Origin: Gemmatimonadota bacterium
GTDB taxonomy: Bacteria; Gemmatimonadota; Gemmatimonadetes; Gemmatimonadales; Gemmatimonadaceae
Reading direction: 5' to 3'
Assembly (NCBI GenBank): GCA_026387935.1
Contig: JAPLKU010000021.1
Coordinates: forward strand, 62,001-126,000
DNA: 64,000 bases
In this document: positions 1 through 64,000 of the stretch, one piece after another
Numbering within the stretch: the first letter of the stretch is position 1
How the letters are laid out: every line of letters starts with the position of its first letter
The notes under the pieces: model-generated
Databases searched by the model: none
What the model was told of the DNA's origin: nothing
Seen by the model: the letters and a program-made list of their open reading frames with translations, nothing else
Program-made: the position numbers and the translations under genes

Positions 1-327
1 TCCGCGCTCTACCACAGGGACCAGCTGCAGATATCCGCCATTGTCACCGGCCGGCTCGAGACCGAGCCGCTTGAGTTCCGACGCGATGTACGCGGTGCCC
101 TTCACGTTGCCGATGTCGCCCAGCTCGCGGCCGCGCATCGAATCGTCGGCGAACTGAAAGAGGCGGGTGCGCAGATCCTCTGCGGAGACCGCCGTGGACG
201 TCGGTTTGGGTGCATTGGTTCGCGCGCGCTCGAGCACTGACCAGTCGATGGCGGATTGGGCCGCGGCAGCGTTGGCGGTGCAGACGATGGCGAGCGCGAG
301 CAGCTTCTGGGTGGTGCGATGGTTCAC
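1..327 (-). CDS. M28-like peptidase N-terminus (partial, runs off window start)
   Basis: Manual reverse translation: GTG start at 327, signal peptide VNHRTTQKLLALAIVCTANAAAAQS, then ...RLFQFADDSMRGRELGDIGNVKGTAYIASELKRLGLEPAGDNGGY, typical of secreted M28 aminopeptidases. Confidence 0.6.
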   Translation of the reverse strand, partial: MNHRTTQKLLALAIVCTANAAAAQSAIDWSVLERARTNAPKPTSTAVSAEDLRTRLFQFADDSMRGRELGDIGNVKGTAYIASELKRLGLEPAGDNGGYLQLVPVVERG

Positions 328-361
328 GACAGTGCTCCGAAAATTGTGCGAATCCTGAATT

Positions 362-1624
362 TTACTTCAACATCGCTTTTGCCGCCGCAATGAGCTTCCG
401 GAACCCTTCACCGGAGCTGCGGCCATCCACATTGTTGCTCGTGTTCACTTCAAGTATTACGGCCGCTTTGGTGGTAGGGTTCCAATAGAAGAACGAGCGG
501 AAACCCGCCTGGCTCCCGGTGTGCCCCACGATTTTGCCGCCAGGGTAGCTCTCGACGAAAAACGAGAGGCCCATCCACTCGCCGCTGGAGTCGCGACTCA
601 CCGGGAACCGCGGTACCCACATGCTCTCGAGGGTTGGGCGCTTGAGGATCGTCTCGTAGAGCACGCGAGTCGCCGCGTCGCCCCGCGGCGCCGGTTCGCC
701 GCGCATCGGCACGTCGGGGCCGGTCGCGCTCGTGAGAAACGCCACGTACCGCGCGATGTCACCCAGCGGCGCATTCCAGCCGCCGTTCGGGATCGTGATG
801 CCTGGATCAAAGTCGCGGCCATTCGCACGCACACGAGTGCCGGACGAATCCGTCGCGTAGGAGTAGTTGTTGGACCTGAACGCGGCGAGATGCCGCGGCG
901 TGGAATTGAAATAGCTGCGTGTGAGCCCCAGCGGTGTGAAGAAGTTCTTTTGCGTGTACGCCTCCCACGGATCGCCGGTGAGCTCGGTGACGATGCGGCC
1001 GAGGTAGACGAAACCGGGATTCGAGTAGCTGTAGTGCGCGTCGGGATTGAAGCCCGTTTCCGAGTAGGGCATCATCGCGACGAGCTGGTCCCATGTCGTC
1101 GGTTCGAACGGCTCCCACGGCTTGCCATTGCCCCAGGGCCAGGTGCCGTTCTGGAAGCCCGACGAGTGCGAGAGCAGCATCCGCACCGTGATGTCGTCAA
1201 TCGACGTGCCCGGAAAGGCGTGGACCTTTCGCAGTTCGGGAATGAACGACGTCACCTTCGCGTCGAGCGAAAGCTTCCCGGCCTCGACCATCTGCATCAC
1301 GGCGATCGCCGTAAGCGTCTTGGTCATCGAGCCCCAATGGAAGATCGTGTTCGTGTCCACACGCTGGCCGAGTGCGCGGTCGCCGAAGCCGACTTCATGG
1401 TGCGCGAGAACTCGGCCGTCTTTCATTACCAGTGCTGCCGCGCCGACGATCGAGTCCGCCGCGACATACGCGGTGAGCTGGCTCGCGAACGCGGGCCACT
1501 GCGGTGGCGCACCCTGGGCTGCTGCCGGAGCGACCGCCGTAGCGACCGCCGTAGCGACCGCCGTAGCAATCGCCGTCGCCCCCGTGAGCCGCGTGCTGAG
1601 CATGAGACGCTTCATGGATGACAT
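362..1624 (-). CDS. Secreted serine hydrolase, beta-lactamase class C family
   Basis: SMTK motif (HWGSMTKTLTAIAV), YSYSNPGFVYLG, HTGSQAGFRSF; signal peptide. Confidence 0.9.
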   Translation of the reverse strand: MSSMKRLMLSTRLTGATAIATAVATAVATAVAPAAAQGAPPQWPAFASQLTAYVAADSIVGAAALVMKDGRVLAHHEVGFGDRALGQRVDTNTIFHWGSMTKTLTAIAVMQMVEAGKLSLDAKVTSFIPELRKVHAFPGTSIDDITVRMLLSHSSGFQNGTWPWGNGKPWEPFEPTTWDQLVAMMPYSETGFNPDAHYSYSNPGFVYLGRIVTELTGDPWEAYTQKNFFTPLGLTRSYFNSTPRHLAAFRSNNYSYATDSSGTRVRANGRDFDPGITIPNGGWNAPLGDIARYVAFLTSATGPDVPMRGEPAPRGDAATRVLYETILKRPTLESMWVPRFPVSRDSSGEWMGLSFFVESYPGGKIVGHTGSQAGFRSFFYWNPTTKAAVILEVNTSNNVDGRSSGEGFRKLIAAAKAMLK

Positions 1625-2934
1625 CCCGGTGTTGGCGTAAACGGCTGACCGTTCTCGAAGGCCTGCACGATGGTCCGCTTTCCGTTGGTGCGAATCACGA
1701 TATGATCGCCGTCGGCATCGTTCGCCGTCGTCCGACCCTCCGCCTCGTCGTTCTGATCCGTGCGATAGATGTGCACGTTCGCGTTGTGCGCGCAGTACCG
1801 GTTGAGCGTGGCACGGTCGGGCAGAAAAGGTCCGTTGAAATTCTTGCGGCCCGAGCTGACGATGAGGATCTCCGGATCCACCGCCGCAATAAACGGCAGC
1901 GTGCTCGAAGACTCACTCCCATGATGCGCAATCTTCAGCATCGTGGACTTAAGCTTCACGGCGACGGCCGGATCATCGAGCATCGCCTTCTCCGCGTAGC
2001 GCGGCGTATCAGGCGACCCGGTGCGCTCCTTCCCTTCGGCGTCGCCCATGAAGAGAAAGCTCTGGGTGCCGTACGTCAGCTTCATCACGAGCGACGCGTT
2101 GTTCGTCTTCGTGTTGCCCGTGCCCATGCCGGCCACGGTGATCGGTCCGCCCCAGAGCCATTCGACGGTCAGTTCGGAGCCCCACTTCGGCGTGCCGAGG
2201 TTGGCCAAGCCGCGATGTTTCTCGATGGGCTTGCCGTCGCAGCCGGCGCTGTCCACCTGGACAAGGAACTTGTCGAAGTCCTGTCCGTTCGGCGTGTCGG
2301 GATCGTAGTAGCTGCACACTTCGAAGTGGCGCAACACACCGCGCGCGCCAGGATAGTGATCGTTGTGCGGGTGCGAGATGATCAGTGCGTCGATCTTGGC
2401 GTTGTGATGCGCATGCTGCTCGAGGTACTTGAGCATCTCGTCCTTCGCATCGTTTCCGTCGGGCCCGCCATCGATGACAATGTTCTTTCCGTCAAAGCGG
2501 CCATTCCCGGGCTTGCCGTCGTCCCAGGTGGAAATCCAGATGCCATCGCCCTGGCCCACATCCACGATGTGAATCTCGAGCCAGGCGCTGTCGGGAATCG
2601 TGTTGGGGTTGCTGCTCGCAGGGGCGACCACCGCACCCGTGCTCGCGGTGTCGAGAAACTTCTTTGCCGCCCAGCCTGTAACCACATGTGTGCCATCAGG
2701 CGCGCGAATGCGGCGCCAGAACGGCACGCTTGAATCGCCGGTGATCGCAGTGCCTGGCAGCACGCACACCATTGGCGCCGCGTCGGCTTTTGGCTCAACG
2801 CGCACGTTGAGGCACGGCGTGGCTGACTGCCGGACGACCAGCGGCTGCGACGCCTGCGCACCGGCGACGGACCAGGCCGCCGCGCACACCGCCAATACCA
2901 CGCCACCGACGTTCGCCCGCAACGCCGTCGTCAT
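1612..2934 (-). CDS. Secreted MBL-fold hydrolase with N-terminal SH3-like domain (ComEC C-terminal-like)
   Basis: DVGQGDGIWI, SHPHNDHYPG, HHGSESSS motifs; N-terminal CLNVRVEPKADAAPMVCVLPGT SH3b-like segment; signal peptide. Confidence 0.85.
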   Translation of the reverse strand: MTTALRANVGGVVLAVCAAAWSVAGAQASQPLVVRQSATPCLNVRVEPKADAAPMVCVLPGTAITGDSSVPFWRRIRAPDGTHVVTGWAAKKFLDTASTGAVVAPASSNPNTIPDSAWLEIHIVDVGQGDGIWISTWDDGKPGNGRFDGKNIVIDGGPDGNDAKDEMLKYLEQHAHHNAKIDALIISHPHNDHYPGARGVLRHFEVCSYYDPDTPNGQDFDKFLVQVDSAGCDGKPIEKHRGLANLGTPKWGSELTVEWLWGGPITVAGMGTGNTKTNNASLVMKLTYGTQSFLFMGDAEGKERTGSPDTPRYAEKAMLDDPAVAVKLKSTMLKIAHHGSESSSTLPFIAAVDPEILIVSSGRKNFNGPFLPDRATLNRYCAHNANVHIYRTDQNDEAEGRTTANDADGDHIVIRTNGKRTIVQAFENGQPFTPTPGCHP

Positions 2935-2971
2935 ATCCGCCTGATCGTCCTCGTTTTCGTTCCCTTCGCGT

Positions 2972-4336
2972 TCAGCGAGGCAACCTCGTCGGCATGTCGG
3001 CCACCACGTACGCCATGATCGCCATCACGGCCGCGCATTGCGCGACTTCCTTCGGGTCGAGCTTGTCCACGGTGTCGGCATCGGTGTGGTGGTACCAGAA
3101 GTAGCGCGTACCATCAACGTTCAGCCCCATACCCGGCACGCCAAGCGCCATGATCGGGCCGATGTCGGCGCCGCCGCCGCCCTTCGTAATCGCACCGGAA
3201 CCCGGAATCGCCTTCTCGATGAGCCCGCCGATCTCCTGTGCCATCGCCATCGCCGCATCTGAGCCGGTGAAGCCGAATCCGAGCGGACGGAACACGCCGC
3301 CGTCCGATTCAATCATCAGGATGTGATTGGCCGCATCGGCCTTGTGCGCATCGCGGTAGCCGTTGCCGCCGCGCGTGCCGTTTTCCTCATTCGTCCACCC
3401 CACCGCGCGAATCGTGCGGCGCGGCTGGAGGTTGAGCCGCTTCAGGATCCGAATCGCCTCCCACGCGGCAACGACGCCGCCGGCGTCATCCATCGCGCCG
3501 CGGCCGACGTCCCACGAGTCGATGTGGCCACCCATCGCGATCACTTCGTTCGGAAACTCCCGTCCCTTGATCTCACCCATCACATTGCGCGACGGCGCAT
3601 CGGGAAGGAAATGCGCCGAAATCTTCAGGGTCACGCGTACCTTCTCGCCACGCGCCGTGAGGCGCGCAATCATGTCGGCATCTTCGGGCGTAATCGCCGC
3701 GTGAGCGATCTTCGTGACGGTCGAGTCGTAGGCCATGCCGCCGGTATGGGGCGTGCGCTGCGAATAGGGTGTCACCGACCGGATCATTGACGCGATGGCA
3801 CCCACCTTCGCCGCGGCCACGGCGCCGCCGGAACGATAGCGCACCGTCTCGCCATAGTTCGTGAAGTTCACATTGAACAACACGATCTTCCCCTTTGCCT
3901 GTGCGGCCTTCGCCGTGAGATCGTCGTACGACGTCACCACGAGCACCTCGCCAGTCACACCTGCGGGCGGCGTGGCGATACTGCCGCCCAGCCCGAGCAT
4001 CGGCAGGTTCTGCGTGCGCGGCGCCACCATGGTCGCCGATTCTTCGCCGCGAATCCAGCGCGGGACCATCACTGGCTCGCCACGCACATTGTCGAGTCCG
4101 TCGGCCTTCATCTTCTCGATGATCCAGTCAATCGCCTGCTCGAGACTCTGCGAGCCGCTGATCCGATTGCCGAACTTTTCCGTCAGTTCGGCGATGCGAT
4201 TCCAGGCAGCGCTATCCGAGAGCGCAGCCGCTGCGATCCGCTGGGTGGCTTGCGAGTACTGGCTTGTGATGGACTGCGCGTGCGCGCTTGTGGCGGAGAC
4301 GATCAGGGCTGCTACTGCGATGATCCGGCGATTCAT
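2972..4336 (-). CDS. M28 family metallopeptidase (PA domain plus peptidase)
   Basis: MGGHIDSWDVGRGAMDDAGGVVAAWEA, TNEENGTRGG, YHHTDADTVDKLDP motifs; signal peptide. Confidence 0.9.
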   Translation of the reverse strand: MNRRIIAVAALIVSATSAHAQSITSQYSQATQRIAAAALSDSAAWNRIAELTEKFGNRISGSQSLEQAIDWIIEKMKADGLDNVRGEPVMVPRWIRGEESATMVAPRTQNLPMLGLGGSIATPPAGVTGEVLVVTSYDDLTAKAAQAKGKIVLFNVNFTNYGETVRYRSGGAVAAAKVGAIASMIRSVTPYSQRTPHTGGMAYDSTVTKIAHAAITPEDADMIARLTARGEKVRVTLKISAHFLPDAPSRNVMGEIKGREFPNEVIAMGGHIDSWDVGRGAMDDAGGVVAAWEAIRILKRLNLQPRRTIRAVGWTNEENGTRGGNGYRDAHKADAANHILMIESDGGVFRPLGFGFTGSDAAMAMAQEIGGLIEKAIPGSGAITKGGGGADIGPIMALGVPGMGLNVDGTRYFWYHHTDADTVDKLDPKEVAQCAAVMAIMAYVVADMPTRLPR

Positions 4337-4370
4337 GATTTGACTCGAGTGAAAGTGAGCTGTGGTGCCA

Positions 4371-4488
4371 GGGTCTCGGCTCTATCGGTGGTACGGACAA
4401 CGGCCTGACAGTTCGGATTGTTCAGGGCCGGCACAGAGCAGTCCGATTCATCCGGCGTTGTTCCGCACCCGCGCTAGCGCCGAGACCC
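4371..4488. repeat. Long imperfect palindromic intergenic repeat element
   Basis: GGGTCTCGG...CCGAGACCC ends; the two halves align through most of their length; partial copies at 9726 and 13608. Confidence 0.7.
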
Positions 4489-4491
4489 TTC

Positions 4492-6381
4492 CTATGCGGG
4501 TGTCGTTGCGATCTCTCTCGGACAACTGAGTCCGCGCTCAACATCGGCTTTCGCCGCAATCAGCCGTTCGACTTTCCCTGACACTTCGAGCGCGAGCCCG
4601 ATGTGTGTGGTCAAGCCTTCCACAGTTCCTGAGCCGGCATGCAGGCGCAAGAGGTTGAGTCGAATCGTTTCCATTGCGCCAACCGCATCGCCAAGTTTGG
4701 TTTTGATCTCGTCGCGGGTGGCGCGCACTTCGGCGTACTCATAAAGTGAGGTGCGGTCGCCCGCATCGTTGATCGCGTCCTGCAAGCCGTCATAGTGTTT
4801 GCGCGGCGTCTGGGCATCGCCCTGCAACCGCTTCAGCACGGACGGGAGATCGCCGAGCGCCTGGGGCGTCTCGCGCGGCAGTGCGTCAAATAATTGTTCG
4901 GCGGCCATGCCGAGCGAGAGTTCGGTGGCCCGGTGCGTGATGGCCGACCCGACCGTGCGCGTACCTACCAGTTTGTGCGCGATGCCGAACGCCCACTTCC
5001 CGATGCGGCCCATCCACAATTTGTGCCAGAACCCGGTGTCCACGTCGCGGCGGCGCTGCAGCATCAGGAGATAGGCGACTCCGGAAACGAGCGCCGTCGG
5101 CCCCATCGTGAAGAAGACGACATTGATGCCGGTAAGCATCGCAGCGACGATCGGATTGAAGCGCTTCCAGAGCACACCGAACGCAATCATTCCGGCGAGA
5201 CTGAGAAGCCCGAGCGGCACGCTGGTGATGGCCACGCGCTTGAGAATGCGTTCGAACAGCGATGGCTCGCGCCGCGCGACTACGGCAAGTTCCTCGCGGG
5301 CCTGTTCGATTTCATTTCGAAATGCCGGTGCGAGGTCGTCGTGCGCGAACCCGAGCATCAGGTAGCGCCGCGCGGCATGAACACAATACGAAAACGATGC
5401 AACGGTCATCCCGCCGATGAACGTGAGCCAGCCAACGCTCACGTCTATTTCGGACGACAGAATGATGGAGCCGGTGAGCAGCAGAACCGGATAGAGCAGC
5501 GATGAGCCACCGTCGAGCCGCCCGTTGCGCATCACAAATGCGCGCAACGCCGCCGGAACATCCTTGCGCTGCTCGAGTGCCACACCAAGCTGCTCTGCCA
5601 GCACTTCAGCGCTCGGCGGCCGGTGGTCAGGCTCCTTAGCGAGGCAAAGATCAATGATGAGCCCGACCTTGCGCGGCAACGCGATCCCGAGTGAGGCGAC
5701 CAACGGCGCCGGCTCTGTGATCTGCTTGGCCAGCACTTCCGTTGCCGTACGCCCTTCGAATGGCAGTCGTCCGGTGAACGCGAAGAACGCCGTCGCACCC
5801 AGTCCATAGATGTCGCTACGCGGGTCGAGTTCCTTCCCCAGCGCCTGCTCGGGGCTCATGAACTCGGGTGTGCCACTCACGCCGTCGGCGGCAATGGAGC
5901 CGGCTGCGGCGGCAATACCGAAGTCGGCGACGAGCGCGCGGCCCGTGCCATGCTCGATGATGATGTTGTCGGGCTTTACATCGCGGTGGACCAGGCCCTG
6001 CGAGTGTGCATGGGCAAGCGCCCAGGCGGCCTCGCGCCATACTCTCGTGCCGTCAGACGCCGAGAGCGGGCCGCGCGTACGTACGCGATTGGCAAGCGTT
6101 TCGCCGTCGACGTACGCCATCACATAAAAGACGAATCCGCCTTCGTCGGCGACCGTGTGAATCGGAAGGATGTTCGGGTGCGAGAGCGTGGCGGCAAGCC
6201 GCGCTTCGCGGAGGAACCGTTCCTTGAGCGTACGATCAGCGGCGCGATCGGGCGGCAGCAGCTTGATGGCCACGGGGCGATCGAGGCGCACCTCGCGCGC
6301 GAGATAGACGATTCCCATTCTGCCGCGGCCAATCTCGCGGTCAATGGAATAGCGGCCGGCCAGCGCCAGCTGGAAGGCCAT
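4492..6381 (-). CDS. Serine/threonine protein kinase with C-terminal membrane region
   Basis: Start placed at internal Met (MAFQLALAGRYSIDREIGRGRMGIVYLA); HRDVKPDNIIIE, DFGIAAAAG, GTPEFMSPEQ. Confidence 0.9.
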   Translation of the reverse strand: MAFQLALAGRYSIDREIGRGRMGIVYLAREVRLDRPVAIKLLPPDRAADRTLKERFLREARLAATLSHPNILPIHTVADEGGFVFYVMAYVDGETLANRVRTRGPLSASDGTRVWREAAWALAHAHSQGLVHRDVKPDNIIIEHGTGRALVADFGIAAAAGSIAADGVSGTPEFMSPEQALGKELDPRSDIYGLGATAFFAFTGRLPFEGRTATEVLAKQITEPAPLVASLGIALPRKVGLIIDLCLAKEPDHRPPSAEVLAEQLGVALEQRKDVPAALRAFVMRNGRLDGGSSLLYPVLLLTGSIILSSEIDVSVGWLTFIGGMTVASFSYCVHAARRYLMLGFAHDDLAPAFRNEIEQAREELAVVARREPSLFERILKRVAITSVPLGLLSLAGMIAFGVLWKRFNPIVAAMLTGINVVFFTMGPTALVSGVAYLLMLQRRRDVDTGFWHKLWMGRIGKWAFGIAHKLVGTRTVGSAITHRATELSLGMAAEQLFDALPRETPQALGDLPSVLKRLQGDAQTPRKHYDGLQDAINDAGDRTSLYEYAEVRATRDEIKTKLGDAVGAMETIRLNLLRLHAGSGTVEGLTTHIGLALEVSGKVERLIAAKADVERGLSCPREIATTPA

Positions 6382-6650
6382 GAATGTAGGATCGAGCCCG
6401 GCGGTGCTCACAGAGAGGAAACTATCCGATTCGTGCGGTGCGCGCGCCTGGCATTCCGGGTTGGGTGCCGGCTGGTGGAGAACACCGACATAGAACGACG
6501 ATCTAGCCGACTGGTACAGCGATCTGGCGGATACGGCAACTACGAAAGACTGGGGCACCGGACCCCATCCACCGGACCGACATAATCCTCGGTACAGAGT
6601 TAGGGGTCACGTCACGTTCAGCTCTAGCATACGTCGCAAAGCCGATTAGA

Positions 6651-6686
6651 AAACCGCCCCGGCCTCTTTCGAGACCGGGGCGGTTT
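6651..6686 (-). terminator. Rho-independent terminator downstream of nrdJ
   Basis: Perfect 12-bp stem AAACCGCCCCGG / CCGGGGCGGTTT, 12-nt loop, short U tract on minus strand. Confidence 0.85.
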
Positions 6687-6714
6687 CTATTTCACTGTCG
6701 ACTGCGGAGCTACC

Positions 6715-9225
6715 TCACCCGCACTCTGAAAACCCGCACACGTGGCACTTCGCGCAACCTTCCGCGAACTCCAACTGCGATCCGCAGTCCGGGCAGGTGC
6801 CGATAAACGCCTGACCTCCGGAGTCGCCCGAAGCCTCGAACATCGTGGCTTCCCCGCCCGCACCAGTCGCCATCGTCACCGGCATGCCGACCGGCGCCGA
6901 AACCATCGGGCTCTGCGATTCCGTCGTCGGCTGCACCATCAACTCCTGCTGCACACCCTGCTTCGCGCGCATCCACTCTTCCAGCGCGAGGCCAATCGCA
7001 TCGGGCACGCTCATGACCTTGTTCGGTCCGAGGCCCACGGCCTTGTCGCTCGAGATGCCGCGCAGCTGGCGATGCACCTGCGAGAGCGGAATGCCCGAGC
7101 GCAGCGCGAGCGAAATCATGCGACCAAGCGCTTCGGCATCGGCCATCGCGCTGCCGCCGGCCTTACCAAGGTTGATAAAGACTTCGAAGGGCTGACCCTT
7201 ATCGTCTTCCGTGATGTGCACGAACATCACACCAAGCGGCGTTTCCTTCTTGATTGATGTCGAGCGCAGTACGCCAGGGCGCGAGCGCTTCTGGCGGCGC
7301 TGAAGATTCTCCGCTTCCGCATCGAACAGCAGCTTCTTGAGACGATCGTTTTCCGACGTGAGCGTCGTGACCGCCTCGAGCGCGTCTGCGTTCTCCACGC
7401 GCATCTCGCCGGTCTTCCGGATTTCCGCCGCACCCTGCGTGGCGCCGGTCGAGAGCACCTGGTTGTCGCGCGAGCCATCGCGGTACACGGTGACGCCCTT
7501 GCAGTGCGTCTTGTACGCGAGGTCATAGATGCGGCGCACATCGTCCTTCGTGGCAGTGTGCGCGAAGTTCGTCGTCTTGGAAATGGCCGAGTCACAGTTC
7601 TCCTGGAACGCGGCCTGCATCCAGATGTGCCACTCGGGCGCGATGTGATTCGCGGTGATGAACACCTTCTGCCACTTGGCCGGCACTTCTGTGTGATTCA
7701 CATGGCCGGTCTTGGCGATGCGCTCCATGAGCTCGTCGCTGTGCCAGCCCTCGTTCTTGGCGATGGCAACAAAGTCTTCATTCACGTCGGGCATCATGGC
7801 GCCAGCCTGATTGCGCATGAACGCCACGGCAAAGAGCGGCTCCAAGCCTGATGAACAACCAGCGATGATCGAGATGGTGCCCGTCGGCGCCACAGTCGTG
7901 ACGTTGCAATTACGCAGGTTCATCTCGGGACGAATGCGCTTGCCGTTTTCGTCCTTTGCGGCAATTGCATTCGGGCCCCAGATGCTCTGCGCCCATTCCG
8001 GAAACGCGCCGCGACTTTCTGCGAGCCGCGTGCTTTCCTTTTTGGCCTCGACATCCATGAACTCCATCACCTTGCGGCCGAACTCGACGCCTTCGGGCGA
8101 GTCGTATGCAATGCCGAGGCGCACGAGCGCGTCAGCAAAACCCATCACGCCAAGACCGATGCGGCGAATGCGCTTGGAGAGCGACGTGATCTCCGGCAGC
8201 GGGTACTTGTTGGCATCGATGACGTTGTCGAGGAAGTGCGTGGAGAGGTGGATGTCCCTGGCGTAGGCATCCCAATCCATCTTCCCGTCATTCACGTAGT
8301 AGCCGACGTTCACCGAGCCCAGGTTGCAGACGTCGTAGGGGAGCAGCGGCTGCTCACCGCACGGATTCGTCGCCTCGTACGGCCCGAGGTGCGGCACCGG
8401 GTTGTAGCGATTGGCTTCGTCAATGAAGAAGACGCCGGGCTCGCCGGTGCGCCATGCACCGTCGATCATCTTGTCCCAGATGTCCTTGGCGCGCGCCTGG
8501 CCCACGACATTCTTGCTGATTGGGTCAACGAGGTCGTACTCGCCGTCGGCTTCGAGCGCCTTCATGAACGTCGTCGTGATCGCAACCGAAATATTGAAGT
8601 TCACAATCTGCGTGAGATCTTCCTTGCAGCTGATGAACTCCAGAATGTCCGGGTGATCGACGCGCAGGATGCCCATGTTGGCGCCACGACGCGTGCCACC
8701 CTGCTTAACTGCGTCAGTCGAGGCATCGTACAGCTTCATGAAGCTGATCGGACCGCTGGCGACGCCAGTGGTGGAACGCACCATGGAGCCACGCGGGCGC
8801 AGGCGGCTGAACGAGAAGCCGGTGCCGCCGCCGCTCTGATGGATAAGCGCCATCGAGCGCAGCGTGTCATAGATGCCGGCGGAGCCGTTGCTCAGGGCAT
8901 CCTCAACGGGCAGCACGAAACACGCCGAGAGCTGGCCGAGTGGACGGCCGGCATTCATGAGCGTCGGCGAATTGGGCTCAAACCGGCGCTGCGTCATCAG
9001 TTCATAAAAAATCGTCGCGGTGGCGTGGATCTCTTTGTCGGTCTTTCCGTACTTGCGATCGGCTTCCGCCACGGTACTCGCGACTCGCCAGAACATCTCC
9101 TCGACTGTTTCCGTTGGCTTCCCTGTCTTGTCGCGGACCAGGTAGCGCTTTTCGAGGACGATACGCGCGTTCGCTGAGAGCGAAGCGGGCGTGGCGGGTG
9201 GAGTGGACCGTGTGGCTTCAGGCAT
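6715..9225 (-). CDS. nrdJ: Vitamin B12-dependent (class II) ribonucleoside-diphosphate reductase
   Basis: 836 aa; NLGSVNVGYYV, NPCGEQPLLPYDVCNLGS, VAPTGTISIIAG; C-terminal zinc ribbon CPDCGSQLEFAEGCAKCHVCGFSECG. Confidence 0.95.
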   Translation of the reverse strand: MPEATRSTPPATPASLSANARIVLEKRYLVRDKTGKPTETVEEMFWRVASTVAEADRKYGKTDKEIHATATIFYELMTQRRFEPNSPTLMNAGRPLGQLSACFVLPVEDALSNGSAGIYDTLRSMALIHQSGGGTGFSFSRLRPRGSMVRSTTGVASGPISFMKLYDASTDAVKQGGTRRGANMGILRVDHPDILEFISCKEDLTQIVNFNISVAITTTFMKALEADGEYDLVDPISKNVVGQARAKDIWDKMIDGAWRTGEPGVFFIDEANRYNPVPHLGPYEATNPCGEQPLLPYDVCNLGSVNVGYYVNDGKMDWDAYARDIHLSTHFLDNVIDANKYPLPEITSLSKRIRRIGLGVMGFADALVRLGIAYDSPEGVEFGRKVMEFMDVEAKKESTRLAESRGAFPEWAQSIWGPNAIAAKDENGKRIRPEMNLRNCNVTTVAPTGTISIIAGCSSGLEPLFAVAFMRNQAGAMMPDVNEDFVAIAKNEGWHSDELMERIAKTGHVNHTEVPAKWQKVFITANHIAPEWHIWMQAAFQENCDSAISKTTNFAHTATKDDVRRIYDLAYKTHCKGVTVYRDGSRDNQVLSTGATQGAAEIRKTGEMRVENADALEAVTTLTSENDRLKKLLFDAEAENLQRRQKRSRPGVLRSTSIKKETPLGVMFVHITEDDKGQPFEVFINLGKAGGSAMADAEALGRMISLALRSGIPLSQVHRQLRGISSDKAVGLGPNKVMSVPDAIGLALEEWMRAKQGVQQELMVQPTTESQSPMVSAPVGMPVTMATGAGGEATMFEASGDSGGQAFIGTCPDCGSQLEFAEGCAKCHVCGFSECG

Positions 9226-9723
9226 GTGGCTACGTACCGGCTAACTACGGTGAAGAAGAATCGTGGACGCGTTTTGTACAGTGTTGCTGCAGTGAAACGG
9301 CTCAGAGTCGGCGATTTTGTCGACAGACCGAGAGCAAGGACGGTAATAGTAGGGCTGTTCGTGTATCCACGCCAGCGCTTTCTAAGTCGTTACAAGACAA
9401 TGACTTTCCGGCATAAAGTCACAGATACGAATCGGATGTGTGTTGTGAACAGACCGCTACACCGTGAGGCAATACTGGCGGCTCTCGTTACACAAAGCCG
9501 ACACAATCTCGTCACGAGTGTCTCAGTGCTAACCCTATCTTAAACAATGACTTACACACTGCCGGAAACAACGACCCGCCCGAAGACACGGAACCTTTCC
9601 GGCCTGCGGGCGGGGGTGTCATTCTAATCAAATTCCGCTCCGCTCCACTAGGGCTTGCTTACAAACACAAGCACAAATACGACGAAAAGAAGTTCAAGCC
9701 GGTAACAACTGCGCTCACCAAGC

Positions 9724-9787
9724 CAGGGTCTCGGCGCTAACGCGTTGGCGGACAACGGCCGGACGGTTCGGATGCTTCGAGTGCAGG
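9724..9787. repeat. Partial copy of the 4371-4488 repeat
   Basis: CCAGGGTCTCGGCGCTAACGCG...GGACAACGGCCGGACGGTTCGGAT aligns with the left half of the 4371 element. Confidence 0.6.
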
Positions 9788-9875
9788 CAAGGCAACTGCA
9801 ACGTCTCGCGCAGGGCGCATCAGAACGTGACAGTAATGAAGATCACGCTCGAATCACACCCGTTGTGGCGTATGG

Positions 9876-10394
9876 CTAGCGGTGCCGCACGATGTAACCG
9901 GCTTTGTGCTTTGCCGCGAGCGCGACATACGCCGCGTACCCATGCGCGACCCGCGCGCGCTGCTCGTCGCTGAGAAGACCCTTCACCTTTCCGGGAACGC
10001 CGAGCACGAGTGAGTTGGGTGGAATGCTCGTGCCTTCGGATACGAGCGCGCCCGCGCCGATCAGCGAACCAGCGCCGATACGCGCGCCATTCAAGACAAT
10101 CGCACCAATCCCAATGAGCGCGCCGTCTTCCACGATTGCGCCATGGACCACCGCACTGTGGCCGATGGTCACGCGCTTGCCGATGAGACAGGGAATGTTC
10201 TCGTCGCAATGCAGCACGGCGCCGTCTTGGACATTGCTCTCGTCACCAATGACGATGCGGTCAGTGTCACCGCGCAGCACGGCGCCAGGCCATACACTCG
10301 AGCGCTCGCCAAGTGAGACGTTGCCGAGCACGGTGGCGGATTCGTGAATGAATGCTGTTTCGTGAATCATTGGCTTTTGGGATCGAGCGGGCAT
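9876..10394 (-). CDS. Gamma-carbonic anhydrase-like hexapeptide-repeat protein (start may be 10370)
   Basis: Left-handed beta-helix repeats: WPGAVLRGDTDRIVIGDESNVQDGAVLH...IGHSAVVHGAIVEDGALIGIGAIVLNGARIG. Confidence 0.9.
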   Translation of the reverse strand: MPARSQKPMIHETAFIHESATVLGNVSLGERSSVWPGAVLRGDTDRIVIGDESNVQDGAVLHCDENIPCLIGKRVTIGHSAVVHGAIVEDGALIGIGAIVLNGARIGAGSLIGAGALVSEGTSIPPNSLVLGVPGKVKGLLSDEQRARVAHGYAAYVALAAKHKAGYIVRHR

Positions 10395-10405
10395 CGATAG
10401 GCATT

Positions 10406-10582
10406 ACCGACCTTGAACTACGATCAAATCTGATCAGGGCATCGGATCAATCGAATACTACAACTACAAATGCTTGGGAAACGGCAACTGCACCGCGTGC
10501 GGTGAATGCAGTGCCCCCATCAGTTGTCGTACATTCGCTGAATCGCCTTGCCAAATCCGCACTATCGTAGTTCAAAGTCGGT
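10406..10582. repeat. Putative MITE-like intergenic element with 19-bp terminal inverted repeats
   Basis: Left end ACCGACCTTGAACTACGAT (10406-10424), right end ATCGTAGTTCAAAGTCGGT (10564-10582): inverted with one mismatch, ~140 bp between. Confidence 0.5.
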
Positions 10583-10604
10583 GATGCTCGAGCACGGCAC
10601 CGAT

Positions 10605-13600
10605 CTAGAACGGCAACCCGGCAGAGACGTACACCGTCCCGCTCGCACGCTTCGCGAATTTCGACCCAACCGTCGGCACCGCGTACCCAAGCCGGAACCG
10701 GTACGGCGCGTCGTACTGCAACGCCGTATCGAGATGCAACTCGGCGCCCGCGCTCCCAATCCATTCCATCGGCGTGGCCTTCGGACAAATCGGCGAACCG
10801 GTGCGCGCTGCGGGGCACCACGCAGTTGCGCCGTCAGCGAAAAACACCGTTGAAAGCCGCTGGAAGTACACCGGCAAAGCCCAGACCCCACGCGCCGGGA
10901 GGGCGAGCGGTGCGCGCCACTCCGCGTTCATGCCCATCGCGCGACTGCCGCCAAGCGTGCCGCCCTCGAAGCCGCGCACGAAAAACATGCGACGCCCGTC
11001 GCCGACGGTCACACCTGGCGCAAGCTGCACGATATTTCCGCTGCCGCCGCCGGCGGTGAACTCGCTTCCCGAAGTGGCATCTTCGTTTGCGGTGGCGAAT
11101 CTCAGCGCCAGCAGGTGATGAATGCGTCCCCCGAAATCGAATCCGCGGTACCCGGCAATCGTGCCGACGACACTCGTCGCGCGCGTGGCATCGGCGACAT
11201 CGGAACGCCAGCGCTGACGCACCATGGTCGCAAGAATGAATCCGTTTTCTGGCCCAAGCGCGAGCGCCGGCTGGCGGGCGTTGGAGAATCCGGCTGCGAC
11301 GAAGAATGAGGGATAGGTAAAGCGCTGTCCGATAACCACCCGGTCGGCCGGTGAGAATCGAGACAGAGGTGCATCAGCGAGCGTGCGGAAGTCGCGCCAC
11401 TCGTAGCTGCCACCAACCGTGAACGACAGAAAGGTCCGGAACCGACGTCGCACGAACGACGCAGAAAGATCCGCGACCTGTTTGCGACGGCCGATGGGCA
11501 ACAAGACTTTGCGCGCCGAATCGGGAATGCCGGGATGATCCCAGATTCCGGATGTGCCAATCGTGATCACCGGGTTGCCCAATCCGCTGAACCGATAGGT
11601 TCCGTTATACTCGGACTCGTTCACCTTGGGGTCGAGCGACGCCGACAATGCCCAGCTGTGCCGGTCGATGACATCGTAGCCGCTGGTCGTCAATCCATAG
11701 CGCCACTCGTCGCGGAATCCCTGTGAAAGCTCAGGGAGCCAATAGCGCGGGAGCACCGTGCGCCACGCGGAGTAGTCGCCGACGGGCGCATCGCTCACCG
11801 CGAGCGGCGTACCGCGTGACGGCGGAAGCACGCTGGTGGAATCGGCGACGGCGGCGCGCGCCGGTGCTTCGATCACGGCGAGATTCATGCCGTTGTTGCC
11901 GAGCACGAAGGTCGCGATGCGTTTGCCATCGGGTGACGGTTCGCTTTCAAACAGTCCCGTCGGCGAGTCGGCGATGCGCGTGAGTGAGCCGTCGGCCGCA
12001 CCCGCGAGAATAGCGCGGTAGAGCGCCGCGCGGCCGCTGCGATCGCTCGTGAAGAACACGGTTGTGTCGCCAACTCCCCATGCCGGCGAGCTGTTGACGG
12101 CGCGCGCACGGCCGAACGTGCGCAACAGTTTCCCGTTGGAGTCAAGGATGGCGATTTCGCTGATGCCGCCACGAAGCCAATGCGTGGCGACAATTCGGCG
12201 TCCATCATGCGACCAGCGCGGCTCAGTCCAGAGTTCCTCGTCGCTTGATTCGGTGAGCGCGGCAGATTCGAAGAGCTCCCCGGCGATGCGCACATGCACG
12301 AGCCGCGCCATGCCGGGCCGAAGCTGTACGGCGACAACGCAGAAGGTCGGTGAGTCGGAACTGCCAAGGGGACCCGTGGCCCCGGTGGTAACCGGCGGAA
12401 CGATTCCTCCCTTGCACACCCGCGCGTCAGGCTGGACGAGGCGCTCGCCGAAGGTGATCTGCCGAGCGCGACCGCCCCGCTCCACCCAGAGATCACTGCG
12501 TTGCGTGTACGCGTCGGTGAACTCCTGCTGAGCGTACACCCGCCAGCCGTTCGCGAGCGGCGTGGTCGCATCATTCGTGTTTCGCGTGGCAATCACGCGC
12601 GCATCGCGCGCCGCCGATTCGCCCGCCGGCGCGACGGTCACTTCGCGAAGCGACGGGACCGACTTTGTATCCGAACCGCCCCAGATGATCGTGCTGTTAT
12701 CCACCCAGCGCGCCTTTTGTGCGTTCCACGCGTCACGAACCAGCGCCGGTGGCGCTCGCCGCCGCCGCAACTCGAGTTGCGCTTCGCGGTGCATCGAATC
12801 GGCCCACTCGGCGTATGTGGAGTCAAACGCAATGCCGAAGGCGGCCTTGGAGTTCGTGTTGAGCAGATACGGAATCGTGCGGCCGGCGCTGATGTCTATG
12901 AAATCTCGCAACGAACTGACACCACCACGCGCAATCGCCCGCTCGACAATCTGCGTTCCGTACGCGTAAGCGACATTCCCGAGCGGATAGAGCGGCGACG
13001 AACTCGAGAGCGCGTGCGGGCCCGGCGTGTCGCCGGCATTCTCGTGCGCACGAATGATCGCGCCGAAGTCCGTGCCTACCGCGCGTCCCGCGCCGGTAAG
13101 CTTGCTCTCGTAATGGACCGCGATGCCCTCCGTGAGCCAGCTCGGCGAATAGGTGTTCGGAAAGAGGTAGGGATTGCGCCCGAACACCCATTGGCCGACG
13201 CGCCACAAGCCGCGGGTGCGATCAAGATGAAAAATGTGCGCCAGCTCGTGCGTCACGACGAGATCGATCCAATCGTCGAGGAACTTCAGCGAGTTCGCGT
13301 CAACGGCCGGGCGGGCATAGATGACAATGCGATTGGACGGCAGTGGCGTGGCGTAGCCATTCGAGATGTCGAGATTGTCGGCGACCACGAGATCAATCGT
13401 CCCACGCGGTGTTGCGAGTTCTTTCGCGAGCGACGCGTAGGCACGTTCGGCAGATCCGGCGGCGCGGCGCGCCGTGCGCTCGAGGCTGTCGGAGAAGCTC
13501 ACGCGAAAGTGCGCGGTGGTGATCGTCCGCCAGTGGAGGTCGGGGGCGACCTGCGCGCCGGCGAGGCTCGTGACAAGGCCAACGAACGACAGCGCGACCC

Positions 13601-13676
13601 GCAACGGCCTCGGCGCTAGCGCGGGTGCGGAACAGTGCCGGAAAAATTGCTGGATGACGCGGCGCACGGGATTCAT
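10605..13676 (-). CDS. Secreted/outer-membrane protein: HELAH metallopeptidase domain, TolB/WD40-like propeller, C-terminal beta-barrel
   Basis: LVVTHELAHIFHLDRTRG...WLTEGIAVHYE zinc motif; WSHDGRRIV and EPSPDGKRIATF propeller repeats; C-terminal Omp85-like strands ending VYVSAGLPF. Confidence 0.8.
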   Translation of the reverse strand: MNPVRRVIQQFFRHCSAPALAPRPLRVALSFVGLVTSLAGAQVAPDLHWRTITTAHFRVSFSDSLERTARRAAGSAERAYASLAKELATPRGTIDLVVADNLDISNGYATPLPSNRIVIYARPAVDANSLKFLDDWIDLVVTHELAHIFHLDRTRGLWRVGQWVFGRNPYLFPNTYSPSWLTEGIAVHYESKLTGAGRAVGTDFGAIIRAHENAGDTPGPHALSSSSPLYPLGNVAYAYGTQIVERAIARGGVSSLRDFIDISAGRTIPYLLNTNSKAAFGIAFDSTYAEWADSMHREAQLELRRRRAPPALVRDAWNAQKARWVDNSTIIWGGSDTKSVPSLREVTVAPAGESAARDARVIATRNTNDATTPLANGWRVYAQQEFTDAYTQRSDLWVERGGRARQITFGERLVQPDARVCKGGIVPPVTTGATGPLGSSDSPTFCVVAVQLRPGMARLVHVRIAGELFESAALTESSDEELWTEPRWSHDGRRIVATHWLRGGISEIAILDSNGKLLRTFGRARAVNSSPAWGVGDTTVFFTSDRSGRAALYRAILAGAADGSLTRIADSPTGLFESEPSPDGKRIATFVLGNNGMNLAVIEAPARAAVADSTSVLPPSRGTPLAVSDAPVGDYSAWRTVLPRYWLPELSQGFRDEWRYGLTTSGYDVIDRHSWALSASLDPKVNESEYNGTYRFSGLGNPVITIGTSGIWDHPGIPDSARKVLLPIGRRKQVADLSASFVRRRFRTFLSFTVGGSYEWRDFRTLADAPLSRFSPADRVVIGQRFTYPSFFVAAGFSNARQPALALGPENGFILATMVRQRWRSDVADATRATSVVGTIAGYRGFDFGGRIHHLLALRFATANEDATSGSEFTAGGGSGNIVQLAPGVTVGDGRRMFFVRGFEGGTLGGSRAMGMNAEWRAPLALPARGVWALPVYFQRLSTVFFADGATAWCPAARTGSPICPKATPMEWIGSAGAELHLDTALQYDAPYRFRLGYAVPTVGSKFAKRASGTVYVSAGLPF

Positions 13677-15382
13677 CGAGCTAGGCTCCTGAAATATTCT
13701 TCGAGACCCTCAAGAATACCGATCGCATATCGGGACTGGAACTCTGGCGTGCGCAGCGCTGCTTCCTGATCGGGCAGAATCACAAACGCCCCTTCGCACA
13801 AAATCGCGGGAAACCAGGTGGGCCGCGCCACCGCGAGGTTGTCGTAGTTCACGCCGAGGTCGCGAAGGCCCATCCAGCGAACCATGCCGCGCTGCACGGC
13901 GCGCGCGAGCGGCTCGGCGCGATCGTGGAAGAAATAGGTGCCGCTGCCATTCGTGCGATACGGATTCACGCCGTCCGGATGGGCGTTGAGATGAATGCTC
14001 ACCATCACGTCGGCGGCGGCGCGGCGTGCGATGATCGCGCGATCGCCGAGCGCGACTGGGCCTGCGGCGTTGCGTGTCATGATCACCGTGGCGCCAGCGG
14101 CTTCGAGCATTGGCTTGAGCGCGAGTCCCACGGCGAGCGTCGCATCCCCTTCATACAATCCCGTGGGGCCCGTGGATCCAATTGGCGGATGGCCGGGATC
14201 AACCGCAATCACGCGACCAGCCAGCGGACGCGATGGATCGAGCACAACAGGCGGCTTGCGCACGCGCAGCACAAACGCGCCGCGCTCCCAGAGCGTGATG
14301 TACCCATATGGCGCCTGGCGCAGGTGCACCGTGACGCGCAGGCGATCGGTTGCGACCTGCTCCCAGGTGAGGTCGCGCACGACCTGATCGTTCGTCGCGA
14401 AGTTGACGATGTCCATGTCACTCGCGGTCCCATAGAGCGTGAGCACCAGGGCGTCGCGCCGCTCTTCAATGAGAAAGGGTGCGCGCTCCGACATTGGAAT
14501 GCGCACATCGCTCCACTGTTCGGTCGATGTGACTCGTGCGTTCGACGCGGTGCGTGTCAGAGAAACAGTGCGGTCGGACGGCTTCGTGAATTTCGACTCC
14601 GTCCACACCTCAAGCTGCGCGTCAAGCCGCACGCGGCTCCACACGCCGCGCGTGCCGGTCACCTCAACCTTTGTGCCTGGATGCAGAAACCACTTGTACG
14701 TGCCGGCCTGCGTGGGGCGGAGGATCGTGACCGCGTCGGTGTCGCTCTTGGCGTCCTCGTTGGAGTTGACCAGCTCGACGAATCGCGGCACGTCAGGAAC
14801 AACGAGTGGCACCGGCAGAGCGGCAGGTCCCGGACGCGGGTAGTCGATCGCTACGGACGTTCGGGCAGTATCGCCCTGCTTGACGGCGACCAGATCGTAC
14901 CTGAATGCGTCGCGCGGTGGCACCGGCAGCCATGCCAGAAACGAGCCGTTGGGATTTACCGGGACGGTTGCGCCATTGATACGCAGCGTCGCCTGCCCGG
15001 TACCCACTGAGCCGAGCAGGAAAGTTGAGTCGCGCACCGCGATCAACTGTTTGGCGCGCGGATAGACGACCTTCACGGCCAGCGGACCATCTGCTGGCGC
15101 GATAGCGATTGGAACACCAGGAACCGCCGGCTCGATCATCTGGCCGTTCGACGCCAATCGAATCGCACGTTGCCCATTGGCGGGGTCGGACCGATTCGCC
15201 GGCGAGAGCGGGGCATTTGCCGCACCAGCCGGCAGCACAGATGACACGCCAGAAGGCGGCCGAACTGGGCTCGTTCCGCCCGGGCCCGCAGGCGACGGCG
15301 CAGCACCGGGCGGCGGCCCCCCGGCGCACCCGATGCTCAACAGCGTAACCGTCAGTTGCAGAAGCCCTTGCGCCCTTCGCAT
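13673..15382 (-). CDS. N-acetylmuramoyl-L-alanine amidase (Amidase_3)
   Basis: VIAVDPGHPPIGSTGPTGLYEGDATLAVGLAL, MTRNAAG, VSIHLNAHPDG, ILCEGAFV motifs. Confidence 0.9.
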   Translation of the reverse strand: MRRAQGLLQLTVTLLSIGCAGGPPPGAAPSPAGPGGTSPVRPPSGVSSVLPAGAANAPLSPANRSDPANGQRAIRLASNGQMIEPAVPGVPIAIAPADGPLAVKVVYPRAKQLIAVRDSTFLLGSVGTGQATLRINGATVPVNPNGSFLAWLPVPPRDAFRYDLVAVKQGDTARTSVAIDYPRPGPAALPVPLVVPDVPRFVELVNSNEDAKSDTDAVTILRPTQAGTYKWFLHPGTKVEVTGTRGVWSRVRLDAQLEVWTESKFTKPSDRTVSLTRTASNARVTSTEQWSDVRIPMSERAPFLIEERRDALVLTLYGTASDMDIVNFATNDQVVRDLTWEQVATDRLRVTVHLRQAPYGYITLWERGAFVLRVRKPPVVLDPSRPLAGRVIAVDPGHPPIGSTGPTGLYEGDATLAVGLALKPMLEAAGATVIMTRNAAGPVALGDRAIIARRAAADVMVSIHLNAHPDGVNPYRTNGSGTYFFHDRAEPLARAVQRGMVRWMGLRDLGVNYDNLAVARPTWFPAILCEGAFVILPDQEAALRTPEFQSRYAIGILEGLEEYFRSLAR

Positions 15383-15484
15383 CTGGCCAAAGTGTAGGGG
15401 CTCGGTTGGCTAGCCGCCACCCAAGCCCACATCTATGTTCGCCCTTTCAGAGCTATTTGACGGTTCGCCGAGTACGGAGCCCAC

Positions 15485-15868
15485 GTGACTCGCTGTGGAT
15501 TTTGTGGTCGCGAAAACGACGAGCAGTCCAAGTTCTGCATCGACTGCGGGAAACCGGTCATTACCGGTGGCGCTCGCGTCATTTCGATTGCCGCCGTTCT
15601 CAAGCCGGGGTCTGCCGAACCTGAAGGGCGAAGATCACGCGCGCGCGCAATAGTATCTCGGCATGGCGCAGATCATCACAGGCCGAAAGACCGCGGCGTG
15701 CAAGACGCTCGGGCAGGCACGGAGCGAAGGATCAGCAAGTCTTGGCAAGCTGATCGATCCGATGTTCACAATGGAGGGCGCGCCATGCAAGTGACCTGCA
15801 TCCCTTTTGATTCGCGCTGCAATCAATGGATACTCGCCGTGACCGCGCGTTACCGTCATATTTGGTAA
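15485..15868 (+). CDS. Small zinc-ribbon protein, possibly truncated or frameshifted
   Basis: GTG start preceded by GGAG; CGFCGRENDEQSKFCIDCGKPV double CxxC; C-terminal half looks non-native (Arg-rich). Confidence 0.4.
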   Translation: MTRCGFCGRENDEQSKFCIDCGKPVITGGARVISIAAVLKPGSAEPEGRRSRARAIVSRHGADHHRPKDRGVQDARAGTERRISKSWQADRSDVHNGGRAMQVTCIPFDSRCNQWILAVTARYRHIW

Positions 15869-15904
15869 CCGTGAAAATCCACTGGCCAGCCCCCTGATAT
15901 CGCC

Positions 15905-17041
15905 GTGACCGGATCAGCAGCGCGTAGCGGCGAAATCACCGTACATGTCTTCGGAAGTACGGACGTTGGCCGAACCCGTGAACACAATGAAGACGCGTTC
16001 ATCGTCGCTGACCTGACGACGATGAACGCCACGCTGCAGCCCGAGGTGCGCACGCACGCGCCGGGCGCGCGTGGAACGCTCTTCATGGTCGCAGACGGCA
16101 TGGGCGGCGCAGCCGCGGGCGAAATCGCCAGCGCCATGGCCACCGAAGTCGTCCTCAGCGAGCTCGATCTCCGTTGGCGCCAGGCGTCGGACAGCAGCCC
16201 AGAGACCTTCGCCCGTGCCCTCAAGGACGCCACCGAGGCCGCCAACACGCGTATCAATCGCTACGCCGCGGAGCACCCCGAAAACCGCGGCATGGGCACG
16301 ACGGCCACGATTGCCGGAATCCTCGGCGATATGCTCTTTCTGTCGCAGGTCGGCGACAGCCGCGGCTACCTCGTGCGGGGCGGCGTTGCGCGACAGATCA
16401 CGAAGGACCAGTCGCTCATGCAGAAGCTCATCGAAGCGGGTGAGCTGACGGCTGAAGAGGCCGAGGTGAGCGAGCGCCGCAACATCATCCTCCAGGCCCT
16501 TGGCCCGGAGCCGATGGTGAAGGTGGACCTCACGAGCCAGCAGGTGCGTCAGGGCGACACGCTGGTCCTCTGCAGCGACGGCATGTCGGGCCAGATGCGA
16601 ACGGCTGACATTTCGCGCATCGTCAACGAAGATCCCGATCTCGTCGCGACCTGCCGCAAACTGATTGACCTCGCCAACGACAATGGCGGACCGGACAACA
16701 TCACGGTCATTGCCGCGCGCTTCGAAGGTCCGGGCCTGATGGCTCCGAACACCGGAGAAGATCCCGTGTATCATGTGTACTCCGGCGAAAGCGAAGCGCG
16801 TGCCACGGTGCGCGTGCGCACGGATTCGATCCCGGGAATCGACGAGGATCGCCCCAAGGTTTCGCCGGAGGCGGTGACCAACGAAGTCTCGGCGATTCCG
16901 GTGCCGCCAAGTGAATCGGCCAAGCCGGCCGCCGCCGCTGAGCAAAACAAGATTCCGATTGGCGTATTGCGCATCATCTTCGGCTCGCTGGCGGCGCTTC
17001 TCGCGCTCTACCTGATTTTCACGGCGATTCGTCGCAGCTGA
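15905..17041 (+). CDS. PP2C-family Ser/Thr protein phosphatase (Stp1/PrpC-like) with C-terminal TM segment
   Basis: GSTDVGRTREHNEDAF, MVADGMGGAAAGEIAS, SQVGDSRGYLVR, LCSDGMSGQM, GGPDNITVIAARF. Confidence 0.95.
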   Translation: MTGSAARSGEITVHVFGSTDVGRTREHNEDAFIVADLTTMNATLQPEVRTHAPGARGTLFMVADGMGGAAAGEIASAMATEVVLSELDLRWRQASDSSPETFARALKDATEAANTRINRYAAEHPENRGMGTTATIAGILGDMLFLSQVGDSRGYLVRGGVARQITKDQSLMQKLIEAGELTAEEAEVSERRNIILQALGPEPMVKVDLTSQQVRQGDTLVLCSDGMSGQMRTADISRIVNEDPDLVATCRKLIDLANDNGGPDNITVIAARFEGPGLMAPNTGEDPVYHVYSGESEARATVRVRTDSIPGIDEDRPKVSPEAVTNEVSAIPVPPSESAKPAAAAEQNKIPIGVLRIIFGSLAALLALYLIFTAIRRS

Positions 17042-17376
17042 TGCGTGTCGAGTTCCGCATCACGAGCGGCTCGCGCGCGGACCAGCGCGAGGTATTCGAC
17101 AAGAGTGTCATCGCCGTCAGGCGCCACCCGATGAACGACCTGCGATTCGACGTTGACAAGGATCCCGAGGTATCGTCGAAGCACGCGGAAATCCGGATTG
17201 TCGGTGACACGGTCACGCTGAAGGACCTGGCCAGCACAAACGGCACATACGTGAATGGCCAACGAGTGACGGGCGAGCGGGTGCTTGCCGAAGGCGAGGT
17301 CATCTCGTTCGGCGACGCGGGACCGAAGGCCGAGTTCGGGCGCGCGGCGCCTGAGGGCGCGGCCATCGTCAAATAG
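17041..17376 (+). CDS. FHA domain protein
   Basis: Overlaps PP2C stop (TGATG); SSKHAEIRIVGDTVTLKDLASTNGTYVNGQRV. Confidence 0.92.
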   Translation: MRVEFRITSGSRADQREVFDKSVIAVRRHPMNDLRFDVDKDPEVSSKHAEIRIVGDTVTLKDLASTNGTYVNGQRVTGERVLAEGEVISFGDAGPKAEFGRAAPEGAAIVK

Positions 17377-17400
17377 CGGCGGCGCACCTTCGGCGCACCG

Positions 17401-18888
17401 CTAGCGTGGAGTCACGATCATCCGCGCTGACGCTTGCTGCATGGCGCGCGTGGGTTCCCAGGCACAGACAATCGACAGATCGTTTCCGAGTGCCGCTGCG
17501 GCGCGCGGATGACAGTACGCGACAACGATCGTGTCGCGGCCGGCGGCGATTGACGTTTTTGCCACGGCCCGCGCATTGTCTAGTTCATCGCGGCTGATCG
17601 CGTCTCCCGGACCATTTCCCGGAGCGAACAGAATCGCGAGTGGCGCCCGCTCCCTGGGAGTAGGCACCGCCGATTCGGCCACCTCGATGTGCAGCGCGCG
17701 CAACGTCGCGGCGAAATGCACGAGCGGGTCGCGCGAATCATCGTGCCTGACCTCGACGACCTCGACGACCTCGATCGTCGCACCGACCCACGGCCGCGAG
17801 CCACTGATCAGGCGCACGCACCGATCCGCCACCTGGCGGCTCCACATCACGTCGTCCATTGACGGCTCGCGTGCATCGCTCGGCGTGACTAACCTGGCCC
17901 AGCCGGCCCAGCGATCAATACGCATGGTGGCTTCGCGAATGCGATTGGCGTTGAGTGCCCCGGTCTTCTCCGCCCGCGCGAGCGCATCAGCAACACCCGA
18001 GAGATCGGCGGGCGCAAGAATCAGGTCGCACCCTGCGGCGATTGCAGCAACGGCGTGCTCTCCCTCACGCGTGGCGTCGAGCGTCGGCTCACGATCGAAG
18101 GCTATCGTGGTCACGATCCCGTCGAAGTGCATCTCCGTACGCAGCACGTTTGCAACGAGCGCCGCTGAGCGCATTACCCCTTCCGGCGCGCCAAGTCCGG
18201 GCGCGCTGAGGTGGGCAATCATCACGGAGGCGGCGCCCGCGTCAATCGCCGCCGTAAACGGGACGAGATCAGAGTTCCGCCACATGGCAGTGGCGTCCTT
18301 GAGCAACGGAGCACCCGTGGACTGATCGATGGCGCGGCCGATTCCGGGGAAATGCATTGCACAGGCCACGACGGCTTCGGCCTGGCAGGCGTCAACCCAC
18401 TCGGAAACGATTGCGGCGACAATGGCCGCTTCGCTGCCGGCGCCGCGGATTCCGATACGCTGCGAGCCGCGTGCCACGTCGAGGTCGCAGACCGGAGCGA
18501 GGGCCCAGTTAACACCCACACTCTTGAATTCGCGAGCCGTGAGCCGGGCAGTGCGACGAATGAGATCCACGTCGAGCGAAGCCACACCTCCGCCGTCCGC
18601 ATCTATCGCGGCTATCGCCGCCAGCGCGCCGAGGGGCGGATACTCGGTGAGCCCCTCAATGGTCTCGCCGGCGCCGCGTTCCGCGCGTGCACCAACCAAA
18701 ATCGGCGACTTCGACTGCGAATGGAGGCGGCCAATCAGAGCAGCAACCTCGTCGCGAGATCCGCCTTCAATGAGAAACCCACCGACGCCGAGTTCGAGTG
18801 CGTCGTCGATCAGGCCTTCGAGATAGCAAAATCCATGCGCGCGGTCCCAGCGGAGCGCCGGCGCAATCAGACGAGCGTGGGTGGTCAC
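17401..18888 (-). CDS. nagZ: Glycoside hydrolase family 3, beta-N-acetylhexosaminidase-like (NagZ type)
   Basis: GTG start (VTTHARLIAPALRWD); FKSVGVNWALAPVCDLD, AMHFPGIGRA; next to anmK and murQ. Confidence 0.75.
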   Translation of the reverse strand: MTTHARLIAPALRWDRAHGFCYLEGLIDDALELGVGGFLIEGGSRDEVAALIGRLHSQSKSPILVGARAERGAGETIEGLTEYPPLGALAAIAAIDADGGGVASLDVDLIRRTARLTAREFKSVGVNWALAPVCDLDVARGSQRIGIRGAGSEAAIVAAIVSEWVDACQAEAVVACAMHFPGIGRAIDQSTGAPLLKDATAMWRNSDLVPFTAAIDAGAASVMIAHLSAPGLGAPEGVMRSAALVANVLRTEMHFDGIVTTIAFDREPTLDATREGEHAVAAIAAGCDLILAPADLSGVADALARAEKTGALNANRIREATMRIDRWAGWARLVTPSDAREPSMDDVMWSRQVADRCVRLISGSRPWVGATIEVVEVVEVRHDDSRDPLVHFAATLRALHIEVAESAVPTPRERAPLAILFAPGNGPGDAISRDELDNARAVAKTSIAAGRDTIVVAYCHPRAAAALGNDLSIVCAWEPTRAMQQASARMIVTPR

Positions 18889-18925
18889 GGGGAGCGGCCG
18901 TGTCGCGCGTGCGTCCGGCCGGTTG

Positions 18926-20149
18926 TCACGCCGGCGTGTAGTTGCCCAGCACTCGAGCGCCACGAGCGCCAGTGGCCGAGCGCACGTTTCCGGCGCGTCC
19001 CTTCAGGTGCAGCCAGCCGAGCAGCGCGAAAGCGACCGCTTCCTTCGCGTCACCATCGAAGCAGATATCGTCGAAACGACGAATCCTGATGCGCGCGAAT
19101 CCGGCCGCGGGTTTCACCGCACCGACTTCGCGCTCGATGGCGTTGAACAACGCAGGATTTCGCGCGCCGCCGCCGGAGAGGAGCAGGTCCGCGACGGGCT
19201 CATTCACGAATCGCCGGAAGGCGAGGGCAATGCTGCGTGCCGTGAGCAGCACGGCGCTGGCCACGACATCGGCGTCGCTGCACCCCTTTCGCGCAGCGCG
19301 GCATTTCGCGATGAACGACTCGATATACGCCGGTGTGAAGAGCTCGCGACCGGTACTCTTGGGCGGTTCCGCAGTGAAGAATGGATCGGTCAGCAACGCA
19401 TCAACCACGTCCACCACGGGATCGCCACTCCGACCGAGTATTCCGTCACGGTCATATGGCAGATCGGGCCGCAGAATGCGCGTAACGCCATCAATTACGC
19501 ACACGCCGGGGCCGGTATCGAACGCGCGAACTGCGCCGAGTTGCGCGCCCCCTGAAGCCACCCCTGAAGCGACCCCTGACGGCGGCACGATACTGATGTT
19601 CCCGATGCCACCAAGGTTCTGCAACGCGCGCCAGTAGTCCGGCGCGGCAAAGAGCAGCGCATCCGCGATGGGCACGAGCGGCGCTCCCTGCCCGCCGGTT
19701 GCAACGTCGCGGACCCGAAAATCAGAGATCACGGGAAGCCCAACGCGTTCGGCGATCACCGCACTCTGTCCAAACTGCCAGGTGGCATTCGGCGGATCGT
19801 GCCAGACGGTGTGGCCATGCGAAGCAACCGCCGCGATGTCCGCGCGGGCGATGCCGGCCTCGGCAATCACCGCGACGGCCGCATCGGCAAGATGCGCGCC
19901 CATCTCGAAATCGAGGCGCGCGTATTCCGCCGGCGAAGCGCCAGTCATGGCCGCGGCGAGACGCGCGCGAAACGCCGGGGTATATGAGTGCTGCACGAAG
20001 GCGAGCAGGTTTTGCGAAATCACGCCCATCGCATCTTCATGAAAGCGCACGACGGCCGCGCTGATGCCATCGAGCGACGTGCCGGACATCAGGCCGACCA
20101 TCACGTCGGACTCGGGACGTGTCGTGCCCGGCCAGACCGTGCGGTTCAT
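18926..20149 (-). CDS. anmK: Anhydro-N-acetylmuramic acid kinase
   Basis: VGLMSGTSLDGI, ASHGHTVWHDP, LGGIGNIS, DTGPGVCVID, LLLSGGGARNPALF. Confidence 0.95.
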   Translation of the reverse strand: MNRTVWPGTTRPESDVMVGLMSGTSLDGISAAVVRFHEDAMGVISQNLLAFVQHSYTPAFRARLAAAMTGASPAEYARLDFEMGAHLADAAVAVIAEAGIARADIAAVASHGHTVWHDPPNATWQFGQSAVIAERVGLPVISDFRVRDVATGGQGAPLVPIADALLFAAPDYWRALQNLGGIGNISIVPPSGVASGVASGGAQLGAVRAFDTGPGVCVIDGVTRILRPDLPYDRDGILGRSGDPVVDVVDALLTDPFFTAEPPKSTGRELFTPAYIESFIAKCRAARKGCSDADVVASAVLLTARSIALAFRRFVNEPVADLLLSGGGARNPALFNAIEREVGAVKPAAGFARIRIRRFDDICFDGDAKEAVAFALLGWLHLKGRAGNVRSATGARGARVLGNYTPA

Positions 20150-21054
20150 TTCACCGGCGGCGGCGGACCTGGCACCACTTCGCGAATGCGGCCGCCGGCG
20201 GCCTCGAGCTTCTGTGCGGCGGACTCGAGATCGAGTCCGAGTCGCTGCATCACAATGGCCAGCTTCACCGAGCCGTTCGATTTGCCGAGCACGGCGCGCG
20301 CGTCATCGCCAGACACGCCGCACACTTCGGCGACGATGCGCTCGCTGCGGTCGACGAGCTTCACATTCGTTGACTGCACATCAACCATCAGGTTGCCGTA
20401 GGTCTTGCCAAGGCGGATCATCGCGCCGGTGGTGATCGTATTGAGCACCATTTTCGTGGCGGTACCGGCCTTCATGCGCGTCGAGCCCGTCACAACTTCG
20501 GGACCGGTAATCACGACGATCGCGAGATCGGCGGCGGCGAGCACTTCTGGAGGCGGCGGTGAACAGGCCAGAATCGCCGTGCGCGCGCCAACGGCCCGCG
20601 CCCGCACCAATGCAGCGCGCACGTAGGGCGTCGTACCACTCGCAGCGATGCCGAGGAGGAAGTCGCCTTTTTTTACGCCGGCAGTATCGACATCGCGGCC
20701 AGCAACATCAGGCTGGTCTTCGGCACCTTCCACGGAGCGCGTCAGCGCGGACGTGCCACCAGCGATGATCCCTTGCACCAAATTCGGATCAGCGCCGAAG
20801 GTGGGCGGAATCTCCGTGGCGTCGAGCACGCCGAGCCGGCCGGAGGTGCCTGCGCCGGCATAGAAGAGGCGCCCTCCAGCACGAAAAGCGGCTTCAGCCC
20901 ATTCGATGGCGCGCGCAATCTGTTCGCGCTGCGTCGCGACGGCGGCGGCCACACCACGGTCTTCGCCGTTGATGAGGTCGACGATTTCGAGCGGTGAGGC
21001 GAGGTCGATCTCCGCCGTCCGCGGGTTGCGTTGTTCAGTGACGCGCGAGTCCAC
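20146..21054 (-). CDS. murQ: N-acetylmuramic acid 6-phosphate etherase
   Basis: GTG start (VDSRVTEQRNPRTAEID); GAGTSGRLGVLDATEIPPTFG, GIAASGTTPYV, GSTRMKAGTATKMVLN. Confidence 0.95.
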   Translation of the reverse strand: MDSRVTEQRNPRTAEIDLASPLEIVDLINGEDRGVAAAVATQREQIARAIEWAEAAFRAGGRLFYAGAGTSGRLGVLDATEIPPTFGADPNLVQGIIAGGTSALTRSVEGAEDQPDVAGRDVDTAGVKKGDFLLGIAASGTTPYVRAALVRARAVGARTAILACSPPPPEVLAAADLAIVVITGPEVVTGSTRMKAGTATKMVLNTITTGAMIRLGKTYGNLMVDVQSTNVKLVDRSERIVAEVCGVSGDDARAVLGKSNGSVKLAIVMQRLGLDLESAAQKLEAAGGRIREVVPGPPPPVK

Positions 21055-21131
21055 GACTGCTAAGTTATGGAATGGGCGCGAGAGGGCCAATGACCGCGCC
21101 GCCCCCGCCCGCTGATTCACCGGAGGATTCC

Positions 21132-22955
21132 GTGACTGCTCGTCGCTTCGCTCTTCATTCGACGTTCGCCCCCTTAGCCGCTGCGTTCGCGCTGAGTGCC
21201 TGTGCTGGCGGCGCGGCCGGCACCGCACCATCGCCGTCGAATCGGCCGCCAGTGCCTCCGGTTCGCGCCGATGCGCTGCCCCGCCCGGTGGACCCCGTGC
21301 GCGCAGCCGCCGCAGCCAAGGGCGCCTTTCCGCCGGGTTGGCGTTTTGAACCTGGCACTGAGGCCACATTCGCGGAGCACGCGATGGTGGTAAGTGTTCG
21401 GCAGCTGGCGAGCGAGGCGGGCGTGGAAATCATGAAGCAGGGCGGCAATGCGGTTGATGCCGCGGTCGCGACCGGATTCGCGCTCGCCGTCACCTCGTCG
21501 AGCAATGGCAACATCGGAGGCGGCGGATTCATGACGATCCGCATGGCCGACGGCCGCACCGCCACGCTCGACTACCGCGAAACCGCACCGGCTGCTGCGA
21601 CGCGCAACATGTATCTCGATGCTGACGGCAAGCTCACGAACAAGAGCACGGTCGGTTACCTCGCCTCTGGCGTGCCCGGCTCGGTGGCCGGCATGGCCGA
21701 GGCGCTGGCGAAGTACGGCACCATGCCGCTCGCGCGCGTGATGGCACCGGCGATTCGTCTGGCGAGAGAAGGCTACATGGTGGAGCGCGACACGTCGCGT
21801 GGCGCGGCACAGTGCAGCCGGCTCATCGCGCAGTTTGGCGGCAAGGACCTGTTCTGCCCAGGCGGTGAGGCCCTCAAGGGCGGCACGGTGTTCAAGCAGC
21901 CAGATTTAGCGCGGTCGCTCAACCTGATTGCGACTGACGGGCCAAAGGCGTTCTACGAAGGCGCCATCGCCGACTCGCTCGTGGCCGAGATGAAGCGCGG
22001 CGGCGGGATCATCACCAAGGCCGACCTCAAGGGCTACAAGCCCGTCTGGCGCACACCGATCATCGGCACCTATCGCGGGCACACGCTGATCACGATGCCG
22101 CCGGCCTCGTCGGGCGGCATCACGATGCTGCAGACGCTGAACATCCTGGAAAACTTTGCGCCGCTCCCGCCGGCCGGCAGCGCGGGCTATGCGCACCTCG
22201 TGGGCGAGGCGCTCCGCCGTTCTTTTATTGACCGCAACTCCAAGCTCGGCGACCCGGCCTTCGTGAAGGTTCCGATGGATCAGCTCACGAGCAAGACGTA
22301 TGCGAAATCACTCGCCGCGCAAATCGACAAGGCACACGCCTCGAAGACTCCGGCGTTCAACGCGGGCCCGGAGCCGGAACACACGACGCACTACTCGGTG
22401 GTGGATCCGTACGGCAACGCGGTGGCGACGACCACGACGCTGAACGGAAGCTATGGCTCCGGCGTCTGGATTCGCGGCGGCGGTTTCTTCATGAACAATG
22501 AGATGGACGACTTTGCCGCCGCACCGGGCCAGGCGAACATGTTCGGTCTCGTGCAGGGTGAAGTGAATGCGATCCAGCCGGGCAAGCGCATGCTCTCGGC
22601 TATGTCGCCGACGATCGTCGTGGATCCGCGTGGCCAGCTGATGATGGTGACGGGCGCCGCCGGTGGCCCGACGATCATCACCGCGACGATGGAGATCATC
22701 CTGAACGTAGTCGAGCACGGCATGACGCTCGCCGACGCGATGAAGGCGCCACGCTTGCATCACCAGGCGCTGCCGGACGAGCTGGCCTACGAGACGCGCG
22801 GCCTATCCGGCGCGGTGGTCGATTCGCTCAAGGCGATGGGGCACACCGTGGCCACGCGAGGCTCACTGGCCACTGCGAACTCGATTCTGCGAGTGAAGGG
22901 CGGCTGGCATGGGGTTGGTGAGCCGCGATCGGGAGGGGTTGCCGTCGGATATTGA
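21132..22955 (+). CDS. ggt: Gamma-glutamyltransferase, lipoprotein
   Basis: Lipobox LSACAGG; GGNAVDAAVATGFALAV, GNIGGGGFM, TTHYSVVDPYGNAVATTTTLN. Confidence 0.93.
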   Translation: MTARRFALHSTFAPLAAAFALSACAGGAAGTAPSPSNRPPVPPVRADALPRPVDPVRAAAAAKGAFPPGWRFEPGTEATFAEHAMVVSVRQLASEAGVEIMKQGGNAVDAAVATGFALAVTSSSNGNIGGGGFMTIRMADGRTATLDYRETAPAAATRNMYLDADGKLTNKSTVGYLASGVPGSVAGMAEALAKYGTMPLARVMAPAIRLAREGYMVERDTSRGAAQCSRLIAQFGGKDLFCPGGEALKGGTVFKQPDLARSLNLIATDGPKAFYEGAIADSLVAEMKRGGGIITKADLKGYKPVWRTPIIGTYRGHTLITMPPASSGGITMLQTLNILENFAPLPPAGSAGYAHLVGEALRRSFIDRNSKLGDPAFVKVPMDQLTSKTYAKSLAAQIDKAHASKTPAFNAGPEPEHTTHYSVVDPYGNAVATTTTLNGSYGSGVWIRGGGFFMNNEMDDFAAAPGQANMFGLVQGEVNAIQPGKRMLSAMSPTIVVDPRGQLMMVTGAAGGPTIITATMEIILNVVEHGMTLADAMKAPRLHHQALPDELAYETRGLSGAVVDSLKAMGHTVATRGSLATANSILRVKGGWHGVGEPRSGGVAVGY

Positions 22956-23119
22956 GTTCTACGGCGTGGCCGGCGCCACTACAGCAGGCACCGCTGGCGC
23001 CAGGTATCGAAGAGCTTGCATCGGCAGCCCTCTAACGGAAACGGAACCACGACGTTTGATTGTGGTAGCCGACGGAAGCGGCGCCGGTGCCGTCGCACAC
23101 CAGAATCCCTCTCGATCTC

Positions 23120-23671
23120 ATGACAGTATCCGCACGCTTCCTGCTCGCCGCGTCACTCATTGCGACGACGGCTACCACCGCGTCGGCGCAGTTCGGCGGC
23201 GGGAGCCTTCACGGCACCAGTGTCGGCCTTTCGTACAACACGGCGACGGGCGATTTCAAGAACAAGGTTCAGTCAGGATTCGGCTTCGCGCTGCACACGG
23301 GACTTGGCGAGGGCGGCGAAACCTGGAGCGGCCGCGGCAGCTTCGGCTTCGACCGATTCAATGGCACGGGCGCGCTGAACAATGTGCAGTTCATCTCGTA
23401 CGGCTTCGACATCGTCCATTCTTCCAGCCCGTACCTCTATCAGTTCGCCGGTATTGGACTGAGCTCCACGAGCTACGACTACAAGTCCACAGCGGACGCT
23501 GGAGCGGCTGGTACGCGCAATGGTCAGAACTTCGGATTCACCGGAGGCATCGGCATCAAGTTCGGAACGCCGGGCAGTATTCAGCTTTTCACCGAGTTCG
23601 CGGCGACAACGCTGTTCACCGGAAACAAGAACAGCAACTGGCTGCCGGTCCGGATGGGACTGAAGTTCTAG
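23120..23671 (+). CDS. Predicted secreted/outer-membrane beta-barrel protein
   Basis: Signal peptide MTVSARFLLAASLIATTATTASAQ; alternating beta-strand pattern ending MGLKF. Confidence 0.65.
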   Translation: MTVSARFLLAASLIATTATTASAQFGGGSLHGTSVGLSYNTATGDFKNKVQSGFGFALHTGLGEGGETWSGRGSFGFDRFNGTGALNNVQFISYGFDIVHSSSPYLYQFAGIGLSSTSYDYKSTADAGAAGTRNGQNFGFTGGIGIKFGTPGSIQLFTEFAATTLFTGNKNSNWLPVRMGLKF

Positions 23672-24396
23672 ATCCGCGCGCGGAGGAACTCGGGCGTCAA
23701 CGCCTGGAGCGCCGTTGCGAGAATGGTGAAGTAGTTCGTCACCATCAGCAGGCCCACCGCGATCAGCAGCACACCGGCCACTTTCTGCACATAGCCGAGG
23801 TAGCCCTTGAACCTCGAGAACATTTTCAGGAACCACTCCACCGCGAACGCCGCGGCGAGGAATGGCACGGCCAGCCCCATCGAATACGCGAAGAGGAGCA
23901 GCATCCCACGCTGGAGATCGGCCTCGCTCGCCGTGTAGGTGAGAATCGCGCCGAGAATAGGCCCGATACACGGGCTCCACCCGGCGCCGAAGGCGATTCC
24001 CACGAGCATCGTCCCGAGATAGCCCATCGGCTTATCGGCCAGATGAAACCGCCGCTCACGGGCCAGGAAGCCGATGTTCAGCACGCCGAGCAGGTAGAGC
24101 CCGAAGACGATGATCAGCGCGCCGCCAATGCGCGCGAGCCAGACGCGCTGCTGCTTGACCACGAATCCCAGCGTCGTAGCGCCGGCGCCAAGCAACATGA
24201 AGATGATCGTGAATCCGGCGACAAAGAGCAGCGCATGCGTCACCGCCGTGCGACGCGACTTGCTGACGTCTTCGACTGACAAGCCGGTGATGAAGGTGAC
24301 GTAGCTCGGCACCAGCGGCAGTACGCAGGGCGAGAGGAACGAGAGCAGTCCCGCCGTGAATGCGATGAACATTCCAACTCCGCCAGTCGGCTGCAT
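23668..24396 (-). CDS. ccdA: Cytochrome c biogenesis protein, CcdA family
   Basis: FTAGLLSFLSPCVLPLVPSYVTFITG, GWSPCIGPILGAIL; multiple TM helices. Confidence 0.92.
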   Translation of the reverse strand: MQPTGGVGMFIAFTAGLLSFLSPCVLPLVPSYVTFITGLSVEDVSKSRRTAVTHALLFVAGFTIIFMLLGAGATTLGFVVKQQRVWLARIGGALIIVFGLYLLGVLNIGFLARERRFHLADKPMGYLGTMLVGIAFGAGWSPCIGPILGAILTYTASEADLQRGMLLLFAYSMGLAVPFLAAAFAVEWFLKMFSRFKGYLGYVQKVAGVLLIAVGLLMVTNYFTILATALQALTPEFLRARI

Positions 24397-24908
24397 CAAC
24401 GAACCTCTCGTACGTGGAGTTTTTCCTGGGGAGTGGCCTGACCAGTTTCTCGCTGCGCGCGACAGGCCGCGCACATGCCGTAGACGACGAGCCGGTGACG
24501 CACCGGCACAAAATCATTCGCGCGGGCCAGGGCACGGCCACGAGCCTCGACGGTTTCGTCGGGGACGCGCGCGACGCTGCCGCAGGCGGTGCAAAGCAAC
24601 TCGTTCGACGACACGTCGTCGCGAAAGGGCTGGAACCGGCGAAACCCTTCTCGCCGATCGGCCAGTTCGGAAACGAGCCCGCAGTCAATCAACAAGTCAA
24701 TGGTGCGATAGACCGTCGCAGTGCCCGGTGCGGGACCCTTCGTGCGCAATCGGTCCACCAGATCTTCAGCGGAGAGCGGCCGCTCAGCGCCAAGTACCAA
24801 TGACGCGATGGCCAGTCGCTGCGGTGTGGCCGGGAGGTGTCGGGCCTTGAGCCAGTCGCGAAATCGCTCGACTGATTCGTCGCGGGCGAGTTCGAGCCCA
24901 GTGGTCAT
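24396..24908 (-). CDS. Fur family transcriptional regulator
   Basis: Winged helix ATPQRLAIASLVL...GTATVYRTIDLLIDCGLV, CTAC/CAAC zinc ligands. Confidence 0.88.
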   Translation of the reverse strand: MTTGLELARDESVERFRDWLKARHLPATPQRLAIASLVLGAERPLSAEDLVDRLRTKGPAPGTATVYRTIDLLIDCGLVSELADRREGFRRFQPFRDDVSSNELLCTACGSVARVPDETVEARGRALARANDFVPVRHRLVVYGMCAACRAQRETGQATPQEKLHVREVR

Positions 24909-25444
24909 GCGGGAGAGCCTTCGGCGAAGGGCGCAGGGTCGGGCGCGGCGTCGGGCGCGGCGTCGCTCGCAGAGTCAGGCGCCGACCTGACGTCGGCAGG
25001 CACCGCCGGCGCGGCAGCAACAGGCGCGAACATCGGATCATGCGCAAACATCTCGTGAAGCTCGGCAGCCGTCACGCGATGTGCGTCGAGGGCTTCGCCG
25101 GAGCGGACCTGCACGCCGCGGACGACCGTCTCGACCGTGGCTAGCGGCGCGTCGGCCTGCGCGATGACATCAACGACCCACTTCCCGCGATCGGGGCCCT
25201 TCCGGGTCCAGACGTAGGTGGCCGTGTGCACTTCCGCCCGTTCGGCAGGCGGCTCGGTGTCGGCGAGATCGAGTTCAGGTGCTGGCGCATCAGCCGACCA
25301 CAGCGGTGTCACCGCAATGACGGCGACGCCGGTTTCCATCTGGCCCTGCCGAATCGCCGGGAAGAGATGCACTTCAACGACTCGCTCGAGAGGAATCTGC
25401 TCGAGGATGGCCTTGAGAAAGCGCTCGCGGGTCTCGTTGATCAC
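24905..25444 (-). CDS. Conserved-looking hypothetical protein with Ala/Pro/Asp-rich tail
   Basis: ORF fills the gap between fur (4-nt overlap) and priA. Confidence 0.6.
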   Translation of the reverse strand: MINETRERFLKAILEQIPLERVVEVHLFPAIRQGQMETGVAVIAVTPLWSADAPAPELDLADTEPPAERAEVHTATYVWTRKGPDRGKWVVDVIAQADAPLATVETVVRGVQVRSGEALDAHRVTAAELHEMFAHDPMFAPVAAAPAVPADVRSAPDSASDAAPDAAPDPAPFAEGSPA

Positions 25445-25466
25445 GCAGACAAGATAGCGCGAGTCA

Positions 25467-27809
25467 CTACAGCAGGCTCACGGGATCACGGTCGAATGTC
25501 ACGCGAAGCCCGGCCCGCGCTGGCACGTCAAAGGTCTTAAGAAAGTGCCGCGCGACCTTGGTGAGCACCGACGACTTCGCCGTGCGCAGCACAAGGTGCC
25601 AACGAAACCGATCCTTGATGCGGTCCACGGCACAGGGCGCCGGGCCGATCACTTCGATGGCGCCCTCCGGCAAGGTCGCGAGCGCGCGGGTGAACCACTC
25701 GGCGGCCTGAATCGCCAGATCGGCGGTCGCGTCCTCTCGCGTGCCGCTCAACACGATATTCGCGAGGCGCACTGTAGGCGGATACGCGGGGCTCGCGCGG
25801 GCAGGCAGCTCCTGCGCCACGAATCCCTCGTAGTCGTGCGTGATGGCGCAGGTGAGTGCGTGATGCGACGGCACCCGCGTTTGCACGATGACTTCCCCGC
25901 CCTTTGGCCCTCGTCCCGCTCGTCCGGCGACTTGGCTCACGAGCTGAAAAGTCCGTTCAGAGGAACGGAAGTCGGGAAGGTTGATTCCGACGTCGGCGTC
26001 AATCACACCGACGAGCGTGACATTCGGAAAATCGAGCCCCTTCGCAATCATCTGCGTGCCGAGAAGAATGTCCACCTCTCCGCGGCCCACCCGGTCGAGG
26101 ATGGTCGCATGCGCCCATTTGCCACTCGTCGTATCCACGTCCATGCGCGCGATGCGCGCCGCAGGAAACCGCTCGCCAAGCACGCGTTCCACTTGCTGTG
26201 TGCCGAGCCCTTTCTGCCGCAGCGTGCTGGCTCCGCAGCGTGGGCATGCCGACACCGGCGCTTCGCCATGCATGCAGTAGTGGCAGACCAGCCGCTCTGG
26301 GACACGATGATAGGTGAGTGAAATCGAGCAGCGCGGACACACGCAGACCCATTCGCAATCGCTGCACTGGACGAACGACGAGTAGCCGCGCCGATTGAGC
26401 AGCAAAATGCTCTGCTCATGCCGTGCAATGCGTTCCTGCAATGCGCGCTCGAGCGGTTCGCTGAGCACATTGCGGAGTTGGCGTTCTGCACCGGCGGGTG
26501 CAGCCTTCGAGGCCTCGCGGAGATCCACGATCTCCACCGGAGGCAGCGCGCCGCCGCCCACGCGATCGGGTAGCGAGAGCTTCACATACTTCTTGTCGAT
26601 CACATTCTGCCAACTCTCAAGGCTCGGCGTTGCGCTGCCGAGTACGCAGACGGCACCGGCCGCCCGCGCACGCACGATGGCCACGTCGCGCGCGTGGTAT
26701 CTCGGCGACTCGCCCTGCTTGTAACTCGACTCGTGTTCTTCGTCGACAATCACGGCGCCAAGGTCCGGCAACGGAGCAAACACCGCGGAGCGCGCACCCA
26801 CTGCGATTCGCTTTTCACCAGAGCGCAGTGCGCGCCAGGCGTCGTACCGCTCACCGTCGGAGAGCGCCGAGTGCAGGACCGCCACCTTGTCGCCGAAGAC
26901 CGCGCGGAACCGGTCCACGGTCTGCGGCGTGAGGGCGATCTCTGGGACCAGCACGATTGCGGTACGACCGCGATTGATCACCACTTCGCGCAGGAACTCG
27001 AGGTAGACGAGTGTCTTGCCGCTGCCCGTGATGCCATGGAGGAGCGTCACGCTGCCAGGCGCGGCTGCTGTGAGTGCGCTGATCGCCGCTGCCTGCGCAG
27101 GCGTTGGCGCGTGCGATGATGCCGTCTCGCCCGCGCGCTTCGCGAACGGGTCGCGCGCGACGTTTTCCCGTGCGATCGCCACGACGCCACGCTTCACCAG
27201 CGCCGTGATGGTCGCAGCGGAGCAGCCAAGCGTTCCGATCGCCTTGTCGGCATCGAGGCGGCCGCCAGAGGCGTCTATCAGCTCATAGAGTGCGCGCTGC
27301 TGCGGCGCCCGTTTGAAGAGCGTCTCACGTTCGGTCAACGTCGGCAGCTCGCGGGCGATCACAAGCACGCGACGTGTTTTCATTGCCGGGTCGGGGCGTT
27401 TGGCGGCGCCGAGTGCGACGGGCAGCGCAGCGCGAAGCACCACCCCCACCGGCGCGATATAGTAGTCCGCCAGCCAACCGCCCACCTCGAGCAAATCCGG
27501 CAGGAATACCGGTTCGGCGTCGAGGACGTCGTCCACCGGCTTGAGCTTCGTGGCCTTTTCGGGCGCGCGTGACGGCGAGTTGGCTGGAGTATCGCCCGTG
27601 CAGATGCCAATCACTTTGCGACCGCGAACCGCGACGAGCACTCTGGACCCGCGAACAATCGGGTGTCGCGTGCTCGCGGTCGCGTCGAAGGTCAGCGTAC
27701 CGTAGAACGGAAGTGGCACCGCGACTTCGACCAACCGCCGCGTGTCCGTGCCGTCTGCGCTCACCACGCCGGCGCCTGCGGCGTCATCAGCACCTGCGCC
27801 CGCGCTCAC
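25467..27809 (-). CDS. priA: Primosomal protein N' (PriA helicase)
   Basis: LLHGITGSGKTLVYLEFL, VPEIALTPQ, VDEEHESSYKQ, Cys clusters CSDCEWVCVCPRCS...CHYC...CPRCG. Confidence 0.95.
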   Translation of the reverse strand: MSAGAGADDAAGAGVVSADGTDTRRLVEVAVPLPFYGTLTFDATASTRHPIVRGSRVLVAVRGRKVIGICTGDTPANSPSRAPEKATKLKPVDDVLDAEPVFLPDLLEVGGWLADYYIAPVGVVLRAALPVALGAAKRPDPAMKTRRVLVIARELPTLTERETLFKRAPQQRALYELIDASGGRLDADKAIGTLGCSAATITALVKRGVVAIARENVARDPFAKRAGETASSHAPTPAQAAAISALTAAAPGSVTLLHGITGSGKTLVYLEFLREVVINRGRTAIVLVPEIALTPQTVDRFRAVFGDKVAVLHSALSDGERYDAWRALRSGEKRIAVGARSAVFAPLPDLGAVIVDEEHESSYKQGESPRYHARDVAIVRARAAGAVCVLGSATPSLESWQNVIDKKYVKLSLPDRVGGGALPPVEIVDLREASKAAPAGAERQLRNVLSEPLERALQERIARHEQSILLLNRRGYSSFVQCSDCEWVCVCPRCSISLTYHRVPERLVCHYCMHGEAPVSACPRCGASTLRQKGLGTQQVERVLGERFPAARIARMDVDTTSGKWAHATILDRVGRGEVDILLGTQMIAKGLDFPNVTLVGVIDADVGINLPDFRSSERTFQLVSQVAGRAGRGPKGGEVIVQTRVPSHHALTCAITHDYEGFVAQELPARASPAYPPTVRLANIVLSGTREDATADLAIQAAEWFTRALATLPEGAIEVIGPAPCAVDRIKDRFRWHLVLRTAKSSVLTKVARHFLKTFDVPARAGLRVTFDRDPVSLL

Positions 27810-28801
27810 GCCTTGGGCGCCTCATCGGGCCGCACCGCGCGCACAAAGGTCGGCGTGTGATCACCGAGCTGGTGGAGATAGTTGAAGAGAGTGTCGGCGA
27901 GATCGTGGCCGCGCTGCGGACGCTCGCCGGGATCCTTGGCGAGACAGCGCATGACGATGGCCGCAAGCGCGGGCGGCACGCTCGAATCCACCTCATTCAC
28001 CGCGACCGGCTTCTCGTGGACATGCTTGTACCCCACCGAGTAGCCGTCCACGCCATCGAAGGGCGGAAACCCAACGAGGCACTCGTAGAGCATCACGCCG
28101 ACGGCATAGATGTCGGCGCGGCCGTCGAGCGTTTTCCCCATCGCCTGCTCGGGCGCCATGTAGTGGGGCGTGCCCATGGCGCGCCCACCGGCCGTGAGCC
28201 GCCCGTGCAATCGGGCAGTGGCAATGCCGAAGTCAGTGAGAATCGCGTTGCCATCGTCATCGAAGAGCACGTTGTCGGGCTTTACGTCGCGATGCACTAC
28301 GCCCTGGCGATGCGCGTAGTCGAGTGCCGTCGCAACTTGCGCGCAAATGCGCACTGCGCGATTCGCTTCAATCGTGCGCGTCTTGCTGAGATCGTCGGCG
28401 AGACATCCGCCGCCGAGATACGGCAGGACGAGGTAGACCACTTCACCCACCTCGCCGTAGTCGATCGGCGTACAGATGAGCGGATGGACCAGCCGGCTCG
28501 CGGCCTCCGCTTCGCGCCGAACGCGTTCGCGCATTTCGTTGTCACGGGCCAAATGCGCGTGCATGACCTTCACCGCGAGCGGTCGGCCGAGTTGTTCGTG
28601 CTCGGCAGCGTACACATCGGCCATGCCGCCGGCGCCCAAACGCTTGATGATGCGATAGCGGTTGCCCATCGCCTGGCGGAGCGACGTGATCAGCGCGCCG
28701 GGGGCCTCACTGGCCACACGCACGTCGGGCAGCGCCGCGTTGCACTTGGCGCACTGCTTGGCGACACCGCGGTTCCAGGTTCCGCAATCAGGGCAGAACA
28801 T
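27806..28801 (-). CDS. Ser/Thr protein kinase with N-terminal zinc ribbon
   Basis: MFCPDCGTWNRGVAKQCAKCNAAL; LGAGGMADVYAAEH, HRDVKPDNVLFD, DFGIATA, GTPHYMAPEQ. Confidence 0.93.
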   Translation of the reverse strand: MFCPDCGTWNRGVAKQCAKCNAALPDVRVASEAPGALITSLRQAMGNRYRIIKRLGAGGMADVYAAEHEQLGRPLAVKVMHAHLARDNEMRERVRREAEAASRLVHPLICTPIDYGEVGEVVYLVLPYLGGGCLADDLSKTRTIEANRAVRICAQVATALDYAHRQGVVHRDVKPDNVLFDDDGNAILTDFGIATARLHGRLTAGGRAMGTPHYMAPEQAMGKTLDGRADIYAVGVMLYECLVGFPPFDGVDGYSVGYKHVHEKPVAVNEVDSSVPPALAAIVMRCLAKDPGERPQRGHDLADTLFNYLHQLGDHTPTFVRAVRPDEAPKA

Positions 28802-28901
28802 TCGGTCAAATCTACGGCGTGGGCAGAGGGGCTGCGGGTGTGAACGGGGGGCGCTCTGGTGCCACGCGCAGGGGCGTGGCGGCAGCACGTCGCGTGGCGG
28901 C

Positions 28902-29687
28902 TCATCCCCCGTCGCGCGTCCAGATCAGAATCACTCCGCACGACGGCTTCCCGACCAACCCGGCCCGCTCATACTTTGGCACCCAGACCGGAGTGGTCGC
29001 TGGCCCGGCGTAGACTTCGATCGCGGCGATCTCTCTGGGTGATGGCAGGTCTCCGAGCATTGATCCGCGCGGTATCCCGTCGAGGAATACTTGCATCGGG
29101 CAGGCGGCAACACCGGGCGGCTCTCGCGCGCTCACTGCGCCGCCGGCAGGCGTCACACGTACCGCCTTGAAGGTCCGGATCACGGCCTCAACCTGGACGA
29201 AGTTCATCTTTTCGATCTGGGCTTGATCGAGAAAGTCCCCGAAGCCGGCCCTCCGGCGTTCATCAAACTCCCGCATCCTCGGCGACCTCACTCTCTCCGT
29301 CACAACGACTGGCGCGAGGTCAGTCATCGTCGGCTCGAGCGTAAACGCGAGCCGCAGCGTGTCGCCCTGCTCCACATGGACGAGATTCGAGATGGGCCGG
29401 TATCCGAGCTTCCGCACCCAGACGAGGAACTCGCCGGGCGGCACCTGCAGAATCGCAAACCGGCCATTGTCGTCAGCGAGGAGCTCGCTCCCCGTGCCGA
29501 TCACCGAGACGTTTGCGCCGGCGATTACGCGAAGGCCCGTGTCAGTGACGGTACCGCTGATGATTCCGTGACTTGCAACGGTCGCCGTTCGGGGCGCTGC
29601 CTGCGCGAGACCCAGCGGCGGCGCGATCGCAGCAAGACACGCCGCGCGAAGCGCCAGGCCCATCATCGTGTTCACGCGGGGCTGCAC
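28902..29687 (-). CDS. Carboxypeptidase-regulatory-like/TonB-plug-like protein without barrel
   Basis: GIISGTVTDTGLRVIAGANVSVIGTGSELLADDNGRFAILQVPPGEF; plug-like CPMQVFLDGIPRG...REIAAIEVYAG. Confidence 0.75.
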   Translation of the reverse strand: MQPRVNTMMGLALRAACLAAIAPPLGLAQAAPRTATVASHGIISGTVTDTGLRVIAGANVSVIGTGSELLADDNGRFAILQVPPGEFLVWVRKLGYRPISNLVHVEQGDTLRLAFTLEPTMTDLAPVVVTERVRSPRMREFDERRRAGFGDFLDQAQIEKMNFVQVEAVIRTFKAVRVTPAGGAVSAREPPGVAACPMQVFLDGIPRGSMLGDLPSPREIAAIEVYAGPATTPVWVPKYERAGLVGKPSCGVILIWTRDGG

Positions 29688-29688
29688 G

Positions 29689-31314
29689 CTACGAACCCGG
29701 CTTCGGCACCGGCTTGTAGAACACCGGCCTGAGCGGGAGCTTCGCGAAGTCGATCACGGCGCCGTCTTTCATCACCATCGCGAGCTTGCGCACATTCTTG
29801 ATGTCGACGAGTGGATCACCGCCAAGAAGAAGCAGATCGGCAATCTTGCCGTTTTCAACCGTGCCGAGCTTGTCCTGCATTCGCATCGCGAGCGCGCCGT
29901 TTTTCGTGGCAGCGGTGATCGCCTGCAGTGGCGTCATCCCGAGCTCGACCAACCCTTCGAGCGCAATGATCGAGCCCGTCCCCGGCTGCTGATTTTCCGC
30001 GCGTGGCACGCGAGTGAACTCCGGGGCGCTGGCCCGATAGTTGTCCGTGGACACGGTCGTGATACACCCGGCCTTGATCAGCTGTTCGGCGTTCTTGCGC
30101 CGGTAGATCATGCGCGAGTTCGAAGAATCCGCCGCCAGCTCGATCATCGTCTTCGCGCGCATCGGCCGGCGCAGCAGATCGGCGAGGGTGCTGTCCATAT
30201 AGGTCTTCAGGGTGTCGCCACGTGCAAACTTCGCGCTGTCGAGCCGACGCACACTGTCGGCGCGGGTAATTGAGTCGGCCTTGCCCTTGAGCCGGCGCTG
30301 GAAATCGGTCCACGCCTTTCCCGTGATCGTATTCTCCAGCATAGAGCAGATGACATTCTTCTTGATCATCAGTTCGAGCACGTCTGGTGGGATGATCGCG
30401 TCGGTGGCCTCAGGATGTTGCACGAGGTCCACGCCCGCCTCGACCGAGATGCGAAGGCCCTCGGGCGACGTGGAATGCGTCTCGGCCACCTTGCCGCGCT
30501 TGTGGATCTCCTCGACCATCGCCTTCTGCGCCGCCTCCGAAAAGCCGATCATCGCGGGGAAAAAGGCATGGCTCGTGCCGCCATACTTCACGAAGTCCAC
30601 GCCCTGGTCCATGTACTTGTTGATGGCGATGCGCAGCTCGGCGGGCGTCATGTTCATGAGCGGCTCGCCGCCGTTGGCCGCGACGGCGTCGTTCATCTGC
30701 TCCTGAAAGAGCGAGAGATTGTCCTGGCGCGTGCCGGTGAAGGTCAGCGACCAGGGGCCACCCCACCCGACGATGTTGCCGGCGAACATGAGCCGCGCAC
30801 CCACGGCCTCACCGCGCTCGATTTTCTCGCGCGCGGCCTTGAGCGGCTTCAACATGCCGTAGCTGTCGCGGACGGAGGTGAAGCCGAACTTGAGCTGGAG
30901 CTGCGTGCCTTCAATCGCGATGTCGGTGAACCGATCTTCATACCGCGCCATGCTCTCGACCTGCGAGTAGAGCGACATGTGCACGTTCGTGTCTATGAAA
31001 CCGGGAACGAGCCACTTTCCCTTGGCATCGATCACCCGCGCGTTGGGCGGAATCGTGACAGCGCCACGCTTGCCCACCATTGTGATCTTGTTGCCCGTCA
31101 CGACCACGACCGCGTCGTCCACCGGAGCGCCGCCGTTGCCGTCGATCAGCGTGGCACCGACGATGGCGGTGACGGCTGCAGGGGCCTGTGCACCGGCGCG
31201 CGATGCATCCGACGCGAGCAGCGAGAACAGCGCGAGCGCCATGAAGGCCGGTGCCGCGACGAGCCGCCCAGCGCGTGCAGTGCGGCGGCGGACGATTGAT
31301 GGAAGTGCGCTCAT
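29689..31314 (-). CDS. Secreted amidohydrolase
   Basis: Signal peptide start MSALPSIVRRRTARAG; IVGATLIDGNGGAP, WLVPGFIDTNVH, AEQLIKAGCITTVSTDNY. Confidence 0.9.
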   Translation of the reverse strand: MSALPSIVRRRTARAGRLVAAPAFMALALFSLLASDASRAGAQAPAAVTAIVGATLIDGNGGAPVDDAVVVVTGNKITMVGKRGAVTIPPNARVIDAKGKWLVPGFIDTNVHMSLYSQVESMARYEDRFTDIAIEGTQLQLKFGFTSVRDSYGMLKPLKAAREKIERGEAVGARLMFAGNIVGWGGPWSLTFTGTRQDNLSLFQEQMNDAVAANGGEPLMNMTPAELRIAINKYMDQGVDFVKYGGTSHAFFPAMIGFSEAAQKAMVEEIHKRGKVAETHSTSPEGLRISVEAGVDLVQHPEATDAIIPPDVLELMIKKNVICSMLENTITGKAWTDFQRRLKGKADSITRADSVRRLDSAKFARGDTLKTYMDSTLADLLRRPMRAKTMIELAADSSNSRMIYRRKNAEQLIKAGCITTVSTDNYRASAPEFTRVPRAENQQPGTGSIIALEGLVELGMTPLQAITAATKNGALAMRMQDKLGTVENGKIADLLLLGGDPLVDIKNVRKLAMVMKDGAVIDFAKLPLRPVFYKPVPKPGS

Positions 31315-31408
31315 GGGACTCGCTTGGCTCGGGGAGAGGTTCGCTGCCGAAGCTACGGACGACGTCTGGCCTCGGTCAGTGGTGCGGGCGTTGCCGGTAA
31401 TGCAATCC

Positions 31409-31431
31409 GGCCATACTTTTACTATATGGCC
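31409..31431 (+). promoter_or_regulatory. Candidate operator of the TA module: inverted repeat overlapping the antitoxin start
   Basis: GGCCATA(9 nt)TATGGCC perfect 7-bp inverted repeat spanning ATG at 31426. Confidence 0.45.
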
Positions 31432-31752
31432 ATACCAATGATAAAAGCCACCTACACTCTCGACCCGGACACGGTGCGCGCCCTCGAGGCGATGGCGCGC
31501 CGCCTGGGCGTGTCCAAGTCCGAGGCGCTGCGGAGGGCGATCGGGTCGGCGGCCAAGGCGCAGGGTCCTGATCCCCGTGTCGCGGCACTTGCACGCCTGC
31601 GCAAGCGGCTGGCGCTCACGCCCGAAGCGGCGGATGCCTGGGTGCATGAGGCCAAGCAACTGCGGCTCGACGGTGACCGCGTCGAACGGATTTGGAGGAC
31701 GGAGCCGCCGCCGCAGCGCGTGGCCGAATCGCCACCGCGTCGCCACAAGTGA
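31426..31752 (+). CDS. Ribbon-helix-helix antitoxin, VapB-like
   Basis: ATYTLDPDTVRALEAMARRLGVSKSEALRRAI RHH pattern; stop overlaps next GTG start. Confidence 0.8.
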   Translation: MAIPMIKATYTLDPDTVRALEAMARRLGVSKSEALRRAIGSAAKAQGPDPRVAALARLRKRLALTPEAADAWVHEAKQLRLDGDRVERIWRTEPPPQRVAESPPRRHK

Positions 31753-32123
31753 TCCACCTCGACACGAACTTCCTCATTCGAGGCCTTGTGGAGGGCACGC
31801 GCGAGGCTCGGCAGCTTGATGACTGGTGCGCACGCGGCGAGCCGCTTGCGATCTGCTCGCTGGTATGGGCTGAGTTTCTTTGCGGTTCGGTGGGTGCGCC
31901 CGAGCGTGCCCTGGAGATCGAGTTCATCGGAGACGTACTCGACGTGGGCATCACCCACGCTGAGCGTGCGGCGGCACTGTTCAATGCTGGCGGCCGAAGA
32001 AGGCATTCCCTGCCGGACTGCCTCATCGCCGCATGCGCGATCGAGGACGACGCCGCGCTCGCCACCGCAAACGTCGAAGACTTCCGGCTCTTCAAGTCGT
32101 ACGGACTGCGGCTCGCGGACTAG
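31749..32123 (+). CDS. PIN-domain ribonuclease toxin, VapC-like
   Basis: GTG start; IHLDTNFLIRGL, SLVWAEFL, LPDCLIAACAIEDDAALATANVEDF acidic PIN residues. Confidence 0.88.
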   Translation: MIHLDTNFLIRGLVEGTREARQLDDWCARGEPLAICSLVWAEFLCGSVGAPERALEIEFIGDVLDVGITHAERAAALFNAGGRRRHSLPDCLIAACAIEDDAALATANVEDFRLFKSYGLRLAD

Positions 32124-32137
32124 CCGCCGCCCCCGCC

Positions 32138-33070
32138 CTACAGCAGCACCTTCATGTGCGCGACCGCGGCCTCGCCAAGCCGCTGCGGTGCGTAGCCGCC
32201 CTCGAGCGCGCTCACCACGCGGCCGCCGCACCACTGCTCGGCCCGTGACACGAGTTCGCGCGTCAGGCGCGTGACATCGTCGAGTTCCATCGTGAAGCCG
32301 CCGAGCGGATCGCCAGCGAGCGAGTCGAAACCGGCAGAGACGATCAAAAGGTCGGGCGTGAAGCCGACGGTCGCGGCGTCCACGGCTTTCAGGAATGCGC
32401 TGACATACTCTTCGCGCGGCCGCGCGGCCGGCATAGGCGCGTTCCAGACATTTTTGTGCGGGCCGCGGTCATCAGCGGCGCCGGTACCAGGGTACCAGGG
32501 CCACTGGTGCATCGAGACAAACCGGATGTCCTTCTCGTGCTCCACCAGCGCCTGGGTGCCATTGCCGTGGTGCACGTCCCAATCCACGATGAGCACGCGC
32601 TCAAGCCCCTTCACCTTTCGCGCGTAATGCGCGGCGACAGCAACGTTGCCGAAGAGACAAAACCCCATGCCGCTCGCTCGGAGCGCGTGATGGCCGGGCG
32701 GGCGCACGGCAGAGAAGCTGCGCACTGCTGCACCAGACAGCGCCATGTCCACGCCGTCGAGCACACAGCCAGCGCCAGCGGTGCCGGCGTCCCACGACCC
32801 TTCGCTCTCGATCGTGTCCGCATCCAGGTGACCGCCGCCAGATTCGGCAACCTGCTTCACGAGCGCGATATACGCCGGCTCATGCGCCAGGGCGAGCTCG
32901 TCCGCATTCGCGTGACGCCCCTCGAGGTGCTGCAACGCCATGAAGAGATCGGCGTCTTCGCGCAGCGCGCGCGGAATGGCACGCAGCCGCCCGACATGCT
33001 CAGGGTGGTTCCACCCGGTGTCGTGCCGACCGCAATCCGAATGTGAGATGTACGCGACGGAGGTGGTCAT
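32138..33070 (-). CDS. Histone deacetylase/acetoin utilisation (AcuC/HDAC) family deacetylase
   Basis: RPPGHHALRASGMGFCLFGNVAVAAHYA, VDWDVHHGNGTQAL, SAGFDSLAGDPLGG, LEGGY. Confidence 0.95.
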   Translation of the reverse strand: MTTSVAYISHSDCGRHDTGWNHPEHVGRLRAIPRALREDADLFMALQHLEGRHANADELALAHEPAYIALVKQVAESGGGHLDADTIESEGSWDAGTAGAGCVLDGVDMALSGAAVRSFSAVRPPGHHALRASGMGFCLFGNVAVAAHYARKVKGLERVLIVDWDVHHGNGTQALVEHEKDIRFVSMHQWPWYPGTGAADDRGPHKNVWNAPMPAARPREEYVSAFLKAVDAATVGFTPDLLIVSAGFDSLAGDPLGGFTMELDDVTRLTRELVSRAEQWCGGRVVSALEGGYAPQRLGEAAVAHMKVLL

Positions 33071-33093
33071 CTTCGCCGTTCCGTCAGCTTCGG

Positions 33094-33465
33094 CTACCGA
33101 ACCGCCCGCCGAAATCGATACGCCACGAGGAACGTCGATCCGTCCTTTGCGCCACTCGCGGCCACCGACACCTCGGCGTCCTTCACTTCCCAGCCGTTCA
33201 GCTTCGTGATGAACTCCGCCGGCGTCGGATTCGGAATCGCAAAGTGTCCCAGCGCAGACTTCACCAGCGCCGCCACAGACTCGTCGGCGCGCACATCGAT
33301 TGCGACGGCATCCCACAGCGCCTCGAACTGCACGCGCACCGTCATCCGGTCACCACCGGTGGCACCGACGCTGAGCACCGATCCGCGCTGGGTCCGCAGG
33401 GCCGTGACAAAAGGACGAGGTGTCACGGCAGCGCCACTCGCCACGCCGCTCGCCACGCCGCTCAT
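33094..33465 (-). CDS. Small hypothetical protein, ubiquitin-like beta-grasp pattern
   Basis: 4-nt overlap with upstream ORF; MTVRVQFEALWDAVAIDVRADESVAALVKSALGHF...LNGWEVKDAEVSVAASGAKDGSTFLVAYRFRR. Confidence 0.65.
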   Translation of the reverse strand: MSGVASGVASGAAVTPRPFVTALRTQRGSVLSVGATGGDRMTVRVQFEALWDAVAIDVRADESVAALVKSALGHFAIPNPTPAEFITKLNGWEVKDAEVSVAASGAKDGSTFLVAYRFRRAVR

Positions 33466-33761
33466 GCGACCGCTCCCGCCGCGGCAGGCGGCAAACCCGT
33501 GATGAACAGTGCGACCTGCTGGTCGAACATGTACGACGAGGCGTTCACAGCCGTCGTGCCGTTCACGGTGGCAACGCCGACGACGATTTCCTCGCCGCCC
33601 TGACCACGCAGCGTGAGGTGCGTCGGGCCTTCTTGCTCGACGAACGCCGAATAGATCCCCGACTGGCGCGAGAAGAACTCGCGCGCGGCGGCCAGAACGG
33701 CCGGTCCGGTGAGTGAAGTCGTCGCCTGTTGCAACGTGCGAGCGCGCTGAATGTTGGCCAC
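33462..33761 (-). CDS. Small hypothetical protein
   Basis: ORF in a tight minus-strand run; no family recognised. Confidence 0.65.
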   Translation of the reverse strand: MANIQRARTLQQATTSLTGPAVLAAAREFFSRQSGIYSAFVEQEGPTHLTLRGQGGEEIVVGVATVNGTTAVNASSYMFDQQVALFITGLPPAAAGAVA

Positions 33762-33780
33762 CAGAATCTCCGTCGTGTGT

Positions 33781-34965
33781 TCAGTTCGTTTCTGTTCGTT
33801 CGACCATCACCGGTAACGCGAGCACCACCATCGACCCTGCAGGTCCTGACTCCGTTTCCAGCGACGCTCCGAGCAATCGGCTCACGCCGGCCGCAAAGCG
33901 CCAGCGCACATCGTCACCGCTCGTACCAGGCACGCGGTATTCCACGCGGTCCCGGGTCGCTCCGATCGTGGCGCGAATCTCCACGCCCTCGAAAACGGTG
34001 GCTTTCACGGCCCGTGCCAACAATCTAGCGAGAATCAGCGCGACTTTCTCCATGTCCGTATGCAGCGGAGGAAGCGCGTGAATCGGCTCCTCCGCCGTGA
34101 GGTGGGCCTCGGGATAGTCGGCGGCCACCGCGCGCATCGCCTCGCGCAGGGGCACGCGCGGATCAAACGTGTCGGTCGTCACGATGGCCGTTCCGGCGTC
34201 CACCGCCACGATCAGCGCGAGGTCATCCACCAGCGCCCGGGCGCGGCTCAGGCCGGGTTCACCGTCCGCTGCGCCTTCCACGGCGTACCGCAGCGCGGTC
34301 ACGGCCGACGCGACAAACTCCACCAGCGCCCTTCGCGATTCATTGGCGAGCAGCTGCTGGCGCTCGAGATCGTTCTGCGCATCCGCCGCCGCGGCTTCCG
34401 CGCGCCGGACGCGATCCAACACGTGAGATTTTTCGGCTGCGCCCGCCATCAGGTCGGCCACGAGGCGCAACAGTCCACGGCGCTCGAGCGTGAAATCGTC
34501 CCAGTTCTTGAAGTAGAAGGTCACCGCGCCGAGCACCGACGCCGCCGACTGCAGCGGCAGCGACACGATGGCACTGAACCCGAGCTCGCGGGCAATATCC
34601 TGCCAGTCCTCGAGATCGGGATCGGCAAAAATGTCGGGCACTTCGATCACCCGCCGCTCACTCGCCGCTTCGCCGCTCGGACCGAACCCGACGCGGACCC
34701 GCACGTCGGCCAGCCAGGGGCGGTGCTGCTCGGGCCAGTTGTGCACTGCCGCGAGGCGCATGAGCTCAGACGCACCCTCCACGAGATACACCGACGCCAG
34801 CGACGCGCCAACGACCGGACCGACACGATCGAGCGCGAATTGAAAAGCTTCCTCTGGCCGGTCGGCGTACAGAAAGGAGTGAACGATCTCCCGGACCGCG
34901 AGCAGCTCACGCTGGCCCGGAATGTCCGCCGGCGTCGCGCGCGCCGGCGCGGCGCGGCGAACCAC
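33781..34965 (-). CDS. GAF-domain sensor with degenerate histidine-kinase-like C-terminus
   Basis: GAF: ASLASVYLVEGASELMRLAAVHNWPEQ...FGFSAIVSLPLQSAASVLGAVTFYFKNW-like; C-terminus lacks H, G1 and G2 motifs. Confidence 0.75.
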   Translation of the reverse strand: MVRRAAPARATPADIPGQRELLAVREIVHSFLYADRPEEAFQFALDRVGPVVGASLASVYLVEGASELMRLAAVHNWPEQHRPWLADVRVRVGFGPSGEAASERRVIEVPDIFADPDLEDWQDIARELGFSAIVSLPLQSAASVLGAVTFYFKNWDDFTLERRGLLRLVADLMAGAAEKSHVLDRVRRAEAAAADAQNDLERQQLLANESRRALVEFVASAVTALRYAVEGAADGEPGLSRARALVDDLALIVAVDAGTAIVTTDTFDPRVPLREAMRAVAADYPEAHLTAEEPIHALPPLHTDMEKVALILARLLARAVKATVFEGVEIRATIGATRDRVEYRVPGTSGDDVRWRFAAGVSRLLGASLETESGPAGSMVVLALPVMVERTETN

Positions 34966-35010
34966 GTACCGCCGGCGCGGCTTCAGCGCGCCTGCTCCCC
35001 GGGCCGTGCG

Positions 35011-35877
35011 CTAGTGCGCAACCGCCGCCGAGCCATAGAGCCGAGCGAGAAACGCGGCCTGCACTTTTTTCGTGACCGGGCCCGGTGAACCGCTGCCCAC
35101 CGTCTTGCCATCGAGCAACACGATCGGCGCGACGTCCGTGGTCGTGCCGACAATGAACAGCTCGGGCGCGGCGAACATCTGTGCCTGCGTCACCGGCTCC
35201 TCGGAAACCGGCACGCCCACATCGCGCGCCGCATCGAGCACGTACTGCCTCGTGATCCCCGGCAGGATGTAGTTCGAGAGTGGATAGGTGCGCACCACGC
35301 CGTCAATCACGGCAAAGGCGTTCGTCGCGGCACCTTCCATCATCATGCCGTCACGAATCATCAGCGCTTCGTACGCGCCCGATTCATGGGCCGCCTGACG
35401 CGCGAGCACGGCACCCATCAGGTTCACCGTCTTCAAGTCGCAGCGCGCCCAGCGCAAATCGGGCACGGTGATGGCCTTCACGCCCTTTTCGCGCATGTCG
35501 CGTGACGGGGTGAAACGGGACGGCGCCGCATACACGGTCGGCGGCGTGCCGGCCGGCGGAAAGTAGTGCGTCCGTGGCGCCGCGCCCCGCGACACCTGGA
35601 AATACACCGTCGCTTCGCCGCTCTGGAGGTCATTGTCGGCGATCAGCGTGTTGCAGACGGCCTCGAGGCCCGCGACGTCGGACGCCGAAAACGGGATGCG
35701 CACCGCGTCGAGTCCGCGCGCCATGCGTGCCGCGTGTTCGCCCCACGCAAAGATGCGGCCTTCAATGATTCGGACGACTTCGTAGATGCCATCGCCGAAC
35801 ACGAAGCCCCGGTCATCAACCGAAATGCGCGCTTGATCTTTCGGGAGGTACGCGCCGTTGAGAAAGACGGAATTCAT
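35011..35877 (-). CDS. Class IV PLP aminotransferase (D-amino acid/branched-chain type)
   Basis: MNSVFLNGAYLPKDQARISVDDRGFVFGDGIYEVVRI; EALMIRDGMMMEGAATNAFAV. Confidence 0.9.
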   Translation of the reverse strand: MNSVFLNGAYLPKDQARISVDDRGFVFGDGIYEVVRIIEGRIFAWGEHAARMARGLDAVRIPFSASDVAGLEAVCNTLIADNDLQSGEATVYFQVSRGAAPRTHYFPPAGTPPTVYAAPSRFTPSRDMREKGVKAITVPDLRWARCDLKTVNLMGAVLARQAAHESGAYEALMIRDGMMMEGAATNAFAVIDGVVRTYPLSNYILPGITRQYVLDAARDVGVPVSEEPVTQAQMFAAPELFIVGTTTDVAPIVLLDGKTVGSGSPGPVTKKVQAAFLARLYGSAAVAH

Positions 35878-37364
35878 ATGCTGAAAGGTGCCTGTGCGCC
35901 CGGGGTCACGGCAACGGGCGAGAGAGGGACAAAAGCGCCCTCGAGGGCCGGAATCGTCAATCGGAACGTGCACCGATCTGCGCCTGACTCGGCGAGCGTG
36001 ACATCGCCCCCGTGGGCCCGCCCCACCCACCGGGCGATGGCCAGGCCGAGCCCGGCGCCACCGGCATCGGTCACGGAGCGTGCATCCTCGCCGCGGAAAA
36101 ACCGTTCAAACAGGCGCGATTGCTCGGCCTCGGGAACGCCGGGCCCGGTGTCGGTAATCTCGAGATGCCAGGCCGCGCCTGCTCGTGCGAGCGACACCGT
36201 GATCGCCCCGTCGCGCCGCGAATACTTGATGGCGTTGTCGAGAAGATTGTCGAGCACCCGGCGAACCAGCTCGGGGTCAGCCGATCCATTCGCGACGTCG
36301 GCGCCGACTGCGAGGGTCACGACCCTTCCCTGCGCACGCGATTGCGCCGCACGCACGGCATGTTCAGCAAGTTCCCTCAGTGATACCGGCTCAGGACGCA
36401 CGACCGGCTCGCCGGCGTCGGCACGGGTCAAGAAAAAGAGATCATCAATCGCGGTGCGCAGCCGGCCGCTCTCCGAACGAATGACACCGAGCGCCTCACG
36501 AAGCTCAGCCACCGTGCGCGTCTCTTTGGCAAGCGCCAATTCGCTTTCGCCCGAGATCACGGCCACCGGCGTGCGCAGTTCGTGCGACGCTTCGGCGACA
36601 AACCGGCTCTGAAGCTCGAATGCATGCTGCATACGGCCAATCAAGTCGTTGAGCACGATGGCGAGCTGCCCGAGTTCATCGCCAGGATTTCGCACCGGCA
36701 ACCGGTCGTGGAGGTTGCGTGCACCAATCTCCCGCGCACGCGACGACATGGCGGCGACAGGCGCCAGACTCTTCCCGGCGAGCCAGTAGCCGCCGGCCGC
36801 CGCGAGGGCGAGGAGGAGCGGCAACCCGACGAGAAGACCGATTTGCGCGTCGGCCAGCATTTCGTCGCGGGCCGCCATCACGCGCGCGACACCGATGATG
36901 AGTGGATGCGCGCCGAGGACATAGGGCAGCGTAAAGACGCGGATGTCCGGTCCGTCGAGGATCAGGGTTGAAGCGATCGGACGCGCCGGCGCGCGGCGTA
37001 CCGCTTGATCAAGAGAATCATCAAGCTGGCGGCGTGTCGATTCAGGGAGGGGCACCGGCCGCTGCGGATGCTGGGAGGCGGGCCTGGCTTCGCGGGTCTT
37101 CGCGTCGAGGATGACAACGGCGATGTCGGGGAGCTGCAATCCCTTCACGACCGATTGGATCGCGATGGTGTCGGGCGCGCCGGCGTTGCGCTCAAACTCC
37201 ATGGCCGTCGCGGCAGTCGCGGCCGAGCGCGCGAGCTGTTCGTCCACGTCCGCGAGACTGCTCGTGGAGAAGAAGAGGTAACCGGCGGTCGAAATGAGGG
37301 CGATGTAGAGCGCGAATAGCCCCGTGTACCAGAAGGTGAGCCGCAGGCGAATTGAGAGTCTCAT
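35874..37364 (-). CDS. Sensor histidine kinase (HAMP, HisKA, HATPase)
   Basis: FVAEASHELRTPVAVISGE, NLLDNAIKYSRRDG, ITDTGPGVPEAEQSRLFERFFRG, GGAGLGLAIA. Confidence 0.95.
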   Translation of the reverse strand: MRLSIRLRLTFWYTGLFALYIALISTAGYLFFSTSSLADVDEQLARSAATAATAMEFERNAGAPDTIAIQSVVKGLQLPDIAVVILDAKTREARPASQHPQRPVPLPESTRRQLDDSLDQAVRRAPARPIASTLILDGPDIRVFTLPYVLGAHPLIIGVARVMAARDEMLADAQIGLLVGLPLLLALAAAGGYWLAGKSLAPVAAMSSRAREIGARNLHDRLPVRNPGDELGQLAIVLNDLIGRMQHAFELQSRFVAEASHELRTPVAVISGESELALAKETRTVAELREALGVIRSESGRLRTAIDDLFFLTRADAGEPVVRPEPVSLRELAEHAVRAAQSRAQGRVVTLAVGADVANGSADPELVRRVLDNLLDNAIKYSRRDGAITVSLARAGAAWHLEITDTGPGVPEAEQSRLFERFFRGEDARSVTDAGGAGLGLAIARWVGRAHGGDVTLAESGADRCTFRLTIPALEGAFVPLSPVAVTPGAQAPFSI

Positions 37365-37378
37365 GGGCCGGCCCCTGC

Positions 37379-38086
37379 TCAGCGCCCGCTCTCGGGAGCG
37401 GGTGTAGGATCCCCTTCGGGCCGCTCCGACAGCATGTACCCCGAGCCGCGGCGCGTGTGGATCAACGGGGCGTGCCCGGTGTCCACCTTCTTCCGAAGGC
37501 GATTGATGTATACCTCGACAGCGTTGGTGAGCGGATCATGATTTTCATCCCACACATGCGACACCAACTCGGTGCGGCTCACGACGCGCCCAGCATTCCG
37601 CGCGAGATACGCAAGAAGGACGTATTCCTTCGTGGTCAGGTTCAGCGGCTGACCCGCGCGCGACGCCGTCTGCCCTGACGAGTCGACGATCAGGTCGGCG
37701 ACCGTGATGCGGCTGGGCGAGAGTTCTGGCATCCGCCGGAGCAGCGCGCGCACCCGCGCGTGCAGTTCTTCGAGATCGAACGGTTTCGTCAGGTAGTCGT
37801 CCGCGCCGGCATCGAGCCCGGAGACGCGGTCCCGCACGGCGTCACGCGCCGTCAGCATGAGGATCGGGACAGGGTTCCCCCGCCCCCGAATCTCGCGGCT
37901 CACGGCGAGCCCGTCTTTCTTTGGCAATGCCACGTCGAGGATGATGCCGTCGTAGTCATTCATCACCACCTGACTGATCGCGGCTTCGCCGTCACGGGCC
38001 ACATCCACCGCGTACCCCGTTTCCCGCAGCGACCTCGCAAGAAGGTCCGCCAGCCGGCCGTCGTCTTCCACCACCAATAACCTCAT
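37379..38086 (-). CDS. OmpR-family response regulator
   Basis: MRLLVVEDDGRLADLLARSL, GIILDVALPKKDG, LTARDA, DDYLTKPFDLEEL; winged helix LTTKEYVLLAYLARNAG. Confidence 0.95.
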   Translation of the reverse strand: MRLLVVEDDGRLADLLARSLRETGYAVDVARDGEAAISQVVMNDYDGIILDVALPKKDGLAVSREIRGRGNPVPILMLTARDAVRDRVSGLDAGADDYLTKPFDLEELHARVRALLRRMPELSPSRITVADLIVDSSGQTASRAGQPLNLTTKEYVLLAYLARNAGRVVSRTELVSHVWDENHDPLTNAVEVYINRLRKKVDTGHAPLIHTRRGSGYMLSERPEGDPTPAPESGR

Positions 38087-38229
38087 AAAACAGCCCTCTT
38101 CTGTAATCGGGTATTAAGGTGCGCGCTCTTAGGGTTCATCCGTGGGTGTCCCCCCAGGAAAAGACGCCCCGCGGTGTTGCAGGTGTATTGCGCTGCCACC
38201 GTATACGATCACACTCAGGGAGAGAAGAT

Positions 38230-38460
38230 ATGAAGATCCGCAACGTTCTGACGCTGGCCGCCGCGCTCATGGTCGCTGGTTCCGCCGCCGTCGCTCAGGG
38301 CACGAAGGCCGCCCCGAAGGCCGCTGCTCCGGCAGCCGCCGCCGCTCCGGCAGCAGCCGCCGCTCCGGCAGCTGACACGACGAAGAAGATGGATAAGAAG
38401 GCCGACAAGAAGGGCGCAAAGAAGGACAGCACCAAGAAGGCTGCAAAGAAGCCTGCGTAA
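38230..38460 (+). CDS. Small secreted Ala/Lys-rich low-complexity protein
   Basis: GGGAGA RBS; MKIRNVLTLAAALMVAGSAAVAQ signal peptide; mature region A/P repeats then DKKADKKGAKKDSTKKAAKKPA. Confidence 0.75.
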   Translation: MKIRNVLTLAAALMVAGSAAVAQGTKAAPKAAAPAAAAAPAAAAAPAADTTKKMDKKADKKGAKKDSTKKAAKKPA

Positions 38461-38476
38461 CTAGTACGAACGACTC

Positions 38477-38512
38477 GCGCGGGTGCGGCGACGCGAGTCG
38501 CCGCACCCGCGC
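38477..38512 (+). terminator. Hairpin downstream of the Ala/Lys-rich gene
   Basis: Perfect 15-bp stem GCGCGGGTGCGGCGA / TCGCCGCACCCGCGC, 6-nt loop; weak U tract. Confidence 0.6.
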
Positions 38513-38524
38513 TGAGTTTCTACG

Positions 38525-39265
38525 ATGACTTTTCCCCGGTTCCCAGGCGTTGCGCGCATCGTGGCAGTTTCGTTGACCGCGGCCTTGCTCACGGGCCTGA
38601 CCGGTGCAGCGCCGGCCACTGCCGGGGAGGCCGTTGAAATACTGGCGGCACCACTCCCCATCACGACCATCGCTCCCACCCGTCCGGGAACGCGCGTCGT
38701 CGTGCTGATCAGCGGAGAAGCCGGGCGCACCGCTTTTGAATCGGCTCTGGGGCGTGAACTGGCCGACAGCGGCAGCGGCGTGATCATCCTCGACGCTAAA
38801 GTCTTTCTCAGCACCGCCAAATCTCCGGCGACAGCCGCGAGCGCGGTGGAAGAAGCCCTGCGTCGATATGCGCGCGTCTGGAACCGCGCACACATCGTGA
38901 TCGTTGGCTACTCCCGCGGCGCCGACATCGCGCCATTCATCGCCAACCGGCTCTCGGCCGACCTCAAGCCGCAGCTCGACGCGGTGATTCTTCTCGGCCC
39001 AGCCGGTCGCGCAAGTTTCGAACTGACCATCCGCGAAACCGTCACCAAGCGGCCGCGCACTACCGATTTGCCCGTGATGCCGGAACTCGAGCGCCTGCGC
39101 GGCACGAAGCTGCTCTGCGCCTACGGGCGTCAGGAGACGGGGGCGTTTTGCGCGCGCGTGGACTCTACGCTGATTCGCGTCATCGTGCGCGGCGGTGGCC
39201 ACACGCTGGCCCAGAGCGACGGCCAGTCCATCGCCAAGCTGATTTTCGAGCGCGTCGGACCGTAG
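38525..39265 (+). CDS. Secreted AcvB/VirJ-like alpha/beta-hydrolase-fold protein
   Basis: VVLISGEAG...HIVIVGYSRGADIAPFIANRL...VILLGPAG; signal peptide. Confidence 0.7.
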   Translation: MTFPRFPGVARIVAVSLTAALLTGLTGAAPATAGEAVEILAAPLPITTIAPTRPGTRVVVLISGEAGRTAFESALGRELADSGSGVIILDAKVFLSTAKSPATAASAVEEALRRYARVWNRAHIVIVGYSRGADIAPFIANRLSADLKPQLDAVILLGPAGRASFELTIRETVTKRPRTTDLPVMPELERLRGTKLLCAYGRQETGAFCARVDSTLIRVIVRGGGHTLAQSDGQSIAKLIFERVGP

Positions 39266-39303
39266 TCGGCAAGTGCGTCCGCTCGTCCGCCATTCTCGGC
39301 GGA

Positions 39304-40812
39304 CTACTGCAGCATCCGCTCGATCGAACGCACCAGCGGCGCAAACCCCAGGGCCTTGCCGCTCACCCGCATCGCCTGTTCATCGGCGAGTTCGCGCTGG
39401 CCATGCCCGAAGAGTTCGCCCACGATCCATGGGCCGGCGTTGGGATTGCGCCACCAGTCGTCGTTGAATCGCTCCGTGAGCGTTTCATCAAGCAATGCTT
39501 GCAGTTGCCAGGCCCGCAGGTAGCGCGCGGAATAAAAGCCGGGATCAACATCCACGAAGGCATCCGCGCGCTGATACCGGAACCCAGTCGCGCGCCAGAG
39601 CGTCTCCACGTACCACTCCGGCAGCGCGCCCCACGGCACCTTGCCGCCGTAGAGGTCCATCTCATAGATGAGCTTGCCGCAATAGCGCCGCAGAAAGTGC
39701 AGCTCTTCAAAGCCCGACGATCGAAGGAAGGCCGGAATATCGGCCGTATCGAGCCCGGTGTACCGCCGCAGCCAGCCCTCACTTTTGAGGCGGTGATCGA
39801 ACAGCATCGCGTACCCTTCGGTCACCGAGTTGTCGCCGAGCCAGCGATACTCAAAGGGCAACGACCGCTCGGCGTTGCCGAAATGCAGGGCGTGGCCAAG
39901 CTCGTGCAGCAGCGTCTGCCAGTCGTTCTGCCCCCCATGCGGCCGAATCACCAAGTGGACTTCCTCCGGAATCCGCACCGGCGAGCAAAACGCGCGCGAC
40001 CGCTTCCCGTCCCGATCGCCCGTGTCGTAGCGCACACGTCCCTCAGCGTCGGGACTCGCGCCCATCTCCGTCACCTGGCGGCGCACTTCGCGTTCCATCG
40101 CCTCAGCGGGAAATGCCCCGTCAAACTCGCGCGCGCGAAAGAGGGCCAGCGCATCGGCGCGCGTCGGCTCGGCGGTCGTGAGCGCGAGACGCTCCTTGAG
40201 AAACTTTGGTTTTACATCGTCCCACATGCCCTGGGTGTCGCGCAGAAATGTTTCACACTGTGCCCGCAGGTCGCTGAGGGAGAGCGCGGCCAGCGCTTCA
40301 AACGTCCCGATGTAGCTGGGCGCGATGCCGGCGGCTTCCACCAAGTCGCGCTCGCGCTGCAACCGCTCCTGCTTGAGCGGGGCCAGTTCTGCCGCGACCA
40401 ACTTCACGCGCGCATCGTCAAGCGCGCGGCGCTCGGCTGCGTTGGTCGAGTTCGAAATCGTGATGGCCACGCGCTGATAGGGCTCTGCCGTGCCATCGGG
40501 CAATGCGATGGACGCGCTCCCTTCCCACGTCAGCTCACGCTCCTCGATCGGGGCGAGCTCGCGACCCACTTGCGAGCCAACCAGCCAGTCGAGCAGGAGG
40601 CGTGCGGAACGATGGTCCTCGCTTCCAGGCGTGGCGCTGTCGTACGCCGACCGCACCTCCTCCATCGCCTCAGGGCCGTACGCGCCGGCGTGCCGGGCGT
40701 AGATCGGCTGCAAGTCGGCGCCTTTTTTCAGCCCGGCGTGCGCGGCGTGGTATTCACGCGACACGTCCTCGAGGAAGGCTTCACCGCGCGTTCGGATCTG
40801 GTCGAGAGACAT
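39304..40812 (-). CDS. M3-like zinc metallopeptidase
   Basis: LLHELGHALHFGNAERSLPFEYRWLGDNSVTEGYAMLF zinc-binding motif with downstream Glu. Confidence 0.75.
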   Translation of the reverse strand: MSLDQIRTRGEAFLEDVSREYHAAHAGLKKGADLQPIYARHAGAYGPEAMEEVRSAYDSATPGSEDHRSARLLLDWLVGSQVGRELAPIEERELTWEGSASIALPDGTAEPYQRVAITISNSTNAAERRALDDARVKLVAAELAPLKQERLQRERDLVEAAGIAPSYIGTFEALAALSLSDLRAQCETFLRDTQGMWDDVKPKFLKERLALTTAEPTRADALALFRAREFDGAFPAEAMEREVRRQVTEMGASPDAEGRVRYDTGDRDGKRSRAFCSPVRIPEEVHLVIRPHGGQNDWQTLLHELGHALHFGNAERSLPFEYRWLGDNSVTEGYAMLFDHRLKSEGWLRRYTGLDTADIPAFLRSSGFEELHFLRRYCGKLIYEMDLYGGKVPWGALPEWYVETLWRATGFRYQRADAFVDVDPGFYSARYLRAWQLQALLDETLTERFNDDWWRNPNAGPWIVGELFGHGQRELADEQAMRVSGKALGFAPLVRSIERMLQ

Positions 40813-40860
40813 CCCAGAATCTAGTCGCTCAGGGCATCGCTGAGCAGAACACTATGCTGG

Positions 40861-42387
40861 TCAGCCGCGCGCGACGCGAAGGACTTCGTCGACCGTGGTC
40901 ACCCCCTGCCGAACCAGGCGGATGCCGTCATCGAACAGGGTGCGCATCCCCTTGGCGATCGCCTGCTGCCGCAGTTCCTCGGAGCCACGGCGTTGCTGCA
41001 CTTCCTGGCGGAGTTCGGCGTCCATGACGAGCAACTCGTAGATGCCGGTGCGGCCGCGGTAGCCGGTGTCGCGGCACTCGGCGCACCCGGCACCCTTCCA
41101 GACTTGTTCAATCCCGAGCGCCTTGAGGTCGAGATGCTTGGCGGCGGTCTTGCTGGGCGCCGTTTCCACCCGGCAGTGCGGGCAGATGCGGCGCACGAGG
41201 CGCTGCGCCAGCACCGCGTCCACCGTGCTGGCGACGAGATAGGCGGCGACACCAAGGTCGAGCAGTCGCGTGAGCGCCGTCGGCGCGTCGTTGGTGTGCA
41301 ACGTCGAGAGTACGAGGTGACCCGTCAGCGCGGCCTGCGTGGCGATCTGGGCCGTTTCCGCGTCGCGGATTTCGCCGACGAGAATCACATCGGGGTCCTG
41401 GCGCAGCATCGCGCGCAGCGTATTCGCGAACGTGACCCCGACCTTTTCATTCACCGGCACCTGCGGAACGCCGGCGAGTTCGTACTCGACCGGATCTTCG
41501 ACCGTGAGAATCTTTTCCCGGCCGGTCTTGAGCAGCTCGACCGCCGCGTAGAGCGTCGTGGACTTGCCCGAGCCCGTTGGGCCCGTGCTCAACACAATGC
41601 CGTGTGGACGCGAAATGACATCCTTAAAGAGCTCCAAGGTGTCGGCCGCCATGCCAAGCCCGGTGAGCGAAATGCTGCCGGCCTGCTTGTCGAGCAAGCG
41701 CAGCACCACGCTCTCGCCTCGAAGGGTCGGGACCGTGGAGACGCGCACGTCCACCTGGCGATCCTGCAACCGCAAACGAATGCGGCCGTCCTGCGGCATG
41801 CGCCGTTCGGCGATATCGAGCTCGGCCATGATCTTGATGCGGCTCACGATCGCGGCCGCCAGGTGCGGCGGCGGCGACGGCGCAGCCTGCAGCACACCGT
41901 CCACGCGGTATCGGACGCGCAGCTCATGTTGGTAACCCTCGAGATGCACGTCAGACGCGCGCGCGTCGAGCGCCTCGATGAGCAGCAGGTTCACGAGGCG
42001 CACCACCGGCGCTTCGTTGGCGAGGTGCAGCAGATCGTCGAGTGGAATCTCGTCGTCGTTGCCGTTCGCCCGCTCGCCGGCCAAACCGGCAATCACGCCC
42101 TCGGCCGTCACTTCATCCTGCGCGTACACGCGCCGGATCGCGCTGCGGACATCGTGTTCGGTGTGCGACTCCACCTGCACCGACGCGCCGAACATCAGGG
42201 CAAGATCGTCGAGCGCGAGCGGATCGACCGCGTCGAGCCAAGTCCCCACGCGCAAGGCGTTTCCCGTTAACTGCAACGGGAGCACGCCATGCTGCTCGAG
42301 CCAATCGGCTGACAGCGCCCGTGACAGGCGCTGCACGCCGGCGAGCTCGGTCAGCTCGTCGAGACGGGCGGCGTCACTCGTGGCCAC
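40861..42387 (-). CDS. gspE: Type II secretion ATPase GspE
   Basis: GTG start overlaps gspD stop; LSTGPTGSGKSTTLYAAVELL, RQDPDVILVGEIRDAETAQIA, CPHC...CAEC zinc motif. Confidence 0.95.
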   Translation of the reverse strand: MATSDAARLDELTELAGVQRLSRALSADWLEQHGVLPLQLTGNALRVGTWLDAVDPLALDDLALMFGASVQVESHTEHDVRSAIRRVYAQDEVTAEGVIAGLAGERANGNDDEIPLDDLLHLANEAPVVRLVNLLLIEALDARASDVHLEGYQHELRVRYRVDGVLQAAPSPPPHLAAAIVSRIKIMAELDIAERRMPQDGRIRLRLQDRQVDVRVSTVPTLRGESVVLRLLDKQAGSISLTGLGMAADTLELFKDVISRPHGIVLSTGPTGSGKSTTLYAAVELLKTGREKILTVEDPVEYELAGVPQVPVNEKVGVTFANTLRAMLRQDPDVILVGEIRDAETAQIATQAALTGHLVLSTLHTNDAPTALTRLLDLGVAAYLVASTVDAVLAQRLVRRICPHCRVETAPSKTAAKHLDLKALGIEQVWKGAGCAECRDTGYRGRTGIYELLVMDAELRQEVQQRRGSEELRQQAIAKGMRTLFDDGIRLVRQGVTTVDEVLRVARG

Positions 42388-42388
42388 G

Positions 42389-44239
42389 CTACTTCGCCGC
42401 TCCGGGCGGACGGCGGCGCAACGTGTCGGCTGGCGAGCGCTTGAGCGAATCCTCAGGCGTGATGCGCGGCTTGAGCGGCATCTCCTTGAGGAGTTCCGTG
42501 CTGCCTTCAAGCGAGTTGCGGAAGCGCTCGATGTCCTCATCCGACGAAATGATGTGCGGCGTCAGGAAGAGGAACAATTCGTTCGTCGTCGTCGTCTTGG
42601 TCGTGTTGCCGAAGAGGTACTGGCCGATGAACGGAATCTTTGAGAGAATCGGCACGCCCGACGTCGACTTGGTCTGGTTGTTGCCGGCAAGACCGCCAAT
42701 CACCGTCGTCTGTCCGTCGCGAAGGAAGATTTGCGTCGTAGCCTGCCGTTTGGAGATGACCGGCGCGCTGAACTGAATTTCGTTCGTCGCGGCGTCGTTG
42801 GTCTGGTCCACGGCCATATTCACATAGCCGTCGGCGTTGATCGTTGGCGTAATCGTGAGCGTCGTGCCCACCGGGATGTACTGGATCGTCTGCACCGTTG
42901 TCGGCACCGTACCGGTCGTCACGCTCTGGTTCACCTGAACGAACGGCCGCTGCTCGCCAACGTTGAGCACCGCCTGCTTGTTGTTCTGCGCGATGATCAC
43001 CGGCATCGAGAGGACCTTCACATCACCACGCGACTGCAGCGCGTTGAGCGCCGCGGCATAGTTGATAGAGCCGTTGCCGCTCGTGAGTTTGAAAATGAAA
43101 TCGCGCGCGCTCGGATTCCCCGCCAGGAAGCCGACGGTGTCGCGGGCATCGGCCGTCGCGCCCTTCTTCGTCGCGGCGCCACCCAAGCCGACATTGAGGT
43201 CGGTCGATCGTGACACTTCCGCGATCGTGACCTCGATGAGCACCTGCAGCGGGCGCAGGTCGATACCGGTCATCAGACCCTGAATCAGCTGGAAGTCGGG
43301 CAGCGTCGACCGAATGAGCAGCGAGTTGGTTGCCTCGTCAGCAACGATTCGGATCTGCGCCGAAGCGTTCGACAGCGTTCCAACGCCGCCCTGAACACCG
43401 AGGGCGTTGCCAATGAGCCCTTGCACGAGTGCATTCTGGGCCCCGCGTCCGCCACCACCGAAACCACCCAGTGCGGCAGCGGCTCCGCCCCCCCCACCGC
43501 CGCCAGCGCCTCCACCGCCACGTCCACCGCCGCCACCGCCGCCGCCACCGGCCGCACCGCCGCCCGCAGCCCCACCGGCGGCGCCGCCAGCAGCGCCGCC
43601 GCGGCCACCACCAGCGCCGCCGGGTGCTGTGAAGTTCAGCCCGCCACCCTGTGCACCAAACGCGTTGCCATTCTGCACGCCGAGCAGGTTCATCAGCACC
43701 GGGGCCACGGTCACGGCGCTCGCGTGCTTCAGCCGATAGGTGTACAGCTTGAGTTCAACCGCCGCCTGCTGCTGTTGCTGCACCGCCGCCTGCGCGCGCT
43801 GCTGAGCCGTCTGCTGCGCCGCTGGGGCGGCACTCGGATCGCCCTCGAGCCGGATCAGCGCACCTTGCGTGGTGAACTTCACCCCGCTCGCTTCGGAGAG
43901 CCCGCGAATCATCGCGACCAGCGTATCGTGCGTGAATCCACGCGCCATGCGCACGGTCACCCGCTGCGACGGAATGTTGGTCATCGTGACGTTCAGGTTT
44001 CCCGCCTCCGACAGCGCACTGAGCACCACCTGAAGTTCCTGATTCTGAAAGTCGAGCGCGAAGGCACCCTGCTGCTTGATGGTGTCCACCTTGACGGCGC
44101 CGACTGCCGGCTTGGCCGGTGGTCGCGCCGGCGGAGCACTGCGCTGCGCCACCAGTAGCGATGCCAGTGGCGATGGCAACGCCGGTGCAAGGAGCGCCAT
44201 AGCGATGGGCGCGATGAGGAACAGACGGAAGGACTTCAT
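42389..44239 (-). CDS. gspD: Type II secretion secretin GspD with very Gly-rich insert
   Basis: N domains plus secretin domain: VPTTVQTIQYIPVGTTLTITPTINADGYVNM, TQIFLRDGQTTVIGGLAGN, VPILSKIPFIGQYLFG. Confidence 0.95.
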   Translation of the reverse strand: MKSFRLFLIAPIAMALLAPALPSPLASLLVAQRSAPPARPPAKPAVGAVKVDTIKQQGAFALDFQNQELQVVLSALSEAGNLNVTMTNIPSQRVTVRMARGFTHDTLVAMIRGLSEASGVKFTTQGALIRLEGDPSAAPAAQQTAQQRAQAAVQQQQQAAVELKLYTYRLKHASAVTVAPVLMNLLGVQNGNAFGAQGGGLNFTAPGGAGGGRGGAAGGAAGGAAGGGAAGGGGGGGGGRGGGGAGGGGGGGAAAALGGFGGGGRGAQNALVQGLIGNALGVQGGVGTLSNASAQIRIVADEATNSLLIRSTLPDFQLIQGLMTGIDLRPLQVLIEVTIAEVSRSTDLNVGLGGAATKKGATADARDTVGFLAGNPSARDFIFKLTSGNGSINYAAALNALQSRGDVKVLSMPVIIAQNNKQAVLNVGEQRPFVQVNQSVTTGTVPTTVQTIQYIPVGTTLTITPTINADGYVNMAVDQTNDAATNEIQFSAPVISKRQATTQIFLRDGQTTVIGGLAGNNQTKSTSGVPILSKIPFIGQYLFGNTTKTTTTNELFLFLTPHIISSDEDIERFRNSLEGSTELLKEMPLKPRITPEDSLKRSPADTLRRRPPGAAK

Positions 44240-44247
44240 GGGATCAC

Positions 44248-44760
44248 TCAGGGTACTGGTTTGCTTGCGTCAACCGAAAACCGCTCTCCATCTGCCGCTC
44301 GGAACGCGACCCGTCCGCGTTCGATCGAAACGACGACAAACTCTCCAACCTTCGAGCCGACCCGCACGATCGTGGACTGGCCGCCGGGGAGCTGCGCGGT
44401 GCCAAAGCTTTCGCCATTGAGCGAGATCGCTGTGCCAAGCACCACCGGACGCGCAGCGGGTTGCCGCGCAACCGCAACGGCTTCACCTGGCAGCCGGTAC
44501 CGTTTCGCCGGCGCTTGGCGATCGTCGGCAAATACATCGTGTGCCACCGCCGCGGCGAGATCGGCCGCCGGCGTGGCCGCCGGAAACCGCAACGCCGAAT
44601 CCGGAATCGACACTGATGGTGGTGCGGCCTCCACGCCCTGCACCCGCACCGCACCAACCATGGTGGCGACCAGCACCACCACGGCAGCGGCCGTCACGCC
44701 CGCTGCGGCGCGGAAGAATCGGTCGCGCATCATCTCGCGGTTCAGCATGGAGGCGCTCAT
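44248..44760 (-). CDS. GspC-like T2SS inner-membrane/periplasmic protein
   Basis: One N-terminal TM, PVVLGTAISLNGESFGTAQLPGGQSTIVRVGSKVGEFVVVSIERGRV; position between gspD and gspM-like gene. Confidence 0.65.
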   Translation of the reverse strand: MSASMLNREMMRDRFFRAAAGVTAAAVVVLVATMVGAVRVQGVEAAPPSVSIPDSALRFPAATPAADLAAAVAHDVFADDRQAPAKRYRLPGEAVAVARQPAARPVVLGTAISLNGESFGTAQLPGGQSTIVRVGSKVGEFVVVSIERGRVAFRAADGERFSVDASKPVP

Positions 44761-45434
44761 GGTCCGCGCTTCCCGCCGGTTGACGGCAACACGGGTAACG
44801 CCGGCTTCGGCGCGACGGCCGCGACCGGCATCGGCAGTGCGTAGCCGACAACGGTCGCGCTGACCGAGAGTGTTTCCCGATCGTCCTCGCCTGCGCGCAA
44901 CGTTTTCGCCACATCGAGCCGCTCGATCACGACGATCTTGTCGCCGCGCTCAATCGCGTCGAGAAAATCGAGCACGCCCTGAAAATCCGATTCCGCACGA
45001 AGCTCGACGCGCAGGGGACGCAGTCCATCCGTATTTGCCGTGGGGGCGACGGGTGCGCGCCCAACGAGATTCGACGGCGCGGCGCGCGTAGCCGCGCTGG
45101 CAAGCCAGACATGGCTCTTCCGTGCGACTTCTCCGAGATACGTCACGAGGGTCGCGCCAGCAGCCACGTCGTTCGGTCCCACAAAGACGCGCCCGGCGGC
45201 GACGGCCACCGCCGAGTCGGCGATCTGCTTGCGTTCCGGGTTTCGCTTGGCGCCGTTAATCGCCGATTGCTCACGCGCAAACGCGTCACGCTCGGAGACG
45301 ATCCGCTCATTGAGGTCGGCGAGCGAAGCGCGCATCGGCCGCGCCACCCAGATCCAACCGAACGACGGGACCAGCACGGCGAGCGCAAGCAGCAGGGCGC
45401 GACGGTCACGCGCATTCAGCGTTGGCATCTTCAT
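44757..45434 (-). CDS. GspM/PilO-like T2SS assembly protein
   Basis: N-terminal TM (RALLLALAVLVPSFGWIW), coiled coil, PilO-like ferredoxin fold region; operon position. Confidence 0.65.
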   Translation of the reverse strand: MKMPTLNARDRRALLLALAVLVPSFGWIWVARPMRASLADLNERIVSERDAFAREQSAINGAKRNPERKQIADSAVAVAAGRVFVGPNDVAAGATLVTYLGEVARKSHVWLASAATRAAPSNLVGRAPVAPTANTDGLRPLRVELRAESDFQGVLDFLDAIERGDKIVVIERLDVAKTLRAGEDDRETLSVSATVVGYALPMPVAAVAPKPALPVLPSTGGKRGP

Positions 45435-46801
45435 CGCTTGGCCCCGGCCAGCACCGCGCCGAGCGAAAAGTGCTCGAGCGGCTCTTCCCCTTCGACGGCT
45501 TCGCGGCGCACCGGCGCTGTGGCCCGCACCGATGCCACTCCGGGAATGCGCGCGACCGCGTCAAACACCGGCGCCGCACGAATCGCGACGCCATCAATAA
45601 ACACCGAATCGCCGCGGGCGCGAACGGCCGTGAGCGACGCGTCAATCGGCAGATACGCCGCAAGATCGGCCAGCACCGCCGACCATCGCCGGGCTGATCG
45701 CGACGTGCCAGCGAGCGACGCCACCTGACGGTACGCGGCATCCACGGACGAACGGCCGACGAGCGTCGCTTCCACCTGCGTCCGCACGCCGGCACGCGAC
45801 GTCTGGACATGCGCCAGTTCGCGTTTTACTCCCATGTAGTGGACGACGGCAGCCAGAAGCAGCGTCGCCGCTGCTGCGCCAAGTGCCCACCACGCGTTGC
45901 GCTTCACCCTGGCGCGGTCACGCTCCACCGACGCATCACTCCGGAACTCGAGCCCGTCCGCGTCGCCGGCAAACCGCGCGGCCAGCGCATCAGGGTGCTC
46001 GGCGAGCGTGGTCCATTTCGGTTCCGGCGAGAGCACGCGCAGCCCGGCGGCCGTCAGCGCGTTGATCATATCATGCGCAGCGGCGTTCGGTCCAGCCACT
46101 CCCACACGCGCCGAACCGCGGTCGCCGCCGTCGGCGATGAGTTTCGCCATCTGCACCGCATCGCCGGCACCCCGAAAGCGCCGTACCCCATCCAACCGGC
46201 CATGCGAAAGCGTCAGCAGATCGGCGCGACCATCGCGCGCAATGACGAAATACCCCGCGCCGCGCGCAAACACCGGCCACAGCGCCACCGCAGCTGCCGC
46301 CCACGCCGATTCCGCCGGGACAACTGAACGCAGTTCGCATCCCGCAGCGATTGATGCCGCGTGCACGGCCTGCGTCAGCAACTGGGCCGCTGACGACGCA
46401 AGCGTCGCGCTTGGGGCTGACGGCGCACTGCCGTTCTTCCCGGCGCCAGTCGCCGTACTGGTCACCACCTGCGCACCGCGTGCCGCCACGAAGTAGCGGC
46501 CGGCGTTTCGCGCGAGAAAACGATTGCGGTCGTCTTCCGAAAGCGGCGGAAGCGCAATTGCGCGTGTCTCGGCGAGCGGCGGCATCAACACAATCACCAA
46601 CTCCGGCTTCTCCATTCCCGACGCGCGCGCGGCGTCTGCGAACGCCGTACCCAGCAGTTCACGCGACCCGTTGGCCCCATCATTCAGCGCCAACTCCCGC
46701 TGCCACACAGTCGCCACGGCAGCCGAGGCCGCCGTCACCGATAGCGGGGTCAGCGAAATCCCCAGCACGCCCGCCGACGATGACTTGTGACTCATCGCCA
46801 T
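45431..46801 (-). CDS. GspL/PilM-PilN-like T2SS protein
   Basis: Actin-like N-terminal half, TM (AWWALGAAAATLLLAAVVHYMG) and PilN-like C-terminus; operon position. Confidence 0.65.
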   Translation of the reverse strand: MAMSHKSSSAGVLGISLTPLSVTAASAAVATVWQRELALNDGANGSRELLGTAFADAARASGMEKPELVIVLMPPLAETRAIALPPLSEDDRNRFLARNAGRYFVAARGAQVVTSTATGAGKNGSAPSAPSATLASSAAQLLTQAVHAASIAAGCELRSVVPAESAWAAAAVALWPVFARGAGYFVIARDGRADLLTLSHGRLDGVRRFRGAGDAVQMAKLIADGGDRGSARVGVAGPNAAAHDMINALTAAGLRVLSPEPKWTTLAEHPDALAARFAGDADGLEFRSDASVERDRARVKRNAWWALGAAAATLLLAAVVHYMGVKRELAHVQTSRAGVRTQVEATLVGRSSVDAAYRQVASLAGTSRSARRWSAVLADLAAYLPIDASLTAVRARGDSVFIDGVAIRAAPVFDAVARIPGVASVRATAPVRREAVEGEEPLEHFSLGAVLAGAKR

Positions 46802-47781
46802 TCCTCCGCAGCCACACCGGCCGCTGGAGCGCCATTTACCTGGCTCCGCTGGACGAGTACGCGCAACCGCACCGGCTTCGCCGATGGACTCGCGTAGGCC
46901 ATCAGCGTGACTTCGATCTGCGTCGTGAGCACGCCAGCCCGCGCCGAAATCGCCTGCTGTGCCTGCTGACTTTGCGCGGTCTGTGCGTTCTGCACGCCGC
47001 GCCCGGCGCCGGCGCGCGGTTGCGGCATCACGTCCGCGACGCTCGCGATGCGTCCACCGCGCGCACGCGTCGCCTGAATTCGCGCAATGATTTCGTCAGT
47101 CATGTTCGGCAGCACACGCAACACCGGAACCGGCGCGGTGTTGAGATTGACCTGTGCGCTCCCCAGCGTCGTGAGATACGGGCTGACGGCGGCATAGATG
47201 TCCTGCGTCATCCCCTTCACGTCTAGGAGCTCCTCGAGGTCACGAAAGTTCTGGTTGGTCGGCAACCGCAGGAGCTTTGCCTTGAGGTAATCATCGCGCT
47301 CACCGCCGCGTGCACGCGCGATGTCGTCCGGGTCCCGCCAGTCCATGATGGCCTGGGCGAGCTGATCTGCCACCACGAAGTCGTTAAGCACATTGGAGAA
47401 CAGCGTACGGAACTCAGACTCCGAAAGCGTGTTGACGTTAAGCCGGGTGCCGAGGTCAACCGCGCGGATATCCACGCGCATGCTGTCCACGAGCATGGAG
47501 CCGGAGTAACTCGAGTCGACGCCCAGCCATGGGTCGGCCGCGCGCGCGCTGCCAATTGCACCGGCGGTGGACGTGGGCCCGGCCCGGAGCGCAGCCTCGA
47601 GTCGTGCGCGGGTCGTGGCAAACGCCCCAAGCGCCCCGGCCGACGCGTGCGCCCGATCGGCGGCCGCGATGCCCACCTGCCGGCGCTCACGGCCGACCAA
47701 CGAGAACTCTACCGCCACCACGGTAATGCCAACAACGAGCCAGAGCGCAGCCAGCATGGCAACGCCACGACGGTTCCTCAT
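46792..47781 (-). CDS. gspK: Type II secretion minor pseudopilin GspK
   Basis: RNRRGVAMLAALWLVVGITVVAVEFS; MDWRDPDD, ELLDVKGMTQDIYAAVSPYLTT, VNLNTAPVPVLRVLP. Confidence 0.88.
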   Translation of the reverse strand: MRNRRGVAMLAALWLVVGITVVAVEFSLVGRERRQVGIAAADRAHASAGALGAFATTRARLEAALRAGPTSTAGAIGSARAADPWLGVDSSYSGSMLVDSMRVDIRAVDLGTRLNVNTLSESEFRTLFSNVLNDFVVADQLAQAIMDWRDPDDIARARGGERDDYLKAKLLRLPTNQNFRDLEELLDVKGMTQDIYAAVSPYLTTLGSAQVNLNTAPVPVLRVLPNMTDEIIARIQATRARGGRIASVADVMPQPRAGAGRGVQNAQTAQSQQAQQAISARAGVLTTQIEVTLMAYASPSAKPVRLRVLVQRSQVNGAPAAGVAAEEWR

Positions 47782-48470
47782 GGCGTCACCTCACCGAACA
47801 CCACCGTCAGTGGCAGCGTCAGCAAACGTGGTAACACAAATCCGTCGGCCGGAATCATCGTGATCCGGAGCGCGATCGGCGTGCCGGTCGCTGCTTCCGT
47901 GCTCGGAATCCACCGGCTCGTGCGCTGGTCATAGAACTCCACGGTCAGATCGCCGATCGTGCTATCGAGTTCACGGCGCATCAGCGGCGTCTGCGTACTC
48001 GCCTGGTACTCAATGGTCAGCCCGCGCTCCGGCGTGTTGTCGTCGGTGTCCACGAAGATCCGGATCCGCACATTCGACGTCATCAGCGGATTGGGCGCGC
48101 TGGTGACAATCGTCAGTTCGTTGCCGGTTGAAGCGGCCGCGGTGACTCCAGCGGTGGACGCGCTCCCGGCCCGCGACCCGAGCGCGACCGTTGCGACCTG
48201 CGCACCTGCCCGAGCGCCGCGCGGCACCCCGCCCTGCTGAATCTGCGGCTCGCCTTGCAGGATCCACTGCCGCAGCATCTCGCGCATCGACGCGGCGCGC
48301 TCCACCTCGGCCGATGCGTAGCGAATCGTTTGCTGACGATCGATGATCGTTCCGAACGCCACCGAACCACCGGTGACCATCATCGCGAGAATCGTGATCG
48401 CGATGACGAGTTCAATCAACGTCATGCCACTGCGGGTACCGCTCCGGGTGCTTCCGCGAGCGCGGGTCAT
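47778..48470 (-). CDS. GspJ-like pseudopilin
   Basis: Prepilin motif SGMTLIELVIAITILAMMVTGGSVAF. Confidence 0.8.
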   Translation of the reverse strand: MTRARGSTRSGTRSGMTLIELVIAITILAMMVTGGSVAFGTIIDRQQTIRYASAEVERAASMREMLRQWILQGEPQIQQGGVPRGARAGAQVATVALGSRAGSASTAGVTAAASTGNELTIVTSAPNPLMTSNVRIRIFVDTDDNTPERGLTIEYQASTQTPLMRRELDSTIGDLTVEFYDQRTSRWIPSTEAATGTPIALRITMIPADGFVLPRLLTLPLTVVFGEVTP

Positions 48471-48919
48471 TCGTCAGACCCGCCGCGCCCGCCGCCGCCG
48501 CGCGCATTCCCCGTCGTGATGACTGGACTTCGGTAGACGTAACTCTTGAGCTCGAACACGTCGTCCTTCGCCCAGAGCACACGCACCGTCACCGCATACA
48601 CGCCGGGCTGCGTCGACATCGGACTGGACTCCGTCTGCCACGAATACTCATGCAGCGGCTCCGCAAACTTGCCGCTCTTCACGGTGTCCGGCAGCGCGCG
48701 CAGCGCCGTTTCATTCAAGAAGTCGAGCCAGTCGAGCCGTGTTTGCGCCAGCGCTGCCGACTCCACTGCGCGGCGCGCCTTTTCTGCCGTTCGCATCTCC
48801 GTGCCCACGGTCTCGAGTGCCGCAATCGCGACCATCCCGACGATGGCCATCGCGGCCACCGCCTCGAACAACGACACGCCGCGCCGGCGACGAAAACGGG
48901 GCCTACCGCGCTTCGGCAC
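48467..48919 (-). CDS. GspI-like pseudopilin
   Basis: RRGVSLFEAVAAMAIVGMVAIAALE prepilin motif. Confidence 0.8.
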   Translation of the reverse strand: MPKRGRPRFRRRRGVSLFEAVAAMAIVGMVAIAALETVGTEMRTAEKARRAVESAALAQTRLDWLDFLNETALRALPDTVKSGKFAEPLHEYSWQTESSPMSTQPGVYAVTVRVLWAKDDVFELKSYVYRSPVITTGNARGGGGRGGSDE

Positions 48920-49349
48920 GCGCCACCCCCGTCCACGGGTCCACCTTCACCATCTGTGTTCCACCCGGACCGCGCACCGCCACGGAATCCGCGAACGACG
49001 CACCACTCGGCTGGAAGAGGAACTGCAACCGATCGAGGTCGCTCACAAAAACGGTCGCGCCACCGAGATCTATATGGCCTGCCGCATAGGTGCCCATGCC
49101 GTGCACGCCTGTCGTGTCCACTCGAAATGCCCCACTCGTCGGATCGAGCCGCACCGCGACAATCGCACTCGCGAACACCGCTTCACCACGCGCCGTGCGC
49201 AGCAGATCCAGCAAGGGCTCGGCGTCGCCGCGCGGTCTGGTCAAGCCAAAGTTGCCGATCGCCGGGGCAGCGAGCAGCAGCGAGATCGCGAGAACGGCGA
49301 GGACCAGGGCCATTTCCCAGAGGGTGAACCCGCGGCGCACGGCGCGCAT
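48903..49349 (-). CDS. GspH-like pseudopilin
   Basis: RRGFTLWEMALVLAVLAISLLLAAPAIG prepilin motif. Confidence 0.8.
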   Translation of the reverse strand: MRAVRRGFTLWEMALVLAVLAISLLLAAPAIGNFGLTRPRGDAEPLLDLLRTARGEAVFASAIVAVRLDPTSGAFRVDTTGVHGMGTYAAGHIDLGGATVFVSDLDRLQFLFQPSGASFADSVAVRGPGGTQMVKVDPWTGVARAEAR

Positions 49350-50548
49350 TACCGGAACGATCCGGCATTGATGCCGTAGATCGCCTGGAGCAGCGACAGC
49401 GCGACAAACGCGACGATCGCGCCGAACACCACGATCATCACCGGTTCGGCGAGCGCGGCCACGCGCTGCGTTGCGCGCTCTGTCCGCTCCTCGAAAATGT
49501 CGGCGGCCTTGAGGAGAAAGGTGCGCATGTCGCCTGCCTCTTCACCGACGCCGATCAGCTGGCCCAGCAGCGGCGAGAAGAGCGTGCTTTCACCAACCGC
49601 CGCCCGCATCGAACTCCCCTCGCGCACAAGCCCGCGCACGCGCGCGACTTCATCCTTCGCAATCGGATCGCCGATGCTCTCGATCGTGTCGTCGAGTGCT
49701 GGCAGCAGCGGCGCACCGCCGGCGAGCAGCACGCCGAGGAGCCGCGCGAAGCGCGCGGAGATGGCGTACTGGCGCAGCGTACGCACCACCGGCAGCGCCA
49801 GGAGAAACGACGCCCAAGCGCGCCGGCCGTCTTCGGTGTTCTTCACCCAGGCGAAGAGCGCCGCCCCGATAAAGGGCAGGAGCGCGAGCACGGGCCAGCC
49901 GCGACGAATCGCGCCCGTGAACGCGAGCAGCGCGCGCGTGGTGGCCGGGAGTGTCGCGCCGCTCCCCTCCAGCAACGTGACAAAACGCGGCAGCACGAAG
50001 AAGATCAGCACGGTCACGGCAATGCACCCGGCCGCAGCCAGGAGCAACGGATAGATCGCCGCGGAAATGATGCGACCGTTGAGCTGCTCCTCACGTTCGA
50101 GCTGCTCGGCGAGGCGCGCAAACGCCGTGTCGAGGTCGCTGCTGCGCTCACCCGCGCGCACGATGCCGGCATAGAGCGGATCGAAGAGGCGACGGTGTTC
50201 GGCGAGCGCGTCGGCAAGTGGCACGCCACGCTCCACACGCGAGCGAACATCGCGCACGGCGTCGGCTACGTCGCCGGTGACGACGCCGGTTGCCGCATCG
50301 AGGGCGCGCGCCAGCGGCATACCCACCGGCAGCAGCGCGGACATGGCACGCGTAAACTCGAGTACTTCGCGCTTTCGGCCCGGACGCCACCAGCTTGTGC
50401 CTGACGACGCATCCGACTCGGCCACCTGCAGCACGAGCAGACCGCGGGCCTCAAGCGACTTGGTCAGCGCGCCGGCGCTTTCCGCACTACCGTGCCCGCG
50501 CTGGCGACGGCCAGCGTCATCGACGGTTTCGTACGCGAACGTGGGCAT
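49349..50548 (-). CDS. gspF: Type II secretion inner-membrane protein GspF
   Basis: PTFAYETVDDAGRRQRGHGSAESA; paired TM blocks; GEEAGDMRTFLLKAADIFEE. Confidence 0.93.
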   Translation of the reverse strand: MPTFAYETVDDAGRRQRGHGSAESAGALTKSLEARGLLVLQVAESDASSGTSWWRPGRKREVLEFTRAMSALLPVGMPLARALDAATGVVTGDVADAVRDVRSRVERGVPLADALAEHRRLFDPLYAGIVRAGERSSDLDTAFARLAEQLEREEQLNGRIISAAIYPLLLAAAGCIAVTVLIFFVLPRFVTLLEGSGATLPATTRALLAFTGAIRRGWPVLALLPFIGAALFAWVKNTEDGRRAWASFLLALPVVRTLRQYAISARFARLLGVLLAGGAPLLPALDDTIESIGDPIAKDEVARVRGLVREGSSMRAAVGESTLFSPLLGQLIGVGEEAGDMRTFLLKAADIFEERTERATQRVAALAEPVMIVVFGAIVAFVALSLLQAIYGINAGSFR

Positions 50549-50566
50549 GGAAAGACCGAAACGGTC

Positions 50567-51016
50567 CTACTTCCAGCTCAGAACGTCGGCGTTTTCACCT
50601 TCGCCACCGAGCGCACCATCCGCTCCGTACGAAAAGAGGTCAAAGCCGGTCGGGTTGACTTCGCCCGGCGAGATGAAGAGATACTGACGCCCCCACGGAT
50701 CGGCCGGCACCGCCTTTCGGAGATACGGTCCGCGCCAGTTGGCGGGCGGATCGATCGTCGGCAGCTGCTGGAGAGCCGCGAGGCCCTGCTGCGTGGTTGG
50801 GTACGCACCCGTGTCGAGGCGGTAGGCATCCAGCGCCGAGGCCAGCATCTCGATCTGCGTCTTGGCCGTCGTGGCTTTTGCCGTGCCGACGTTCTGGAAC
50901 ACGTTCGGCGCGACAAGCGTAGCGAGAATGGCGATCACCACGATCACGACCAGGATTTCGATCAGGGTGAACCCGCCCTTCTGGCGACGTCTGAGCTTCA
51001 GGGTCTGTTCGGTCAT
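50567..51016 (-). CDS. gspG: Major pseudopilin GspG
   Basis: ATG at 51016 (MTEQTLKLRRRQKGGFTLIEILVVIVVIAILATLVAPNVF), DTGAYPTTQQGLAAL, YLFISPGEVNPTGFDLFSYGADG. Confidence 0.95.
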   Translation of the reverse strand: MTEQTLKLRRRQKGGFTLIEILVVIVVIAILATLVAPNVFQNVGTAKATTAKTQIEMLASALDAYRLDTGAYPTTQQGLAALQQLPTIDPPANWRGPYLRKAVPADPWGRQYLFISPGEVNPTGFDLFSYGADGALGGEGENADVLSWK

Positions 51017-51054
51017 GGGTGTCGTGAGCAAGAGGGCTGGTGGCTTTGACACGT

Positions 51055-51094
51055 CCGCCCGGGAAGGCGTTTCTCCCCCCCCCCCCCCGGGCGG
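51055..51094 (-). promoter_or_regulatory. Hairpin with C14/G14 homopolymer upstream of gspG
   Basis: CCGCCCGGG (51055-51063) and CCCGGGCGG (51086-51094) perfect inverted repeat; C x14 at 51075-51088. Confidence 0.6.
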
Positions 51095-51155
51095 TACCCG
51101 CCTGCCATTACAGGACAGACGTAACTGTACAGGTAGACGTTAAGTCGTTCTACCC

Positions 51156-52532
51156 TTATTTGGAGCGCTTGACCTCAGCCGTCGGGACGTCCGAATCGAG
51201 GTACGCCCGAATCCGGCCAGCCGCCTCGCCGATGGGCACCTTGATCTGCTGCATGTCGTCGCGGAACCGGATCGTCACGACGTCGCTCGCCATCGTTTCG
51301 TGGTCGATCGTAATCCCGAACGGCGTACCGGCCTCGTCCTGCCGACGATAGCGCCGACCAATCGCGCCCGCATCATCGTAGAACACGTTGAAATGCTTTC
51401 GCAGGCTGGCCTCGAGTGCATGCGCCTTCTCCGGCATGCCATCCTTCTTCGTCAGCGGGAACACGCCCACGGTGATCGGCGCCAGCGTCGGATGAAGACC
51501 CAGCACCGTACGGCCTTCTTCTTCACCTGGCACCGTTTCCTCTCGGTACGCATTCACGAGCACCGCGAGTGTCACACGGTCTGCGCCAACCGACGTCTCG
51601 ATGACATACGGGAGGTACTTCTTGTTGGCGACCTGGTCGATGTATTCGAGACGCTTGCCCGACGCCTCCTGGTGCTGCTTCAGGTCGAAATCGGAGCGAT
51701 TGTGCACGCCCTCGATTTCCTGAAAACCGAGCGTGCCACCAAAATCGAATTCGATGTCGTACGCCGCGCGCGCGTAGTGCGCGAGTTCCTTCTCGTCATG
51801 CTGATGGAACTGCAGGCGGTCGTCCGACAGACCGAGCCCGATGTGCCACTCGCGGCGGGCCGCCTTCCACTTCTCGAACCACTCCATGTCCGTGCCGGGC
51901 TCAACGAAAAACTGCATCTCCATCTGCTCGAACTCGCGCGTGCGGAACGTGAAGTTGCCGGGCGTGATCTCATTGCGGAACGCCTTGCCGATCTGCGCGA
52001 TGCCGAACGGCACTTTCTGGCGCGTCGCCTGCTGGACGTTGAGAAAATTCACGAAAATGCCCTGCGCCGTTTCCGGGCGCAGGTACACGACGCTCGCCGA
52101 ATCCTCGACGGGCCCCATGAATGTCTTGAACATCAGGTTGAACTGACGTGGCTCGGTGAGTTCACAATCCGCGTGCTCACCCGGGTGCTTCGACGGCTTT
52201 CGCGGGCAAGGCGCGTCGTTGAGCTTGTCGGCGCGGAAACGCGCCTTGCAGGTCTTGCAGTCAATCATCGGGTCGCTGAATCCGGCTACATGACCGCTCG
52301 CCTCCCACACCTTGGGATGCATCAGGATCGCCGCGTCGAGGCCTTCGACATCGTCGCGCTGGCGCACCATCGAATTCCACCAGCGCGCCTTGACGTTGTT
52401 CTTCAGCTCCACGCCAAGCGGCCCGTAATCCCAAACGGACCCCGTGCCCCCATAGACCTCGGAGGACTGGAAAATGAACCCGCGGCGTTTGGCCAGCGAA
52501 ACAAGCTTTTCGAGAACGTCAGGATATGCCAT
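51156..52532 (-). CDS. glyS: Glycyl-tRNA synthetase (alpha2 class; start may be 52568)
   Basis: [60 protein letters not shown]. Confidence 0.96.
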
Positions 52533-52585
52533 GAGGGCAATTTCGCTCTCGGGAGAGGGGCTGTCCACGGTACCGAGTGCCTCGG

Positions 52586-53614
52586 TCAGCCGCCGCCGGC
52601 ACCCCGCGCGGCCAGCGCGGCCGCAATGAGCGCGCCATGTCCCCGCCCATTTTCGATGAACACGCCGTTGGCCTTGATCCCGGACGTCAGCACACCGGCC
52701 ACAAACACGCCCCGCGCCGGCGTTTCCATCGTGGCCGGGTCATGTTCCGGAATACCGGTCGTGGGGTCGAACTTCACGCCGAGTTCGCCGAGCAGGCCTG
52801 GTCGCGGCGTGTAGCCGGTCATCAGGTAGACGACCCGCGCCGGAAGCGTGGCCGTGGCGTCGTCGGTCAAGAGAGAAACGGCGGTCGGTGAAATCGCGGT
52901 CACGCGGGTGCTCCATCGGAGCCGAATTTCGCCGGACGCCACCTGACGTTCGAACTCGGGAAGAATCCAGGGCTTGATCAGATGCGACACAAAACCGGTT
53001 TCGTAATGCACGAGTGTCACGCTGGCGCCGCAGCGCGCGAGTTCCATGGCGCACTCGACGGCGGAATTCCCACCACCGACGACGACGGCTTCGTGGCCAA
53101 CGGCGGACTCTCCCTCGACAAACCGGTGTGAAACGTGGGGAAGGTCTTCGCCCGGAACACCCAGCATGTTCGGGTAGTCGAAGTACCCGGTGGCAATGAC
53201 AACGGCGCGCGCCTGCGTCACAATCACCGGGCCACTCGGCGCGCCTGCTCCAGCATCGCGGCGCTCGGCCCTGGTATGCAGGACGAATTCATCGTCCGCC
53301 CGCTCCACGCGGATCACGCACTCTCGCTCGCGCACGTCCAAGCGATGCGTCGCGGCAACAGCGCGGTAGTAGTCCATCCCCTCGCGGCGCGTGGGCCGCT
53401 CGGCAGCGCACTCAAACGGCACACCGCCAATGACGAGTTTTTCCGGCGTCGAAAAGAACACGAGGTTCGTCGGATAGTTCTCGATCGAACTGGCGACGGT
53501 CGCCTTCTCGAAGACGATGTGCGGAATGCCGACCGCGTGCAGCGCCACCGCTGCCGCCAGCCCACACGGCCCCGCGCCGACGATCGCGACCGGGGCCGGG
53601 GCCGGAGAGCTCAC
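52586..53614 (-). CDS. YpdA-like FAD/NAD(P) thiol-disulfide oxidoreductase
   Basis: [70 protein letters not shown]. Confidence 0.85.
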
Positions 53615-54891
53615 GTCACTTCGAGAATCTGGTCACGCCGCGTGCCCACGGACACATAGCGGATTGGACACTCCACCAGCGCCTCAACGCGGTCGAGGTA
53701 CTTCCGGGCCTTCGCTGGCAGGTCTGACAGCTTCCGCGCTCCCGCCGTAGACGTCTGCCACCCCTCAAACCACTCGTACCGCGGCTTGAGCCCCTCGAGG
53801 TCCGCAATGTCGCCCGGAAAGTCCTCGAGCATCTCGCCGCCCACTTCATAGCCGGTGCAGAGCCCAACCTGGTCAAGCGTATCGAGCACATCGAGCTTCG
53901 TCACCGCAAGCGAGCTGAGGCCGTTCACGCGAACGGCGTAGCGCACGACCACGGCGTCAAACCAGCCGCAGCGGCGCGGACGTCCGGTGGTCGCCCCGTA
54001 CTCATTGCCGAGCTTGCGCACTTTTTCGCCCATCAGATCGTCGAATTCGGTCGGGAGCGGCCCCGATCCAACGCGCGTCGTGTAGGCCTTCACCACGCCG
54101 AGCGCTTCGTCAATCGTACGCGGACCGATGCCGACACCAATTGCGGCGCCGCCAGCCGTCGTGCTGCTCGACGTCACAAACGGATAGGTCCCGTGATCGA
54201 TGTCGAGCAACGAGCCCTGTGCGCCCTCGAGCAGCACATTCGCGCCGGCCTTCACCGCGCGATGCACGGCGAGGCCGACATCCTCGGTGATCGCGAGCAA
54301 CCGTGGCGCCAGCGCGTTCAGCGCCTGCAGCGTGAATGCCGCATCGGCGCGCTTCGTGGATCCAAAGCCAGCGAGCAGCTGATTCGCATGCGCCGTGCCA
54401 CGTTCCACGAGGCCCTTGAGGCGTTCCGGGTGCCGCAGGTCGAGCACACGCACGCCGCGGCGGGCCACCTTGTCTTCGTAGCATGGCCCGATGCCGCGCC
54501 CGGTGGTCCCGATCGCTTTCGACGCCGCGCTCTCCTTGTCTACCAGCTTGTGGTATGGCATCACGAGATGCGCCCGATCGCTGACATAGAGCCGACCGTT
54601 CACGTCCACGCCATCCTTCACCAACTCGTCCACTTCGTCGAAGAGCGTCTCCGGATCGAGCACCACGCCGTTGCCAATTGCGCAGCGCACGCCGGGATGC
54701 AGAATGCCGCTCGGGATCTGGTGCAGCACCGTCTGCTTGTCGCCGATGTGCACCGTGTGCCCGGCATTTGCGCCGCCCTGGTAACGCACCACCCAGTCAG
54801 CACGCTCGGCGAGTACATCCACGAGCTTGCCCTTGCCCTCATCGCCCCATTGGGCGCCTACGACAACGAGCGTGCGGGTCTTGGAGGCGAA
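53611..54891 (-). CDS. purA: Adenylosuccinate synthetase
   Basis: VVVGAQWGDEGKGKLVD, YQGGANAGHTV, GTTGRGIGPCYEDKVAR, GAQGSLLDIDHGTYPFVTSS. Confidence 0.97.
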   Translation of the reverse strand, partial: FASKTRTLVVVGAQWGDEGKGKLVDVLAERADWVVRYQGGANAGHTVHIGDKQTVLHQIPSGILHPGVRCAIGNGVVLDPETLFDEVDELVKDGVDVNGRLYVSDRAHLVMPYHKLVDKESAASKAIGTTGRGIGPCYEDKVARRGVRVLDLRHPERLKGLVERGTAHANQLLAGFGSTKRADAAFTLQALNALAPRLLAITEDVGLAVHRAVKAGANVLLEGAQGSLLDIDHGTYPFVTSSSTTAGGAAIGVGIGPRTIDEALGVVKAYTTRVGSGPLPTEFDDLMGEKVRKLGNEYGATTGRPRRCGWFDAVVVRYAVRVNGLSSLAVTKLDVLDTLDQVGLCTGYEVGGEMLEDFPGDIADLEGLKPRYEWFEGWQTSTAGARKLSDLPAKARKYLDRVEALVECPIRYVSVGTRRDQILEVT

Positions 54892-54924
54892 CATGGGGGC
54901 CCGTGGCAATGCGTTGGAGGACAC

Positions 54925-54958
54925 AAAAAAACGCCCCGGGGAATGTCTCCGGGGCGTT
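54925..54958 (-). terminator. Intrinsic terminator/attenuator-like hairpin directly upstream of purA
   Basis: Minus strand AACGCCCCGG-loop-CCGGGGCGTT followed by U7; ends ~34 nt before purA ATG. Confidence 0.8.
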
Positions 54959-55241
54959 GGTGAAATCTACTGAGCGCAAACGCCGGGGCAACAGCGACCG
55001 GCGATTGCGCGATGGGCCCGCCGGCGCTGTTGGCACCTGGGAGAACAAGGTCATGACGGGCCCCAAGGACAGCGTCGCCAAGAAGGGCCTGCAGACGACC
55101 ACGCGCACCACGTCGCATTTCAAGGGCAACACGTCGACCGGCACCTTCTCCGCCAAGTACTCCGACGGCACCACGCTGAGTGGAAAGATGGGCGGCACCA
55201 GCAGCACCGGCGAAGAGGCCGTAACGGTTCGTCGAAAACGA

Positions 55242-55274
55242 AGCGCCCCTGGAGCTCAGCTCCGGGGGCGCTTT
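55242..55274 (-). terminator. Hairpin terminator downstream of dapA
   Basis: AAGCGCCCCTGGAGCT / AGCTCCGGGGGCGCTT, followed on minus strand by CGTTTTCG. Confidence 0.75.
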
Positions 55275-55291
55275 CAATCCCGAGCGGCAGG

Positions 55292-56188
55292 TCAGGCCGC
55301 GACGACAATCCCCGCCAGCAGCTCGCGCACGCGCTGCTCCGCCGCCTCGTCGAGATCCACAAGTGGACGGCGGACGGTGCCGCCCGCAAGACCAGCCACG
55401 TCGCACGCCGTCTTCACGCCGGGCACGCCGAGCTCAGCGACGATCACCGTCGCCAGCGGCTTCATTGCCACCTGCATCTCATTCGCCGTGGCCACGTCGC
55501 CCTTCTTGAACGCGTCATACACCTGCAGACACAACGTGGGTGCAAAATCGGCGACGGCGAGGATTCCACCACGCGCGCCCGCCTGCAGCGCCTGCGCAAA
55601 GGTGCTGCCGTTGCCGGTAATCACCGAGAACGAATCGCTCTGCGCCTTGAGGAATCCGCCGAGCATGTTGAGATCGCCCGAGCTGTCCTTGATGCCGATG
55701 ACATTTGAATGTTGCGCGAGCTCGCCAACGAGCTCAGGCGGCAAGGCGAAGTGCATGTACTTGGGGATGTTGTAGAGCATCACCGGCAATGGGCTCTGGT
55801 CGGCCACGGCACGATAGTGCACCCGAAGCGCCTCGATGTTCATCGCGTTCGAGTAGTAGTGCGGAGCGACGACAAGCACCGCATCGGCGCCGGCGGCTTT
55901 CGCATCGACGCAACGCTTCAGTGTCTGGCGCGTGGACTCCGCGCCGGCACCCATGAGCAGCACGCGGTCGCGCGGCGTTGCGCCACGCGCCGCTTCGAGC
56001 AGTACGCGCCGCTCATCATCGGAGAGGAGCGCCGCTTCGCCGGTCGAGCCGCACACGACGATGCCGTGCAGTCCGGCGCCAACGAGCGCGTGAACGTTTC
56101 GTGTGAACGCGGCCACGTCGAGGTCTTCAGACTTCTCGTGGAACGGTGTGATGACGGGAGCGAGTACGCCTTGGAGTCGGATTGTCAT
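55292..56188 (-). CDS. dapA: 4-hydroxy-tetrahydrodipicolinate synthase family
   Basis: VVCGSTGEAALLSDDER, YYSNAMNIEALRVHYRAVAD, PVMLYNIPKYM, IGIKDSSGD. Confidence 0.88.
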   Translation of the reverse strand: MTIRLQGVLAPVITPFHEKSEDLDVAAFTRNVHALVGAGLHGIVVCGSTGEAALLSDDERRVLLEAARGATPRDRVLLMGAGAESTRQTLKRCVDAKAAGADAVLVVAPHYYSNAMNIEALRVHYRAVADQSPLPVMLYNIPKYMHFALPPELVGELAQHSNVIGIKDSSGDLNMLGGFLKAQSDSFSVITGNGSTFAQALQAGARGGILAVADFAPTLCLQVYDAFKKGDVATANEMQVAMKPLATVIVAELGVPGVKTACDVAGLAGGTVRRPLVDLDEAAEQRVRELLAGIVVAA

Positions 56189-56211
56189 GGTCGTTAGTGG
56201 TGTGTGGGCGT

Positions 56212-57417
56212 CTACCGCCTACCAACTGTTTCCCAGAACTCAAACCCATTGCTCATCCCATCCATCCCACCCGTCATCGTCGCCGGGTCGGAGGCCGCAG
56301 CCGGTGTCGCGTGCTCGGGCGGCAAATCAATCCGCTTCGCCGTCGTCGAGCGGCGGCGGAACGTCTTCATCTTCAGTTCGAAGTCGCTCGGCCGTGACGA
56401 CGCAGCGATCGCGACCTCAAACTCCACCTCGTCGTTCGTGACGAGATCCATGAGGTGCTGGTCGAACGTCTGCATGCCGTACTGCTCGCGGCCTTCCGCA
56501 ATGAAGTCGCGGATTTCACCGGTACGATCCTTATCGAGGATGAGGTCCCGGATCGCCGCCGTGTTGATCATGATTTCGAGCGCCACAACCCGGCCGGCGC
56601 CGTTCTTCTTCGGCAGCAGCCGCTGCGACACCACCGCCGCGAGGGAGTCGGCGAGGCGCACGCGCACGACTTCCTGCTCTTCCGGCGGGAACATCGACAG
56701 CACGCGGAGGATGGTACTCGTCGCGTCGGCGGTGTGAAGCGTAGACACGAGAAGGTGGCCCGTTTCGGCGGCCTTCATCGCCGTGTCCATCGTCTCGCCA
56801 TCGCGCATTTCACCGATCAGAATCACGTCCGGATCCTGCCGGAGCGCAGCGCGCAATCCCATCTTGAAGCTGTCGGTGTCCACACCAATTTCACGCTGCG
56901 TCACCGAGCACTGCAGGTCGCGATGCAGGAACTCGATCGGATTTTCTAGTGACAGAATGTGTTTGTGCTGCGTCGCGTTGATGTGGTTGATCAGCGCCGC
57001 CATCGTACTCGACTTGCCGGAGCCCGTCACGCCCGTGACGAGAATCATCCCGCGCTCGGTCTCTGCGATGGTCTTCAGCACCGGCGGAAGGTGCAGCTTC
57101 TCGAACGACGGCACCTCGAACGGAATCACGCGCATGACAATCATGAAGCTCGACCGCTGCTTCATGATATTCACGCGGAACCGTCCGATGCCCTGCGCAC
57201 CCCAAGAGCAATCGTAGTCCTGGATCTTGTCGATCTTGGAGCGGTCTTCCTCGTTGGGAATCAGCCGGAGGGCGATGGACCGCGTCTGCTCGGGCGTCAG
57301 CACCTGCTTCGTGAGCGGCTGCAACTTGCCATCAATGCGCGCGCGAAACACATCGCCGGCCTTGATGTGCAGGTCGCTCGCGCCACGGTCAACCGCCGCC
57401 TTGATGATCTTTTCCAT
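56212..57417 (-). CDS. pilT: Type IV pilus twitching motility ATPase PilT
   Basis: ASDLHIKAGDVFRARIDGKL, VTGVTGSGKSSTMAALINHIN, RQDPDVILIGEMRDGETMDTAM, DQHLMDLV. Confidence 0.95.
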   Translation of the reverse strand: MEKIIKAAVDRGASDLHIKAGDVFRARIDGKLQPLTKQVLTPEQTRSIALRLIPNEEDRSKIDKIQDYDCSWGAQGIGRFRVNIMKQRSSFMIVMRVIPFEVPSFEKLHLPPVLKTIAETERGMILVTGVTGSGKSSTMAALINHINATQHKHILSLENPIEFLHRDLQCSVTQREIGVDTDSFKMGLRAALRQDPDVILIGEMRDGETMDTAMKAAETGHLLVSTLHTADATSTILRVLSMFPPEEQEVVRVRLADSLAAVVSQRLLPKKNGAGRVVALEIMINTAAIRDLILDKDRTGEIRDFIAEGREQYGMQTFDQHLMDLVTNDEVEFEVAIAASSRPSDFELKMKTFRRRSTTAKRIDLPPEHATPAAASDPATMTGGMDGMSNGFEFWETVGRR

Positions 57418-57704
57418 CAGTGCCCAGCCTGCCGGTCACGGGGTAGGGAGAACGCTCGGAAGCTGCCACAATGAACGGTACGACGCCAGCCGCGACATCA
57501 GTCGAAAAAGACGTTTTTGACTTCGGAACGTGAGGCCAACTCGGTGTGCGCAATTTTGAATCGGCGGGCCGGGCCTTTGACGCGCAATTCACAAACGCGG
57601 TCGGTGGAATGATGGAAGTGGTGGGCCTTCACGATGCGAGGCCCTCCACCTGCAATCGCTCCTGCACCCGCTCGAGGGTGATTCCGGGGTTGGGACGCGC
57701 GACG

Positions 57705-58706
57705 TCAGTGCGCCGAAGCGGCGAGCGGCAAGCCCATCCGTTCCTTCACATCGGCAATCGTTTTCCGCGCAACCACTCGGGCACGCTCGGCACCGGCGTC
57801 CATGATGTTCGTGAGACTCGCTGGGTCGCCGGCGAGTTCCTGCGCCCGCGCTCGAATTGGCGCGAGTTCCGCGACGAGGTGGCCATGCAGCGACTTCTTG
57901 CAGTCAATGCAGCCCCACTTCGCTCCGCGGCAATGCTCTTCCACTTCGATGACGACCGCCGGCGGCGAAAACGCCTTGTGCAGCTGGTAAATCACCGGGC
58001 ACTTGTCCGGGTCGCCCGCATCGGTCTTCTTCTGGCGCGCCGGATCGGTGACCGCAGGACGAAGCTTTTCCCAGATGGCCTCCGGCGTTTCCATGATGCC
58101 GATCGTATTGCCAATCGATTTGGACATCTTCGACCGGCCGTCCAGGCCCACGATACGGCGCGTCTGCGTGAGCTTCGGCTGCGGCTCCGGGAAGTACGGC
58201 GCATCCGGCGAGAAGCGCGCATTCCAGTTGCGCGCAATCACTCGCGACAGCTCGAGGTGCTGAATCTGATCCTCGCCCACCGGCACGAGGTCCGCCAGAT
58301 AGAGAAGGATGTCGGCTGCCTGCAGCACCGGATAGTTGAGAATGCCGGCCATCACCTGTTCCTGGCGCCCCGACTTCTCCTTGAACTGCGTTTGCCGCTC
58401 GAGCTCGCCGAGCGGGGTGAGCGTATTGAAGATCCAGGCGAGTTCGGTGTGCTCCGGGACCTGAGACTGGATGAAGAGCGTGGCCTTTTCTGGATCGATC
58501 CCAGCCGCGAGGAGGCCAATCGCCATCTCCCGCGTACGCGCGATGAGGTCAGGTGCCGCGTACGGCAGCGTAATGGCGTGGTAGTTCACGACGCAGATGA
58601 ACGACTCGTACTGCGACTGGAGCGCGACCCAGTTCTTCACGGCACCGAGGTAATTGCCGATATGGAGTTCGCCGGACGGCTGGATACCGCTGAAGATTCG
58701 GGCCAT
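57705..58706 (-). CDS. trpS: Tryptophanyl-tRNA synthetase
   Basis: FSGIQPSGELHIGNYLGA (HIGH-like), VGEDQIQHLELSR, GRSKMSKSIGN (KMSKS). Confidence 0.97.
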   Translation of the reverse strand: MARIFSGIQPSGELHIGNYLGAVKNWVALQSQYESFICVVNYHAITLPYAAPDLIARTREMAIGLLAAGIDPEKATLFIQSQVPEHTELAWIFNTLTPLGELERQTQFKEKSGRQEQVMAGILNYPVLQAADILLYLADLVPVGEDQIQHLELSRVIARNWNARFSPDAPYFPEPQPKLTQTRRIVGLDGRSKMSKSIGNTIGIMETPEAIWEKLRPAVTDPARQKKTDAGDPDKCPVIYQLHKAFSPPAVVIEVEEHCRGAKWGCIDCKKSLHGHLVAELAPIRARAQELAGDPASLTNIMDAGAERARVVARKTIADVKERMGLPLAASAH

Positions 58707-58725
58707 CGGCTAAAGTTAAGCGTCG

Positions 58726-59547
58726 ATGAGAGACCGATCAAACTCCCTGCCTTCACCCGGCCGCCTCCTGGAGGTGGCCCTCGAGGCCGCCAATGCCGGT
58801 GCAGCCGTGATCCGCGACGCCGCGCCACGGGTGCGATCCATCGAATGGCAAACCAAGAAACCGGCCGATTTCGTCAGCGAAGTGGACCTCGCCGCTGAGG
58901 CGACAATCCTCAAGATCGTCCGAGCCGCTCTCCCCGACGCCGGAATCCTCGCCGAAGAGTCAGGGTCCGCGCAGTCTGCCGAGGAGCGCGAAAGGGGCGT
59001 CCTGTTCGTGATCGACCCGCTCGATGGCACCACGAATTTCCTGCACGGTTACCCAGAATACGCGGTCTCCATCGGCGTCCTGATCAACGGCAGCCCAGCC
59101 GCCGGCGTCGTCATAGACGTCGCGCTGAACGAGACCTTCACCGCGACCGCCGGCGGAGGCGCGTTCTCCAATGGCCAGCCGATCCGCGTCTCGCCGATTG
59201 ACAATCCGCGCCGTTCGCTGATCGGCACCGGATTTCCATTTACGCGGGTCGAAGAAGTCGATCCCTACGCCCGCCAGCTCGCCGGCATCATGAAAGGCAC
59301 CGCCGGCGTGCGCCGCGCCGGCGCGGCCGCGCTCGACCTCGCCGCGGTCGCCTCGGGTCGGTTCGAGGCCTTCTGGGAAACCGTGCTCTCACCGTGGGAC
59401 ATCGCAGCAGGAATCCTCCTTGTCCGCGAGGCCGGAGGGATCGCGACGGATCTGGCCGGCGCACCATGCCCCGTGGCTCGGACGGGGATTGTGGCGGGCA
59501 ATCCTGCGATACACGAATGGCTGATGGGTGAACTGCGTACCGAGTAG
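58726..59547 (+). CDS. suhB: Inositol monophosphatase family protein
   Basis: DFVSEVDLAAEA, ILAEESG, VIDPLDGTTNFLHGYPEYAVSIG, WDIAAGILLVREAGG. Confidence 0.92.
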   Translation: MRDRSNSLPSPGRLLEVALEAANAGAAVIRDAAPRVRSIEWQTKKPADFVSEVDLAAEATILKIVRAALPDAGILAEESGSAQSAEERERGVLFVIDPLDGTTNFLHGYPEYAVSIGVLINGSPAAGVVIDVALNETFTATAGGGAFSNGQPIRVSPIDNPRRSLIGTGFPFTRVEEVDPYARQLAGIMKGTAGVRRAGAAALDLAAVASGRFEAFWETVLSPWDIAAGILLVREAGGIATDLAGAPCPVARTGIVAGNPAIHEWLMGELRTE

Positions 59548-59640
59548 CCGGTAACGACAACGGCGAGCACCGAGTACGCGTACCGAGTGCAACCAACCTC
59601 GTGAACACAACCCGGTCCGCAACACGCGGTACTCGGTACT
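59537..59640. repeat. Cluster of ACCGAGTA motifs in direct and inverted orientation
   Basis: ACCGAGTA at 59539 and 59568, ACCGAGTG at 59582, inverted TACTCGGT at 59630. Confidence 0.6.
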
Positions 59641-59677
59641 TTTCGTGAAGCTACCGACCACCCGCTACCGTCAACGC

Positions 59678-61210
59678 ATGGAGTTCCCGTTGCCCCGCCT
59701 CGTCGAGTGCGTTCCGAATTTCAGTGAAGGCCGCCGGCCCGACGTCATCAAGACCATCACCGACGCCATCGCCAGCACGCCCGGCGCCGTCCTGCTCGAC
59801 GCATCCAGCGACGCCTCGCACAACCGTACCGTGGTCACCTTCGTCGCGCCCGCCGAGTCCGCCGTCGAAGCGGCTTTCCGTGGTATCGCGAAAGCACGCG
59901 AACTGATCGACCTCACCACGCATCGCGGCGAGCACCCGCGCATCGGCGCCACCGACGTCTGCCCCTTCATTCCCCTCGGTGACACCACGATGGACGAGTG
60001 CGTCGCGCTGGCCAAACAGCTCGGCGAGCGCGTCGGAAAGGAACTCGGAATCCCCGTTTTTCTCTATGAGCGCGCCGCTTCGCGCCCCGACCGCACGAAT
60101 CTTGCCGACGTCCGCCGCGGCGAATTCGAAAAGGCGCGCGACGACATCGGCACCAATCCCGATCGTACACCCGATTTCGGCCCCAACAAGATCCACGCCA
60201 CCGCCGGCGCCACGGTCATCGGCGCGCGACCCTTTCTTGTCGCCTACAACGTCTACCTCGGCCCCGCGACCAACGTCGCCGTTGCCAAGGAAGTCGCCAA
60301 GAAAGTGCGGTTCTCCAGCGGCGGGCTCCCCTGCGTCAAAGGACTCGGCCTCGAGGTGGACGGCCAGGCGCAGGTGTCCATGAACCTCACCGACACTGAC
60401 ACCACGCCGATCTGGCGCGCCTACGAAGCCGTGAAGGCCGAAGCTGCCGCGCGCGGAGTGGACGTCACGTGGAGTGAAATCGTCGGCCTCGTGCCAGAGC
60501 GTGCGGTGCTCGAGACCGCCGCGCATTCCGTACAGCTTCGCGGATTTTCACGCGCGATGGTGCTCGAACAAAAGGTCGCCGAGGCGATGGCCTCTGAAAC
60601 AGTCAACGAGTTCGTCGCCGCGGTCGCGTCAAGCGCCCCTGTCCCGGGTGGCGGAAGCGTGGCCGCGCATGTCGGCGCGCTCGCCGGCGCGCTCGCGCAA
60701 ATGGTCGCTGGCCTCACCGTCGGCAAAAAGAAGTACGTCGCCGTGGACGCCGAAATGCGCACCCTCGCCGCGTCCGCGGACGCGCTGAAGACGAGGCTCG
60801 CCGCGCTCGTGACACTCGACGCCGCTGCCTACGCCGTCGTCAGCAGCGCGTACAAGCTCCCGAAGGAATCACCCGAGCAGCAGGCCACGCGCGACGTTGC
60901 GATTCAAGCCGCGCTGATGCACGCCGCCGCCGTGCCGCTCGACACAGCCCGTGCCGCCACCGAAGTCGCAGCCCTCGCCGCCATCTGCGCGGAAAAGGGC
61001 AACGCGAATGCCGCCAGCGACGCCGGCGTGTCAGCGCTGCTCGCCGAGGCGGCATGCAGAGGAGCGGCCTACAACGTGCGGATCAATGTCTCGTCGATGT
61101 CCGACAAAGCCGCCGGGGCACCAATGGCCGCCGAGGCCACGCGCCTGGTCGCCGCCGCGAGCGAATCGGCCACACGCGCGACGCTGGCCATTGAAAAGCA
61201 GATTGGCTAG
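59678..61210 (+). CDS. ftcD: Glutamate formimidoyltransferase fused to formimido-THF cyclodeaminase domain
   Basis: LVECVPNFSEGRRPDVI, DASSDASHNRTVVTFV, EHPRIGATDVCPFIPL; C-terminal FTCD_C: FVAAVASSAPVPGGGSVAAHVGALAGALAQMV. Confidence 0.95.
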   Translation: MEFPLPRLVECVPNFSEGRRPDVIKTITDAIASTPGAVLLDASSDASHNRTVVTFVAPAESAVEAAFRGIAKARELIDLTTHRGEHPRIGATDVCPFIPLGDTTMDECVALAKQLGERVGKELGIPVFLYERAASRPDRTNLADVRRGEFEKARDDIGTNPDRTPDFGPNKIHATAGATVIGARPFLVAYNVYLGPATNVAVAKEVAKKVRFSSGGLPCVKGLGLEVDGQAQVSMNLTDTDTTPIWRAYEAVKAEAAARGVDVTWSEIVGLVPERAVLETAAHSVQLRGFSRAMVLEQKVAEAMASETVNEFVAAVASSAPVPGGGSVAAHVGALAGALAQMVAGLTVGKKKYVAVDAEMRTLAASADALKTRLAALVTLDAAAYAVVSSAYKLPKESPEQQATRDVAIQAALMHAAAVPLDTARAATEVAALAAICAEKGNANAASDAGVSALLAEAACRGAAYNVRINVSSMSDKAAGAPMAAEATRLVAAASESATRATLAIEKQIG

Positions 61211-61272
61211 GAGCGGCACCCGAACACGCGGGCCGTAAGCCGCGTGGGAGCGACCGTAGCAGCTCGCCGTCG

Positions 61273-63042
61273 CTAGCGCGCGTGGGCCGCTGCTGACGGC
61301 GCCACAATCCGCAGCGCCACCGCATCGCGACCGCCGCGCCGTTCCTCAACCACCTGCAGCCCCTTCGCCTTGATCGCTTCGACGAGCGGGCGAAGTTCGT
61401 CGCGCGAAGAACCCTCAAAGAAATGACTCGCAACGACCCACGCCGTCCCGGCAAACGTGCCGTCAACAATCATCGAAACGCGTCGCGCTTCTTCTTCCGC
61501 CCAACCCAGCGACGGCCCGTCGATGCTCGTCGGTCCAGCGATCCGGTAGCGCACGCCGGTCCCGAGCCCAACGAACTCCAGCGCCACGAACGCGCTGCGC
61601 CCGTTGCGCAGGGCATGTTCGGCGCGCGTGACGAGCCCCTCCCCTTCGCCATCCGTCACGCCGCCAACGCGGGCAAAGTTTTCGTGCCCCGGTGAATCCG
61701 TCGAGCCGGCGGCCTCGAGAAAGGCGCTGACTCGCTCGCGATTGGTCGAGGCCCAATCCGTCGTCGCATACGCCCAAGCTGGCACCGCGCGCGCAAAGAC
61801 ATACACGCCCGCTCCACTCGAATCCGCCGAGGCCTTCACGCCGGCAAATAGCGCCCGCGTCGGCTCGAGCGAACCTGGCGCGCGAATAATTCGCGCGCCG
61901 TCCATGCCGACTCCGGCGGCGAGGAGGATCGCGGCGGCGTAGGCCAGTGCGCTCGTTGCGACCGCTCCCTTTAGATGTGCCACAAGCCCAGTAATCAACT
62001 GCCCGACCGGCTCAGCAGCCACGAGCAGCGCAAGCGGCGCGGCGAAATACGCCAGACGGTCTGAAAGCGGGTACACCCCGGCGATCGAGGCCAGCGCAGC
62101 AACGGCAAATGGACCGGCCGCGAGCAATCCGATTCGCCAGTCGCGCCGCACCACCAGCACGACGCCAACAAACCAAAGCGCAACCAACCCGAGCGCCAGC
62201 GGCACCGAGCCAATCCACTGCACCGGAGTGGCAACCGTCGAGGCAACGGCCCCAATCATGCGCGCCGAAAAATCACTGGCGCGCCGATCGAGCATCACCG
62301 GCGCCCAATACTCGCGCAGATACTCGCCTCCAGACGACTCCTGAATCACCAGCAGCCAGAGAACCCCGAATGTTGCGAGCCAGAGGGCACCAGTGCCGAA
62401 CGCCACCGTCCGCACCGCCGCACGTTGCCGCCACGCGTCGCGCACAAGCGCCGCGCCAATCGCCGCGAGCACGAACGCGGACGGCAGCGAGATCAACACG
62501 CCAATAGTCCCCGCGACACCGAGCAGCATCCAGCGGCGCAGCGATGCGGGTTCGTCCAGCACCTGCAGCGCAAAACCCACCAGCGCGACCGCGACAAATG
62601 CATCACTCGCATACGGCTTGGCCTCGGCCGAGTACCGAAGCGCGAGCAGCGAGAATGCCAGGACCGTGACCGTCAGCGCCGCGGCGCACGGCCGCACGAG
62701 CCGGCGGCCGGCGATCCAAACGACCACGAGCGTTCCCGCGCCCGTCACCGCCGGCCAGAGCCGAAGCACCCACTCAGCGGGCCCCAGAACAGTCGTCAGC
62801 CCCTTCTCCAACCAGAGAAAGCCCGCTGGGGCGGCCTGCCCCCAGTCGAGCGGCCGCGCGAGCCCGCCGAAGTCCCGGCCGAGGATGTTCAGCGCAAGGG
62901 AGGCCTCGTCGAGCCCGAGTGACCCGCGCTGCGTAAGCACCCAGATCCGGAGCACCACGCCAACGACAATCGCCGCCAGCGCAACGCGGGCGGCGGCACG
63001 GTCGAGCGGGGTGGGGTGGGATGCACTGGCGGACATTGGCAT
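61273..63042 (-). CDS. Membrane glycosyltransferase, GT39/ArnT-like
   Basis: Multiple TM helices; GLDEASLALNILGRDFGGLARPLDWGQAAPAGFLWLEK acidic first loop. Confidence 0.75.
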   Translation of the reverse strand: MPMSASASHPTPLDRAAARVALAAIVVGVVLRIWVLTQRGSLGLDEASLALNILGRDFGGLARPLDWGQAAPAGFLWLEKGLTTVLGPAEWVLRLWPAVTGAGTLVVVWIAGRRLVRPCAAALTVTVLAFSLLALRYSAEAKPYASDAFVAVALVGFALQVLDEPASLRRWMLLGVAGTIGVLISLPSAFVLAAIGAALVRDAWRQRAAVRTVAFGTGALWLATFGVLWLLVIQESSGGEYLREYWAPVMLDRRASDFSARMIGAVASTVATPVQWIGSVPLALGLVALWFVGVVLVVRRDWRIGLLAAGPFAVAALASIAGVYPLSDRLAYFAAPLALLVAAEPVGQLITGLVAHLKGAVATSALAYAAAILLAAGVGMDGARIIRAPGSLEPTRALFAGVKASADSSGAGVYVFARAVPAWAYATTDWASTNRERVSAFLEAAGSTDSPGHENFARVGGVTDGEGEGLVTRAEHALRNGRSAFVALEFVGLGTGVRYRIAGPTSIDGPSLGWAEEEARRVSMIVDGTFAGTAWVVASHFFEGSSRDELRPLVEAIKAKGLQVVEERRGGRDAVALRIVAPSAAAHAR

Positions 63043-63099
63043 GGAAGCTAGCCCTACCGACAGCCGTGAACCGTCAACCGTCCACCCGCTGTTGCAGTC

Positions 63100-63849
63100 T
63101 TATCGCGTCAGGACTCGCGGCCCGTCGGCCGTCACGGCGACAGTGTGCTCGAAGTGGGCGCTTCGCTTGCCGTCAATCGTCACCACCGTCCACTTGTCCG
63201 GCAGCGTGCGCGTTTCGGCGCGCCCCGCATTCACCATCGGCTCAATGGCGATGGTGAGACCGGCAGCAAGCTTCGCGCCGCGCTTCGGCTTTCCGTGGTT
63301 TGGCACCTGCGGCTCTTCGTGCATCGACTGGCCAACGCCATGCCCGACCAGATCGCGAACGACCACGAAGCCGCCTTTCTTCACGTGCGCTTCGATCGCC
63401 GCGCCGATGTCACCCACATGATTGCCCAGACGCGCTTCCGCGATGCCCGCCTCGAGCGATTCCTCGGTCACCGTGAGCAGTTTCTGTGTTTGGGCATCCA
63501 CCGTGCCCACGCCAAACGTCCGCGCCGAATCGGTGTGCAATCCACCGTAGTAAACGCCGATATCCACCGACACGATGTCGCCGTCCTTGAGCACGCGACG
63601 TGGCGACGGAATGCCGTGCACAATTTCCTCATTCACACTCGAGCAGATGCTCGCGGGAAATCCGTAGAGGCCTTTAAAGCTCGGCGTCGCACCTTCGTGC
63701 GAGCGGATGAACTCCTCCGCGACGCGGTCCAGCTCCGCCGTGGAGATGCCTGGGCGAATCGACTTACGCATCTGTTCGTGGGTCGCCGCGAGGATCTTCC
63801 CGCCGGTGGCCATCGTCTCGATTTCCCGTGGCGACTTGAGTTGCACCAT
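63100..63849 (-). CDS. map: Methionine aminopeptidase type I
   Basis: ICSSVNEEIVHGIPS, VSVDIGVYYGGLHTDSARTF, DLVGHGVGQSMHEEPQVPNHG, IEPMVNAG. Confidence 0.97.
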   Translation of the reverse strand: MVQLKSPREIETMATGGKILAATHEQMRKSIRPGISTAELDRVAEEFIRSHEGATPSFKGLYGFPASICSSVNEEIVHGIPSPRRVLKDGDIVSVDIGVYYGGLHTDSARTFGVGTVDAQTQKLLTVTEESLEAGIAEARLGNHVGDIGAAIEAHVKKGGFVVVRDLVGHGVGQSMHEEPQVPNHGKPKRGAKLAAGLTIAIEPMVNAGRAETRTLPDKWTVVTIDGKRSAHFEHTVAVTADGPRVLTR

Positions 63850-64000
63850 TACGCGACACCCGCCGCGGCGTTCACGAGCGCCGTCACGCCATCAACCGTC
63901 CCGAGCGCGGCAATGGACTTCATGTTCGCGCCATGCTCGCGGTACCAGCCAATGACCGGTGCCGTTTGCACACCGTACACCGTGAGCCGGTTACGAATCG
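63849..64000 (-). CDS. adk: Adenylate kinase C-terminus (partial, runs off window end)
   Basis: Manual reverse translation: RIRNRLTVYGVQTAPVIGWYREHGANMKSIAALGTVDGVTALVNAAAGVA*. Confidence 0.8.
   Translation of the reverse strand, partial: IRNRLTVYGVQTAPVIGWYREHGANMKSIAALGTVDGVTALVNAAAGVA

Follow-up and report, generated by a model that had tools for sequence, protein, structure and literature searches.

A fourteen-base C/G tract beside a putative ECF-type promoter of the type II secretion operon in a Gemmatimonadaceae genome

Does a run of fourteen C residues between glyS and the type II secretion system (T2SS) genes of a Gemmatimonadaceae bacterium act as a phase-variation switch, or is it a homopolymer that grew beside a promoter with little consequence for the operon? 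The question arises in a window of 64,000 nucleotides, the whole stretch of DNA that was analyzed, which lies within contig C22 (236,909 bases) of a 28-contig, 2.8-Mb draft genome (G000). It was raised by an earlier note that read the tract as a possible switch, seated in a hairpin loop upstream of the T2SS genes. The arrangement it described was confirmed, with fourteen C at 51075-51088 in the assembly, glyS and gspG on either side, and the gsp run as noted. The distance of ~60-70 nt that it gave between the tract and the start of gspG was also borne out, the measured interval being 59-72 nt from the ATG at 51016 on the minus strand. The closest named relatives of the encoded GspG are from Gemmatimonadaceae and other Gemmatimonadota drafts. 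From glyS through the secretion genes, the features are as follows.

51156-52568, minus strand: glyS, class II aminoacyl-tRNA synthetase (tRNA-synt_2b and HGTP_anticodon domains), the same-strand upstream neighbor of gspG
51118-51143, minus strand: upstream element TTAACGT-N15-CGTC, which precedes gspG in 8 members of the genus and is unique in G000
51086-51094, no strand assigned: right arm of a 9-bp inverted repeat, CCCGGGCGG, sharing three bases with the tract
51075-51088, no strand assigned: the C14 run, which reads as G14 on the strand of gspG and exceeds the corresponding slot of five congeners by ~8 nt
51068-51072, minus strand: AAACG, the -35-like block of the putative gspG promoter, proposed from conservation and enrichment, with 2 nt between it and the tract upstream
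51055-51063, no strand assigned: left arm of the repeat, CCGCCCGGG, located in the spacer between the -35-like and -10-like blocks
51045-51053, minus strand: -10-like block CGTGTCAAA of the putative gspG promoter, 28 nt before the gspG ATG
50567-51016, minus strand: gspG, which encodes the major pseudopilin and opens the T2SS run (T2SSG, Pfam E 3e-39; N_methyl)
40861-50548, minus strand: remaining T2SS run, comprising gspF, pseudopilins, gspK, a gspL-like gene, gspM, one unclear gene, gspD and gspE

Chance does not account for the tract, which is exceptional in the window: the other long C/G runs there fall off steeply, to a single run of 8 and four runs of 6. Extrapolation from the conditional frequency P(C|CCC) = 0.17 gives about 2e-4 expected C/G runs of at least 14 per genome, so that composition alone is rejected as its source, and C14 is much longer than chance would allow, as would be looked for in a contingency locus. 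Slippage produces such long-run tails in many genomes. Counting G000, the genus is represented by 18 genomes, and 17 of them have C/G runs of at least 10; G000 itself has four internal tracts of this kind, with lengths of 10, 12, 10 and 14. The C12 (C18:77914-77925; L003:1501-1512) lies inside a 92-codon ORF for a predicted small membrane protein without a Pfam match, where it encodes four in-frame prolines; since a one-base slip there shifts the frame, it is a better classic phase-variation candidate than the gspG tract. A G10 (C17:70845-70854; L002:1501-1510) precedes by ~70 nt the start of a gene for a CytoC_RC-like multihaem protein that lies on the opposite strand, the same geometry as that of the gspG tract, and an intergenic C10 (C20:147665-147674; L006:1501-1510) sits in the loop between the arms, CTAGC and GCTAG, of a short inverted repeat and is thus another hairpin-loop tract in this genome. 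In a congener, a C10 is followed directly by a G10, making a perfect palindrome (G016:C18:97961-97980) that may be an assembly artefact. Within the window, the second longest run, a C8 at 43488-43495, falls within gspD, the secretin gene, around codon 248, where the protein is rich in glycine.

The glyS-gspG junction is found in five congeners (G001, G003, G004, G005 and G010) of the 18-genome genus, in which each species is represented by one genome. Aligning the six junctions with MAFFT, we found that the large length difference falls at the tract (the alignment displaces G004 by two columns). The slot bounded by GCCC and the -35-like block measures 16 nt in G000 as against 8, 8, 8, 8 and 6 nt in the five congeners; it holds a G6 in G010 and no run of at least 6 in the other four. 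Judging from these alignments, the gain of ~8 G is specific to the G000 lineage, or to its assembly. Further upstream, the distance from TTAACGT to GTGTC is 91 nt in G000 and ranges from 82 to 98 nt among the congeners, a variation of 16 nt, which indicates that the natural spacing is loose. The pattern TTAACGT-N14/15-CGTC was rejected as a general second promoter, its count across the family being no higher than that of the control; it was therefore treated as specific to gspG. Thus, it may be a gspG-specific site, perhaps one for a regulator or a second promoter.

On the downstream side, the tract ends 2 nt before a conserved element, AAACG-N14-CGTGTCAAA, that resembles promoters of ECF sigma factors. 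Promoters of ECF (group 4) sigma factors share with it an AAC block, a spacer of ~15 nt and a GTC-containing block, whereas the motif described here is known from conservation and enrichment. The motif was first chosen by eye from the gspG alignment as [AC]AAC with [CG]GTGTC[AC]AA after a gap of 15 nt, and in this form it has 7 matches in the 18 genomes of the genus, compared with 3 for the reversed pattern. All seven sit 7-67 nt upstream of an ORF start; four of them are gspG itself, the source of the motif, which leaves only three as independent. With the G after AAC fixed, MAACG-N14-SGTGTCMAA gave 59 matches in 179 genomes of the family, compared with 15 for the reversed pattern, and 21 of the 31 loci inspected have an ORF ATG within 120 nt downstream. 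Leaving out the four gspG cases, this holds for 17 of 27 loci against a background of 16% (p about 5e-8), with ORFs of at least 100 codons counted, random positions in the same loci as background, and loci that come partly from related genomes and so are not fully independent. Four patterns were searched in total, the longest being the most specific, and a shorter form without the final MAA stood only about twofold above its control. The motif thus pairs two conserved blocks a fixed distance apart and recurs ahead of genes, as is looked for in an ECF-type promoter. Counting against it as the gspG promoter is the closest congener, G003, in which the -35 block is degraded to GTAGC and the motif match is absent. 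A sigma-70 promoter was rejected, as there was no match in the region. Also rejected was an in-frame extension of gspG from a GTG at 51052, which is open here; the matching GTG in G010 is separated from the ATG by 46 nt and is not in frame with it (distance and frame counted by hand). We infer that the conserved motif is a working gspG promoter, read by an ECF-type sigma factor. In several Gemmatimonadaceae the same motif lies ahead of genes that encode exported proteins and MacB-like ABC permeases (L143, L146, L148, L184, L195, L203 and L205), which hints at a shared regulon.

The position of this putative promoter bears on what a change in tract length could do. With the tract ending 2 nt upstream of the predicted -35 block, slippage would keep the -35/-10 spacing and move only the upstream flank, and with the core promoter placed downstream of the tract, the hairpin would fall outside the main gspG transcript; the tract is probably outside the gspG 5'UTR. 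It is noncoding and upstream of the -35-like block, and not in a reading frame or between core elements, where a contingency tract would be looked for. Of the idea that the tract exerts spacing- or structure-dependent control from the 5' region, what stands is that it adjoins a likely promoter; it lies outside the predicted core, and the hairpin would be outside the main transcript. The earlier note had also named, as grounds against a switch, a gspG promoter mapped downstream of the tract together with expression unaffected by tract length, and our findings go half of the way, in that a promoter predicted from sequence is placed there.

It can also be asked whether the inverted repeat is the functional part, as an RNA hairpin serving as a glyS terminator or a T2SS leader attenuator, with the tract as merely its loop. 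The repeat reported around the tract is indeed perfect over 9 bp and partly uses the tract, the right arm including its final three C and the loop being 22 nt, but it is commonplace, with 26 perfect 9-bp inverted repeats with loops of 3-40 nt in the window. A strong stem is predicted for the gspG leader, yet its folding is no better than that of shuffled sequence (z -0.88); together with the number of like repeats, this means that the hairpin by itself is not beyond chance. By eye, the arms are kept in four of the six junctions (G000, G001, G004 and G010), with one base pair altered on both sides in G004, and are broken in G003 and G005, six sequences giving such a comparison little power. A glyS intrinsic terminator was rejected for want of a T run, as no terminator-like site (G+C-rich stem plus T run) occurs in 50950-51250. 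A 5'UTR hairpin or riboswitch was likewise rejected, on the broken arms in two congeners, the shuffle-level folding and the lack of any Rfam match in the leader up to E 5. As the repeat also lies mostly upstream of the predicted gspG promoter, a functional RNA hairpin is very unlikely. A sequencing or assembly error, with the real tract shorter or longer, is unlikely too. In its favor, contig C24 of the same assembly ends in a G48 and contig C25 begins with a C15, as signal loss at read ends would produce; the tract is missing from all congeners, and Illumina homopolymer indels increase for tracts longer than 14 (PMC8808543). In two-color sequencing, signal loss is called as G up to the read end (PMC13218037), whereas the present tract is internal to a 237-kb contig and has homologous sequence on both sides, and a G6 occupies this position in G010. 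The likeliest reading is thus that the tract is real and its exact length uncertain, the figure of fourteen resting on one assembly. Poly-G runs at or near contig ends, of 48 (end of C24; L012/L151), 15 (start of C25; L150) and, in a congener, 32 (end of G003:C3; L153), suggest artefacts of sequencing or assembly, or else long tracts that were left unassembled.

The remaining alternative is a phase-variable locus, in which the tract would set the distance or helical phase between a regulator site and the core promoter and so produce high and low T2SS expression in subpopulations. The length of G14, far above chance, and the presence of a conserved upstream element agree with this, and the tract lies inside the zone of 21-80 nt from the start that has been rated likeliest to overlap a promoter (PMC1891110). 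The nearest precedent is the C-stretch of fim2 and fim3 (PMC1891110, PMC10172299), where, as here, a long C/G homopolymer of comparable size occupies the promoter region of a gene for a surface structure; in the Bordetella pertussis fim3 promoter, which is controlled by its poly-C, 14 C permit expression and 13 C abolish it (PMC10172299). Unlike the gspG tract, which is outside the predicted core promoter and known from one assembly, the fim tract is inside the promoter, alters the effective activator or -35/-10 spacing, and is proven to be variable. Geometrically, the better parallel is Bordetella bhuR, where a tract lies five bases upstream of the -35 box, although it is an A/T tract of 8 at a mapped promoter, as opposed to G14 at a predicted one, and it showed no polymorphism in the strains that were examined (PMC1891110). 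The loose TTAACGT-GTGTC spacing among the congeners makes a switch of the fim3 kind unlikely, and the tract is neither conserved nor inside the -35/-10 interval. A phase-variable locus is therefore improbable, and we would put quite low the probability that G14 is a contingency switch of the T2SS operon of this uncultured Gemmatimonadota species, one that would shift an upstream regulator site rather than the core spacing of the ECF-like promoter. An on/off switch like that of Bordetella fim is not supported, and neutrality or weak tuning is likelier. As for the proposed phase-variation switch, slippage remains plausible, since a real tract, far longer than chance would give, is found near a likely promoter; against the proposal are the short or absent tract in five congeners and its position outside the predicted -35/-10 spacer.

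The reading that we prefer, with a probability of about 0.6, is that of a lineage-specific slippage expansion beside an ECF-like T2SS promoter, with nil or mild effect on the operon. It can be hypothesized that, in one lineage, slippage added ~8 bases to what had been a short G-rich slot immediately before the -35 block, while the T2SS operon would be driven from its own ECF-like promoter just downstream. Changes in tract length would leave the core spacing intact, and their effect on the operon would be nil, or a mild tuning via upstream contacts, rather than that of an on/off switch. As a lineage-specific homopolymer beside a promoter, G14 looks mostly ordinary.

We know of no phase-variable T2SS operon in a free-living Gemmatimonadota. 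A narrow literature search on Gemmatimonadetes, type II secretion and phase variation found no case, and the matches listed for T2SS and homopolymer phase variation, judged by title, concern other organisms or systems, a weak negative. If the tract does vary and alter expression, a free-living Gemmatimonadota would have its T2SS operon controlled by phase variation. The more useful by-product of the analysis is a candidate promoter motif for the Gemmatimonadaceae.
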